The notes: generated from the sequence alone by a model not told the origin. A stretch of DNA of 44,519 nt from a virus (IMGVR_UViG_3300030943_000045:1-44519); one strand, 5' to 3'. Positions 1-44,519 are shown, counted from the stretch's first letter. Numbers and translations are program-made.

Positions 1-130
1 CCGCGCCATCCTCGCCCCGGCCGCCCCGGCGGGGGCGGCCGACGGCGACGCCGGAAAGGCCGGAGACGGCAAGTCGGCCGGAGAGGTAGACAAGAAGCCG
101 GACGACGCCGGGAAGGCCGCGGACTCCGCT
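1..130. repeat. Left copy of terminal overlap (circular assembly)
   Basis: Bases 1-130 match 44390-44519. The last 99 positions (32-130) are identical, and the first 31 contain three mismatches (positions 4, 18 and 31 against 44393, 44407 and 44420). Both copies are read in the same frame of the same protein. Two mismatches are synonymous and one gives Pro here against Gln in the right copy. This is best explained as one locus sequenced twice, with minor strain variation, where a circular or circularly permuted genome was cut. A short true terminal repeat is the alternative. Confidence 0.9.
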
Positions 131-217
131 GGCGAGTTCAGGACCAGCATCGCAACCAAGGAATCTGCTCAGGAGCTCGACGCGTTCCTGGATAAGCACA
201 CTTTCGGGAGGAAGTAA
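2..217 (+). CDS. C-terminal end of DUF2213 prohead-protease-like protein (continues from 43266)
   Basis: This open frame has no start of its own. It is the tail of the protein beginning at 43266, cut by the linearisation of the circle. When the 130-base end overlap is superimposed, the frame from 43266 runs without interruption to the TAA at 215-217. The segment is an Ala/Gly/Lys/Asp-rich low-complexity linker followed by a more ordered C-terminus ending near FLDKHTFGRK. The stop directly abuts the ATG of the decoration gene at 218. Such disordered charged tails are common in phage scaffold/protease proteins; the scaffold role is inferred. Confidence 0.85.
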   Translation, partial: RAILAPAAPAGAADGDAGKAGDGKSAGEVDKKPDDAGKAADSAGEFRTSIATKESAQELDAFLDKHTFGRK

Positions 218-757
218 ATGCAGTCTACCAGCAATATCAGCCGGTTCACGAAGGTTTCGTACCGGGGCGGGGCGCCGATCAACGGCTTCCTCGTCGGACC
301 CAAGGAGCGGAATATCACCATCGGTGGCTTCCTCTCCACCAGCAACACGCTCGAGGGGATCTTCGGACGCGTGGTCTCCGCCAACATCGCAACTCCGCAC
401 GAGTTCCTCGTCGGTAGCGCGGGGGCGAAGATCCAGGGAGTCCTAGTCTTCAACGAGGCCATCGCGCAGAACCAGCCTGCGGGCTCGGACCATCCCGTCC
501 AGGGCACTCCGTGCACCGTCCTGAGCGAAGGCTATTTCGGCTTGACCTCGTGGGGGAAAACCGCTACGGGTGCTGCCGATCCCACGATCACCTCGAAAGT
601 CGTCATGGTCAATGCGACCGGCGCTATCGAGTTCCTGCCGTCGGCCACCGCTGTCCCCGGAACCTGCACCCAGCTCAACGCTGAGGTCGTAGACCACGAA
701 GGCTCCTCGGTCGTCTCGGGCAAGGTCGTCGTCATCAAGCTCAAGGGGGCTGCGTAA
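218..757 (+). CDS. Capsid decoration / structural cement-like protein
   Basis: A 179-residue protein rich in Gly, Ser, Thr and Val with many predicted beta strands and no enzymatic motif. It lies directly between the protease/scaffold-type gene and the major capsid gene, which is the classic place for a capsid cement (decoration) protein in Mu- and T4-like head modules. The ATG begins one base after the upstream stop, with GGGAGG at 206-211 as a ribosome-binding site. The GC-rich codon use matches its neighbours. The call rests on position, size and composition, not on a diagnostic motif. Confidence 0.6.
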   Translation: MQSTSNISRFTKVSYRGGAPINGFLVGPKERNITIGGFLSTSNTLEGIFGRVVSANIATPHEFLVGSAGAKIQGVLVFNEAIAQNQPAGSDHPVQGTPCTVLSEGYFGLTSWGKTATGAADPTITSKVVMVNATGAIEFLPSATAVPGTCTQLNAEVVDHEGSSVVSGKVVVIKLKGAA

Positions 758-759
758 TC

Positions 760-2121
760 ATGCTTAACCTCACCATCAACTCCAAGATCGACGGGAAGCT
801 CGAGAAGCTTTTCAACAACGTCGTCAAGGTCATCAAGACCAGGTCGCCGCTCCTCGCGCGCGAGATGGGCAACATGGACATCGTGATCGGGCCCGCGTCC
901 GATCCGCGATACGGAAACGGATCCGGCGCCATGCAGCCCTGCTACGTAGGCGATTCCTACCTGAAGGGCGCGGAAATCGGCCGGACGGGAGCCATGGACT
1001 CCTTGTTCAAGGCCGATCCGAACAAGATCGGGTTCAAGTACCAGTTCAACCCGCGCACCGGCAAGTTCGACATGGCCATGCAGCAGCGGCCGGCCGGATA
1101 CGCCGCCGACGCCGTGGATCTCATCGGCGCCCAGCTCATGGCCCCGGGCCAGATCTCCTGGTTCGCGAAGCCGTTCATGGAGCCTCTCTCGTGGTCCGTG
1201 GCTGAGGAGCTCGTCTCCGTCCAGCCCGGAACCGATCCCTGGGCGACCGTGGGCAGCCTCGCGCTCGCATCCTTCGGCGGCGGTATCGCCATGGTCGAAG
1301 AGACCGGTGCCCCGAACAACACCATGAGCCGGGACGTGAACGTCCAGACCGGTCTCATGACCAGCCAGATCATCAACCTGGCCGTGACCTACTCGATTTC
1401 CATCGAGGAGACCCAGCGTGCCCAGTCCGGAAGCTCCACCCCCTACGCCGGCCAGCTCATCACCCAGAAGCAGCGGTATGCTCGCTGGGTTCTCGAGTTC
1501 ATCACCGCGGCCCTGATCTACTACGGCAACGCTTCCACCGACACCAAGGGCTTGCTCACCGTGAATAGCGTCACCGCTTTCACGGGAACCTCTCTTTCCG
1601 CTATCGCCGCCGGCGCGGGAGCCTCCAAGGGCGAACTCGCCTACGAGCAGCTCGCCACCCTGGTGAATGCCTTCCTTAACGCTAGCCAGAACAAGCTGAC
1701 GAGGGTCGATATCACCATGGCTCCGCTCGCCTTCAACCTCTTCGGATCGCTGCCATACAGCCAGATCTACAGCGCCGAGTCGCCTATGGTGACCTTCGAG
1801 AAGAACTTCAACGCAGGCCTCGGCAAGAGCAAGCAGAAGGTAAAGTTCAATTTCCGGTCGGATCCGCTCATAGACACGAACTCGGTGAACCCCTTCAACT
1901 CCATCGCGCACGACTACCTCCTGCTGTCCTCTCCGGAGATCGCGACCGGCGTCGACGAGGAGACCGAGGCTCTGTTGGCTTTCTTGGCGCCGCTCATGGA
2001 TTTCGTTTTCCCGGTGTCCCCGGGACCGCAGGGACAGCAGTACAAGACTCTTCGCCGCGTGGGTGGGCTCTATGCCCCCTACACCCCGGCGATCGCCGCC
2101 TACAGCGGATGGGGAGTGTAA
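760..2121 (+). CDS. Major capsid protein
   Basis: A 453-residue protein immediately after the decoration gene and before the connector genes, in the position and size range of HK97-fold major capsid proteins of myoviruses. The first ~70 residues include a basic helical segment (LFNNVVKVIKTRSPLLAREM), and the long central part is a mixed alpha/beta domain without enzymatic motifs. It is the largest structural gene between the portal block and the tail sheath. No extended N-terminal scaffold (delta) domain is obvious, which fits scaffolding by the separate DUF2213-like protein upstream. The assignment comes from synteny; I cannot place it in a named capsid family. Confidence 0.8.
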   Translation: MLNLTINSKIDGKLEKLFNNVVKVIKTRSPLLAREMGNMDIVIGPASDPRYGNGSGAMQPCYVGDSYLKGAEIGRTGAMDSLFKADPNKIGFKYQFNPRTGKFDMAMQQRPAGYAADAVDLIGAQLMAPGQISWFAKPFMEPLSWSVAEELVSVQPGTDPWATVGSLALASFGGGIAMVEETGAPNNTMSRDVNVQTGLMTSQIINLAVTYSISIEETQRAQSGSSTPYAGQLITQKQRYARWVLEFITAALIYYGNASTDTKGLLTVNSVTAFTGTSLSAIAAGAGASKGELAYEQLATLVNAFLNASQNKLTRVDITMAPLAFNLFGSLPYSQIYSAESPMVTFEKNFNAGLGKSKQKVKFNFRSDPLIDTNSVNPFNSIAHDYLLLSSPEIATGVDEETEALLAFLAPLMDFVFPVSPGPQGQQYKTLRRVGGLYAPYTPAIAAYSGWGV

Positions 2122-2124
2122 GCC

Positions 2125-2544
2125 ATGGCCAAGAAACCCGAGAAGACAGACAAGATCTTCCGCTCGTACCTCAACAATATCTCCCTCGCCCTGCCCACGC
2201 CGTTCGGCGACGTCGTTCTGCCGGCGAAGCACACGGCGCCCAAGAACATTGCCTTCATCGGCGCGGACGCCTACGCGTTCCTGACCGGCGAAGGAGAGCC
2301 GGGCGACAAGGTCGGCGGCTCGAGGGCGCAGTTCCAGGAGCTCCTGGCGGACGAGACGATCAAGGAGCTCGATAAGGTTCCGGATTCCTACTTCGAAGCC
2401 GCCGAGCGCCTCGCCGAAGCCGACACCAAGATCGAGGAGGCCAACAAGGCCACCGAGGACGAGAAGGCGAAGACCGCGGCGCTCGCGGCCGAGAACGAGG
2501 CGCTCAAGAAGAAGCTCATCGACGCGGGGATCAAGCTCGAATGA
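2125..2544 (+). CDS. Hypothetical head-module protein with C-terminal coiled coil
   Basis: 139 residues. The first ~85 form a compact domain, and residues ~88-139 are a highly charged Ala/Glu/Lys heptad-rich helix (EEANKATEDEKAKTAALAAE) that should form a coiled coil. It starts three bases after the capsid stop and overlaps the next gene by four bases, so it is translationally coupled within the head operon. A minor capsid, scaffold or head-tail connector role is plausible. I do not recognise the family. Confidence 0.6.
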   Translation: MAKKPEKTDKIFRSYLNNISLALPTPFGDVVLPAKHTAPKNIAFIGADAYAFLTGEGEPGDKVGGSRAQFQELLADETIKELDKVPDSYFEAAERLAEADTKIEEANKATEDEKAKTAALAAENEALKKKLIDAGIKLE

Positions 2545-2936
2545 TCTCCGCCGCGGAGTTCGCCTACAAACACAATTTCTCGAATGCGGTGCTGGATCCG
2601 GACATAACGGCCGCCATCGCAGCCGTGAATGCACAGTGGGCCGGGGCTCTCGAGTTCTGGTCCACGCTTCCGCAGGCGGCCCGCGACGCGAAGCGGCTGG
2701 TCCTCGAGAATTATCTCGTGGGCTGGCAGCTTGCGACGATGAACCCTGGATCCGTCCGCGGCATCATGGCCAACGGCGGTATGTCAATTTCGTCCAAGAG
2801 CATCTCGGGCGTGTCGATGACCTTTGATCTCGCTCAGGTCGACGACGCGCTCAAGGTGCTCAATTCCAATGTGTTCGGCGCTCAGGCTCTCCAGATGATC
2901 CTGAGCGCGCCGGAGAGGTTCAAGATCTATGGTTGA
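2541..2936 (+). CDS. Head-tail connector adaptor-like protein (DUF4054-type size and position)
   Basis: 131 residues, mostly helical (SAAEFAYKHNFSNAVLDPDI, then helices around VNAQWAGALEFW and LVLENYLVGWQLATM). The layout resembles small adaptor proteins that sit under the portal, such as DUF4054 proteins: an opening F-x-x-x-F/S segment, a regular helical repeat, and a loop ending in a short C-terminal strand. It overlaps the previous gene (ATGA) and the next gene by eight bases. The family name is a guess from length, position and secondary-structure pattern. Confidence 0.5.
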   Translation: MISAAEFAYKHNFSNAVLDPDITAAIAAVNAQWAGALEFWSTLPQAARDAKRLVLENYLVGWQLATMNPGSVRGIMANGGMSISSKSISGVSMTFDLAQVDDALKVLNSNVFGAQALQMILSAPERFKIYG

Positions 2937-3465
2937 CGTGAAAGTCAGCTCGACCAGCCACAAAATCCTTGAGGCTCCGAAGTCGGTGATCATTAAGGTC
3001 GGCATATTGGGCGGGCGGATGCACTTCCCCAAGGCCAGGGGAAAGAAAACCGGAGATCCGATCCCGATGGCGAAGCTCATCGCTTGGCTGGAAGCCGGGT
3101 TTTCATTTCGGATAGAAGGCGGGAAACGAGTAAAAAATGGTGGCAAGAAAGTGACGATTCCACCTCGCCCAATTCTAGTTCCAGGCATCGAGAAAGGCCT
3201 GGATGGGCTCAGGAAGGATTTCAAAAAACTAGCGGCGGCGTTAGCAGAAGGAAAATCGGGTGATACCGAGATCGCCAGGATTGGAATCCGTGCAGTTGGA
3301 TCGATTCAGGAATACGTCGATGAGGACCTTCCTTCGATCGCTCCGAACGCGGAATCGACGATCAAGGTAAAAGGTACCAGCGCCGGCGCCGGTGGCAATA
3401 CCCCGATGATCGACGAGGGGCAGCTCATGGGCGCGATCACCTATTCCTCGGAAAAGAAGGACTAG
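2929..3465 (+). CDS. Tail completion / neck protein (HK97 gp10-like)
   Basis: 178 residues. An early strand reads VIIKVGIL, the middle contains ENG-type linkers and the motif IPPRPIL (~residues 76-82), and the end reads TPMIDEGQLMGAITY. The pattern VGIL ... IPPRP-F/L ... PLIDTG-L-SITY is typical of HK97 gp10-like and Mu-like tail completion proteins that sit at the head-tail joint. The gene overlaps its upstream neighbour by eight bases and is three bases from the next one. Confidence in the family comes from the paired IPPRP and ID-G-L motifs. Confidence 0.65.
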   Translation: MVDVKVSSTSHKILEAPKSVIIKVGILGGRMHFPKARGKKTGDPIPMAKLIAWLEAGFSFRIEGGKRVKNGGKKVTIPPRPILVPGIEKGLDGLRKDFKKLAAALAEGKSGDTEIARIGIRAVGSIQEYVDEDLPSIAPNAESTIKVKGTSAGAGGNTPMIDEGQLMGAITYSSEKKD

Positions 3466-3467
3466 CC

Positions 3468-3914
3468 ATGGGATCGGAAATATCCGGAACGGTGCACGTA
3501 GGTGCCGGCATCGCGAAGCCTTCCGCCGTCTACGGAAACCCGCTTCTCTCCTTCCCGGAACTCTGGCGGGATTTCGTATTCTTCGACGCGGACCCGAAGC
3601 TCAACGACGGGTATGGCAAACGGCAGAACGAGACTCAGGGCTGGGGAGTCATCCAGACGGCCACGAGTCGCGTAAAGGATTCGAACAACAACCTGGTCGT
3701 GACGAGCCAGTATCGGCTCTGGACGGATTCGAAGATCAAGATGGGGAGGTTTATCGATTTCGAAGGCGTCGTCTACAGGAACATGACGGACGCGGATTGG
3801 CCCACCGAGGGCGGCTACTACGAATACACCATCGACAAGCTGGTCGGCTCCTCGCCGGGAGAGAAGGCGACGCCAGTGGATGAATGGAATAAGGCGACGG
3901 GGAACCTGCAATGA
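3468..3914 (+). CDS. Hypothetical neck/head-closure-like protein
   Basis: 148 residues with a beta-rich composition and no enzymatic motif. It sits between the gp10-like tail-completion gene and a tail-terminator-like gene, so a structural role in the neck is likely. Notable patches are FPELWRDFVFFDADPKLNDG, and FEGVVYRNMTDADW in the second half. The last codons overlap the next start by four bases (ATGA). Family not recognised. Confidence 0.5.
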   Translation: MGSEISGTVHVGAGIAKPSAVYGNPLLSFPELWRDFVFFDADPKLNDGYGKRQNETQGWGVIQTATSRVKDSNNNLVVTSQYRLWTDSKIKMGRFIDFEGVVYRNMTDADWPTEGGYYEYTIDKLVGSSPGEKATPVDEWNKATGNLQ

Positions 3915-4390
3915 CGACCGACGAATTCCGGGACTTCATGGTGGAGATTTTCAAGCTTCCCGAGGAACGGATCGTCCCGCTCCAAGGGAACTGGTGGAAT
4001 CCGCAGGATCTCGCGGAGAACTGGATCGGCTTCAAGCTCGAAGCGGTGAAGCCGAAGCTCAAGGCCTTTAAGCGTGAAGGCGACGAGATCGTTTCAGCGC
4101 ATTGCGAGGTTCGGGGGCGGCTTCAATTCGTTGGGGCCCAGGCTGAAGCCATGGCGCAGGAATTCATCCTGTGGCCGGAACGTGCAGACGTTCTCGCCGC
4201 GCTTGAGGCTCTTGGCGTTCAAACGATCGCCGAGGGATTTGGACAATATACGACTACGGATTTTTTCCAGGATGGAGGAAATACCGTTTGGGCATACAAC
4301 TCGACGTTCCGCATGATCGAGGAAATACAGGTCGCAACGGGACAAGAGAAGATCACGGCTTCGAATATGGGAGGATCGATCAATGGGTAG
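3911..4390 (+). CDS. Tail terminator-like protein
   Basis: 159 residues, immediately before the tail sheath, where myophages usually encode the tail terminator that caps tube and sheath. It contains GNWWNPQDLAENWIGFKLEA near residues 26-45, a beta-rich body with an Arg-Gly-Arg turn (EVRGRLQFVG), and a conserved-looking helix EAMAQEFILWPERADVLAAL. The gene overlaps the sheath gene by eight bases. The role is inferred from position and size. Confidence 0.5.
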   Translation: MTTDEFRDFMVEIFKLPEERIVPLQGNWWNPQDLAENWIGFKLEAVKPKLKAFKREGDEIVSAHCEVRGRLQFVGAQAEAMAQEFILWPERADVLAALEALGVQTIAEGFGQYTTTDFFQDGGNTVWAYNSTFRMIEEIQVATGQEKITASNMGGSING

Positions 4391-5474
4391 CAACGATTTC
4401 GAGGGCAGCTTAGCCCAACGAAAAATCAAGTACACCATCGGGGTGACGAACGAAGTCGTAGTTGGCGACCTCTTCCAGTCCGTGGTGATTTTTGTGAAGT
4501 CCTCGGAGGCAGCGGCGAACTTCGTGACGGCCCCGGGCGTAGGTAGCTTCGTTCTCGCGACGCCTTCCAGTTTCGCGAGCGTGGCGAAGGGCAGCCTGCT
4601 TCAGTGGCTTACGGATTTTTACTCGGTCAACCAGGTGACGAAGATCTATCTCGTCGAAATCGACGAGACGACTCTGGCTACCGGTCTGGCCACGGCGCTC
4701 GCGCTGTTCCGCGCCTATGGCTTTTTCAAGCTGCTCTTTTCGACGACGGAGAGCGAGCAGTTCACCTTCGCTCAGGTCATGGTGACGGACACGGCTCTCA
4801 CGCAAGCCTGGATATGCACCGACGATGCCACGAACCTCGACGGGGCTTCGACGACCTCGCTGGCCTATCAGCTCAAGACCGCGAAGCACAAAGTCCACCT
4901 CGAGTACTTCGCGACCACCGCGCGGAACAGCGCCATGGTACAGCTGGGAAAGACCCTGTCCAAGATCAACGCGACGGGCTTTTCCGTTGGCGAGGCTTTG
5001 GACTATCTCGCGGTCTCCACGATCGGCGGCTCCGGTGCGGCCGGCGTGAACCTCACCGAGACCCAGATGGCAGCTCTCGAGGCTCAGTACGTCGGGTACT
5101 GGTCGACCATTGGAAACAACACCGGCATGGTCGCCATGTACGGCGGGAAGCTCATGGATGGAAGCTGGGCCGGCGCGGACTGGTTCGTCAAGTTCGTCGA
5201 GTACTGCGCCTCGGTCCACGGAGCGACCTTCTTGACCAATGGGACTCATCGGCGAAACGACGAGACCTATCAGGCGCTCCTCACGATCTTGACCGCTCAG
5301 GTTGCGCCGTTCATCCAGATCGGCATGATCTCCAATTTCAAGATCACGGCGCCCAAGTTCGCGGCGCTGCCGAAGTCGGGCGATTCGTTCATCGTTCCCG
5401 GGGCCTGGACGGCGGACTATTCCGATTCGGTCCGCTCGACGAATATCCAGGGCAACCTCAACGTTGTCCTGTAA
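4383..5474 (+). CDS. Contractile tail sheath protein (DUF3383-type)
   Basis: 363 residues. The N-terminal part contains the DUF3383-like stretch around IGVTNEVVVGDLFQSVVIFV and an early domain ending at LATPSSFASVAKGSLLQWLT. The middle has strands typical of sheath subunits (KIYLVEIDETTLATGLATAL). The C-terminal half ends with a fold that closes on short strands (RSTNIQGNLNVVL), as sheath proteins do. It is followed 15 bases later by a tube-like gene, the diagnostic sheath-tube pair of contractile tails. It is shorter than T4 gp18, like the sheaths of small myophages. Confidence 0.8.
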   Translation: MGSNDFEGSLAQRKIKYTIGVTNEVVVGDLFQSVVIFVKSSEAAANFVTAPGVGSFVLATPSSFASVAKGSLLQWLTDFYSVNQVTKIYLVEIDETTLATGLATALALFRAYGFFKLLFSTTESEQFTFAQVMVTDTALTQAWICTDDATNLDGASTTSLAYQLKTAKHKVHLEYFATTARNSAMVQLGKTLSKINATGFSVGEALDYLAVSTIGGSGAAGVNLTETQMAALEAQYVGYWSTIGNNTGMVAMYGGKLMDGSWAGADWFVKFVEYCASVHGATFLTNGTHRRNDETYQALLTILTAQVAPFIQIGMISNFKITAPKFAALPKSGDSFIVPGAWTADYSDSVRSTNIQGNLNVVL

Positions 5475-5488
5475 GGAAGGAGTAGGAA

Positions 5489-5947
5489 ATGTCTAGGCAT
5501 ACCGTACAGTCCGTCGGTCAATCGACCGTGATTTTTCAGCACCCGCTCATCGCAGGCGGCGCGGCTATTTCCCTCAAGGGCTTCAAGCTCGAGGAAAATT
5601 TCCTCGACTCGAATCAGCTCATCGACAATGCGAAACGCGTAGTCCTCTACAACGGAGACACCTCCGCCTTGACGAACAACGTCAGAGCCGGCGACCTGAC
5701 GATCAACACCACCCGCGTCTCGGACAATATTTTGGACGGCGACATCATCCTCATCGCTCAGATGCTTCAGGCACTCGGTGACAACATCGGCGGCATCATC
5801 CGCATCACGATCCCGATGGACGGGAAGGTGCTGGCGATCACGTACATGAGCGTCCTCGTCAAGTCCGTCCCGTCGATCAAGCTGGCCGGAAACGACGTCG
5901 TCACGTATCCCGTGGTCTTAAGCTACGGCGATTTCTCGAATTCCTAG
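5489..5947 (+). CDS. Tail tube protein
   Basis: 152 residues just after the sheath gene, preceded by AAGGAAGGAG at 5474-5483. The composition is beta-rich, and it contains a DUF3277-like run from LKGFKLEENFLDSNQLIDNA through DLTINTTRVSDNILDGDIIL. The length is typical for myophage tube subunits. It polymerises inside the sheath to form the DNA conduit. Its order between sheath and tail chaperone strongly supports the call. Confidence 0.75.
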   Translation: MSRHTVQSVGQSTVIFQHPLIAGGAAISLKGFKLEENFLDSNQLIDNAKRVVLYNGDTSALTNNVRAGDLTINTTRVSDNILDGDIILIAQMLQALGDNIGGIIRITIPMDGKVLAITYMSVLVKSVPSIKLAGNDVVTYPVVLSYGDFSNS

Positions 5948-5955
5948 AGGTGTCC

Positions 5956-6372
5956 ATGGAATACAACGACGAGTACGCTGGTGGCCTTTTTTCGGAAACG
6001 CAGGACGAGAACTACCAGAAAGCTGAAAAGGACAAGTACAGCATCGAGGTTGACGAAGGCTTTGCACTTCCTCCCCTCATGCTGTGTTTCCGATTCACTG
6101 GACATCCTTCGAACCCGAGGCTCCAGGAGGAAGTCGCCAAGGCTTGCATCGCCGGAAGGAAGGTGACCATCAAGAAGAATGGGCAGGCCGTGGGTGCATT
6201 CTGCTGCAATGGCCTGAGCGATTCCCTCGACGCGTTCCCGCCGTTAAGAGAAAACCCTCTGGCGTTTACGCAGCTCATGAATAGCGCCCATGCGTTCGTG
6301 CTAAGAAAATTTCAGCCGTCGACAAAAAATACTCAGACGGTAGAGTCGGCGGCGAACGAGATCATGAAATAG
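5956..6372 (+). CDS. Tail assembly chaperone, short (G-like) product
   Basis: 138 residues from the ATG at 5956. That start is preceded by AGAGG at 5946-5950 with good spacing; the GTG at 5950 would lie inside the ribosome-binding site. It occupies the slot between tube and tape measure, where G-like chaperones bind the tape measure during tail assembly. Near its 3' end the codons ACA AAA AAT contain the -1 slippery heptamer AAAAAAT (6324-6330). The zero frame ends at TAG 6370-6372. No domain is diagnostic, but position and frameshift site agree. Confidence 0.75.
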   Translation: MEYNDEYAGGLFSETQDENYQKAEKDKYSIEVDEGFALPPLMLCFRFTGHPSNPRLQEEVAKACIAGRKVTIKKNGQAVGAFCCNGLSDSLDAFPPLRENPLAFTQLMNSAHAFVLRKFQPSTKNTQTVESAANEIMK

Positions 6373-6521
6373 ATCGAAGGGTCGAGCGCCTCGGTGGCGG
6401 CTTGATCATGAATCTATACATCTACCGTCGCGAGTACAAAATGGACCCTGTGGATCTTGAGGATTTCTACGCCGGTATCGAGGCGTTGAAGGTGATCTGG
6501 AAAGCGGAGACGAAACACTGA
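5956..6521 (+). CDS. Tail assembly chaperone, -1 frameshift (GT-like) product
   Basis: Slippage of -1 on AAAAAAT (6324-6330) places the ribosome in a frame that stays open for 63 codons, from TAC at 6330 to TGA at 6519-6521. That TGA overlaps the ATG of the tape measure gene. The added tail contains LYIYRREYKMDPVDLEDFYA and ends IWKAETKH, an alpha-helical pattern seen in T-domain extensions of tail chaperones. The fused protein is about 188 residues. An independent start at ATG 6408 could make a 37-residue peptide, but its ribosome-binding site is weak. The coordinates span both frames. Confidence 0.7.
6324..6330 (+). promoter_or_regulatory. Programmed -1 ribosomal frameshift slippery site (A AAA AAT)
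   Basis: The heptamer lies exactly in phase X XXY YYZ relative to the chaperone frame (codons AAA 6325-6327 and AAT 6328-6330). It is followed by a 63-codon open -1 frame ending at the tape-measure start. Such sites between tube and tape measure are a hallmark of long-tailed phages. I did not identify a definite downstream pseudoknot. Confidence 0.75.
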
Positions 6522-7894
6522 TGCCGAGCGTTGCGGACTACTTTGCAAGCCTCATTCTCAAATCGGACAAGAGAACGTTCGATATGGGAAACAAGGACCT
6601 CGAACGCACCGAGAAAAATATTCGCAAGATGGGGGAGGGCGCGCGCCAGAACTCTCCCCGGTTCGATCAATTCACCAAGGGCATGAAAAACTTTTCCGCG
6701 GGCGTATCGAAGGGGCAAGCAGCTACGCATAGTTTGACCGGCGCCATGGGATCCCTCGAGATCGGCACTATGGGGTTTATCGGCGTAGCAGGGCTCGCCA
6801 TCGGGGCATTCGCGGCGGTTGAGGGAGGAGCCATGGCCCTGGCCGCCGCGACCGGCAAGTCGAGCCAGAACCTCATAGGACAGGCGGCATCGACCGGCCT
6901 CGGCGTCGAGGCGCTCATGAAGTGGCATCGGGCCGCGCAGATGATCGGCATGGACTCGGGCGCCATGGATTCGACCTTCTCGTCGATGCGCATGCAAGCC
7001 GCTCAGTTCAAGACATGGGGCGACCTGAACGCCGATCAGCTCAAGAATCTTTCCATGCTCGGCGAGCAGCAGGGCGGCGGGAAGGGCTTCGTTGATAAAT
7101 GGCTCGGGATGAATCCCGAGCAGAAGGTCCGTGCGGTTTTCCAGGTCGCCCAGGGCATGAAGGACGTCGACAAGGCCGCGCTTCTCGTGAACCAGACGCT
7201 CGGAGGATCGGGCGAAACGCTTTTCTGGTCACTCGCCGGCCGAGGGAAGGGCCTCGAGAGCCTGCTGAGCGATGCGTCTTCGATAGGCCTGCTCAACTCC
7301 AAAGATATCAAAACGAGCGCAGCATTTGGAGATGACCTATCCACCGTAAAGACAATCATTAAAGAGTTCAAGGATCTTCTTGGAGCTGATTTTGCCAAAC
7401 AGTTTGCGGCTCCGTTGAAAAACTTCATTGATTGGTACGCAAACAACAAAGAAGAGATTAGGCAACTCGCTGACAATATTGCAACGGCACTAAAGGTTCC
7501 CTTTGAAGCCGCAGGCGCTGCCGGGGCTTGGGTAAGCAAAACCATGAGCGGCAATCAAAAGGAAGCTGCTAATTCCTCAAAATGGTATCTCAATAAGGAC
7601 AAAACTGCGCTTGTGAATGATTATTCTGACGTAACTTTCCAGCGATCAAAATATGGAGACCTTGAATCGCTTAGTGCTGCCTTAAATAAAAAAGGGAACG
7701 TTCTCGAGGCGCTTCCGAATAAAAACGCTTTCGGGTTCAAGTATTCCCAAGAAGATTTGACAGCAATGGGATCGACCATATTTAACATTGATGGGTTGTC
7801 AGTCGTGGTTTCTGAATCTGAAAAAGCTGTCTGGGAAAACATTGCGTCAAGAGCAAGGTCTGCATCAACAAATCGGATCGGTGTGACGAAATGA
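6521..7894 (+). CDS. Tape measure protein
   Basis: 457 residues. The first ~65 residues are charged and helical. A strongly hydrophobic glycine/alanine segment at ~80-112 is typical of the membrane-interacting part of tape measures, and the rest alternates helices with Gly/Ser turns (LFWSLAGRGKGLESLLSDAS). Position after the frameshifting chaperone is diagnostic. The protein sets tail length; this short version implies a short contractile tail. From about 7300 onward the DNA is noticeably more AT-rich than the first half, suggesting a mosaic C-terminus. The next gene overlaps its end by four bases. Confidence 0.8.
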   Translation: MPSVADYFASLILKSDKRTFDMGNKDLERTEKNIRKMGEGARQNSPRFDQFTKGMKNFSAGVSKGQAATHSLTGAMGSLEIGTMGFIGVAGLAIGAFAAVEGGAMALAAATGKSSQNLIGQAASTGLGVEALMKWHRAAQMIGMDSGAMDSTFSSMRMQAAQFKTWGDLNADQLKNLSMLGEQQGGGKGFVDKWLGMNPEQKVRAVFQVAQGMKDVDKAALLVNQTLGGSGETLFWSLAGRGKGLESLLSDASSIGLLNSKDIKTSAAFGDDLSTVKTIIKEFKDLLGADFAKQFAAPLKNFIDWYANNKEEIRQLADNIATALKVPFEAAGAAGAWVSKTMSGNQKEAANSSKWYLNKDKTALVNDYSDVTFQRSKYGDLESLSAALNKKGNVLEALPNKNAFGFKYSQEDLTAMGSTIFNIDGLSVVVSESEKAVWENIASRARSASTNRIGVTK

Positions 7895-8463
7895 ACGCCA
7901 CTCAATTCGCCGCGGACGTCACCAGCCTCACCTATAAGGTCATTACGCTTTCCTCCGTCGGGATAGCGATGGCGAAGCGGTACCTTCGATACCCGAGCAT
8001 CGCCGGCGTAACGATCGAAGCGGCGACGTATAGGGAGATCCTTACCGCTGACGTTTCCACGAACCTGGTCATGGCCATTCCGGAGGGGAAGAACTACACG
8101 AGCGACAACATCGCTCCGAAGCCGCGGACTTGGCAGATCACCGGCTTCATCGCTCCGATAAATGAACCCTCCTGTTTGTCTCCCGTCATTATGCCATCCC
8201 TCAGGGCCCAGAAGGAAATGATCAAGAAGGCGTTCAACTCACGCGCCCTCGTGCGATTCATAACAGAAGACCATGAAGAAACGCTAATGGTATCTATCCC
8301 CTCTTGTACTTTCGATCGGCAAGGTGACGTCATGAACAAAATCATGATAAACCTGACGATCCAAGAGCTCAACAAACTCACCGTCGAACTCGTTTCTTCT
8401 TCGGCACTCCCTCCCGGTATCGCGAAGATGGGATCGAGCGTAGCCGTCCCGAGGCTTCAATGA
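7891..8463 (+). CDS. Dit-like / baseplate hub-associated protein
   Basis: 190 residues. The central block (ILTADVSTNLVMAIPEGKNY, then PKPRTWQITGFIAPINEPSC) resembles the Dit-like N-terminal domain found in tail proteins encoded right after the tape measure. There it rings the tube tip and anchors the hub. Strands and short loops dominate, with a C-terminal Pro/Gly tail. It overlaps the tape measure (ATGA) and the following small gene by four bases. The family match is from pattern memory. Confidence 0.6.
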   Translation: MNATQFAADVTSLTYKVITLSSVGIAMAKRYLRYPSIAGVTIEAATYREILTADVSTNLVMAIPEGKNYTSDNIAPKPRTWQITGFIAPINEPSCLSPVIMPSLRAQKEMIKKAFNSRALVRFITEDHEETLMVSIPSCTFDRQGDVMNKIMINLTIQELNKLTVELVSSSALPPGIAKMGSSVAVPRLQ

Positions 8464-8744
8464 AATACGAAGTCTCTTTTCCGAACTACACCACCCAAAA
8501 GGACTTCTCTTTCAACAGTACCATCAAAGGCGGATCGTTTGAATTCCATCTTAGGTACTTTTCATCGCGCTGGCATGCATGGGCAACACTTCCGTCGGGA
8601 GAGGTTCGATCGTTCGGTATCTTCCCCAACGTCGAGTCGTGGAAAGGCTGCGACGATTTCGGGATCGCCGTGGAGACGAGTAGGGCGGCTGTCGGGTATG
8701 CCGATCTCGCGGACTGCCTCATCGTGGTCGAGGTGAAATCGTGA
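8460..8744 (+). CDS. Baseplate plug-like small protein
   Basis: 94 residues, beta-rich, with FEFHLRYFSSRWHAWATLPS and a C-terminal LIVVEVKS strand. Small proteins of this layout (one beta barrel with W and R in adjacent strands) lie between the Dit-like and hub genes in many myophages and act as the baseplate plug. It is flanked by four-base overlaps on both sides, so expression is coupled to the baseplate block. The plug assignment is by context and general pattern. Confidence 0.55.
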   Translation: MKYEVSFPNYTTQKDFSFNSTIKGGSFEFHLRYFSSRWHAWATLPSGEVRSFGIFPNVESWKGCDDFGIAVETSRAAVGYADLADCLIVVEVKS

Positions 8745-9583
8745 CGCTCTTCGACAAGATCGCGGATATCACCCTTTTCCCCGAAAGCGGGCCCGCCGAG
8801 TACATCAAGACGCCGGCGACCGGGCAGAAGCCCTATATCGATATCTCCGGTCATTCGTTACCAGGCAATGGGATCCAGGATCTCGAGATCCGGATCAAGA
8901 ATCTCTACCTCGGCCGCGACCTTTGCGACTATCGGCGCGTCGTGTTGAAGGCGGGATATGTCGAAGGACCTCAAGCAACCTTTGACGGTTCAATCCTCAC
9001 GGCGTATCAGGAATCGCCAGGCCCCGAGAGCACGATCTACCTTCAGATGAAACTCGGGAACATGGTCGACTGGCTCAACAACACCGTGACGGCCAACTAT
9101 AAGGCGTTCACGCTTCTCTCTTCGATCCTCTCTGACGTCTGCAAAGCCGTCGGCTGCAAGCTCAATGCCTGCTTCCCGGCGAGCATGATGTCGAAAGCTC
9201 CGATCCATGTAAACTGCATGGTGAAAAATGCCCTCGAGGAAATCTGCATCGCATACCAGCTCCTCTGGCGAAGCGATGGTGATACGGTCAGCATTTTTCC
9301 GAAAACAGGATATACGAACAAGATCTATGTCATCGACTACGTTTCGGCTCCTCCGCAGAAAGCTGGAAACGGGTGGATCTTCTCCGCGCCCTGGTACCCG
9401 GCGCTTCGGTTCGGCGACGTGGTCAAAATGAATCCGAAATACTTTCAGGCCACCTACGGAAACGCGCAGATCTCCAATTCGGTCATGCAGAAAGTCACTT
9501 CTCTGGATTTCAAGTTTTCTACGGTCGGCCCCGACAACTCGATGAACGTTCGGACCATCTCGACGACGGAGGTGAAAGCGTAA
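8741..9583 (+). CDS. Baseplate hub protein
   Basis: 280 residues starting with GTG at 8741 in a four-base overlap. It is beta-rich throughout and encoded just before the spike, the usual place of the hub (gp27/Mu gpP/gp44-like). The middle region (TLLSSILSDVCKAVGCKLNA) resembles the small alpha/beta domain of hubs, and the end (FKFSTVGPDNSMNVRTISTT) returns to strands. It has four cysteines in a ~55-residue stretch, possibly structural. The hub role is inferred from gene order and length. Confidence 0.6.
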   Translation: MTLFDKIADITLFPESGPAEYIKTPATGQKPYIDISGHSLPGNGIQDLEIRIKNLYLGRDLCDYRRVVLKAGYVEGPQATFDGSILTAYQESPGPESTIYLQMKLGNMVDWLNNTVTANYKAFTLLSSILSDVCKAVGCKLNACFPASMMSKAPIHVNCMVKNALEEICIAYQLLWRSDGDTVSIFPKTGYTNKIYVIDYVSAPPQKAGNGWIFSAPWYPALRFGDVVKMNPKYFQATYGNAQISNSVMQKVTSLDFKFSTVGPDNSMNVRTISTTEVKA

Positions 9584-10215
9584 TGAACGCCGATACTCTC
9601 CTTCAACTTACCGAGCGCGAGTACTTCAACTTCCTCATCAATTCGCGATTTTTTATCGATTACGGCGTGGTCACGAAGGTGACGGGCAATTCAATGGTCG
9701 ATGTCGTTCACGCGGCAATCGAAGTACTCCTTGACGATACTCCGTTGCCCGAGACAAAAACCCCTGACGTCGAAGTCCTCTGGCCGGCATCGGCCGGATT
9801 CTCGATGCAGAACGAAATCGCGGTAGGCGACCAGGTCCTTCTCATTGGCCTGAAGAGCTACGTCTCGGCCGTCGCCGAGGTCGACGGCGCGAAGGTCCCG
9901 AAATCCTTCGACCACTACAACCGGGCGACTCTCAAGGCAATCCCTCTCTGTTCCTTCAACGCTGACGCAGGATGCGTGGTGAAATCGACCGCCAGCAAGA
10001 CGACCGTCGACGCCAACGCGTTGGAAATCAACGGTGATACGAAATCATTCGTAACCTATGAAGCGCTCAATTCAGCGCTCCAAGGGCTCGTTATGGTGCT
10101 TGCGTCTCATACCCACAACTGCACCGCTCCCGGAAGTCCCTCGGGACCGCCGTTGGCGGCGCTTTCACTCGATATATCGGCCGCGAAGACGACCACGATC
10201 AAGACGGGGGGCTGA
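9583..10215 (+). CDS. Baseplate spike (Gp138/gpV-like)
   Basis: 210 residues from the ATG at 9583, which overlaps the upstream TAA by one base. An OB-fold-like N-terminal region (GVVTKVTGNSMVDVVHAAIE) is followed by a repeat-like beta stretch (KSTASKTTVDANALEINGDT) and the terminal motif SHTHNC-APGSPSGPP. The His-x-His followed by Pro/Gly/Ser is the metal-binding tip of membrane-piercing spikes of the gpV/Gp138 type. It forms the needle that pierces the outer membrane, again suggesting a diderm host. Confidence 0.8.
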   Translation: MNADTLLQLTEREYFNFLINSRFFIDYGVVTKVTGNSMVDVVHAAIEVLLDDTPLPETKTPDVEVLWPASAGFSMQNEIAVGDQVLLIGLKSYVSAVAEVDGAKVPKSFDHYNRATLKAIPLCSFNADAGCVVKSTASKTTVDANALEINGDTKSFVTYEALNSALQGLVMVLASHTHNCTAPGSPSGPPLAALSLDISAAKTTTIKTGG

Positions 10216-10216
10216 G

Positions 10217-10561
10217 ATGGATGCACTGCTTGAAGGATCACAGCAACGAACGGCTTCAGCCTACCAGACGTGGGATTTCGCCACCAAGGGCGACATCGTC
10301 CCGATCATCACAGGGGACAATGCCGACGCGCAGGGCGCTGCGGTGACAGCCTATACGCAACGAGGAACGATCCCGCAGCTGCCGGAAGAAGGTATCCCAT
10401 GGGTCGAGTCCTTGACCGGCTTGGCTACCTTCGGCGAGGTCGATAATACGATCCGGCAAAACCTGATCGCAAATGGTCATGACGATTTTCAGGTCGACTA
10501 CAGCCTCGTGAATGAAGGGATAACGGCGAAGGTGTCGAAGAAAAAGGCGGTAAGTCAATGA
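10217..10561 (+). CDS. Baseplate wedge protein, gp25/Mu gp46-like
   Basis: 114 residues from the ATG at 10217, which lies just after the spike stop; the upstream extension of the frame lies inside the spike gene and is not used. The region TWDFATKGDIVPIITGDNAD and the later VESLTGLATFGEVDNTIRQN, with the TVEA-like IANGHDDFQVDY, are arranged as in short gp25/gpW-like wedge proteins with lysozyme-related folds. It is followed by baseplate J with a four-base overlap, the usual order. The role is wedge assembly around the hub. Confidence 0.65.
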   Translation: MDALLEGSQQRTASAYQTWDFATKGDIVPIITGDNADAQGAAVTAYTQRGTIPQLPEEGIPWVESLTGLATFGEVDNTIRQNLIANGHDDFQVDYSLVNEGITAKVSKKKAVSQ

Positions 10562-11739
10562 GCTTCTCGATCAACGGGGCTACCTGGGAACCGAAGACCG
10601 CGCGCGAATATGCGTTGGAAATGCTCGCTTCCATCAACGAAGGTCGGCAGGCGAGGGGAGAGGAGATCCTTTCAGCTTCGCCCGATAATGCTCTATGGCT
10701 CGTTCTTCTTGCGGCCGGCACGATCAAGGCAGAAAAGGATCAGGAACTCTTGATCGCCATTTCGAACGGGCTCAATCCGTCCCTTTGCGATGATGCTCAA
10801 ATTCTCAATCTTCTTCCAATTGCAGGGACCTCCCGGATCCCCGCTTCGTATACCATTGCGACGCTGACCGTCGTCGCTGCCTCATCCGGTTCGGTAAGCC
10901 TTATCGGTGGAACCTCGAAGCTGAAATACACGTACTCCGGAACGGATATGTATTTCATCGTCAATTCGAACATCACCATCTCAGCCGGTACCTCGGCTTC
11001 CGTCGCGGTAATATGCGATACGGCTGGAGCTATCGAATTGCCTTCTGGTTCGCTCACGTCCTTCGAGACTCCGGTAACGAATCTCGCGAGCGTAACCAAC
11101 GCGGCGGGAATTATCGGGAGGAATCAGGAAACCATTTCCGAGGTGAGAGCACGTATCATCGCGGGGAATACAATCGACGAAGGCCTCGATGGAACGATGC
11201 GGGCTATCAAAACGCTTTCAGGAATAACCGAATGCAAGATCTGGTTCAACCTTTCTCGGAGCGCAAGCATAACCTTGACCGGCGGCCAGGTCGTTCCCGC
11301 CCGAACGGCTTACATCGTCGTCGCTGGTGCTTCCTCGCTGATTGCCAAGACATTCCTCGATCGAATGCTCGTCGCTACAGTCGGCGCGAGCTCTCAGGTA
11401 TGGAAGACGGCCGCCAATCAGGAAATAACGGTACATTACGATATCGCCGTGAATCAGAATGCGTATGTTCGCATCCTCTACGACAATACTGAGATCTACG
11501 ATCCGGGAATCGGTGAGATGGTAAAAAATATTATCATTGCAAATCAAGGGAAAATGAAAATAGGCGAAACCCTCACATCGCAAGAGGTGTGCGCTTGGTT
11601 TCAGGATTTTCCTTATGGAACGATCGTGTCGGCTGAAGTGTCGTTGAACGGAACTGCATGGGAAGACATCGTTCATTTCAACGCAAACGCCGTTCCGTTG
11701 TTCGCGAATGCAAGAATCACGGTGGCGGCTCATGCCTAA
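10558..11739 (+). CDS. Baseplate J family protein (Mu gp47-like)
   Basis: 393 residues. An N-terminal helical part (PKTAREYALEMLASINEGRQ) is followed by beta-rich repeats with Ser/Thr/Gly (ATLTVVAASSGSVSLIGGTS) and the segment LPSGSLTSFETPVTNLASVT. The latter is close to the G-N-v/LP-G-T-i/L ... v-n-a-A motif of baseplate J proteins, and the ISEVRARI helix follows it as in the family (E-[ST]-d-[ea]-l/v-R-x-R-i). It builds the wedge rim that links fibres and sheath. Overlap with the upstream gene is four bases. Confidence 0.85.
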   Translation: MSFSINGATWEPKTAREYALEMLASINEGRQARGEEILSASPDNALWLVLLAAGTIKAEKDQELLIAISNGLNPSLCDDAQILNLLPIAGTSRIPASYTIATLTVVAASSGSVSLIGGTSKLKYTYSGTDMYFIVNSNITISAGTSASVAVICDTAGAIELPSGSLTSFETPVTNLASVTNAAGIIGRNQETISEVRARIIAGNTIDEGLDGTMRAIKTLSGITECKIWFNLSRSASITLTGGQVVPARTAYIVVAGASSLIAKTFLDRMLVATVGASSQVWKTAANQEITVHYDIAVNQNAYVRILYDNTEIYDPGIGEMVKNIIIANQGKMKIGETLTSQEVCAWFQDFPYGTIVSAEVSLNGTAWEDIVHFNANAVPLFANARITVAAHA

Positions 11740-12328
11740 TGAATACCTGTGGAGCCAGTTGAGCGGTCCCCTCGCACAATCACTCATCGATTCAATTGAA
11801 GTATGCGAAAGCGACATCGATTCAATTTTTGAGTACTTCTATGGATTATCAATCGATACAGCGGAAGAAAACGAATTGGTTTTCATCGGCCTCATCATTG
11901 GAGTGCCTTGGCCTACAGCTCCGGCTGGAACCTTCGATGATAGCGTTCTGATTTTTGGAGAATCTGGATCGCTCGGAACTGTGATCGATCCTAATCAAGG
12001 CCTCGGTGATATTGAGGCAGGGCGTGGTGGTTTATGGCGAGGTACTTCAGATGTCTCAACCCAGAAGATGCCAATAGGGAAATATAGACTTCTCTTGAAA
12101 GCAATCGCGAGATTGAAATGGGGTCGGCTTTCCTTCGCGACTATGGACGAAGTAATCGCAGTTTTTTCTTATAACTACGTTTACTTGTGGGATCTTTCGA
12201 CGCCGACAGATATCCATATCAGTGTTAGCGCTGCGGACATAAGCGCAGGGGATCTTTTTATTTTGCAAAAAATATTTGATCGGTTTTCGATCGATCCTTA
12301 TATCGAGATTTCAAGGGGGACCCTGTGA
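11732..12328 (+). CDS. Baseplate/tail protein (Mu gp48 / DUF2612-like)
   Basis: 198 residues from ATG 11732, overlapping baseplate J by eight bases; an in-frame upstream ATG at 11708 is too deep in the previous gene. The N-terminus is helical with acidic patches (IEVCESDIDSIFEYFYGLSI), followed by a G-rich loop, and the C-terminal half is alpha/beta (YLWDLSTPTDIHISVSAADI). This is the usual partner of baseplate J that attaches fibres. The DNA here is more AT-rich than the rest of the tail module. Family by position and general layout. Confidence 0.6.
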   Translation: MPNEYLWSQLSGPLAQSLIDSIEVCESDIDSIFEYFYGLSIDTAEENELVFIGLIIGVPWPTAPAGTFDDSVLIFGESGSLGTVIDPNQGLGDIEAGRGGLWRGTSDVSTQKMPIGKYRLLLKAIARLKWGRLSFATMDEVIAVFSYNYVYLWDLSTPTDIHISVSAADISAGDLFILQKIFDRFSIDPYIEISRGTL

Positions 12329-13167
12329 AAGACAATCCTATATTCGAAGATGTTCCCGAGTTCGCTCCGAGTGGAGCAAAGCTCAGGCCGTCGACTGCAA
12401 AATATTCAGGCGGGTACGTTAGTAAGGAGCTATTTCCTTTCGACCACGCGAACTGGCTTTTCAACGGCATCACGAAAAACGGAGTCACCGAACAGGACTA
12501 TATTGGTTCGATCCAGGCCGAGCTGAAAAGCATTCTCACAGCTCATGGAGTAACTCCAAATCCTGAGCTCACAAATCAACTCGCTGGCGTCTTTTCACGG
12601 TACGTTTTCGGAGACAATGCTCGAGCTACAGTATCGATTACCGATGCGAACGCGCCGGTAAAATCCGGTTTCTATTCCTTGGCTACGCCGTATACAAACG
12701 GACCCACGGCCGCCGCTTACTACATTATCCACCTTCAGCAATCGGGAAGCGATAACTTCGCCATGCAGATCGCTTCGCTCTCCACAGGAAATAACTCTTG
12801 GGTGCGAACGAAAAATAACGGGACGTGGTCGTCGTGGGCAAAGCTTTGGAATTCAGACAATGATGGAATAGGTTCTGGACTTGATGCTGGTTTGCTTGCG
12901 GGAATAGATCCAGTAAATGGATCGCTCGGAATATCAACTGGCTACTGGTCATTCTCTTATCCTGATCCATTTGTACCACCAAAAGGCTTATATATGATAA
13001 CTCCTAGTGGTCCCAACATATCACTAGAAATATGGGCCGCAGGTACAGAATGGCATATGTCTTCCACTTCTCTGGGAGCGGGGCTCTTTCTATTTGATGG
13101 AACGAACTACAGGTTTAGGGTGCTCACTAGTGTCAGCACTTCCGTCGCTTATAGAAAACTCGCATAG
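12325..13167 (+). CDS. Tail fibre / receptor-binding protein with pyocin-knob-like region
   Basis: 280 residues, GTG start in a four-base overlap. The N-terminal ~100 residues should attach to the baseplate (FDHANWLFNGITKNGVTEQD). Residues ~105-180 resemble the tail-fibre knob pattern (GFYSLATPYTNGP, then WVRTKNNGTWSSWAKLWNSD). The short motif GLDAGLLAGID recalls the A-x-LLDGIDs linker common in fibres. The C-terminal beta domain would bind the host receptor. The AT content rises toward the C-terminus, as is common for exchanged fibre tips. Confidence 0.75.
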   Translation: MKDNPIFEDVPEFAPSGAKLRPSTAKYSGGYVSKELFPFDHANWLFNGITKNGVTEQDYIGSIQAELKSILTAHGVTPNPELTNQLAGVFSRYVFGDNARATVSITDANAPVKSGFYSLATPYTNGPTAAAYYIIHLQQSGSDNFAMQIASLSTGNNSWVRTKNNGTWSSWAKLWNSDNDGIGSGLDAGLLAGIDPVNGSLGISTGYWSFSYPDPFVPPKGLYMITPSGPNISLEIWAAGTEWHMSSTSLGAGLFLFDGTNYRFRVLTSVSTSVAYRKLA

Positions 13168-13177
13168 AGGGAATAAC

Positions 13178-13603
13178 ATGACACCCACCTACGCAATCTG
13201 TATAAGCGCCCCGCTCTGCATCATCGCCTTCTTTGTCGGCCTCATCCAACTAAAGCGGACGCGCGGGAGACTTGATCCAATTAAGGGAACGCTTCCCGGC
13301 GGTGGTTCAATCGTGATCGGTGCGAGCGACCAGGGCCCGGATATCGACTCGATGGCGCAACGTATCGCCGAAGCGCTCAAGGGAGAACTGCATCAATGTA
13401 CCCAGGTCGAAGCACTTCGGGGGATGGCCTCGCGCCTAGACTCGACGGCCGCACTGACGCAATCACTCGGCGAGGACGCAGTCGCCTCGGGGAAAAATGG
13501 AAAGATCAAGAAAGGGCTCGAGGGCATGTTGGAGACGGCCGGACGGCTCGACGCGATCAAGAATGAAAAGCTGTTCGCGGCCGGCGCCGCTGGAGGTGCA
13601 TGA
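13178..13603 (+). CDS. Small membrane-anchored protein of unknown function
   Basis: 141 residues from the ATG at 13178 (GAGGGAA upstream). One N-terminal hydrophobic segment (TYAICISAPLCIIAFFVGLI) is followed by a basic charge, giving a likely N-out single membrane span. The remaining soluble part is helical and Ala/Gly/Lys-rich. It stands between the fibre and a candidate lysin, so it may belong to the lysis group (an i-spanin or an accessory). I see no conserved motif. Confidence 0.5.
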   Translation: MTPTYAICISAPLCIIAFFVGLIQLKRTRGRLDPIKGTLPGGGSIVIGASDQGPDIDSMAQRIAEALKGELHQCTQVEALRGMASRLDSTAALTQSLGEDAVASGKNGKIKKGLEGMLETAGRLDAIKNEKLFAAGAAGGA

Positions 13604-14118
13604 TGTTTTTCCAGACGAGTCCCCTTTTCCCGGAAGGGGTGCAGAAAGAGGGCTGCGATTGGTTTTCTGTTCTCGGCATGTGCGAGCGAACGGCGAAGGT
13701 GCTTTTCACGGAACAACAAATCATCGACCTGTACTATCAATTCAAGTCCAAGCGCTTCACGAACTGGAAAGGGGAGTGCCGCTTCTACCTCGAAGGAAAC
13801 GCCGACGTACAGAACCCGGATGGAATCTGCGACGATGCTCTCGCAGTCCTCGGCGACACGAAGCACAAGATTCGACAGGTCGGGCAGAAAGATAAGAATG
13901 GGAACGTGACCTACTGGGACAATATTTACAGGGCTGGCCCCAAGTACATGGTCATTGACTTTCTCATTCTTCACTACAAGACCGGCAAAGGCGGTCCACA
14001 TTACATGCTCGCTGACGCCGCTGGAAATATTCTCTTTGATTCGTATGACAAGCCCTATGAGAGGGCGGAGTACATCGAGGCATTCGTTTACAACGTGCAA
14101 CCGCACGAAGAGGAATAG
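13603..14118 (+). CDS. DUF261-like protein, candidate cysteine-peptidase endolysin
   Basis: 171 residues from the second ATG (13603), six bases after GGAGG at 13592-13596; the ATG at 13600 is too close. An early conserved Cys (EGCDWFSVLGM, Cys ~18) and a later GGPHYMLADAAGNILFDSYD (His ~132) have the Cys...His-x-Asp/Asn layout of papain-like/C39/NlpC peptidases. The overall pattern (GC..., LTEQQI--LY, NPDGI) reminds me of the DUF261 family known from Borrelia plasmids and phages. Next to the fibre and holin genes it is the best endolysin candidate. The function is inferred. Confidence 0.55.
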   Translation: MFFQTSPLFPEGVQKEGCDWFSVLGMCERTAKVLFTEQQIIDLYYQFKSKRFTNWKGECRFYLEGNADVQNPDGICDDALAVLGDTKHKIRQVGQKDKNGNVTYWDNIYRAGPKYMVIDFLILHYKTGKGGPHYMLADAAGNILFDSYDKPYERAEYIEAFVYNVQPHEEE

Positions 14119-14121
14119 TAC

Positions 14122-15630
14122 ATGGCAAATTTCCATGGACAGACAGTCGACTTCGTCGGATTCATAAGCGACTCTCTCGAGAGTCCCATGGTGATCGAGG
14201 GCGACTCGAGCAAGGTCGTAGTCGGGTCGACGGAATGCCTGACGCTCGGACCGAAGTGCCTCAAGCTTTCAATGATTGACAATACTTCGGTACTGATGAT
14301 TACAGACAACGAGCTTTTATTAAACAAAAAAAATCAATTTACCGTCGGCATCGCCTATCATTCATTGACATTGGCAACGCCGTCGGACTGGGGCGAGCAC
14401 GACTTCAGAGCCCTCGTCGTCTTGATGGTCGGGTTTACAACTCCGGTTGACATTGACGGCGGTTTACTCGATGGACTAAGTCAGTCATGTCTCTTGGACT
14501 CCGGGAATGCGCGAATGTTCCAATACTTGAAGGACAGCGTTCCGGAAGTCGAAAGGAGTATGCCTTTCGAAAACGGACATGACTATTGGATCAATCTTAA
14601 CTATCGGCGCAACTACCCGACGGCTGGGACTGGTACTTTCCGGCTTCGCGTGACGAGGCGCTGGACGGGGGAACTGATCGGCGAGAAGACATGGACAATC
14701 GCCGACGCCGGAACCCGGTATTTATCGATCGGATTGAACGCATATAGGTCAAACGATATAACTTATCCGCAAAGCCTTTTCTTCTCCGACCTCGTCGCTG
14801 ATTACACTAACGCGCAGTACCCATTGCTCGATTATACGCCAAGTTTCTCCGTTTCTTTCGATTCGCAAGGAGGAAGCGCGGTCGCTTCGCAGACCATCGA
14901 GGCCGGCGGACTCGTCTCGCAGCCTTCCGCCCCTACGCGCTCCGGATACTCTTTCGGTGGATGGTATCGCGAAGCAGGGTGCACAACGCCGTGGACGTTT
15001 GCCAGCGATACGGTTACTGCTGCGCGAACGCTGTACGCCAAGTGGTCCGTCTCGACTCATCGGGTCACATTCGACTCTCAAGGCGGAAGTCCGGCAGCTT
15101 ACCAAGACATCGACATCGGGGCGATGGTCGGCACTATTCCGGTTCCCTATCGCGCCGGGTACGTCTTTTTAGGATGGTTCACCCAGGCGGCAGGTGCCGG
15201 CGTGCGCGTGCTCGCGACCACCGTGCCGACGGCCGACATGACCGCCTACGCCTCATGGATCGTTGCAACCGCACCGGTCGGCGAGTGCAGCATGGCGGCT
15301 GACTCCGACGCGGCCGATCCGGTCAACGAAGGCTCTACCAAGACCATCGAGATTGCTTTCCGCGACGAAATCGGCACCGCCATGGCCCCGGACACGATCG
15401 CTTGGTCTCTCTACGACCAGACCGATGCGATCGTTCACAGCCGCCAGAACGTACCCGCCACGCCCGGGAAGACGGTGCGCATCGTACTCTCGGGCGCCGA
15501 TCATGATTCCGCAACAGACCGGGAGCGCCGGAAGCTAGTTGTCAAAGCAACGTATACGAGCACAGACGGAGCCGCGCTGCCCCTGATCGCTGAATTCGAA
15601 TATTCCGTGACCCAGGTCACGGGTTTATAA
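14122..15630 (+). CDS. Tail- or surface-associated protein with two InlB/Listeria-Bacteroides repeats
   Basis: 502 residues starting two bases after the upstream stop. Residues 1-~235 form a beta-rich domain of unknown family. Two tandem B-repeat (Flg_new) domains follow at ~242-309 and ~312-379. Each opens with V-F-DSQGG, has the centre motif R-GY-F-GW, and ends with LYAKW or AYASW. Residues ~385-502 look like an Ig-like domain. B-repeats are usually found in bacterial surface proteins. In a phage late operon this protein could bind host or mucosal polymers, or be displayed. No signal peptide is visible, which favours a virion component. Confidence 0.7.
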   Translation: MANFHGQTVDFVGFISDSLESPMVIEGDSSKVVVGSTECLTLGPKCLKLSMIDNTSVLMITDNELLLNKKNQFTVGIAYHSLTLATPSDWGEHDFRALVVLMVGFTTPVDIDGGLLDGLSQSCLLDSGNARMFQYLKDSVPEVERSMPFENGHDYWINLNYRRNYPTAGTGTFRLRVTRRWTGELIGEKTWTIADAGTRYLSIGLNAYRSNDITYPQSLFFSDLVADYTNAQYPLLDYTPSFSVSFDSQGGSAVASQTIEAGGLVSQPSAPTRSGYSFGGWYREAGCTTPWTFASDTVTAARTLYAKWSVSTHRVTFDSQGGSPAAYQDIDIGAMVGTIPVPYRAGYVFLGWFTQAAGAGVRVLATTVPTADMTAYASWIVATAPVGECSMAADSDAADPVNEGSTKTIEIAFRDEIGTAMAPDTIAWSLYDQTDAIVHSRQNVPATPGKTVRIVLSGADHDSATDRERRKLVVKATYTSTDGAALPLIAEFEYSVTQVTGL

Positions 15631-15646
15631 GACAAGGAGGTCAACT

Positions 15647-15943
15647 TTGAAAATGGTAAAAGTTCTTCAGCTCGCCGTGGTGGCGATGTTCGTCCTGGTG
15701 GTCGCCGTGGGAATGATGGTCCTGGCGCTCGCGCCGGAACGCATGGAAGCCTTCATCCGCCTGATCTCGTCGCTCTTCCCGATTTTCCTAACTCTGGTCG
15801 TCCCGGCCCTCATTGGTTCGCCGTTGACGGACATCATGCGAGCCAAGGCCGGAGCGATTACGGCGGCGGCAAGCGCTACGCCGGCGCCCGCGGCGCCTGC
15901 CCCGGATCCCGCGCCGGCGGCGCAGAAAACGGCCCAAGGATGA
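15647..15943 (+). CDS. Holin-like small membrane protein
   Basis: 98 residues. The TTG at 15647 lies six bases after AAGGAGG (15634-15640), so it is preferred over the ATG at 15653. Two hydrophobic helices (VVAMFVLVVAVGMMVLALAP and FPIFLTLVVPALIGSPL) are joined by a short charged loop. The last ~30 residues are an Ala/Pro-rich soluble tail. Two-span small proteins before spanins are typical class II holins, which open the inner membrane at lysis time. The four-base overlap with the next gene couples their expression. Confidence 0.6.
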   Translation: MKMVKVLQLAVVAMFVLVVAVGMMVLALAPERMEAFIRLISSLFPIFLTLVVPALIGSPLTDIMRAKAGAITAAASATPAPAAPAPDPAPAAQKTAQG

Positions 15944-16290
15944 GCCCCGGGCTGAAAAAGGTCGTCAGCTATACCCTCGTACTCGCCGTGGGCATAGCGT
16001 TGGGCCTCGTCTTGCTCGCGGTGTTTCTTCCGGCCGCCCGGACGGCGATCCTGGAAGGGCTTGCCGGAGCGGGCGGGGGAGGGGCAATCATCGCCGGGAT
16101 TTTCAAGATCCTATCCGCGGGCAAGGAGGCCCGAACCGATGAACCGAAAACGAAAGCTGATATTTTGGCTGATGATCCTCAGCATAGCCTTGACCGCCTG
16201 TCAGACGACGCCCGCGCCTACCTCGACGCCAAAATCGACTCCGACGCTCGCGCCCGTGCCGACGCCATACTCAAGCGCCACGGAGGATGA
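15940..16290 (+). CDS. Membrane protein, i-spanin-like (Rz-like)
   Basis: 116 residues. An N-terminal membrane helix (VVSYTLVLAVGIALGLVLLA) and a short Gly-rich second hydrophobic stretch are followed by a charged helical C-terminus (DDARAYLDAKIDSDARARAD) of coiled-coil type. A lipoprotein gene is embedded in its +1 frame from 16139, the arrangement known for Rz/Rz1 pairs. It would sit in the inner membrane and contact the outer-membrane lipoprotein. Its short length and second hydrophobic stretch are unusual for Rz. Confidence 0.5.
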   Translation: MSPGLKKVVSYTLVLAVGIALGLVLLAVFLPAARTAILEGLAGAGGGGAIIAGIFKILSAGKEARTDEPKTKADILADDPQHSLDRLSDDARAYLDAKIDSDARARADAILKRHGG

Positions 16291-16510
16291 CGGACCGCTC
16301 TCGAGCTCTGAGTTGACGGAAGAGCTCAAGGCGGCGGAGAAGGCCGGCGCCGCCCTGGGGGCGCAGCAGATGGAGGCCGAGCTTCGGCCGAGGATCGAGG
16401 CCTGGAAGGACGCCTGCAAGTGGATCGCCGCCGGCGGGATCGCCGCAGGCTGCTCGGCGGCCGTCTTCGCCTTCATTGAGGGCTTCAAGATCGGTGCAAC
16501 GGCAAAATAG
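16139..16510 (+). CDS. Embedded lipoprotein, o-spanin-like (Rz1-like)
   Basis: 123 residues from ATG 16139, read in a different frame inside the preceding gene. A positively charged start (MNRKRK) precedes a hydrophobic segment ending in the lipobox LTAC (Cys ~21). A Pro/Thr-rich linker follows (TTPAPTSTPKSTPTLAPVPT), the hallmark of Rz1. Oddly it continues with a helix and a second hydrophobic segment near the C-terminus (WIAAGGIAAGCSAAVFAFIE), absent from classical Rz1. It may therefore be a fused or unimolecular variant. GGAGG at ~16124 is weakly placed. Confidence 0.6.
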   Translation: MNRKRKLIFWLMILSIALTACQTTPAPTSTPKSTPTLAPVPTPYSSATEDDGPLSSSELTEELKAAEKAGAALGAQQMEAELRPRIEAWKDACKWIAAGGIAAGCSAAVFAFIEGFKIGATAK

Positions 16511-16518
16511 GGGAGGGG

Positions 16519-16749
16519 CTACCCTTCGGTTTCCTTCCGGATCTCCGCGGGAGTCGCTTCTTTGGTGAGGATCCGGAGGAGGGCCCAGGCGGACCAAGGC
16601 ATTCGTCGCCGGTTGTCCGCGTCCTTCGATGCCGTCCACTTTCTGACGGTTCGAGCCTCGACGCCAAGCAGGGCCGCGGCGGCGGATCCGGTCAGATCAT
16701 GAGAACGAAGGAAATCCCGCAGCTCCTCGGGCTTGGGGATATCATACAT
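16519..16749 (-). CDS. Small helix-turn-helix DNA-binding protein (XRE/Cro-like)
   Basis: 76 residues. The segment LTGSAAAALLGVEARTVRKW (~19-38) is a canonical helix-turn-helix with a Trp after the recognition helix. A short basic tail follows. It overlaps the next upstream leftward gene by eight bases, forming an operon fed by the promoter at 17390-17418. It could control lysis/late transcription or integration from its place between lysis and integrase. The stop lies eight bases after the convergent lipoprotein stop, leaving no room for a separate terminator. Confidence 0.65.
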   Translation of the reverse strand: MYDIPKPEELRDFLRSHDLTGSAAAALLGVEARTVRKWTASKDADNRRRMPWSAWALLRILTKEATPAEIRKETEG

Positions 16750-16954
16750 AGGTAGCCTCAGCTACGGCTTCGATGATCGTGACCTGTTCTCGGATTTCCT
16801 CTCCGCTTGTGTCATAGAGCCCGAGCTGAGCTGAGAACTCGAGATAATGGAATCCGGCCGCGAGGATCTTTTCCCTCACGGCCTTTTTTTTAGCCTCGAC
16901 GGCTTCGGCTGGGAAGCGTACCCCGTGATCGCTTGACCGAATAATGAAACGCAT
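16742..16954 (-). CDS. Hypothetical small protein
   Basis: 70 residues, with a charged helix (EAVEAKKKAVREKILAAGFH) and a beta C-terminus. A leftward ribosome-binding site (GAGGAAT upstream of the ATG at 16954) supports the start. It overlaps the downstream HTH gene by eight bases. No family recognised; same operon as the 17013-17321 gene. Confidence 0.5.
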   Translation of the reverse strand: MRFIIRSSDHGVRFPAEAVEAKKKAVREKILAAGFHYLEFSAQLGLYDTSGEEIREQVTIIEAVAEATYV

Positions 16955-17012
16955 ATTCCTCCTCGTTCTACGCGCGCGCCGGAAGGGGGCCCCTCGCGGG
17001 GCCCCGGGCGGG

Positions 17013-17321
17013 TTACACGAACCGGACTTCCTTGTCGATCGTGATCATTACCGACTCTTGCGAGAGCTCGGTCTTGATCCGCTCAGCCAGGGCCAAGATC
17101 AGGGCCTCGTCCGGCTCGTTGGCGAAGGCTTCGATCTGATAGATCGTCTCTTCGATGAGCTCGCCGGAATCGGCTTTGTAGCCGCCCGTACCGACCGTCT
17201 CGGTGTAGCCGCCGAAGGCATTGGCCAGAGTGGCCTTGACTTCGGACCGGATGGCATCGACCTTGGCGGCCGGAGCGATCCGGTTGTAGATGGTCGTCGG
17301 AACGGTGATCGCGTAGAACAT
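17013..17321 (-). CDS. Hypothetical protein, FGG-motif small protein
   Basis: 102 residues from the third of three close ATGs. GGAG immediately before ATG-TTT gives the best spacing to the ATG at 17321; the 17333 and 17327 starts are alternatives. A central conserved-looking turn is FGGYTETVGTGGYKADSGEL, followed by IEETIYQIEAFANEPDEALI. Small proteins with an FGG-T ... G-w/y ... G-l-E pattern occur on plasmids and phages and have no agreed function. It is the first gene of the leftward operon driven by the promoter at 17390-17418. Confidence 0.55.
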   Translation of the reverse strand: MFYAITVPTTIYNRIAPAAKVDAIRSEVKATLANAFGGYTETVGTGGYKADSGELIEETIYQIEAFANEPDEALILALAERIKTELSQESVMITIDKEVRFV

Positions 17322-17389
17322 AAACATCTCCATTCGGAGGGATTAGCCATGCCATACGGCCGGCCGTTCAGCTCGCAACTGATAAAGAG

Positions 17390-17418
17390 AGTATAGGCCC
17401 ATTGGGCCTAAATGTCAA
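17390..17418 (-). promoter_or_regulatory. Near-consensus leftward promoter with palindromic operator in the spacer
   Basis: On the minus strand TTGACA (17418-17413) and TATACT (17395-17390) are separated by exactly 17 bases. The spacer is almost entirely the palindrome TAGGCCCA-T-TGGGCCTA (17394-17410). Such an arrangement is expected for a repressor-controlled promoter. It drives the three genes at 16519-17321. Confidence 0.75.
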
Positions 17419-17617
17419 GAGGTATTTCGATGGAATCGAGAAGATCCTCCATCGCTCGGATCGCCCCGGGGCCGCGCAGGTCGATTAGGACCAGGCCGGA
17501 GAGGCCGAGGGAGCCCACCTTGTCCGCGAGGACCGCCGCGGGTATCATGTAGACCATGCCCTGGATTCGGCGCGGATCGGCGGCGCGCTTCAGGCGTTCG
17601 GTGCCTGGGACAATCAA
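17408..17617 (-). CDS. Doubtful small ORF upstream of the leftward promoter
   Basis: A 69-codon frame with a TTG start at 17617 and no visible ribosome-binding site; an in-frame stop lies five codons upstream. The protein would contain LADKVGSLGLSGLVLIDLRG. The -35 box of the leftward promoter lies inside its last codons. It could be a remnant or a chance frame in GC-rich DNA. No family recognised. Confidence 0.2.
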   Translation of the reverse strand: MIVPGTERLKRAADPRRIQGMVYMIPAAVLADKVGSLGLSGLVLIDLRGPGAIRAMEDLLDSIEIPLDI

Positions 17618-17838
17618 ATCCGATCGGATTCAAAACGATCATGAACCGACAAGCATGATGACGCATGCGAAACTGAAATGCGTTACAGTGAAACAAAATA
17701 TAAATCACCCTTAAGCGAAGATAGCTTTCGCGATAGCAATTGCCGCTAATTCATACGCCGGGAAGATTTTTTAATTCTTCCCGGCGTATTTATTTACATG
17801 ACAGCCTAAAAAAACGGATCCAATATCGGATTCAAAAC
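17617..17838. other. Candidate attP / integrase-binding region (non-coding)
   Basis: About 220 bases without a supported gene, just upstream of the integrase. It has a perfect 14-base palindrome AATCCGATCGGATT (17617-17630) and a 14-base direct repeat ATCGGATTCAAAAC at 17623-17636 and 17825-17838, 202 bases apart. A strong hairpin lies between them. Direct repeats bracketing a core next to int are typical of integrase arm sites. The core and host attB cannot be determined from this sequence alone. Confidence 0.4.
17753..17789. terminator. Strong 14-bp hairpin, bidirectional terminator candidate
   Basis: Arms 17753-17766 and 17776-17789 (core TACGCCGGGAAGA / TCTTCCCGGCGTA) pair perfectly around a nine-base T/A-rich loop, with a T-rich stretch on the right. 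It would insulate int from transcription entering from either side. It may also lie within attP and derive from a host terminator. Confidence 0.6.
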
Positions 17839-17840
17839 CC

Positions 17841-17869
17841 TTGACCGGACCGGTTTCTCGGTCCAAAAT
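17841..17869 (+). promoter_or_regulatory. Candidate integrase promoter with inverted repeat
   Basis: TTGACC (17841-17846) and CAAAAT (17864-17869) have a 17-base spacing. The spacer carries the inverted repeat GGACCG-gtttct-CGGTCC (17847-17864). Predicted transcription would begin almost at the integrase ATG (17877), which has no ribosome-binding site, so a leaderless message is possible. Confidence 0.4.
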
Positions 17870-17876
17870 CCTGATC

Positions 17877-19073
17877 ATGCCACGCCCGCGGAAGACGATT
17901 CGAGCCCGAATCCGCCCCTCTGGCCTCTATCAGGTCTCCTTCCCGGAGGACCCTGGACACTGGCATTCGTCTGGACAGGACAACGAGCATGATGCCCTCG
18001 CCTGGGCACGCCGGAAGCGTGGCGAGATCCTGGCGCCTACGCCCATCCTGTTCAAGGACGCGGCCCGAGGCTTCTTCGATGATGATGGATCCTGGGCACG
18101 GCGCCAGGCCGGCCGCGGCCGAACGTTCTCGATCGAATACCTTCCGCAGATGCGCGGGCGCTTGAAGAATTACCTGGTCAAGGAATGGGGCGAAACTCCG
18201 ATCCGACAGATCACCCGCCGGGCCTTCGACGACTGGGTGATAGCTATTCCCAAGATCAAGAATTCCACCAAGAACAAGATCGTCGACGCCGCCCTTATCA
18301 TGTTCCGAGAGTGGACCGACCTGGGCCTTCTCCCTGCCTCGCCGCTTGATGGCCTAACCCACCTTACTCCGTCAGATTTTGAGGCCCGGACGATCTTCAC
18401 CCAGGACGAACTCAAGACCATGTTTCCGACCGACCGTTCCGAACTCGAGCGGATCTGGGTGGATCAGGGAAAGGCCCACCGTGAGCACAGCCAGCTCTGG
18501 ATCTCCTTCTTCATCGCTCTGAAGGATACCGGAGCCCGCCCGGCCGAGCTGCTTGCCCTGAGTTGGGGAGACTGGCGTCCGGAGGAGTGCGGCTTCCCGA
18601 TCCACAAGGCCGCCGAGAACAGGACCGGCCGGATCAAGCCCAGCACGAAAACCGGGAGCCGGAAGCCGGCCTTCCTCTCGGCTCGTGGCGTCCAGGAGCT
18701 GATGCTCTGGGGCGCGGTATCGGAGCACGCGGAGCCGAAGGATTTGATCTGGAGCTTCGACGGACGCCTACCAGTGCACACCGAATCTGCCGCGAAACAT
18801 TTCCGATCTGTCTGCAAGCGCGCGACCATCAATCGCGGGAAGCGCACTCCCTACTGTTTGCGGCATACGTTTGCGACGGCAGCTATCGAAGCGATGCCAC
18901 TGCCGGCTGTTCAAGCTCTCCTCGGGCACTCTGCGAAGTCGATGACGGCTCTCACTTCATATTTCCATCCGACCGACGCGATGATTATGAAGATGGGAGA
19001 AGGTATGAGGGAAATGCTTGAGAAAAGAGTGTGGGGAAAAACCGAACATAAATCAAAAAAGGAGGACAAATAG
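17877..19073 (+). CDS. int: Tyrosine recombinase, phage integrase
   Basis: 398 residues from the ATG at 17877; the longer TTG frame begins inside a probable -35 box. The catalytic domain shows the first Arg in TGARPAELLALSW (~221), a Lys-bearing beta hairpin (STKTGSRKPAFLS), YCLRHTFAT (the usual His of H-x-x-R is Tyr, Arg ~329), LLGHS (~350), and the nucleophile Tyr in TSYFHP (~362). The N-terminal part contains an arm-binding/SAM-like region (RFLIEYL-type helices around 90-160). It catalyses integration and excision at attP/attB, showing a temperate lifestyle. The His-to-Tyr change occurs in other integrases and need not inactivate it. Confidence 0.9.
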   Translation: MPRPRKTIRARIRPSGLYQVSFPEDPGHWHSSGQDNEHDALAWARRKRGEILAPTPILFKDAARGFFDDDGSWARRQAGRGRTFSIEYLPQMRGRLKNYLVKEWGETPIRQITRRAFDDWVIAIPKIKNSTKNKIVDAALIMFREWTDLGLLPASPLDGLTHLTPSDFEARTIFTQDELKTMFPTDRSELERIWVDQGKAHREHSQLWISFFIALKDTGARPAELLALSWGDWRPEECGFPIHKAAENRTGRIKPSTKTGSRKPAFLSARGVQELMLWGAVSEHAEPKDLIWSFDGRLPVHTESAAKHFRSVCKRATINRGKRTPYCLRHTFATAAIEAMPLPAVQALLGHSAKSMTALTSYFHPTDAMIMKMGEGMREMLEKRVWGKTEHKSKKEDK

Positions 19074-19100
19074 ATTTCTTAAGAAAATAAAATATTTGCT

Positions 19101-19829
19101 ACGAAGCTTGTCGTATAAAAGTAGTTAGGCGCAATACTTGATAATTTTTAAAAGGAGAAGCCATGCGTAAACGATATGAAAAAATGTTCTCGAAGGAGTA
19201 TAAATCATTTTTCAAAAACTATAGAATAAGGAAACATAAAAAATATTCTTTAAAGGACTACTTTCGAGATAATCATATTTGCTTTCAATTATGGGGCAAA
19301 ATGAGTTCATGCGATGGTGTTCGCAGTTATGGGTGGGGTCACAAAAAAAACGATCTACTAGTTTGTACTGACGATAATTTCTCTAGAAAAGAAGTTAAAG
19401 CTCTTAAAAGATTTGCGTTTTCTATAAAAAAAGAACTTTTTATATGTTTTTCATGGACTCCAAAAGGTATACCAGAAGTAGTACTTACATTTATAATTGA
19501 AAAATTAACTGAGTTAATTATACAGAAAATGTTTGACTACTTAAAACAAGATTTCAATGAAATATGTGTTGTTAATGAAGAATCAAAACTTAATATTGAT
19601 TTTATAAAAAAAGATAATCAAATTATCCGATTTGAAATAGATTCATTTAAAGAACATGATATCGAATTATTTAAACAGATAATAAATCAAAAACACTCTT
19701 CACAAAAGTTAAAAATATACAATGATAAAGGTATTTATGAAAAAGAACATTCTGTAGGATTACTTGTTAATATCGGATTATAATTACTCTTAATCAAGTA
19801 CTGCGCCTAACACCCGGTACAAGCTTCGT
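19101..19829. mobile_element. Integron-cassette-like AT-rich insertion bounded by inverted repeats
   Basis: The gene at 19163-19783 is bracketed by GTTAGGCGCAATACTTGAT (19124-19142) and its inverse ATCAAGTACTGCGCCTAAC (19793-19811), 18 of 19 matching. Farther out are ACGAAGCTTGT (19101-19111) and ACAAGCTTCGT (19819-19829), also inverted. GTTAGGC and GCCTAAC fit the R' (GTTRRRY) and R'' (RYYYAAC) core sites of integron attC elements. The interior is very AT-rich against the GC-rich phage. No IntI or transposase is present. Confidence 0.55.
19163..19783 (+). CDS. AT-rich cargo gene of unknown function
   Basis: 206 residues, Lys/Phe/Ile-rich, with base composition completely unlike the flanking integrase gene. 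The start has a clear AAAAGGAG ribosome-binding site. The protein has a basic N-terminal third (KSFFKNYRIRKHKKYSLKDY) and a charged alpha/beta remainder (IEKLTELIIQKMFDYLKQDF), without a signal peptide. It is the single gene inside the cassette-like element. Cassette genes of integrons are often orphan proteins with toxin, antitoxin or defence roles, but no motif here supports a choice. Confidence 0.6.
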   Translation: MRKRYEKMFSKEYKSFFKNYRIRKHKKYSLKDYFRDNHICFQLWGKMSSCDGVRSYGWGHKKNDLLVCTDDNFSRKEVKALKRFAFSIKKELFICFSWTPKGIPEVVLTFIIEKLTELIIQKMFDYLKQDFNEICVVNEESKLNIDFIKKDNQIIRFEIDSFKEHDIELFKQIINQKHSSQKLKIYNDKGIYEKEHSVGLLVNIGL

Positions 19830-19972
19830 CGCTCACATGTTCGCTCCTCGGTCCAGATTTTTTTCGAGTACAAAAAAATCTGGACACATTCTGCGCATTT
19901 TCTCAAAAATGCTTCGCATAACATTTTTACAGGCCTTCGGCCGCAGAACGTCGTGTGCCGGAAACGTTGTAC
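19805..19972 (+). repeat. Degenerate attC-like recombination site
   Basis: It begins with GCCTAAC (R'') and CCCGGTACA, and ends with TGTGCCGG and GTTGTAC, which can pair as the imperfect arms of a folded attC. Inside are a 12-bp T/A hairpin (19853-19864 with 19872-19883) and a GGCC-TTC-GGCC turn near 19932. At 168 bases it is long for an attC and its R' departs from GTTRRRY. Confidence 0.4.
19853..19883. terminator. 12-bp hairpin with T/A tracts
   Basis: CCAGATTTTTTT and AAAAAAATCTGG pair perfectly around CGAGTAC. It could terminate transcription in both directions, downstream of the cassette gene at 19163. A third partial copy (AAATCTGGAC) follows at about 19979. Confidence 0.5.
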
Positions 19973-19993
19973 GACATTTAAATCTGGACAATT

Positions 19994-20026
19994 AAGAATG
20001 CACCACCTCTTGTGGCGCATTTTGTC
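19994..20026 (+). terminator. Hairpin with T-run
   Basis: AATGCACCAC and GTGGCGCATT pair with one mismatch around CTCTT, followed by TTTTG. This is a probable factor-independent terminator before the next AT-rich gene. Confidence 0.45.
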
Positions 20027-20119
20027 TATCACTTTTCTTTTTTTGGGTACGTGATTCTTTATATGAAAAATAAATATCTATTTTTTGATTTCACACAATT
20101 AATGCAGTATAATATTTTC

Positions 20120-20587
20120 ATGAAACATTCCTTAATCAAATCTATCATTTGTTTTATTTTATTTTCTGTAATACTTAGTAGCTGCTCAATATTTTATTCC
20201 CATACAATTTCCAATGTATCGGGTTGGGATGTTACAGTTATTGTAGATGGTGTAGAAGCATTTATTCCATCACAAAATGAAGCTTCATTTGAAAATAAAA
20301 ACGGAATAACTTTTTCATTTACAGCATCAAGCATTTATGCAAAAATACGACTAGAGGAATGCAATGGTGATTACTGCTTTTTCGATGACATAGATGGTAT
20401 ATATTCTGGTACTCATGAAGACGCTGTTCATGTTTCATCCTTCACAGTAACAAGTTCTTCAAATACCGGTGGTTCATATAATCCAACTGGGGCATCAGTT
20501 CAATGTAGAGCGTATACCCAAGAAGGTACTCGCTGTAAACGGAAAACAACAAATAAAAATGGATATTGCTGGCAACATCAACCTTAA
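20120..20587 (+). CDS. Lipoprotein with C-terminal Cys/His zinc-like motif
   Basis: 155 residues from ATG 20120; the longer upstream frame has no signal peptide. A basic-hydrophobic N-terminus ends in the lipobox LSSC (Cys ~22), so it should be exported and lipid-anchored. The middle is beta-rich. The C-terminus (CRAYTQEGTRCKRKTTNKNG then YC-QH) gives C-x8-C-x9-C-x2-H, a short motif often appended to bacterial and phage proteins as C-a-TKKG-C-RK...YCWQH. It lies in the AT-rich cargo block and may alter the lysogen surface (lysogenic conversion). The role is inferred. Confidence 0.65.
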   Translation: MKHSLIKSIICFILFSVILSSCSIFYSHTISNVSGWDVTVIVDGVEAFIPSQNEASFENKNGITFSFTASSIYAKIRLEECNGDYCFFDDIDGIYSGTHEDAVHVSSFTVTSSSNTGGSYNPTGASVQCRAYTQEGTRCKRKTTNKNGYCWQHQP

Positions 20588-20742
20588 TTTCCTCAAGACT
20601 AAAAGCGATTTATTCATTCAATCTCAATTAAGTTGTATTTTAGTATTATTTCTATGTACTAGTCATAATATTTTTTAGTAAACATGGGCTCCGCGCGCCA
20701 TCCATGGCTTGCGGCTTCGACGCAGAAAAAACGTCGTACAAG

Positions 20743-20788
20743 ACCCGGTACAGTTCTTCGTCGCTCGTCTTCGGCTCGCTCCTCAGCC
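20743..20788 (+). repeat. Second copy of the attC-like left arm
   Basis: ACCCGGTACA...CTTCGTCGCTC...CGCTCCTC is shared with 19812-19854 at about four-fifths of positions. Upstream, ACGTCGTACAAG resembles the right arm of the first site. It follows the lipoprotein gene, as an attC follows each cassette gene. The core GTTRRRY/RYYYAAC boxes are not intact here. Confidence 0.4.
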
Positions 20789-20801
20789 CTCATCAAAACG
20801 C

Positions 20802-20863
20802 CCTTATCCGCGCCCATAGTATTCGAGAAGTGATGATTCCACTATGCGAGAACATGGATAAGG
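20802..20863. repeat. Imperfect cruciform between convergent cargo genes
   Basis: Outer arms CCTTATCC (20802-20809) and GGATAAGG (20856-20863) and inner arms CATAGT (20815-20820) and ACTATG (20841-20846) nest around a 20-base loop. It separates the rightward lipoprotein from the leftward genes and could act as a terminator or a recombination-site remnant. Confidence 0.45.
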
Positions 20864-20874
20864 CGAGAGAGTAA
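20851..20874. repeat. 24-base direct repeat, copy 1
   Basis: Matches 21410-21433 at 20 of 24 positions. Each copy lies at or just after the 3' end of a leftward exported-protein gene, suggesting that the two genes arrived as similar units or share a downstream element. Confidence 0.55.
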
Positions 20875-20898
20875 TAAATGATCTCCCTTCGTTCTTCT

Positions 20899-21333
20899 CT
20901 ACTTGCTTTCTTCTGTTGAGAATTGAATGCAAACAATGAATCGAACGAACTTATCCGTAGGTAAAGCTGTCGGGGTGTAATCTTTACCAGCATAACCGGC
21001 ACTAGCAGCAGCGATCAAACTAAGTGCCGTAACCGCTCCAGCAGATTTGCTTTTTGTAGTTAGTGAATCTGCATCAGCAGTAACTACTGTCCATGAAGCG
21101 AAAGATCTATTCGCCGCATAAATATTGAAATACTCGGACATTCTCTGCCCGGCCATCGTTGAATTAAATTCCTTATTGGGGAAAACAAATTCAAAGGTTG
21201 TAGTTCCATCTCCATTTTGAATGATACGGTTAGGCGTAGCTTTCGTGTAAATCGATGAAACAGTGTATTCGGGCTCAGTAGCGCAGCTTATGAGGATGAG
21301 AAGGAGACCGATTCCTAAAAGTAATTTCCTCAT
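20899..21333 (-). CDS. Small lipoprotein
   Basis: 144 residues. The N-terminus MRKLLLGIGLLLILISC is a textbook lipoprotein signal (Cys ~17). The mature part is Thr/Ala-rich with beta strands (DGTTTFEFVFPNKEFNSTM) and a hydrophobic Ala/Gly stretch (AVTALSLIAAASAGYAG) that could be a short membrane or packing segment. A leftward GAGGAT ribosome-binding site lies at its start. It sits in the AT-rich cargo block next to another exported protein and is a candidate lysogenic-conversion gene. Family not recognised. Confidence 0.7.
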   Translation of the reverse strand: MRKLLLGIGLLLILISCATEPEYTVSSIYTKATPNRIIQNGDGTTTFEFVFPNKEFNSTMAGQRMSEYFNIYAANRSFASWTVVTADADSLTTKSKSAGAVTALSLIAAASAGYAGKDYTPTALPTDKFVRFIVCIQFSTEESK

Positions 21334-21371
21334 GTTTTATCCTCCATTACTAGTATAGGTTAAAAAAACGT

Positions 21372-21390
21372 ATAGTAAAATGTTTACTAT
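21372..21390. promoter_or_regulatory. Perfect 8-bp inverted repeat upstream of the lipoprotein gene
   Basis: ATAGTAAA-ATG-TTTACTAT lies ~40 bases upstream of the leftward ATG at 21333. It could be an operator or terminator for the gene further upstream. Confidence 0.4.
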
Positions 21391-21409
21391 TGTTTACCTC
21401 CCATAAAGG

Positions 21410-21433
21410 AATATGGAAAAGGCGAGGGAGTAG
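21410..21433. repeat. 24-base direct repeat, copy 2
   Basis: Partner of 20851-20874 (20 of 24 identical). It lies directly after the stop of the leftward gene at 21436. Confidence 0.55.
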
Positions 21434-21435
21434 GG

Positions 21436-21861
21436 CTATTGTACTTGTTGCATCCCTTTGAATTTACTTTCGTTAGTTTCAGCTAGTACTTTATTTATTG
21501 CGTCAAAATAGACTCTCGCATTTTTCTTATCCATTGTTTTCATAAATGGCCCATATCCATTGTATGTAATATAGAAATACCCTGAAAATGCTCCTTCGTT
21601 TTGCAAAAATCCAACTAAGGTCCCGCTCGCCTTTAGCATAGAAAGAGAACCTAATAATGAAATCCCCGCTTGAATATTTCCAGAAACATAATCTTGTACT
21701 AGGAAAACATTATCGTCGAGGATTATTACATGTTGGTATACCTCTCCGATATCATAAAACCCACGAAACTGTTCAAATGGATCAATGGATGGAGAAGGTG
21801 ATTCTTGAGAAAAGCAAATCGAAGAAAAAAGAATGAAAAAGAGGATGAAGCTTTTCTTCAT
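21436..21861 (-). CDS. Exported protein with signal peptide
   Basis: 141 residues from ATG 21861, six bases after GGAG; the frame extends four codons further to 21873 but that start overlaps the ribosome-binding site. The N-terminus MKKSFILFFILFSSICFSQE is a cleavable signal peptide (cut near SQE). The mature domain is beta-rich, with DIGEVYQHVIILDDNVFLVQ and GYFYITYNGYGPFMKTMDKK. It is AT-rich cargo transcribed with the lipoprotein at 20899. Family unknown; a periplasmic or secreted role in the lysogen is an inference. Confidence 0.65.
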   Translation of the reverse strand: MKKSFILFFILFSSICFSQESPSPSIDPFEQFRGFYDIGEVYQHVIILDDNVFLVQDYVSGNIQAGISLLGSLSMLKASGTLVGFLQNEGAFSGYFYITYNGYGPFMKTMDKKNARVYFDAINKVLAETNESKFKGMQQVQ

Positions 21862-21873
21862 ATTACTCTCCAT

Positions 21874-21896
21874 AAACTATATTGCTATTATAGTTT
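21874..21896. promoter_or_regulatory. Inverted repeat between leftward cargo gene and repressor
   Basis: AAACTATA-7-TATAGTTT, followed on the plus strand by a T-run. It could terminate leftward repressor transcription or act as an operator for the exported protein gene. The interval to 21986 holds no gene. A short copy of TATATTGCTAT recurs near 21991. Confidence 0.4.
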
Positions 21897-21986
21897 TTCT
21901 TCGTTCAGAAAACGCGATTATTTTACAGGCCATTTTTCTTCTTTCGCCCCGGTCACGATTGGCCGGAAGATAATTTTCTATATCAA

Positions 21987-22400
21987 TTATATTGCTATCT
22001 GATGGGGCGGACTTTCCAGCGGTTTTTTATCTTCATCGGCCATCCATATTTTTATTGTATCGATCATCTTCTTCCGTCTCGAAGGCTCCATTTGTTGGAA
22101 CAATTCGCATACTAGCAATACATCCTCTCCCACTCCTGGAGGAGGTTCAACTCTCTGCCCTTGTTTTTTTGCCCATTCGAGAAGAAAGTGTTTACCTTTT
22201 TCTTTATCGCAAATCACTTCAACTGGATCGCCAAGGGCATACGCGATCGTTGTTGCATCATGAGAATTTATTATTGACTGCCTATTCTCATTGAACCAAG
22301 CATACACCTTCGATCGAGGTAGTTTGGTCTGTTGAATAAGATCTGCCGTCGTCCAGCCCTTTTGTTTTAGCCGAGAAACGACTCCCCCTAAAAAATCCAT
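21987..22400 (-). CDS. Phage repressor-like XRE-family regulator
   Basis: 137 residues from ATG 22400; in-frame ATGs at 22454 and 22466 would extend into the operator region and lack ribosome-binding sites. The helix-turn-helix is WTTADLIQQTKLPRSKVYAW (~16-35). The remainder is helical and charged, with a Pro-rich hinge (VEPPPGVGEDVLLV). Placed divergently from the early rightward operon, it is the probable lysogeny repressor. It lacks a LexA/CI-like peptidase domain, so induction would work by another route. AT-rich composition links it to the cargo block. Confidence 0.75.
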   Translation of the reverse strand: MDFLGGVVSRLKQKGWTTADLIQQTKLPRSKVYAWFNENRQSIINSHDATTIAYALGDPVEVICDKEKGKHFLLEWAKKQGQRVEPPPGVGEDVLLVCELFQQMEPSRRKKMIDTIKIWMADEDKKPLESPPHQIAI

Positions 22401-22421
22401 ATCAACAATATCGACAAAAGC

Positions 22422-22434
22422 AGACAAAAAGTCT
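22422..22434. promoter_or_regulatory. Operator candidate O1
   Basis: AGAC-AAAAA-GTCT, an inverted repeat touching the -35 of the early promoter. It shares the AGAC/GTCT half-site with the second repeat at 22469-22488, as expected for a set of operators bound by one repressor. Confidence 0.55.
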
Positions 22435-22462
22435 TGACAGATATACAAACGCATACCATAAT
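22434..22462 (+). promoter_or_regulatory. Early rightward promoter
   Basis: TTGACA (22434-22439), a 17-base spacer and CATAAT (22457-22462) form a near-consensus sigma-70 promoter. It points at the operon starting at 22501 and is flanked by inverted repeats on both sides. Confidence 0.8.
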
Positions 22463-22468
22463 CCATAA

Positions 22469-22488
22469 AAGTCTACAAATGCAGACTT
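22469..22488. promoter_or_regulatory. Operator candidate O2 at the start site
   Basis: AAGTCT-8-AGACTT lies where transcription from the early promoter should begin. Together with O1 it brackets the promoter. Confidence 0.55.
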
Positions 22489-22500
22489 CGGAGGTTTTTG

Positions 22501-22683
22501 ATGCCAAAGTACGTCAGGGTAGGGAAATATACGGCGCAAGAACACGGCACCGGTATTGTTTGTACCCTTCCGAAGGATTACGTCGACGACTTAAAAATAT
22601 CCAAAAAGGACAAGTTGATCCTCTACAGAGACGGCGAAGATGGCCTGTTAATTCGTCCAGCAAAAAAGGGAAAGGTAGCATGA
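22501..22683 (+). CDS. AbrB/SpoVT-like small DNA-binding protein
   Basis: 60 residues from ATG 22501, seven bases after GGAGG. The order of segments (VRVGKYTAQEHGTGIVCTLP, then YVDDLKISKKDKLILYRDGE) is that of swapped-hairpin AbrB-like domains: a beta strand, a conserved TLPK-type turn, a short helix, then G-D-l-l strands. First gene after the early promoter, it may be a Cro-like switch or antitoxin-type regulator. It overlaps the next gene by four bases. Confidence 0.6.
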   Translation: MPKYVRVGKYTAQEHGTGIVCTLPKDYVDDLKISKKDKLILYRDGEDGLLIRPAKKGKVA

Positions 22684-22850
22684 CCGACCCCAAATACCTC
22701 CCCAAGCGGTTGAAAGCTCTCTACGTCTCGACTCGCGGCCGGCTTTACCGCGTCGAATCCAGCCCCACCGAGAAAGCTACTCGTCTCATCCGCACGACCT
22801 GGGCCGAGGAACTCGCGAAGGACAAAAAAGACAAGGAGATCCGCGCATGA
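22680..22850 (+). CDS. Small basic hypothetical protein
   Basis: 56 residues beginning at the ATG that overlaps the previous stop (ATGA). Charged and Lys/Arg-rich (MTDPKYLPKRLKALYVSTRG). The larger open frame extending upstream has no valid start and is rejected. No family recognised; early operon member. Confidence 0.55.
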   Translation: MTDPKYLPKRLKALYVSTRGRLYRVESSPTEKATRLIRTTWAEELAKDKKDKEIRA

Positions 22851-23050
22851 TTCCTTACGCGCTCAACCTGACGGACAAGGCCATCATCGCCTTTGGGGCG
22901 ATCTGCCTTTTTCTATTCATCGTCTTCTTCGCCTTCCTGTTTTTCTCCTGGCTCGCGCGCAAGGTTGGGGGATGGCACATCCTCGTCGCCTTGTTTGGCG
23001 TCATCGCATTCCTGTGTCTTTGCGTCGCGACGGCGCTCTGGGGTAACTGA
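22847..23050 (+). CDS. Two-span membrane protein
   Basis: 67 residues, ATGA overlap upstream and one-base overlap (TGATG) downstream. Two hydrophobic helices (IIAFGAICLFLFIVFFAFLF and WHILVALFGVIAFLCLCVAT) are connected by ARKVGG. Small early-operon membrane proteins in phages often act in superinfection exclusion; here that is only a suggestion. Confidence 0.6.
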   Translation: MIPYALNLTDKAIIAFGAICLFLFIVFFAFLFFSWLARKVGGWHILVALFGVIAFLCLCVATALWGN

Positions 23051-23388
23051 TGCCGCGCCCCGATCCCTCACGCGATTCATCTGCCATCGTTGCGAACTAT
23101 ATCATGGATCGGCTTGATTCCATGGCTGCAGACCTTGCGTCCTTACGCGAACGCGAATCGCTCACCATTGATGATCTCTCCGAAAGATATCACCTGAGCC
23201 GATCATCGCTCGATCGTGCGCCTTGGCGCCTACCCAATTTCGGAAAAGCCGATACGGGAGAATTCCCGAAGCGCTGGTGGCTCTCGACCGTCGAGGCGTG
23301 GGAGAGCATCCCCGAAATAGACCGCAAGTCGCGGTGGGAATTGATGAGCGCGAAGGAGAAGCACCAGGTGCTCGGGGTGAGCGCATGA
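23050..23388 (+). CDS. Excisionase/MerR-like winged-helix protein
   Basis: 112 residues. LTIDDLSERYHLSRSSLDRA (~39-58) is a helix-turn-helix followed by a wing and a Trp-containing strand (PKRWWLSTVEAWES). This arrangement matches excisionase-like DNA-binding domains that select a target and then a strand. It could regulate int or direct excision; the distance from int makes a regulator equally likely. It overlaps its downstream neighbour by four bases. Confidence 0.55.
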   Translation: MPRPDPSRDSSAIVANYIMDRLDSMAADLASLRERESLTIDDLSERYHLSRSSLDRAPWRLPNFGKADTGEFPKRWWLSTVEAWESIPEIDRKSRWELMSAKEKHQVLGVSA

Positions 23389-23792
23389 GCCAGCCCATCG
23401 GAACCATCGACGGAGTCGCTATTTACGACTACAAGCAGGGCGCCAAGATTTGCGGTTGCACGTATTCCGGATTTGTTAATGCTTGGACTGGTTACCACAA
23501 GGACGACGACGTTTTTACCGTCAAGGGTCACATCGTTAAGCGTGCCGGCCAAGCGCTGGAAATCGAACAATCAAAAAAAGAAATAACAGCAGAAGAGAAA
23601 CAGCTGATAGCTCTTGAAGAAATCAAGGAACAGCTCCGCTACTTACGCGAATGCCTCATCGGCCGCCTGCATGGTTTAGACGAGATTGCCGAGAACGTGC
23701 GCGTGGTCGAGCGGCGACTCATCGAATCGAAAGACAAGATAAAGAGTTCATACCACGGCGCTACCGATCACCAAGCGGAGCGGCTCGGATGA
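23385..23792 (+). CDS. Hypothetical protein, coiled-coil C-terminus
   Basis: 135 residues. The N-terminal ~60 form a small domain (IGTIDGVAIYDYKQGAKICG, then FTVKGHIVKRAG) that may be a second helix-turn-helix-like fold. Residues ~65-120 are a long charged helix (QLIALEEIKEQLRYLRECLI). Starts at the ATG overlapping the preceding TGA. Family not recognised. Confidence 0.5.
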   Translation: MSQPIGTIDGVAIYDYKQGAKICGCTYSGFVNAWTGYHKDDDVFTVKGHIVKRAGQALEIEQSKKEITAEEKQLIALEEIKEQLRYLRECLIGRLHGLDEIAENVRVVERRLIESKDKIKSSYHGATDHQAERLG

Positions 23793-23929
23793 TCGATCCC
23801 GTTTACGAATCGCGACTCGACGCCGTTAAGGAAAGGCTGGAAGCGCTAGAGAAAAGAATGCGTGAGCTGATCGGATGGATACGGAAGCTCGCGCAGGACG
23901 CACGGCGATATGCAAAGGGGAAGAACTGA
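23789..23929 (+). CDS. Very small coiled-coil protein
   Basis: 46 residues, almost entirely one amphipathic helix (LDAVKERLEALEKRMRELIG). It overlaps both neighbours (ATGA upstream, TGATG downstream), supporting translation within the operon. No function can be assigned. Confidence 0.5.
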   Translation: MIDPVYESRLDAVKERLEALEKRMRELIGWIRKLAQDARRYAKGKN

Positions 23930-24285
23930 TGGCTGGACGAATCACGGTATCGCCGAAGGAAGAACGCACGATCGACGGCCGCACCTTTGCGTCGAAGGCG
24001 GAAATGAATCGCTATCTCGAATTGAGAATGGCGGAACGTGCCGGGGTGATCTTCGACCTTAGGTGTCAGCCGCCTTTCGTCCTTATCGATCCTTTCTATC
24101 ATCCGCTCATTGGGCAATTCAAAGGTCTGAAATACCTAGCCGATTTCGGCTACTTCGAAAAAAAGAACCCGAAGAAAGAAATCATCGAGGATGTTAAGGG
24201 ACATATCACGGAAATTTATTCGCTCAAGCGAGTGCTGCTTGTACGGCGCTACCCTGATATCGACTTTCGCGAGATCAAGGTCTAG
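23929..24285 (+). CDS. DUF1064 nuclease-like protein
   Basis: 118 residues. The pattern DGRTFASKAEMNRYLELRMA (~16-35), followed by LRCQPPFVLID and then YLADFGYFEK-NPKKEIIEDVKGH, is the DUF1064 arrangement: an S-K-E-y helix, an acidic strand D-F, and EDVKG. These acidic residues resemble a PD-(D/E)xK nuclease core and suggest a structure-specific or Holliday-junction endonuclease in phage recombination. The domain ends LVRRYPDIDFREIKV as usual. Confident family; activity inferred. Confidence 0.75.
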   Translation: MAGRITVSPKEERTIDGRTFASKAEMNRYLELRMAERAGVIFDLRCQPPFVLIDPFYHPLIGQFKGLKYLADFGYFEKKNPKKEIIEDVKGHITEIYSLKRVLLVRRYPDIDFREIKV

Positions 24286-24297
24286 GAGAATACGAAT

Positions 24298-24819
24298 ATG
24301 GACAATACGGAAATCTACAAGCTGACGTTGAACCCTGCTGGATTTATTATAGGTCTTGAATTCCATGCTGGCGGAAAGGATCTTCGCATCCTCTCGAACG
24401 AAGAGCCGCGCCAAGGTTTATATGTCGCATGCGCGCGCGTTCTCGCTCTCGGGATTGATTTCTATGAGCTTCCCGACAGCCTTCAATTCGGTCTCAAGTC
24501 GATTGCGTTCTCAAACGGAGATGAACCGGGATCTATCGTTCAGGGCGAGGGGTTCATCAAGAAGATCCGTCTTCAGCTCCCTAAGATTTCGAGGAAGGAA
24601 ATCAAGCGTCGCGTCGGCGGCGAAGAGGAATACGAAGTAGATCCTGAGAATCCGCAAAACAAGTTCAACCTCGCCGTCAAAGATCTCAAGGACGAAATCC
24701 TCTTCTACATACGCGGCCAGCGTCAGCAGATCGCATTCGAGTTTGAAAGCGATGATGAGGACGAGCGAGCCGTCGCCGACAAGATCACGAAATTCCCAAG
24801 TGCTAAAGCCGCCCAGTAG
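24298..24819 (+). CDS. Hypothetical early protein
   Basis: 173 residues from an ATG preceded by AGGAGA. It is mainly alpha/beta, with KLTLNPAGFIIGLEFHAGGK near the start and an acidic tail (FEFESDDEDERAVADKITKF). No signal, membrane segment or catalytic motif. It is between a nuclease and small regulators, so a DNA-metabolism role is plausible but unsupported. Confidence 0.5.
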   Translation: MDNTEIYKLTLNPAGFIIGLEFHAGGKDLRILSNEEPRQGLYVACARVLALGIDFYELPDSLQFGLKSIAFSNGDEPGSIVQGEGFIKKIRLQLPKISRKEIKRRVGGEEEYEVDPENPQNKFNLAVKDLKDEILFYIRGQRQQIAFEFESDDEDERAVADKITKFPSAKAAQ

Positions 24820-24853
24820 GGCCGGCATCAAATAACGAAGAAAAGGAGAACTA

Positions 24854-25075
24854 ATGGCAACGAAGAAACTGACTGAGAAGCAGATCGAGAAGGCCCGAAT
24901 AGGAATCACTGATGGGCTTTCCATCGAACTCGCTGCGGACGCGATACGCACCGCTCGAAACAACCCGACCGATGCGAAGACCCTCAAGGCCTCCCTGAAA
25001 GAGATCGAAGCGCAGGCGAAGGTCCTGGGCAAGGCGATCAAGATCCTCTGCCCGCCGAAGAAGGAGGAGGCCTAG
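24854..25075 (+). CDS. Small lysine-rich hypothetical protein
   Basis: 73 residues with AAGGAG before the ATG at 24854. Highly charged, mainly helical (IEKARIGITDGLSIELAADA and LKEIEAQAKVLGKAIKILCP). No family recognised. Three bases precede the next gene. Confidence 0.5.
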   Translation: MATKKLTEKQIEKARIGITDGLSIELAADAIRTARNNPTDAKTLKASLKEIEAQAKVLGKAIKILCPPKKEEA

Positions 25076-25078
25076 CCC

Positions 25079-25327
25079 ATGACCATTCGCTGCCCGCGCA
25101 AGGAGTGCAACCGCACTTTTAATACCGATTACAACTCGCGCATCTTCGACAAAGAAAAAGGCCACGGGTACATCTGCCCGTATTGCTATCACTTCGTTGA
25201 CGCCAACAAGTGGTCATGGAGGCCCGAGCCTAGGTCGAAGCCGCATGGAAGCAAGAAGGAACGGCGCAGGCAACGCGAAATCGTCTTACACGGACGAGGG
25301 TTGATCGACCCGAAGGATCTCAAATGA
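25079..25327 (+). CDS. Small zinc-ribbon protein
   Basis: 82 residues. C-x4-C (CPRKECNRTFN) and CPYC separated by ~30 residues form a likely zinc ribbon, followed by a very basic C-terminus (KPHGSKKERRRQREIVLHGR). Such proteins bind nucleic acid. Overlaps the next gene by four bases. Confidence 0.6.
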   Translation: MTIRCPRKECNRTFNTDYNSRIFDKEKGHGYICPYCYHFVDANKWSWRPEPRSKPHGSKKERRRQREIVLHGRGLIDPKDLK

Positions 25328-25584
25328 TCGTAATCGGAGCCGTAATAGTCGTCACCATCATCATCTGCGATTTCCTCGCGATCGAAGGCGACGCAACGGC
25401 TTTCATTGAATCCGAAGCTTCCCCCAATAACGCGAAGGTAGCCACGCACGAAACAGGAAGCCAGGAAGAAACTACTCGGAGAGAAAGGCGCGGCGTAAAG
25501 GTCGTCGGACGAGCCACACGTTCAGCTCTCGCCATGGAGCAGCGTGCAATCAAATTTGGATACCGGGTGCAATGGTTTTTTTAA
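25324..25584 (+). CDS. Small membrane-anchored hypothetical protein
   Basis: 86 residues, N-terminal hydrophobic helix (MIVIGAVIVVTIIICDFLAI) followed by a hydrophilic basic tail. It is the last gene before the terminator at 25621. Overlaps the preceding gene by four bases. Function unknown. Confidence 0.5.
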   Translation: MIVIGAVIVVTIIICDFLAIEGDATAFIESEASPNNAKVATHETGSQEETTRRERRGVKVVGRATRSALAMEQRAIKFGYRVQWFF

Positions 25585-25620
25585 GGTCTATTTTTATCGG
25601 CCTAGTGCAATAAGCACGCA

Positions 25621-25656
25621 GGGGAGAGCGACAGGCATTTGTCGCCTCCCCGTTTT
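25621..25656 (+). terminator. Rho-independent terminator ending the early operon
   Basis: GGGGAG-a-GCGACA pairs with TGTCGC-CTCCCC around GGCATT, followed by GTTTT. It lies just upstream of tRNA-Met. Confidence 0.85.
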
Positions 25657-25659
25657 CTC

Positions 25660-25731
25660 GGCTGGGTAGAGCAGTGGTAGCTTGCCGGTCTCATACGCCG
25701 GAGGTCAGTGGTTCGAATCCACTCCCAGCCC
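25660..25731 (+). tRNA. tRNA with CAT anticodon (Met, or Ile2 if modified)
   Basis: A complete cloverleaf: acceptor GGCTGGG/CCCAGCC, D arm GAGC/GCTT, anticodon stem CCGGT/GCCGG with loop CTCATAC (CAT at the centre), T arm AGTGG-TTCGAAT-CCACT. CCA is not encoded. A CAT tRNA may be elongator Met or, with lysidine, Ile(AUA). Confidence 0.9.
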
Positions 25732-25762
25732 AAACAGGTCAAAACGAAAAAAGGAGGTGCCA

Positions 25763-25957
25763 ATGCGCTCGATCTTCTGCTTCCTGTACGCGGTATTGAG
25801 AAGCTTCGGATCCCTGATCCTCGACTTCTTCTCTGCGTTCATGGTCGCGACTCCGAAGTTCGTCGCCAAGGTCGTCGGCAATGTCGATGACCAGGTCGAC
25901 GGAATTCGCTCCATGTTCGCGAAGAAGGCGTGCTCCGCTACCGGCGGCAGCGCCTAG
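25763..25957 (+). CDS. Small hydrophobic hypothetical protein between tRNAs
   Basis: 64 residues from ATG 25763, with AAAAGGAGG ending four bases upstream. The N-terminal ~35 residues are hydrophobic and aromatic (SIFCFLYAVLRSFGSLILDF), suggesting membrane association. The rest is helical with two Lys and a Cys/Ala/Gly tail. Excellent ribosome-binding site for so short a frame. No family recognised. Confidence 0.55.
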   Translation: MRSIFCFLYAVLRSFGSLILDFFSAFMVATPKFVAKVVGNVDDQVDGIRSMFAKKACSATGGSA

Positions 25958-25997
25958 CTTCAATGGCACTCCCCGGGCGTCGTCCGGGGTCTTCCAT

Positions 25998-26070
25998 GTG
26001 GGATTAGCTCAGCAGGTAGAGCGTCGGACTTCCACTCCGACTGTCACCGGTTCGATTCCGGTATCCCCCT
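25998..26070 (+). tRNA. tRNA-Gly (TCC anticodon)
   Basis: D arm GCTC/GAGC, anticodon stem TCGGA/TCCGA with loop CTTCCAC (anticodon TCC), T arm ACCGG-TTCGATT-CCGGT, acceptor GTGGGAT/ATCCCCC with one mismatch (position 2), and discriminator T as usual for tRNA-Gly. CCA is not encoded. Confidence 0.85.
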
Positions 26071-26073
26071 ATT

Positions 26074-26160
26074 GCCCGGCGGCGAGACGTCCAGGGTCTC
26101 CGCGTTTCCGTTGCGCGCAGGGTAAGGCATAGGAGACCAGTTCACCGCCGGGCTTTTTTC
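26074..26160 (+). ncRNA. Structured non-coding element / complex terminator after tRNA-Gly
   Basis: Outer stem GCCCGGCGG (26074-26082) with CCGCCGGGC (26145-26153) is followed by TTTTTT. Within the 62-base interior, GGTCTCC and GGAGACC can pair as a second stem. The nested fold plus a U-tract could be a terminator for the tRNA transcript or a small RNA. Confidence 0.55.
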
Positions 26161-26174
26161 TTTTCGGAGGGAAA

Positions 26175-26663
26175 ATGAGATACTGCGAAAAAATCTTATT
26201 CGTATTTTTCTCCTGCCTCCTCACCTTCCTTCTCGTCGCATCGGCGCGCGGCTTCACTATAGCGCCCGAGCGGCCGCTTCCCGAGGTCGAGGTCCGCGTG
26301 CTCACCCTGTACGACGTCTGCGTTGAGGGGACCATCGTGCCGGCCGCGCGCCTCCAGGGTCATGCCTACGCCGAGTCTGGATGCCAGAATGATGCTATCG
26401 GTGACGGAGGATGGTCCGTCAGCCAATTTCAGCTTTATGAGATCCCGGAGTATCACGCATGGAGGGTGCAGCGCTGGGGCGAATACGATCCGAAGAAACC
26501 GGAGGAAGCAGGTAGAATCGCCGCCCTATGTATCCAGGATTGCATCCTTGCGTTTCCCGACGACGAGCCCATGCAGATAACGGCATACCGATGGGGGATC
26601 GACGGCGCGCGCGCCCATGGCGTCGATTGGTGGTACGTCAATCGGGTGAGGGCAACCATTTGA
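26175..26663 (+). CDS. Exported lysozyme / lytic transglycosylase-like protein
   Basis: 162 residues with a cleavable signal peptide (LFVFFSCLLTFLLVASARGF, cut near residue 24). The mature domain has HAYAESGCQNDAIGDGGWSV then SQFQLYE, matching the E-S-g ... S-G-x-x-Q catalytic region of SLT/lysozyme-fold enzymes (Glu ~67). It ends with QITAYRWGIDGARAHG, recalling the A-Y-N-G segment. A secreted muralytic enzyme outside the late module could help DNA ejection or act in the lysogen; a second endolysin is also possible. Next gene overlaps (TTGA). Confidence 0.65.
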   Translation: MRYCEKILFVFFSCLLTFLLVASARGFTIAPERPLPEVEVRVLTLYDVCVEGTIVPAARLQGHAYAESGCQNDAIGDGGWSVSQFQLYEIPEYHAWRVQRWGEYDPKKPEEAGRIAALCIQDCILAFPDDEPMQITAYRWGIDGARAHGVDWWYVNRVRATI

Positions 26664-27430
26664 GCTCGAGGAACATCGTCCGCAATGTCCACGACTCGGA
26701 CACAAAGGAATTCGTCCGCGCTCTCGAATCGCTTTCGAGGACACGGCATCGCTGGGACGCCTTCCGCGACTGGACCGAAATGGCGGCTTGCACGTTCTAC
26801 AACAATCTCTTCCACGATCCGAAGATCGAGGTCGAGTACTTGGCCTGCGCGAATCGGTACAACTCGGACGAGCTCCGAACGATGGGAGAGATGCTCGGCA
26901 TGGTGATCTCCGCCCTCAGTGCGGGTCCGCGCGATTTCATGGGCGAGGTATTTTCCGGATCGCTCCTGATGAATGAGCACCACGGGCAGTTTTTTACACC
27001 TTACACCCTGAGCCTCATGATCGCGAAGATGGCCATCACCGAAGACAACCTTCCTCGCGGAAAGATCATCACGATCTCGGAGCCATCATGCGGAGCTGGT
27101 GGAATGGTCATCGCGGCTGCGGAGGTCATGGCAGAGCTCGGGATCAACTACGCGGCGGATGTCTACTTCGAGGCCCGAGATCTCGATCCGATTTGCGTGC
27201 ACATGGCCTACATCCAGATGACCGCGCTCGGGATCGCCGGGGAAGTCATCTGCGGGAATACCCTCACCCTCGAGACGTCCTGGAAGTGGCCGACGGCCGC
27301 GTACATGCTCAACCTGGTCGGTCCTCGCCTGGCCGCGCAGCGCCAGCGCGAAACCGAGGAGGGGGCCGCTCCTCAGAAGCCGATCAAGATCGGGCCACAG
27401 ATCGGGCTCTTTGAAGAGGTCTCGGCGTGA
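26660..27430 (+). CDS. N6-DNA methyltransferase-fold protein lacking a clear catalytic NPPY
   Basis: 256 residues from the TTG at 26660 overlapping the upstream stop; the longer frame upstream overlaps the transglycosylase and is rejected. It has HHGQFFTPYTLSLMIAKMAI (target/FTP motif), then EPSCGAGGMVIAAAEVMAEL (SAM-binding motif I, GxG type) and FEARDLDPICVHMAYIQMTA (motif II). After GNTLTLE no N/D-P-P-Y/F/W is visible where motif IV should be. It may therefore bind SAM or DNA without methylating. It is coupled by four bases to an SF2 helicase, so a modification or anti-restriction function is possible. Confidence 0.65.
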   Translation: MSSRNIVRNVHDSDTKEFVRALESLSRTRHRWDAFRDWTEMAACTFYNNLFHDPKIEVEYLACANRYNSDELRTMGEMLGMVISALSAGPRDFMGEVFSGSLLMNEHHGQFFTPYTLSLMIAKMAITEDNLPRGKIITISEPSCGAGGMVIAAAEVMAELGINYAADVYFEARDLDPICVHMAYIQMTALGIAGEVICGNTLTLETSWKWPTAAYMLNLVGPRLAAQRQRETEEGAAPQKPIKIGPQIGLFEEVSA

Positions 27431-28983
27431 CCCTCCGTAAGCACCAGGCAGAGACGGCCGCGATCGCTGACCGGATCCACGCCGGCGAGGATATCTCGCG
27501 CATCGACGCTCCTATCACCCCTGGCGGCGGCAAGTCGGCGCTCCCGGGGATCCTAGCTGACCGGCTCTTCCCCGACGTCGCCGACCGCCTCCTTTGGGTC
27601 GTGCCGCGAAACTCCCTGCGCTCCCAGGGGGAGGGCGACTTTCCGACCTGGTCCCGCTACAGGATCCGAGCGGCCGGGAATGAATTCGATCCCTGCCGGG
27701 GGACATCCGGCTACGTCACGACCTACCAGGCGATCGCCGCTGACCCGTATCGCCACCTCGATACCTTCCGCCATGGCCGATGGATCACCGTCCTCGACGA
27801 ACCGCATCACCGCCTCTCCGGAGGGATCTGGGACAAGTCCGTTGTTCCCCTCCTGGACCGCTCGGTCCTCACGGTCTACGCCTCAGGGACCTTTTTCCGA
27901 GGAGATGGGCAGCCGATCGCCGGGATCGAGTACGACGCGGAGGGCATGCCCATCTTCGGGGGGCCGGGAGCGGCCGTCGTCCGGTACTCCCGCGGCGACG
28001 CGCTGCGCGAGGGCGCGATAGTCCCGGTCCACTTCCGGCATCTCGACGGCCGCGCGGAATGGGATGACGAGGACGGAGCCCGGCAGGCATCCGCAAGCTT
28101 CCGCGACGATTACTCCCCGGCCGCGTTGTTCACTGCCCTTCGGACGGAATTCGCCTTTGAGCTCCTGGACGAGACAGTCACGGCCTGGCGCAAGTACAAG
28201 CGCGAGGCCTTCCCCGGGGCGAAGCTAATCGCCGTGGCGCCGAACATCGCCCTGGCTCGGCAGTATCTCGATCACCTTCATCTGCGTCGGATCGACGCTC
28301 TTTTGGCGACCTCGGACGATGACGCGGCCGCACAGATCGCAATCGCTCGCTTCAAGGGACAGGCCGCGCCGGCGGCGGACGTCCTGGTCTGCGTGGGAAT
28401 GTGCTATGAAGGCTTATCGGTCCCGGCCATCACGCATATCGCCTGCCTGACGCACATCCGCTCCGTTCCCTGGCTCGAGCAGCTCTTCGCCCGCGGAAAC
28501 CGCACGGCGCCCGGTAAGGTCGAGGCCTTTGTATTCGGCCCTGAGGACGTGCGCCTACGGGCTGCCATTAGGTCAATCGAAGCCGAGCAGGTCCAAGCCC
28601 TGTCGGAGCTCGAGGCGTCGACGGATTCCTTGCCTATCGAGAACGGGGAGGGCGGATCTGGAGGAAGGAAACCGGGGATCAAGCCGATCGGGTCGGCGGC
28701 GTTCGGGACCGGCAACGCACAGGCAGAATTCCAGGATGAGCCGGCAGCCGCGCTTCCAGATGGCGGCATGACTCCCTCCCAGGCGCAGGCCCTCCTCCGG
28801 ACGCATATCGCCCGACACATCGAGATCTTCCTGGCCGGTAAGCGCCCGGGGTCGAAGGACGCCTACCGGAAAATCGTGATGGCGAAGCTGAAGGCGATCG
28901 TAGGGGGGAAGGCACGGGAGGACTGCACGGTCGAGGAGCTGACCGCGCAGTGGTCCTTCCTCAAGAAGGAATTCCCGGTATGA
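27427..28983 (+). CDS. Superfamily 2 DNA helicase
   Basis: 518 residues, GTG start in a four-base overlap. Motif I is TPGGGKS (31-37), motif II is DEPH in TVLDEPHHR (~124-127), motif III is SGT (~154), and motif VI is QLFARGNRT (~351-359). Helicase lobe 2 begins around KLIAVAPNIALARQYLDH. The C-terminal ~130 residues (after EASTDSLPIENGEG) are a linker and a helical domain. It probably remodels phage DNA in replication or recombination. The partner methyltransferase-fold gene suggests a joint function. The next gene is convergent, ending two bases away. Confidence 0.85.
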   Translation: MTLRKHQAETAAIADRIHAGEDISRIDAPITPGGGKSALPGILADRLFPDVADRLLWVVPRNSLRSQGEGDFPTWSRYRIRAAGNEFDPCRGTSGYVTTYQAIAADPYRHLDTFRHGRWITVLDEPHHRLSGGIWDKSVVPLLDRSVLTVYASGTFFRGDGQPIAGIEYDAEGMPIFGGPGAAVVRYSRGDALREGAIVPVHFRHLDGRAEWDDEDGARQASASFRDDYSPAALFTALRTEFAFELLDETVTAWRKYKREAFPGAKLIAVAPNIALARQYLDHLHLRRIDALLATSDDDAAAQIAIARFKGQAAPAADVLVCVGMCYEGLSVPAITHIACLTHIRSVPWLEQLFARGNRTAPGKVEAFVFGPEDVRLRAAIRSIEAEQVQALSELEASTDSLPIENGEGGSGGRKPGIKPIGSAAFGTGNAQAEFQDEPAAALPDGGMTPSQAQALLRTHIARHIEIFLAGKRPGSKDAYRKIVMAKLKAIVGGKAREDCTVEELTAQWSFLKKEFPV

Positions 28984-28985
28984 GG

Positions 28986-29228
28986 CTAATCGTTGTCGGA
29001 GGTTTCGGAGGGGGCAACGAAGGAGCGTACCAGATCCCGGATCTTCTGGTCCGCATCGTATGCCCGAAGGATTCGGTCGATAAGTCCATTCCTGGACTGA
29101 AGTTCTCGTTTCGCATGGCCGTTCATGTTCTCCATGACGTCCGGATCGAGCCGGAGATTGAACGGTTCCTTCTTCTTCATGTCCGGAGTGTAGCCGGATG
29201 TCTCTTCCCTGTAAAGCATTTCGCCCAT
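28986..29228 (-). CDS. Arc/MetJ-like ribbon-helix-helix repressor
   Basis: 80 residues with a leftward AGAGG ribosome-binding site five bases before ATG 29228; an internal start at 29180 (MKKKEPFN...) is possible but lacks one. The core is PFNLRLDPDVMENMNGHAKR then ELQSRNGLIDRILRAY: a beta strand (N-L-R-L), helix A and helix B, as in Arc. It faces away from the operon at 29341 and shares overlapping promoters full of palindromes, so autoregulation and control of the replication operon are likely. Confidence 0.75.
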   Translation of the reverse strand: MGEMLYREETSGYTPDMKKKEPFNLRLDPDVMENMNGHAKRELQSRNGLIDRILRAYDADQKIRDLVRSFVAPSETSDND

Positions 29229-29249
29229 TATTGCCTCTCTTGTAGATTA

Positions 29250-29301
29250 ATTGTAGATACACTTGACTACATAGTCAAGGTGTAGTAGGATGTATCTACA
29301 A
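29250..29301. promoter_or_regulatory. Divergent promoters with nested palindromic operators
   Basis: Outer inverted repeat TTGTAGATACA (29251-29261) / TGTATCTACAA (29291-29301), and inner CTTGACTA-CA-TAGTCAAG (29262-29279). Leftward: TTGACT (29278-29273), 17-base spacer, TACAAT (29255-29250). Rightward: TTGACT (29263-29268), 17-base spacer, TAGGAT (29286-29291). One repressor dimer set could shut both. See findings. Confidence 0.75.
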
Positions 29302-29340
29302 AGTAAAGCGGCCCCCAACAAGGGACCGCAGGAGGAAACG

Positions 29341-29772
29341 ATGAAGAGAGAACTGACGAGGGTAGCGAAAGCGGCACAGGCGATCAGGGTGGAACTCAAG
29401 GCGAAGTTCCCCGGGATCAAGTTTAGCGTCACGAGCCAGAACTACAGCATGGGCGATTCGGTTCACATCCGCTGGATTGATGGCCCTCGCAGCAAGGACG
29501 TCGACGCGATCGTGATGAAATTTCAGTACGGCCACTTCGACGGGATGCAGGATCTCTACGAAAACACGAACGTCATCGAAGGCCTTCCCCAAGCAAAGTA
29601 CGTTTTCACAAACCCCGAGATCAGCGAGGAAAGAATCGCCAAGGCGCGGGCGAAGTTCGTCGAACGCTGGGGAATCGATCCCGATGACCATGCAGCCGTC
29701 CGAGAGAAATTCGGCGACTACGCGGGAGCTGACAGGGAGATCCACAAGATCTTAGACGAATCTGCGGCCTAA
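29341..29772 (+). CDS. LPD29-like domain protein
   Basis: 143 residues, ATG preceded by AGGAGGAAAC. The region LKAKFPGIKFSVTSQNYSMG (~19-38), VHIRWIDGPRSKDVDAIVMK, and FQYGHFDGMQDLYENTN is the pattern of the large polyvalent-protein-associated domain LPD29. That domain is found alone or in multi-domain proteins of phages and integrative elements. No enzymatic function is known to me. It is the first gene after the palindrome-controlled promoter. Confidence 0.7.
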   Translation: MKRELTRVAKAAQAIRVELKAKFPGIKFSVTSQNYSMGDSVHIRWIDGPRSKDVDAIVMKFQYGHFDGMQDLYENTNVIEGLPQAKYVFTNPEISEERIAKARAKFVERWGIDPDDHAAVREKFGDYAGADREIHKILDESAA

Positions 29773-29781
29773 GCGAACTGC

Positions 29782-29799
29782 GCCCGGCTTCGGCCGGGC
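29782..29799 (+). other. UUCG-type hairpin before a ribosome-binding site
   Basis: GCCCGGC-TTCG-GCCGGGC, then a second hairpin GGGC-GAAAA-GCCC (29810-29822) and AAGGAGGG. Two consecutive stable hairpins between LPD29 and the next gene could stabilise RNA ends or adjust expression. No T-run, so not a simple terminator. Confidence 0.5.
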
Positions 29800-29835
29800 A
29801 ATTAATACAGGGCGAAAAGCCCAAGGAGGGAAACC

Positions 29836-30861
29836 ATGAACAATGCGATGACTGTCATCGACCAGGCTCGTAAAGAAGGCGCCCTAGTCTACGTTCCACA
29901 GAATCTCGAAACCCCGGATCTCTACAAGCTCGAGTCCTGCGTGATCCAGGTATTGCCGAAGGACTTCCACGATAAGGAAGTGAACGGCCGGCGCCTACCG
30001 CGTAAGGAACTCGTGGACAGGATCGGAGATGCGGCGGGGATATCCTTCATCCCTCAGCCTAATGAATTTTCCATCCAGCAGATGGCCGCAGAACCGGCCC
30101 TGGACCTCCCCGCGCGATCCGTTTTCGTCGGGTCGGCTCAGGGGAAGGTCCGCCTTTCCGACGGATCCTGGAGAACATCGACTGTCGAGGTCTATGCCTT
30201 CGACTACGTAGCGAAGGCGACAGCGGAAGAACCTTCCAATCCGGCGAACCGGAAGCGGAAGATGATCGAGTACTACAAGGCCGGCGCGCAGCGCGCTGCT
30301 ACCGGAGCCAGGCTCCGCGTCATCAAGCAGCTGACGGGCATTCCCAGCGGATTCACTGAGGAGGAGCTCAAGGCCTGCCAGGGGAAGCTCGTTTTCTCTC
30401 GGATCGTCCAGAACACGGACTACGTCCTGAGCACCCCCGAAGGGAAGATGATGGCGATCGCCATGGCAACGGGCGCTGCGCAAATGATGTACGGCAAGCA
30501 GCTCGGAGCGCCGGAGCCGGTCGCCCAGCCTGAGGGCGACGACATCGGCACCGTCTCCTTCCGGCACGCTGAGGATCAGCAGACTGTCCCGGCGGGAAGC
30601 GGCTTCGATTCGGATGATCCGGAGCTCGGAGGAAAGCCATCAACCGAGCCGACCAAGCAGGAACTTTCCGAGGCGCTCTTCCATTCGCTCGAGCAATGGC
30701 TCCTCTCGGACGAGATCACCAAGCGGATGAAGACCGAGATCGAACTCGCGGTTCACAAGAAGGAATCAGATCCGAAGGTCCTCCAGGATCTTCTCGACAA
30801 GGTCATCAAGAACCAGAAGGACCTGGCGGAGTACAAGCGCTCCGGGAAGGTACCAGCATGA
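29836..30861 (+). CDS. Hypothetical DNA-metabolism protein (possible recombination/annealing protein)
   Basis: 341 residues with AAGGAGGG upstream. A central stretch (YYKAGAQRAATGARLRVIKQ, then IPSGFTEEELKACQGKLVFS) resembles the A-R-x-x-R-i/l-x-x-L-GIP-ft-eEL pattern seen in phage single-strand annealing or recombination accessory proteins. Residues ~270-341 are a charged helical C-terminus. It precedes the nuclease fusion gene, consistent with a recombination role. I cannot assign a family. Confidence 0.45.
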   Translation: MNNAMTVIDQARKEGALVYVPQNLETPDLYKLESCVIQVLPKDFHDKEVNGRRLPRKELVDRIGDAAGISFIPQPNEFSIQQMAAEPALDLPARSVFVGSAQGKVRLSDGSWRTSTVEVYAFDYVAKATAEEPSNPANRKRKMIEYYKAGAQRAATGARLRVIKQLTGIPSGFTEEELKACQGKLVFSRIVQNTDYVLSTPEGKMMAIAMATGAAQMMYGKQLGAPEPVAQPEGDDIGTVSFRHAEDQQTVPAGSGFDSDDPELGGKPSTEPTKQELSEALFHSLEQWLLSDEITKRMKTEIELAVHKKESDPKVLQDLLDKVIKNQKDLAEYKRSGKVPA

Positions 30862-31085
30862 AGCGGCGCGACCGACACGCGCGCGAGCTCGCGAGCCGTA
30901 TCTTTTTCGTCCAGGTCAGCCTCGGACGGAGCGGGACGCTCGCTGTCGAAGCCCGCGCGAATAGCAATCACGAGGCATTAAGGCAAGGCCTTTCAAAGGC
31001 CTACGCCGAAGTATCAGCCGAAGCACGAAAAGACGTACACGTTCTCAGCGTGAAGGAGGTAGAGCTTTGCGGATCCTACATCTAG
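30858..31085 (+). CDS. Small hypothetical protein overlapping the nuclease gene
   Basis: 75 residues from the ATG overlapping the previous stop (ATGA). N-terminal basic helix (MKRRDRHARELASRIFFVQV) and a soluble remainder. Its last 19 bases overlap the SbcD-SbcC fusion start, and the ribosome-binding site for that gene is inside this gene. No function assigned. Confidence 0.5.
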   Translation: MKRRDRHARELASRIFFVQVSLGRSGTLAVEARANSNHEALRQGLSKAYAEVSAEARKDVHVLSVKEVELCGSYI

Positions 31086-34000
31086 CCGACCTGCACGAGC
31101 GGGAAAGCGCCTACGAGGAGGCCCTGGCATCGATCGAGGCGATCGAGCGCTATGGCCTCGAAATACCGGTCGACCTCATTGCCCTCGCTGGCGACATCTT
31201 CGACGGTCCGATCCAGAACTCGGATCGCGCGGGATTCGCTCGCCTCATCGACCTGGTCCGGCGCCTTGCCGATATCGCGCCTGTGGCGATGATCTACGGC
31301 ACGCCGACCCACGACACCGAGGGATCGCTCGAGGTCTTCGAGCGGCTCACGGCGAAGCATCAGATCATGATTCTCCGGCCTGGAAAGGCCTATGGCTACT
31401 GCCCTCATGGTCTCTTCGAGCTTCCTCCGAAAGGGCACGGACCTGTCGCGACCTGCCTTCTTTTCGGCGTTCCAGAACCTCAAAAGAAATGGCTCCTCGC
31501 CGGAGCGGGAGCCATAGGGAAGGAAGAATCGGACCAAACGATCCGAAACGCGCTACGGAACCTTTTCCTCGGGCTTGGCGGCATGAGAAAAGAGTATCCG
31601 GATCTCCCCTGCGTTCTACTCTATCACGGTCAGGTTGGCGGCGCCCAGACGGCCAAGGAATTCGTCATCGAGACCGGGACCGGTATCGCGGCCTCGCGCG
31701 ATGACTTCGCGGCCGTCGGAGCTGACTATATCGCCCTGGGCGACATTCACATGCCCCAGCAGATCCCCGGCCTCCCGGCCTACTACCCGGGCCCGCTGTA
31801 CCCGACCTCCTGGGGCGAGACTGGCTTTTCATTCGGCGCCAACATTGTCGAAATCGAGCAGGGCAAGACCACCGTCTCCCGCCTCCCGTTCCCGCATCCC
31901 GTCCAGACCAAGCTCCTGACCACGGCCGTCGATCCCATCCCGGAGATGGTAAGCGGGCGCGTCTGGGTCGAGGTCGTGCCCGAGGCCCAGGAGCAGGAGC
32001 GGCTCCTCGACGCGGACGAGCTCCTGGCCCGGCTCCTCGGCCACGGCGCCCTCCCGGGCTCCCGGGTGACCATCCGCCGTGTCCAGGTCGAAACCGTCCG
32101 GGCCGGTGACATCGTCGAAAAGAAGCGCCACCGCGACAAGGTGGTGGTCTGGGCCGAAAACTCCTCCCTCCCGGTCTCGGAGGGGATCCTCGCGAAAGCC
32201 GACGCGCTCGAACTCGAGGCAGCGGCCGCCGGCGGGGCTCCTTCGGGATCTGCTTTCCGTATCACGCGTCTGATCCTCCGTGGCGCCAAGGGCATCTGGA
32301 AGAAGAGCCGCAAGGACGAGATCGACCTCGACCTCGAGGCCCTGGGCCCGGGCGTCGTTGCGATGGTCGCCCCGAATGGATCCGGCAAGACGACCATCCT
32401 CGAGAACCTCCATCCCTGGCCCTGCCTTCTCACCCGCAAGGGAACCCTCCAGAGCCATTTCCGGCTCCGGGATTCTTGCCGCGAGCTCTACCTGACCGAC
32501 GAGGTTTCGGGCACCAAGTACCGCGTCCGGATTCTGATCAACGCCGCTGTCGCCTCCGGCAAGACCGAGTATTGGATGGACATGGACACCGGAGCCGGCT
32601 ACCATCCCGTCCCCGGAATCACCGGACGGCAGGCCGATTACGAAGCCGTTATCGCCGACCTCTTCGGCTCGCTCCCGCTCTTCCTCAAGTCCGCCTTCCT
32701 GACCCAGCGGCCGAGTTCCGCTAGCCCGGACTTGGCCGAGGCCACCAAGGGCGAGCGGAAGGCCCTCTTCGCCGAGCTCTCGGGCATCGGGTACTTCGAC
32801 GCCTACCGAGCCACAGCGAAGGCCAAGGCCGACGCCCTGGAAGGCGATATCCGCGTCCTGGACGCTACGATCGCGGCCGCCGACGGGCTGGACGAGACCA
32901 TCATCAGCCTCGGCCAGGACATCGAGATCCAGGCCCAGGCGGAAGCCGAGGCGCAGAAGATCCTCACGCAGTCGGCCGAGCGGGGGAAGGTCTTCGCGGC
33001 CGAGAAGGACGCCCTGGAGGCCCGAGTCTCCGAGGTAAATCGGAAAGCCGAGCAGCACAAGAAGATCGAAACCGAGATCGCCAGCCTCATGGACGCGATC
33101 GAGGAGGACCGAGAGACCGAGGCCCTTTTTTCCACCGCCGCGAAAGGGAGAGGCGCGGCCGAGAAGGATCTGGCAGATCTCAAGGAGCTCGAAGCGAAGG
33201 CCCAGACGCTCCGCGGCGAGAAGGCGACCGTCGACCAGGAGAACGTAGCCGCTGCGAAAACCTACCGAGACGCTGTCGCCATCTACGAAGCCGCACGCAA
33301 GGACCGGCAGAAAGCCGTCGACCTGGCGCGGGATACCAAGGCCAAGGCGGAGCGCGAGCTCGCGGCTGCACGGGCGCGCCTGTCGGCGCCCATCGTGGAT
33401 CACTGCCCGACCTGCGGGCAGATCCTTCCCGAAGAGTCGCGGACGGCCCTCCAGGAGGAGCGCCGAAAAAACGAGTCCGAGGTCAAGGCGATCGAGGATC
33501 GGATCGAGAAGCTGTCCCAGGGCGTCCAGGCGGCCGAGAATGTCCTGGCCGAGATCCAGGCGCCGGAGAGCGCCGAGCCGGCGCCCTTCCCCGGAGCGGC
33601 CGAACTCGCGGAGGTCGAGGCCGACATCGCCATGATCGACGCCGCGGCCGCGCAGGAGATCCTCCGGAAGGCCGGCGAGGCGGAGATCCGCATCGAGGAG
33701 GCGGCCCGGCGCATCAAGGACAAGGAAACCCAGATCGACACGGCGACGGTCGAACTCAAGGACACGACCCTCACGATCGCGGATGCCGAGGTCGCCTCGC
33801 TTTTGGAATCCAAGAAGCAGGAGTACGAGGCCGAGCGCGAGGTCTACGGCGACGCCCGGGATGCGATCGCCCGCGCTCAGACCGCCGCGGAGGCCGCGAA
33901 GAAGGCGAAGACCGCAGCCGAGGAGCGGAAGGCCAGCCTGGCGACGACCGAAAAGCAGCGCGCCGAAAAGGCTTCGGACCTGGAGGAGTGGCGCTTCCTC

Positions 34001-34525
34001 GAGCGCGCGGACGGCCCCGATGGAATCCCGGCGCTCGAGCTCGATGCCCTCGCGCCTTCCATCCAGGACGTCGCGAACAGAATCTTGGCTGAGGCCTACG
34101 GTTCCCGCTACCAGATCGCTATCCGGACTCAGCGCATCGCCGGCCAAGGATCGAAAAAGAAGCAGGTCGAGGACTTCGAGATCTTCATCCAGGATACCGA
34201 GGACGGCGACGAGCAGGAGATCGCGACCCTGTCCGGCGGCGAGGCCGTTTGGGTCAAGAAGGCCCTCTACGACGCCTTCTCGGTCATCCGGGCGCGCAAC
34301 ACGGGCTTGCGTTTCCAGACCGTTTTCCTGGACGAAGCGGACGGGGCTTTGGATCCGGACAATCGCATGACCTACCTCAGGATGCTCGAGGCCGCCCACC
34401 GCGAGGCCGCGCGCTTCCAAACCATCCTCGTCACCCACTCGCTCGAGCTCCAGGCGATGGTCGCGCAGACGATCAACGTCAAGGACCTCGGGCCGCGAAA
34501 AATCATTGAAGGAGTAGCAGCATGA
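31067..34525 (+). CDS. SbcD-SbcC (Mre11-Rad50) fusion: nuclease plus SMC-type ATPase in one chain
   Basis: 1152 residues from TTG 31067, seven bases after AAGGAGG (31053-31059). Residues ~1-395 are a metallophosphoesterase: DLH (8-10), GDIFD (42-46), GTPTHD (78-83) in place of GNHD, LYHGQ (~187), and LGDIH (~225-228) in place of GHxH. Residues ~400-1152 are a Rad50/SbcC ATPase: Walker A APNGSGKTT (~435-443), coiled coils with the zinc hook CPTCG (~780), signature LSGGE (~1055), Walker B VFLDEADGALD (~1085). SbcCD normally uses two subunits to process DNA ends and hairpins; a single chain is unusual. The two metal-site substitutions may alter activity. Overlaps parB by four bases. Confidence 0.9.
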   Translation: MRILHLADLHERESAYEEALASIEAIERYGLEIPVDLIALAGDIFDGPIQNSDRAGFARLIDLVRRLADIAPVAMIYGTPTHDTEGSLEVFERLTAKHQIMILRPGKAYGYCPHGLFELPPKGHGPVATCLLFGVPEPQKKWLLAGAGAIGKEESDQTIRNALRNLFLGLGGMRKEYPDLPCVLLYHGQVGGAQTAKEFVIETGTGIAASRDDFAAVGADYIALGDIHMPQQIPGLPAYYPGPLYPTSWGETGFSFGANIVEIEQGKTTVSRLPFPHPVQTKLLTTAVDPIPEMVSGRVWVEVVPEAQEQERLLDADELLARLLGHGALPGSRVTIRRVQVETVRAGDIVEKKRHRDKVVVWAENSSLPVSEGILAKADALELEAAAAGGAPSGSAFRITRLILRGAKGIWKKSRKDEIDLDLEALGPGVVAMVAPNGSGKTTILENLHPWPCLLTRKGTLQSHFRLRDSCRELYLTDEVSGTKYRVRILINAAVASGKTEYWMDMDTGAGYHPVPGITGRQADYEAVIADLFGSLPLFLKSAFLTQRPSSASPDLAEATKGERKALFAELSGIGYFDAYRATAKAKADALEGDIRVLDATIAAADGLDETIISLGQDIEIQAQAEAEAQKILTQSAERGKVFAAEKDALEARVSEVNRKAEQHKKIETEIASLMDAIEEDRETEALFSTAAKGRGAAEKDLADLKELEAKAQTLRGEKATVDQENVAAAKTYRDAVAIYEAARKDRQKAVDLARDTKAKAERELAAARARLSAPIVDHCPTCGQILPEESRTALQEERRKNESEVKAIEDRIEKLSQGVQAAENVLAEIQAPESAEPAPFPGAAELAEVEADIAMIDAAAAQEILRKAGEAEIRIEEAARRIKDKETQIDTATVELKDTTLTIADAEVASLLESKKQEYEAEREVYGDARDAIARAQTAAEAAKKAKTAAEERKASLATTEKQRAEKASDLEEWRFLERADGPDGIPALELDALAPSIQDVANRILAEAYGSRYQIAIRTQRIAGQGSKKKQVEDFEIFIQDTEDGDEQEIATLSGGEAVWVKKALYDAFSVIRARNTGLRFQTVFLDEADGALDPDNRMTYLRMLEAAHREAARFQTILVTHSLELQAMVAQTINVKDLGPRKIIEGVAA

Positions 34526-36069
34526 ACGAAACCATCCAGCAGATCCCCTTGGACCAGCTCACCCCGTGCCCGACCAACCGCCGAATCGGTGGCTTCGACA
34601 AGATCAAGCTCGCGCAGCTCGCCGAGTCGATCAAGTCAGTCGGAGTTCAGCAGCCGGCCGTCGTGCGTAAGGTCGAAGAGAAGGAGTTCGAGATCGTATC
34701 CGGGGAGCGGCGCTGGCGCGCCTCGGAGCTGGTCAAGATGGCATCGCTCCCGTGCGTGGTGCGCGAGCTGACCGACGAGCAGGTCATCAAGATCCGAGCG
34801 ATCGAGAACCTCCAGCGCGAGGACGTCCATCCCCTGGACGAGGCTGACAGTTACCAGCAGCTCCTGGACGTCTGCGGCTACGAGGTCGAGACGATCGCTG
34901 GCGAGCTCGGGAAATCCATCTCCTACGTCTACCAGCGGCTCAAGCTCCAGGACCTGGTCCCCAAGGCTCGCGAGTACCTCGTCGAGGGAATGATCACCGT
35001 CGGCCACGCCATCCTTATCGCGCGCCTGGAGCCGGCCCGGCAGGCTGAGGTCCTGAAGGACGGGCTCCGACAGTACGGGAACGAGATCGTGTCGGTCCGC
35101 GCCCTGGACGATTTTATCCGCCGGAACATCCTGCTGCAGCTCTCGAGCGCGACCTGGAAGCTCGCTGACGATCAGCTCCTTCCCGAGGCTGGGGCCTGCT
35201 CCAAGTGCCCGAAACGCACCGGAGTCGCGCCCGCGCTCTTTGAGGACATCGGGAAGAAGGACAACTGCCTCGATCGCGCTTGCTTCATCAAAAAGGCCAA
35301 GGCGAGCGTGGCGGCAAAGCGGAAGGAGCTCGAGGACGAGCCTCACCTCGAGGTGCGCGGAACCTACCGGGGCCCCGAGGTAGAAGGAGCTCTCGACGCT
35401 GACGATTGGCGCGAGTGCAAGAAGAGCGATCCGGGGGCGGTGAAGGTCCTCATCGTCGATGGCGACAACGCCGGCAAGCTCACCTACGGGAAGACCATGG
35501 GAAAGACCGCCGAGGCGAAGGCCGCGGCCCTGAATCCGAAGGTCCTGGCGAAGGAGAAGGCCGAGCGCGCGAAGGAGAAGAAGATCAAGAATGCGCGCGA
35601 GAGCCTCCTTCTGGAGATCTACCAGACGATCTACGAGGCGGCCGTGACGAAGCTTCCGTCCAAGAAAGAGAATGACGTCGTCGTCGGCCTCAGGCGCATG
35701 ATCGCATTCAAGACCTGGTCGAATCTCACCTTCGACATCCAGAACTTCATTGCGAAGCTCTTGGATTGGCCGAAGCCGGAAAAAAAAGAAAACACCGCCT
35801 CGATTTCCTGGGAACCATTCGCGAAAAAATCCATCGTGTCGATGGGTTCGGGCTCGCTGGAAAACTTCCTCATCGTCTGCACTTTCGCCGGAGCCGCTCG
35901 GATTCTGCCGAACGACTACTACCGGATCCCGAAGTTGTTCATCGAGGCCGCGAAGCTCTTAGGCATCGACATCGAGCTCATCATCACGGAGAAGCTCGAG
36001 ACCGAGGGGCTCAAGAGGAAGGAGCTGCTCGAGCCGATCCCGAAGTACTTGGAGGACGGCGAGGAATGA
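34522..36069 (+). CDS. parB: ParB/RepB/Spo0J-family DNA-binding protein
   Basis: 515 residues. The ParB N domain has ESIKSVGVQQPAVVR, GERRWRA (61-67) and ENLQRED (95-101), followed by a helix-turn-helix region (VETIAGELGKSISYVYQRLK). A long C-terminal part has a cysteine cluster (ACSKCPKRTGVAPALFEDIG then DNCLDRACF), Lys/Ala-rich helices and a terminal domain. No parA is present, so partitioning is unlikely alone. Phage ParB-like proteins without ParA can act as nucleases or replication/expression regulators. The CTP-binding GERR motif is intact. Confidence 0.8.
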   Translation: MNETIQQIPLDQLTPCPTNRRIGGFDKIKLAQLAESIKSVGVQQPAVVRKVEEKEFEIVSGERRWRASELVKMASLPCVVRELTDEQVIKIRAIENLQREDVHPLDEADSYQQLLDVCGYEVETIAGELGKSISYVYQRLKLQDLVPKAREYLVEGMITVGHAILIARLEPARQAEVLKDGLRQYGNEIVSVRALDDFIRRNILLQLSSATWKLADDQLLPEAGACSKCPKRTGVAPALFEDIGKKDNCLDRACFIKKAKASVAAKRKELEDEPHLEVRGTYRGPEVEGALDADDWRECKKSDPGAVKVLIVDGDNAGKLTYGKTMGKTAEAKAAALNPKVLAKEKAERAKEKKIKNARESLLLEIYQTIYEAAVTKLPSKKENDVVVGLRRMIAFKTWSNLTFDIQNFIAKLLDWPKPEKKENTASISWEPFAKKSIVSMGSGSLENFLIVCTFAGAARILPNDYYRIPKLFIEAAKLLGIDIELIITEKLETEGLKRKELLEPIPKYLEDGEE

Positions 36070-36389
36070 TCTTCAACCTCCTGGCACGCGCCTTCGCACA
36101 GAAGGCGCCCGAGTACCTCCGTTTCGCGCCGCTCCCGCCGCACGATCCGGTCCTTTGCGCGCACAAGAACTGCCAACGCCCACATGATGCGCATAGTTCG
36201 CTCTACGCCTGTCCACATCCCGACGGTTCGGGCTACATGCTCGACCAGTATTTCAAGCGAGAGCGGCCGGCCAAGCCGTTGACAGACTGCGATCTTTCGA
36301 TCCTCGAGGCGCAGCTCGGGATTCTCGAGGAGATGGACGAGGCGACGGGGGAACTCGCGGATGACCTGGAGGAGATGGGGGAGCCATGA
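36066..36389 (+). CDS. Hypothetical Cys/His-containing protein
   Basis: 107 residues; ATGA overlap upstream. C-x4-C and H residues (CAHKNCQRPHDAHSSLYACP) could bind zinc, followed by an acidic helical C-terminus (LEEMDEATGELADDLEEMGE). Four-base overlap with the next gene. Family unknown. Confidence 0.5.
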   Translation: MIFNLLARAFAQKAPEYLRFAPLPPHDPVLCAHKNCQRPHDAHSSLYACPHPDGSGYMLDQYFKRERPAKPLTDCDLSILEAQLGILEEMDEATGELADDLEEMGEP

Positions 36390-36670
36390 CGAATATCCAG
36401 CATCTGCTCGTCGTCCGATCCGAAAAAGCGATCCTCGATGCCCTCGAGAATTTCACCCAAGCCCTGAAGGCCGCGTACATCGGAGAAACCGTCGAGACGA
36501 TCGTCGGCCGGCACACGGTGCGCTGCAAGGTCATCGACTCCGAAGATGGAAAGCTCGTCCTTGATAACGGGGCGAGGCGAGAATGGCGCAAGGTGGAACC
36601 TGTCGTAATTTGCGATGGGCAAGACGAGGCGCAACAGGATGAGGCCGGAGACAAGGAGGTCGTAGGTTGA
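36386..36670 (+). CDS. Hypothetical small protein
   Basis: 94 residues. A helix (LDALENFTQALKAAYIGETV) is followed by beta strands (VIDSEDGKLVLDNGARREWR) and an acidic tail. Overlaps the next gene by four bases. No family recognised. Confidence 0.45.
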   Translation: MTNIQHLLVVRSEKAILDALENFTQALKAAYIGETVETIVGRHTVRCKVIDSEDGKLVLDNGARREWRKVEPVVICDGQDEAQQDEAGDKEVVG

Positions 36671-36831
36671 CTCGAAAAGAACTCGCGGAGCTGCTTAAGC
36701 TCACGCATCGGTACATTCACGGGCGCATGGGCCCGAAGGATCTCGAACGCTATCGGGAGCTCTCAAAGAAGCGAGACGACGATGCGCTCGCGAAGCTGCG
36801 AAAGCTGGAAGAAAAAAGGACGCAAGCATGA
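36667..36831 (+). CDS. Very small basic protein (54 residues)
   Basis: A TTG start at 36667, six to seven bases after AAGGAGG (~36654-36660), opens a 54-codon frame ending at TGA 36829-36831. That stop overlaps the next ATG. The peptide is charged and helical (MTRKELAELLKLTHRYIHGR). Both overlaps and the strong ribosome-binding site support a real gene despite its size. Confidence 0.5.
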   Translation: MTRKELAELLKLTHRYIHGRMGPKDLERYRELSKKRDDDALAKLRKLEEKRTQA

Positions 36832-37169
36832 AAATGATAGACGTCATCGAGAAGACAACTCCGGAGCTCGAGGTTCTGAAGGTTGAGGTTGAAATGGATC
36901 TCGCCCGGATCAAGGAGCAGCTCGACGAAGCCGCGGGTAGGGCGGCGAGTGGCGGTGAGTTCTCTAATCCGGCATGGTTCAGCCGGGCACGCTATGCAAA
37001 ACGCATGACGGGCTTGCTTCATCAGCAGATCCTTATGGAACTCGCGCGGCGGCGAAAAATTACAAAACAACAGGACATTTCCACGCCCCAGCGCTTCATG
37101 AATATCTGCAAGGTTCGACTGGACGAAGAACTTTTTGCGGAAATACTTCAGGAAGCGAGCGAGGCCTGA
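36828..37169 (+). CDS. Hypothetical helical protein
   Basis: 113 residues, mostly helical (LEVLKVEVEMDLARIKEQLD, then FSRARYAKRMTGLLHQQILM). Acidic N-terminus and basic middle. It begins in the ATGA overlap with the upstream small gene. No catalytic motif. Confidence 0.5.
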   Translation: MKMIDVIEKTTPELEVLKVEVEMDLARIKEQLDEAAGRAASGGEFSNPAWFSRARYAKRMTGLLHQQILMELARRRKITKQQDISTPQRFMNICKVRLDEELFAEILQEASEA

Positions 37170-37171
37170 GC

Positions 37172-37567
37172 ATGCCTTGCGATTATTCGAAGTACCCGGC
37201 GAACTGGAAGACCGAGATCCGGCCGCGCATTCTCGCGCGAGCCGGAGAGGTCCGAAACGAGGCCGGCGAGATCATCAAGGAAGCGGAATGCGAATGGTGC
37301 AAAGCGCCGAATCATCGGTATCGACTCTTCATCCCGGGATCGACGCGCATCATCTACCGCGGCCCGAACGAGGTACCGACGAGCAAGGACGTGCAGATCA
37401 TTCTGACGATCGCGCACCTGGACCACGACCTCACGAATAACGACGACGAGAACCTCGCGGCTCTCTGCCAAGGCTGCCATCTCAAGCACGACGCAGGGCA
37501 GCACGCAGAGACCGCGAGGGAGACGCGAGAAGCGAAGACGGGACAGATTTCTCTTTTCACTGAATAG
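37172..37567 (+). CDS. HNH endonuclease-like protein
   Basis: 131 residues from ATG 37172; the longer upstream frame overlaps the previous gene and is rejected. The zinc-binding CEWC and LCQGCHLKHDA (with the closing HDAGQH) surround the HNH core AHLDHDLTNNDDENLAALC. These match HNH proteins of the CxxC...H-D-H...N-L...C-x2-C-H-x3-H type. It could be a late packaging-related or homing-type nuclease. Located before the replication initiator rather than terminase, so a recombination role is also open. Confidence 0.75.
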   Translation: MPCDYSKYPANWKTEIRPRILARAGEVRNEAGEIIKEAECEWCKAPNHRYRLFIPGSTRIIYRGPNEVPTSKDVQIILTIAHLDHDLTNNDDENLAALCQGCHLKHDAGQHAETARETREAKTGQISLFTE

Positions 37568-37591
37568 CGCGAGCCTGGGAGGGCGTCGAGC

Positions 37592-38659
37592 ATGGGCAGA
37601 ATAGCACAGAAGGGATTGGCGTATTTTTCAATCGACACCGCATGGGAGACCTCCGTCCGACTCCTCAAGGCGAAGTACGGCGCGCTCGAAGCCGTGGGCT
37701 TCTTGACCGAGATCTGGTCAGTGATCTACCGGGAAAATTATTACCTCGAATGGAACGAAGAATCGGAGCTTCTCTTCGCCGACGAGATCAAGCGGCCGGT
37801 CGAATGGGTCCGAGAGGTGATCGACTATTGCCTTCAAAAAGGGATCTTCGACAAGGCCGTCTACGAGGCTAAAAGCGTCCTCACGAGCCATGGAATCCAG
37901 AAGCGATACTTCAAGATCGCCAGGGATTCCCTCAAGCGGGACTACATCGATTACCTACCTGGTATAACCTATCCCGAATTCATGCCGGAAAATAAAGTCG
38001 GACCTTATCCCGATAAAGTCAGACTTTATGGCGATAAAGCCGGAGGAAACCCCGGAAATCCAGGACTTTATGCCGACAAGCGGAGCGGAGCGGAACGGAG
38101 CGAAGCGGAGCGGATAGAATTGAATGGAAAGCAAGCGGAGCAGCAAGCAGGGATACCTGAGCCCGAGGAGCCGGACGCTCCGCCCGCTCGCACGCTGGTT
38201 TCTTTGGATTTTCTCAAGAATAAAATTCTAGACTCAAAATACCCGCTTTCCCTCGCCGACGTGGAACTCGATCGGATCGCAAACCGCTTCGCGGCGATCG
38301 ATCTCACCGCTCAGGATCTCGATCCGCTGATGGAATACCTGATCGATCGAGTCGACCGAAGAGCGAAAACAAATCCCAAGGGACTGTTCATGAAGGCCCT
38401 GCTCGAATACGACTGGCACTTGGATTTTCAAAGCGAAAGGCCAAAGCCGAAGAAGCCTCGCAAGGCATCAGCCCCAGCGTTCCCGGATCCAGGTCCCTGT
38501 TCCTGTGGAGGCATGCTGATCGTTGGCGGCGAGAAAAACGACATGGCGTTTTGCACCAGGTGCAAGGCGCAGTACGAGTACGATCCGGAGCTCAGCGACC
38601 CCGAAATCGGGGAGACCGGATGGATCAAACTCAGTAACCACGATGAAAATTCCGGTTGA
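37592..38659 (+). CDS. DUF4373-type (Lin1244-like) replication initiator
   Basis: 355 residues. The N-terminal ~110 residues (KGLAYFSIDTAWETSVRLLK, with Y-G ... IY-E-YYL-W) match the DUF4373/Lin1244 DNA-binding domain of phage replication proteins. Residues ~130-165 are a seven-residue repeat block (PYPDK, RLYGDK, GLYADK) encoded by 21-bp repeats, followed by a low-complexity Arg/Ser/Glu stretch. The C-terminal part has a zinc ribbon (CSCGG ... CTRCKAQY). It probably binds its own repeats to start replication. The start has GGGAGGGC upstream. Confidence 0.75.
   Translation: MGRIAQKGLAYFSIDTAWETSVRLLKAKYGALEAVGFLTEIWSVIYRENYYLEWNEESELLFADEIKRPVEWVREVIDYCLQKGIFDKAVYEAKSVLTSHGIQKRYFKIARDSLKRDYIDYLPGITYPEFMPENKVGPYPDKVRLYGDKAGGNPGNPGLYADKRSGAERSEAERIELNGKQAEQQAGIPEPEEPDAPPARTLVSLDFLKNKILDSKYPLSLADVELDRIANRFAAIDLTAQDLDPLMEYLIDRVDRRAKTNPKGLFMKALLEYDWHLDFQSERPKPKKPRKASAPAFPDPGPCSCGGMLIVGGEKNDMAFCTRCKAQYEYDPELSDPEIGETGWIKLSNHDENSG
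38000..38080 (+). repeat. 21-bp tandem repeats within the initiator gene (candidate iterons)
   Basis: Related 18-base units at 38000-38017, 38021-38038 and 38063-38080 (consensus GGACTTTATGCCGATAAA), with a degenerate unit at about 38042-38059. All are spaced by 21 or 42 bases, i.e. two or four helical turns. They are followed by a GGAGC-rich run. Such iterons inside initiator genes are seen at lambda-type origins. Confidence 0.5.
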
Positions 38660-38684
38660 CAAATTATTTGCCTGCGGATAGATT
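38656..38684 (+). promoter_or_regulatory. Late structural operon promoter candidate
   Basis: TTGACA (38656-38661), a 17-base spacer and TAGATT (38679-38684) precede the terminase genes. The -10 is embedded in the inverted repeat GCGGA-tagat-TCCGC (38674-38688). Confidence 0.6.
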
Positions 38685-38713
38685 CCGCCTAGGACGATCC
38701 CGAAAGGGCGCCG

Positions 38714-38737
38714 CGGTGGGCACTTACCCTCCCACCG
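38714..38737 (+). other. Hairpin in leader of terminase operon
   Basis: CGGTGGG-10-CCCACCG in an otherwise empty 130-base leader. It may be an RNA control element or a packaging-site feature near the terminase genes. The interval 38685-38815 holds no gene. Confidence 0.45.
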
Positions 38738-38815
38738 TATGCGAAAAGATTCGACCAAGACAGCAACGGGCGGACGTTGATCCGCAATGACGGCCAGGTA
38801 ACTGGCTCGCCTTAG

Positions 38816-39514
38816 GTGTGCCCGGACCTCTTGTCCCCGGGCCGGACGTTGCTCGTGTCGCTCAAGGGTAAGCCCCCCGCCAAGAAACCCACCTCGAAGA
38901 AAACCTCCACCAAGGCGAAAGCCAAGAAAGCGACAAAAAGCGCCAAGGCGTCAAAGTCGTCCAAGGGGCGCGGTGATTCTTCGGCACGAACTACGCGCGC
39001 GCGACCTTCCGCCCCCGCCCCTAAGCCGGAGCCCGCGTCCAAGCCATCCCCCGCCGCGAGTCCCGCGGCCGTTCCCCGCTCTCTCGGTTTCTGGAAGCCC
39101 GGCCCCGGCCGGCCGAAGGGCACGCCCGACGTCTGGACCGACGAGCACAAGGCCGAGGTCGCCGGCTGGATCTACGACTACACCGACGCGAATGATCTAC
39201 CTGAAGAAGCCGAGTTCTGCATGCTCTACGGAGTACGGCATCAACGACTCGGCGAATTCGAAGAGCTCAAAGCGGCAAAGGAATACCTCCAGGCGAAGCG
39301 CTCTGTCGCCATCCGACATCAATCGCTTGAGCTCGACAAGGAAACCGGCGCTCGTGCCTCGTACCTGAACCGCATGGCCGCGAACTGCGGGACTTTCAGC
39401 CTTGTCGAGAAGTCCGATCTCAACGTCAACGACCAGAAGCCAATCAACCTGGTGATCAATCCCGCCATTCTCTCCGAAAACGATCCCGACGCCGAGGTGA
39501 GCCGTGGCGATTAA
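38816..39514 (+). CDS. terS: Terminase small subunit-like protein with Lys/Ala/Pro-rich N-terminus
   Basis: 232 residues if the GTG at 38816 is used; GTG 38858 is an equal alternative because neither has a clear ribosome-binding site. Residues ~15-95 are a low-complexity Lys/Ser/Ala/Pro segment (possibly DNA-interacting). The body (LGFWKPGPGRPKGTPDVWTD, then VAGWIYDYTDANDLPEEAEF) contains helices as in small terminases. It overlaps the large-subunit gene by eleven bases. Small terminases recognise the packaging site. Identity rests on position and on the overlap with terL. Confidence 0.65.
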   Translation: MCPDLLSPGRTLLVSLKGKPPAKKPTSKKTSTKAKAKKATKSAKASKSSKGRGDSSARTTRARPSAPAPKPEPASKPSPAASPAAVPRSLGFWKPGPGRPKGTPDVWTDEHKAEVAGWIYDYTDANDLPEEAEFCMLYGVRHQRLGEFEELKAAKEYLQAKRSVAIRHQSLELDKETGARASYLNRMAANCGTFSLVEKSDLNVNDQKPINLVINPAILSENDPDAEVSRGD

Positions 39515-40769
39515 CGAGTTCCGGCCGCTCGTGCATCAGGAGAAGATCGTCGCCGCTGTGGAGTTCTACCGCGACATAAACGATTTTTTCTTGATCGCGG
39601 GATACGGCTCTGGAAAGACCTTCACGCTCATGATCTTCGTGATGGTCATCTCGTCGCGCTACAAGCAACCGATCGTCATCGGACTCTTCGGCCCGACCAT
39701 CACGTTCATGGAAAAAAACCTGCTGAATGAGATTTTCGTTTTCTGCGCCCTGAACTGCATCCGCTATCGGTACAACTCGCAGAAGTCCGTGCTCTTTCTT
39801 GGGAACGCGATTTTCTACGTGATCCCGACGAGCGATCCGAAGGTCATCTACGGCTACACACTCCAGGGCGCAATCATCGACGAGCACGATGAGCTTTCGA
39901 TCTCGACGGCGATCGAAGCCGACAAGGCGATCATGGAGCGCACGAGGAAGCCGCTCCCCGACGGACGCGCGCCGTTCCGGGTCTATGCGACGACGTCGCA
40001 GGGCTACAAGGGCATGTACGCGATCACCGAGAGCCGCAAGAAGCAGAAAATCCCATACTACCTGCTCCGCGCCAAGACCAAGGACAACCCCCACAACGAT
40101 CCGAGCTACGTGCGCAACCTGTACACGATTTACAACGAGAACGAGCGCAAGGTCTACCTCGAGGGATACTTCCTGAACCTCACCACCGGCCGCGTGTACC
40201 CGCAGTACAACCCCCTGAAGGTCGACCTCCAGGAGTCGATCAAGATCGAGCCAAACGAGACCGTACACGTCGGGCAGGACCTCAACTCCGGATTCTCCAA
40301 GGCGACGGCGTATGTCGTGCGAGATGGCAAGGCCTATGCGGTCAAGACCTTCAGCTTCCCCGCCATCGGCGATGCCCCGCGCATCATCCGCGCCGCGTTC
40401 CCCACGAACCGGATCCTGTGGTACCCCGACTCCTCGGGCAAGGAGATCATGCAGGGCTACCTGTCGGAGATCCGCGAGCAGGGCATCGAGCTGCGCATGG
40501 GCAGCGTCAATCCGCCGATCATCGAGCGGATTTTCTTCGTCAACAAGCTCATGGAGCTCGGCCGCCTGGTCATTGGTTTCGACTGCGAGGACCTGAAGCT
40601 CGCCCTCAAGGTCCGGCAGTTCGACGACACCGGCAAGCCCGAGAAGGGGAAGGGCGAGGCGGCGCCCGACCATATCTGCGATTCGAACGAGTACGTGATC
40701 TGGCGCATCGTCAGCTCGCTTCCGGAATTCTTCGACCTCTTCCAGGTCGGTCACAGGGAGGCCGCCTGA
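39504..40769 (+). CDS. terL: Terminase large subunit
   Basis: 421 residues, GTG start. The ATPase has Walker A GYGSGKT (33-39) and Walker B AIIDEHDEL (~123-130), with a following TTSQG coupling motif. The nuclease domain has an acidic strand VGQDLNSGFSKATAYV (~256-271) and WYPDSSGKEI (~312), with a later D in NEY/CDSNEY. This motor pumps DNA into the prohead and cuts it. The portal gene starts in its stop codon. Confidence 0.9.
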   Translation: MAINEFRPLVHQEKIVAAVEFYRDINDFFLIAGYGSGKTFTLMIFVMVISSRYKQPIVIGLFGPTITFMEKNLLNEIFVFCALNCIRYRYNSQKSVLFLGNAIFYVIPTSDPKVIYGYTLQGAIIDEHDELSISTAIEADKAIMERTRKPLPDGRAPFRVYATTSQGYKGMYAITESRKKQKIPYYLLRAKTKDNPHNDPSYVRNLYTIYNENERKVYLEGYFLNLTTGRVYPQYNPLKVDLQESIKIEPNETVHVGQDLNSGFSKATAYVVRDGKAYAVKTFSFPAIGDAPRIIRAAFPTNRILWYPDSSGKEIMQGYLSEIREQGIELRMGSVNPPIIERIFFVNKLMELGRLVIGFDCEDLKLALKVRQFDDTGKPEKGKGEAAPDHICDSNEYVIWRIVSSLPEFFDLFQVGHREAA

Positions 40770-42451
40770 TGGGTCGCATCGACGATCAGCACAAGGACAC
40801 GACCGCGGGGAAGATCTTCGACATCATCGATCGATGCACCGAGGGTGGGGCCCAGGATTCCACCGATCCCGTGTCGCTTCCAATGGACGCCATTCTCGAG
40901 GTCCGAGACCTCTCTCTCGAGCATGTACGCGGGGAGTACGCCAAGGACGCCGGAGGATTCCAGACGCTCGACGAGGCCCGCAGGGAAGCCCCGGGGCGCG
41001 TCAAGGCCATGGTTTCATCGATGGTCGAGCGGAGCTATGCCAAGGACGGATTCCAGAATCCCGTGACCGGATTCGGCACCGCGCTCGACCCGGCCATGTA
41101 CAACACGGCCAGCATCCCGCTCTCGCTCTCCCCGGATGAAGCGACGGGCATCTACGCATCCGGTGGTATCCCCGCCGAGATCATCGACCGGAAAACCGAA
41201 AGCATTCTCTTGAACGGCTACACGTTCGACGGCCTGGAGAAGGGCGAAGCCGAGCGGCTCAAGGACTATGCCGAAAGCATCGGATTCAGCCAGGCCCTCA
41301 AGGAAGCGGGCCGCGACGGCCACCTCTACGGGGGCGGGCTCCTCATCCCGCACATGGTAGGGGACACGCCGATATCTTACCTCAAGAGCTATGCCGAGCT
41401 CCTGAAGGATCCGATCTGCACGAAGGGCTGTATCGATCGATTCTGGACCGCCGACCGATGGAATGCCGTACTTGTTCCCGACTACAACCTCAGCGCCGAG
41501 TCGTACCTCAATCCGAAATCGTTCTTCATTCCTCTGGCCGGGGTCGAGGTGAAAACATCGCGGCTGGCCGTCATCCGGCCGAAGAAGCTCCCCTTCTGGG
41601 GAACGATCCGCCTTATGGGATGGGGCGCCGCGGAGCCCGAGAGCTGGATGCGCTCGATCCTCGCCTACGAGCAGGGCATCATGGCCATCCCGACGATGGC
41701 GCAGCAGATCTCGCTCATGTACTCGCACATCCCGATCGATGGCGTGCTCGCCCAGAACGGCGCCGCCTTCGCGGACGAGTACGCCGAATCGAACTCCAAG
41801 CGTCTTGCGGGATGGTCAATCCTTAGCCCGAAGCTCTTCGCTAACCTCGGCGAGATCAAGATTCTCGAGCGCACCTACACGGGTTTCAACGACCTCATCA
41901 AGATCCTCCAGGAGGACATCGGCGCCAAGTCGGAGATTTCGCATAACATCATCTTCCACCAGCAGCCGACCGGCTTCTCGGACAACGACAAGGACGTCGA
42001 TTCGGTGCAGTCCGAGGTCTCGAAGCGAATCGCGAACGTCATCGCTCCGCAGCTCAAGCACGTCGTTCGGCTCATCGCGATTTCCTGCTATGGCCCGGAG
42101 TCGGAGCATGCGAATAATCCGAATCTCCGGATCAACTTCAACCCGCCGCAGATGATCACCAACGAGGACCGCGTTGAGCAGGGCAGGGCCTTTGCGGAGA
42201 TCTTCGCCAAGTACGTCGAGGCAGGGATCCCGGGAAAAGAAGCCCTGGCCATGACGAGGGCCTGCATCCCGACGATCGAGATTCCCACGGAAATCGAGAC
42301 CTTCCTGGCGATGCACGACGGCGGGGCCGAAGGGCAGGCGCCGGAGGGAAGCGGATTGCTCGCGGGACTCGGCGCGGTTCCCGCGGCCCAGACAGCGGCG
42401 TCGGCGGCCGGTGGCGGATTCCTCAAGAAGCTGTTCGGGGGCCGCGGATGA
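40769..42451 (+). CDS. Portal protein (DUF1073-like)
   Basis: 560 residues from ATG 40769, which overlaps the TGA of terL. The length and order (after terL, before MuF) are those of phage portals. It begins with an acidic/basic helical segment. It contains YASGGIPAEIIDRKTESILL, YGGGLLIPHMVGDTPI and a helical stem/clip stretch, followed by an Ala/Gly-rich C-terminus. The pattern P-ei-v-r-k ... YGg ... resembles DUF1073 portals. It forms the dodecameric DNA channel. Confidence 0.8.
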   Translation: MGRIDDQHKDTTAGKIFDIIDRCTEGGAQDSTDPVSLPMDAILEVRDLSLEHVRGEYAKDAGGFQTLDEARREAPGRVKAMVSSMVERSYAKDGFQNPVTGFGTALDPAMYNTASIPLSLSPDEATGIYASGGIPAEIIDRKTESILLNGYTFDGLEKGEAERLKDYAESIGFSQALKEAGRDGHLYGGGLLIPHMVGDTPISYLKSYAELLKDPICTKGCIDRFWTADRWNAVLVPDYNLSAESYLNPKSFFIPLAGVEVKTSRLAVIRPKKLPFWGTIRLMGWGAAEPESWMRSILAYEQGIMAIPTMAQQISLMYSHIPIDGVLAQNGAAFADEYAESNSKRLAGWSILSPKLFANLGEIKILERTYTGFNDLIKILQEDIGAKSEISHNIIFHQQPTGFSDNDKDVDSVQSEVSKRIANVIAPQLKHVVRLIAISCYGPESEHANNPNLRINFNPPQMITNEDRVEQGRAFAEIFAKYVEAGIPGKEALAMTRACIPTIEIPTEIETFLAMHDGGAEGQAPEGSGLLAGLGAVPAAQTAASAAGGGFLKKLFGGRG

Positions 42452-43257
42452 TTCGGCGCAACGGCTTCGTCTACAACGGCAAGACCTCCGAGGCCTTCAA
42501 GGCCCAGCGACGCGCAGGCGCCGTTTTCCCTTCGATAGCCATCGTGGAAAACATCGCCAAGATCGTGGAGCACGAGTACCGCGAGGAGCTCGCCACGATC
42601 AAGATGCAGTACGCGCGCGATAGCCGCGACTACGCCGGGGACAACATCATGCCCGACGACCTCATCAAGATCCTCAAGCACCGCATCCTGACCACGGACC
42701 CGAAGGACAAGACGCTTCGCAACCGCCTGCTGCGCGCCCTCGCCAAGGCGCAGCGCGAATGGTTTAAGGGGCTATTCGCCAATACGGACGCGGATCCCCG
42801 ATATAAGCTTCGCACGTCCTACGGGCTCGATCGCGACAAGGTATTCGTCGACAAGCTCGAGACCGTGCAGCGCGTGTACGTGGACCGAGCGATCGAGAAG
42901 ATCGGGGAGGGGAAGAGCCAGATCCGGAAGAACTTCATCGCCGAGTACTCGAAGTTCATCAACGGCGAAAGCGACATGGAGACCGTGAATGATCTCCTGA
43001 CGAAAGCGACCGAGGAGGTCGGTACCTTCTCGCGCTTTTTCGCCCGGGATCAGATGCAGCGCTTCGACAAGTCCATGGCTGACGCTTCGATGGAGCAGGC
43101 CGGCGTCAAGAAGTTCAAGGTCCTCCCGGTCCGCGACGGCCGGACGCGAAAAACGCATCTCGCCCTCCGAGGGAAAATCTTCGACGTGGAGAATCCTCCG
43201 TCGGAGCTCACCGAATTCAACTGCCGGTGCCACAAGGTGCCGGTTTTTGAGGATTAG
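42448..43257 (+). CDS. MuF-type minor head morphogenesis protein
   Basis: 269 residues, ATGA overlap with portal. The N-terminal half is helical. The C-terminal domain (FARDQMQRFDKSMADASMEQ, then VRDGRTRKTHLALRGKIFDV) ends ELTEFNCRCHKVPVFED. R-D-x-x-x-R ... D-g-R-t-r-x-t-H ... P-x-x-x-x-x-CRC is the MuF/SPP1-gp7 signature. These proteins are injected or help assemble the head. Nine bases separate it from the DUF2213 gene. Confidence 0.85.
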   Translation: MIRRNGFVYNGKTSEAFKAQRRAGAVFPSIAIVENIAKIVEHEYREELATIKMQYARDSRDYAGDNIMPDDLIKILKHRILTTDPKDKTLRNRLLRALAKAQREWFKGLFANTDADPRYKLRTSYGLDRDKVFVDKLETVQRVYVDRAIEKIGEGKSQIRKNFIAEYSKFINGESDMETVNDLLTKATEEVGTFSRFFARDQMQRFDKSMADASMEQAGVKKFKVLPVRDGRTRKTHLALRGKIFDVENPPSELTEFNCRCHKVPVFED

Positions 43258-43265
43258 GAGAAACC

Positions 43266-44519
43266 ATGGAAACGAAGATTTCCAAGAACGCCATTCTCGC
43301 ACGCTCGGGCGTTTACGAGTACTCGCGGCGCGAGCTCAAGGGGCTTCATCTCGATCCCATTCCTAGGGCTTACGACGGAATAGACGTTTTCCGGGTCTAT
43401 CGTCCTGCGGCGGTTCTCATGGCGAACCATCAGAAATTCCGAAAGCTCACCGTACAGCGCGAGCACAACGCCTGGATCACGCCCGAGAACTATCGGGAGC
43501 TCGCGATCGGATGGACCGGTGACTCGAGCGAGATGGAATACGACGCGGCGAAGGACGAGGTCCTGATCAAGTCGACCGTGGAGCTCCGTGACGCGGAAGG
43601 GCTTATCGCCTACGACTCGGGAATCACCGAGGTTTCGCCCGGGTACGACGGACACTGGATCTGGAAAGAAGGGAACTACAACGGAGAGCAATATCAGATC
43701 GTCATGGATTCGATCCGCGAGGTGAATCATTTGGCTTTAACCGTCCAAGGCCGAGGCGGCCGCGACGTAAGAATTTTCGACTCGAGGTGCACGATGAATG
43801 AAGGACTGAAGAAGTACCTGTCGGGGCTCTGGCATTCGGCCAAGAAGAAGGCCATGGGGGCGATGGACTCCGAGATCGGTCCGTTCCGCGCGAAGGTCGA
43901 CAGCCTCGTCGCGGGACGCGGGACGATCGACGAAGCGGGCGTCAAGACCGCTATCGATGAGCTCAAGGGGCTCATGGCCGATCTGCCCGAATCCGAGGAG
44001 AAGGGCACGCTCGCGCGCGTGCTCGACGATTTCGGAGTCGGGCTCAAGGAACAGGACGACGCTACCGCAAAGCAGGCCGGGAGCATGCTCTCCGACCTGT
44101 TCGAGAAGCAGGAGGGCGACGCAATGGATGATGTCATTGCAAAAAATGACCCCTACGAAAAACTCGCTAAAGATGAAGCTGATAAAAAGGCTTCTCCTCC
44201 GGCCAAGGATGGTGCTCCAGCTCCGAAGGAAGAGGGCAAGGGAGAGGAGGGCGGTGCAGGATCCCCGGGAGGAAGCGGAACCGATCCGACCACGCCGAAA
44301 ACCCCCACCGACAAAAAGCCCGAGGACGGCGCTCCCGTGGTAGAGCCCGACGGCGACGAGCCCCTAACCGGGGAAGAGGTCAAGAAGCTCCGAGCCATCC
44401 TCGCCCAGGCCGCCCCGGCCGGGGCGGCCGACGGCGACGCCGGAAAGGCCGGAGACGGCAAGTCGGCCGGAGAGGTAGACAAGAAGCCGGACGACGCCGG
44501 GAAGGCCGCGGACTCCGCT
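43266..44519 (+). CDS. DUF2213 prohead-protease-like / scaffold protein (5' part; ends at 217)
   Basis: Starts at ATG 43266 with AGGAGA upstream and runs off the end of the window; completed by 2-217 after the overlap is collapsed. Residues ~8-165 match DUF2213: ARSGVYEYSRRELKGLHLDP, YDGIDVFRVYRPAAVLMANH, ENYRELAIGWTGDSSEMEYD, SGITEVSPGYDGHW. DUF2213 proteins occupy the prohead-protease position. Beyond ~175 comes a helical scaffold-like region, then long acidic/Pro/Gly low-complexity sequence. A protease-scaffold fusion is likely; the catalytic residues are not certain. Confidence 0.8.
   Translation, partial: METKISKNAILARSGVYEYSRRELKGLHLDPIPRAYDGIDVFRVYRPAAVLMANHQKFRKLTVQREHNAWITPENYRELAIGWTGDSSEMEYDAAKDEVLIKSTVELRDAEGLIAYDSGITEVSPGYDGHWIWKEGNYNGEQYQIVMDSIREVNHLALTVQGRGGRDVRIFDSRCTMNEGLKKYLSGLWHSAKKKAMGAMDSEIGPFRAKVDSLVAGRGTIDEAGVKTAIDELKGLMADLPESEEKGTLARVLDDFGVGLKEQDDATAKQAGSMLSDLFEKQEGDAMDDVIAKNDPYEKLAKDEADKKASPPAKDGAPAPKEEGKGEEGGAGSPGGSGTDPTTPKTPTDKKPEDGAPVVEPDGDEPLTGEEVKKLRAILAQAAPAGAADGDAGKAGDGKSAGEVDKKPDDAGKAADSA
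44390..44519. repeat. Right copy of terminal overlap (circular assembly)
   Basis: Matches 1-130 (see that entry). Identical for the last 99 bases, with three mismatches in the first 31. The coding frame from 43266 passes through it in phase with the frame in the left copy. Confidence 0.9.

Follow-up and report, generated by a model that had tools for sequence, protein, structure and literature searches.

This locus raises the question of whether a virus encodes both subunits of the SbcD-SbcC (Mre11-Rad50) complex as one natural polypeptide, and what such a chain, whose nuclease motifs depart from the usual ones, would do for its phage. The window, meaning the whole stretch of viral DNA that we analysed (IMGVR_UViG_3300030943_000045, 44,519 nucleotides), carries the gene at 31067..34525; this and all other features described below lie on the plus strand.

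One open frame for both enzymes

The original prediction placed an Mre11-type nuclease and a Rad50-type ATPase with a zinc hook in a single frame of 1152 codons, and the frame, the profile searches and the fold all agree with it. The gene starts with TTG, 6 bases downstream of a strong Shine-Dalgarno sequence read from the DNA, AAGGAGGT (31053..31060), and continues as one open frame encoding 1152 amino acids without an internal stop. GC3 lies between 0.60 and 0.93 in every 300-base block of 31067-34525, a coding-type composition along the full length, and therefore gives no sign of a frameshift. The region around codon 395, where a stop or frameshift had been named as the observation that would speak against a fusion, has an open frame and high GC3, and the fusion occurs in more than 50 independent contigs. 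The stop codon shares the ATGA at 34522 with the start of the next gene, which encodes a ParB-family protein (34522..36069; Pfam ParB_N, 3.7e-24).

As predicted, both halves matched the expected families in Pfam, NCBIfam, PHROG and PDB searches, SbcD/Mre11 at the N-terminus and SbcC/Rad50 at the C-terminus. The nuclease core (31067..31861, about residues 1-265) is covered by a PDB profile match, by Pfam Metallophos (calcineurin-like phosphoesterase; residues 1-78, above the cut-off) and by NCBIfam sbcd (residues 1-253, E 4e-10, below its curated cut-off). The C-terminal part is matched by phrog_77 (SbcC; residues 397-1139, E 1.6e-47) and by Pfam SbcC_Walker_B at its cut-off (residues 1037-1108), with AAA_23 and SMC_N matching below theirs. 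A profile built from 30 relatives detected T. maritima Mre11 in the PDB with an E of 9e-21, and E. coli SbcD/SbcC were likewise matched. In the AF2 model (pLDDT 82, pTM 0.52, a single chain without metals), the first ~390 residues resemble SbcD/Mre11 and the remainder resembles Rad50/SMC. In the PDB, the N-terminal half aligns with SbcD of E. coli (7yzo_A, E 2e-12) and with Mre11 of T. maritima (3thn, TMt 0.70), while the highest-ranking match of all comes from a fungal Mre11-Rad50-Nbs1 complex (7zr1, chain C, E 5e-17). Matches to SMC-like proteins are inflated by coil domains.

The five nuclease motifs read DLH (residues 8-10), GD (42-43), GTPTHD (78-83), YHG (186-188) and GDIH (225-228). Thus DxH, GD, H187 and H228 of the Mre11/SbcD set are present, GNHD is replaced by GTPTHD and GHxH by GDIH, and the fold and homology are clearly those of Mre11. 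The nuclease core is followed by a predicted capping region (31862..32101, about residues 266-345), assigned from the AF2 secondary structure and the PDB alignments, and then by a helical segment equivalent to the Mre11 helix-loop-helix (32105..32227, residues 347-387; AF2 helices 347-351, 355-366 and 372-387), which by analogy with T. maritima MR would bind the Rad50 coil (PMC3175470). The two enzymes are joined by a linker of ~7 residues (32228..32248, about residues 388-394), placed by AF2 secondary structure and the junction alignment, and the first Rad50 strand starts at residue 395. By the same two sources, the order of Mre11 C-terminal helices, short linker and first Rad50 strand is kept across the relatives. 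The Rad50 half has the Walker A region PNGSGKTT (32372..32395, residues 436-443), a coiled coil with the zinc-hook CPTC at its apex (33404..33415, residues 780-783), the ABC signature SGGE (34232..34243, residues 1056-1059) and a Walker B and D-loop, VFLDEADGALD (34322..34354, residues 1086-1096), so that every element that defines Rad50/SbcC is found. Two features of the known Mre11/Rad50 fusion proteins are found as well: an Mre11-like and then a Rad50-like domain in one frame, with the capping region, the helix-loop-helix and the short linker kept. Among 30 aligned members, D8, H10, D43, H82, H187 and H228, both hook cysteines, S1056 and D1089/E1090 are invariant, and the enzyme is therefore under constraint. 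The product of 31067-34525 is thus confirmed as SbcD and SbcC naturally joined in one chain, with changed motifs at the metal site. It shares all domains and nearly all catalytic motifs with bacterial SbcCD of E. coli and with T4 gp46/gp47, and its best PDB matches are SbcD/Mre11 and Rad50. Unlike the window fusion, E. coli SbcCD and T4 gp46/gp47 are each encoded by two genes, and the E. coli nuclease has GNHD and GHxH.

Distribution and ancestry of the fusion

The natural single-chain complex proposed in the original prediction is a real fusion, but neither the fusion nor GDxH is new. Mre11/Rad50 fusions were described in 2011 by Yoshida, Claverie and Ogata in Mimivirus, bacteria, plasmids, eukaryotes and a Bacillus phage, with examples including Mimivirus R555, a Clostridium kluyveri plasmid, the Deferribacter megaplasmid and Bacillus phage 0305phi8-36; the fusions were argued to be viral in origin and not monophyletic, and R555 was reported to have Asp in place of His206 (PMC3175470). 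The window protein resembles these Mre11/Rad50 fusion proteins (MRFP) in having an N-terminal Mre11 and a C-terminal Rad50 in one chain, a helix-loop-helix, a short linker and a viral and plasmid spread, and it resembles R555 in having Asp in place of the first His of GHxH. By its published description, R555 is 1351 amino acids long and retains a motif III region of the GNHD/E type except for a change at one Asp, whereas in the present clade this motif is GT[x][S/T]HD, with two residues inserted, the chain is shorter at 1152 amino acids, and a conserved partner lies upstream.

The search for other fused homologues recovered 55 non-redundant sequences, the window included, mostly from viral contigs and spirochaete metagenome-assembled genomes (MAGs). 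Relatives were gathered from viral contigs by protein query and then by profiles. Searching the named phages with the window protein by tblastn gave only partial C-terminal matches, and scanning genomes with a profile of three sequences gave no match; a second genome scan, with a 30-sequence profile, matched spirochaete and other MAGs and added 21 loci. In the genome collection, the fused loci are mainly in MAGs titled Treponema, Spirochaetales and Spirochaetaceae, with one Elusimicrobia bin and Candidatus Aegiribacteria, these hosts being MAG titles that could also reflect misbinned phage contigs. One fusion lies on an 843-kb MAG contig (L047). For comparison we used 22 split rows, comprising 18 environmental or genome loci, Leptospira phage LE1, E. 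coli, a Moorella phage and Bacillus phage Eldridge, with near-identical rows removed. Both halves also matched MT837584.1, which proved to contain two canonical separate genes.

Split relatives with the same motif III occur in Desulfobacterota, including the isolate Desulfospira joergensenii (L060), and the Burkholderiales megaplasmids carry split versions with GTFSHE in both examined. In LE1, L030, L039, L112 and L060 the nuclease and ATPase frames abut or overlap, and those of L104 overlap too. Such an arrangement is probably the natural precursor of the fusion, which would have fixed a pair already encoded by overlapping genes. In a quick maximum-likelihood (ML) tree, used for the broad split alone on account of its long branches, 54 of the 55 fused sequences fall on a single branch (SH-aLRT 96) and the remaining one, L101, groups with the split L112. 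The fused or split label requires two changes on this tree, either two fusions or one fusion followed by splitting. E. coli, Eldridge and the Moorella phage fall outside the fused clade in this long-branched tree, which was built from bacterial and viral sequences with archaeal and eukaryotic MR left out.

Variation at the metal site

Both substitutions named in the original prediction are read in the window, GTPTHD at 31298..31315 (residues 78-83) and GDIH at 31739..31750 (residues 225-228), where codon 226 is GAC (Asp) and most relatives have His. Their conservation among the fused homologues differs: the GT-type motif III is general, with Thr at position 79 in 54 of 55 fused members and Ser in one, but GDxH is restricted to fused rows, 17 of the 55, with no case among the 22 split ones. 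Across the 77 aligned rows, motif III is GNHD in E. coli, LE1, the Moorella phage, Eldridge and L118; it is GNESHD, GNEAHD or GNAEHD in L115, L103 and L119, all of which are split, and GTPSHD, GTPTHD or a close variant in the remaining rows, split and fused alike. Thr79 likely stands for the metal-binding Asn, with a two-residue insertion between this ligand and the catalytic His82, because the intermediates GNESHD, GNEAHD and GNAEHD keep Asn directly after the Gly. The alternative of Thr81 as the Asn replacement, drawn by the HMMER alignment, was dropped because position 81 varies among S, T, A and G while position 79 hardly varies, and because the intermediates keep Asn after Gly. The quick ML tree places the Asn-motif rows in more than one spot, corresponding to three changes. 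GDxH requires at least six changes on the large tree and four on a smaller, more careful tree of 33 rows.

The idea that the substitutions arose as a product of the fusion itself does not hold, since GTxxHD is also found in split relatives from phages, Desulfobacterota and Burkholderiales plasmids. Judged from the sequences, GT[x][S/T]HD belongs to a wider phage and plasmid clade that includes unfused members. As for activity, the changes are conserved or recurrent and the other ligands and the catalytic His are intact, which speaks for an enzyme that is still active but uses its metals differently; the altered motifs would be expected to tune metal preference, with activity not abolished. Since both altered residues are among the metal ligands, nuclease activity may nevertheless be reduced or lost.

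The upstream partner and a proposed recombination module

The partner gene next door (29836..30861, 341 amino acids), which is separated from the fusion in the window by a short open frame, is the least known part of the locus. Clustering of the neighbouring frames in the first locus set showed 30 loci with one gene family immediately before the fusion. In the full set, 54 of the 55 fused loci and 13 of the 18 split loci have a partner homologue upstream, and in 41 cases this homologue abuts or overlaps the start of the nuclease. The partner protein has no Pfam or NCBIfam match and no PDB sequence match, and no sequence profile ties it to a known annealing family, PHROGs giving only phrog_13782, of unknown function, for most members. 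Its AF2 model (pLDDT 82) has human RAD52 as all five of its best PDB matches, which are weak (E 0.004-0.03) and have low TM-scores; the best has E 0.004 and probability 0.93. In BFVD, a library of viral structures, the best match of any kind reaches E 6.5e-4, and among the better ones, at E 0.004-0.06, are a protein named as a DNA single-strand annealing protein, Erf proteins from several entries and a recombinase of RAD52-like type. The predicted fold is nearest to the RAD52/Erf annealing proteins, with weak scores but with the PDB and the viral library pointing the same way, and we treat the protein, with moderate confidence, as a candidate Rad52/Erf-type single-strand annealing protein. In L030 and L039 the gene upstream carries the PHROG label 'exonuclease', and it could not be assigned to the annealing proteins. 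In the open-access papers searched, with queries other than the motif string itself, we saw neither the GT-type motif III nor the partner family described.

Annealing proteins of phages are known to be encoded next to SSB and nuclease genes, and occasionally next to sbcC (PMC8093625). In the first locus set, SSB genes recur in 14 loci, ResIII-type helicases in 19 and ParB-type genes in 9; the window has a ResIII-type DNA helicase upstream (27427..28983; Pfam, phrog_16), a module member in many relatives. We take the nearby SSB genes and helicases as completing a recombination module. The Leptospira phage LE1 module is similar, with a weak partner homologue, nuclease, ATPase, ParB and DEAD helicase, except that its metallophosphoesterase and SMC ATPase (gp75/gp74) are two overlapping genes with a canonical GNHD. 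The Burkholderiales megaplasmid SbcD/SbcC, such as that of Polaromonas pPNAP01, have GT[x]SH[D/E] in common with the window protein (GTFSHE) and, in Polaromonas, helicase and SSB genes close by; unlike the window fusion, they are separate genes, and no partner homologue was detectable among the tested neighbours of the plasmid genes. E. coli SbcCD has no Rad52-like neighbour. The layout also resembles RecE/RecT and lambda Exo/Beta, in which an exonuclease lies beside an annealing protein, here a candidate one; those exonucleases are unrelated and ATP-independent, whereas the nuclease here is an ATP-driven Mre11-Rad50.

Together, we assign a probability of roughly 0.7 to the reading that a working single-chain SbcDC and its candidate annealing partner constitute a two-gene phage recombination module. 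The chain has, as its sequence, predicted fold and conservation show, all parts of the nuclease, the ATPase head of Rad50, a hooked coil, helices that would bind this coil and a ~7-residue linker. Two fused chains would meet at their ATPase heads and zinc hooks to form the usual M2R2 machine at a fixed 1:1 stoichiometry, and ATP binding and hydrolysis would open and close access to the two-metal nuclease site. This site would be a variant one, with Thr79 for Asn, two residues inserted ahead of the catalytic His and, in the minority of members with GDxH, Asp for His, itself a potential metal ligand. The fused enzyme would resect phage DNA ends to 3' single strands, end resection in recombination-dependent replication being the job of T4 gp46/gp47 (PMC3175470). 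The partner, if of Rad52/Erf type as its fold suggests with moderate confidence, would load on the resected strand and anneal it, and the module could serve recombination-dependent replication, concatemer formation or genome circularisation.

Three other explanations were weighed. The chain could be a structural end-tethering machine with a weak or dead nuclease, bridging DNA ends or aiding packaging or segregation with the ParB protein. Such a role would fit the alteration of two metal-site positions (Asn to Thr and His to Asp), the overlap of the ParB-type gene with the fusion stop, and one divergent fused member (L037/L123) with poorly conserved ATPase motifs. However, the remaining metal ligands and His82 are invariant in the 30 members, the substitutions are conservative (Thr or Ser at 79, and Asp, which can ligate metal and is recurrent), and the partner looks less like a segregation factor than like an annealing protein, and we consider this role unlikely.

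A counter-defence or host-takeover nuclease, acting for example against host DNA or blocked replication forks, seems more improbable still. SMC/Rad50-like ATPases are known in defence systems and PADLOC matched Lamassu LmuB and MADS weakly and in part, but these matches are confined to the ATPase and coil regions and were judged generic, and a recombination/replication module is kept around the fusion across many phages. The original prediction had offered hairpin processing or counter-defence as possible roles; no evidence favours either, and the gene neighbourhood favours recombination. An assembly artefact, or chance read-through of two overlapping genes, might be imagined from the overlapping frames of LE1 and L030/L104, yet recurrence of the fusion with a conserved junction in the independent contigs, the 843-kb one included, refutes it and leaves it a negligible probability.

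Returning to the recombination module, a broader and more tentative proposal, to which we give slightly less than even odds, is that a large and mainly spirochaete-associated phage clade evolved a two-gene system pairing a single-chain Mre11-Rad50, its second metal site rebuilt with Thr for Asn and often Asp for His, with an undescribed Rad52/Erf-like annealing family. If true, the system would be an ATP-driven counterpart of RecE/RecT. Recombineering tools are scarce in spirochaetes, and a partner confirmed as an annealing protein would provide a new recombination pair of possible use there. The clade also displays an apparently stepwise rebuilding of the metal site, from GNHD through GNxxHD to GTPxHD and then, in some members, GDxH, and the role of each ligand is therefore directly testable by residue swaps. 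Lastly, a one-chain Mre11-Rad50 fixes the subunit ratio and register, and could make a complex that is difficult to reconstitute easier to study by structural and single-molecule methods.

Broken, split and divergent relatives of the fused SbcDC

In one relative (L021, IMGVR_UViG_3300038425_000062), the fused SbcDC gene is interrupted between the nuclease core and the cap by an HNH endonuclease gene (L021:2819-3308; Pfam HNH, E 1.4e-5), which stands in place of ~70 bases present in the relative L029 and leaves SbcDC as two genes, each of which can be started separately. SbcD and SbcC are also split on Burkholderiales megaplasmids, including L133 and the Polaromonas plasmid pPNAP01 (L132), and in the two examined the nuclease carries the motif GTFSHE; these form a plasmid branch within the same nuclease clade as the fusion. 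On pPNAP01, a helicase gene and an SSB gene lie close to the split pair.

The fused copy at L037/L123 is divergent, sits on a very long branch, and has degraded ATPase motifs (APGGMGKS, LSGEER, DDEPDAHV); the partner gene was looked for at L037/L123 and was not found. This copy is possibly a non-ATPase derivative. In a Spirochaetaceae MAG (L043:2881-6372), a tblastn match spans the entire fusion, yet there is no single open frame, reflecting either a pseudogene or sequence errors.

The partner gene family

The partner gene (window 29836-30861) belongs to phrog_13782, a protein family that adjoins nearly every fused SbcDC and for which the open-access papers searched gave no earlier description. 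The predicted fold of its product is weakly similar to Rad52/Erf, and the novelty of this family perhaps exceeds that of the SbcDC fusion.

Other genes of the window

For the ParB-family protein (window 34522-36069), the top-scoring model is the one for PRTRC-plasmid ParB, although the score (E 2.5e-45) does not reach that model's cut-off; the PHROGs phage ParB families rank behind it. Directly downstream of a tyrosine integrase gene (window 17841-19073), GC drops from ~0.6 to 0.37 (window 18000-22000), and this region is likely cargo of recent acquisition; an ORF inside it (window 19163-19783) matches no known family. The window also carries genes for tRNA-Met(cat) and tRNA-Gly(tcc) (25660-25731 and 25998-26070, respectively).
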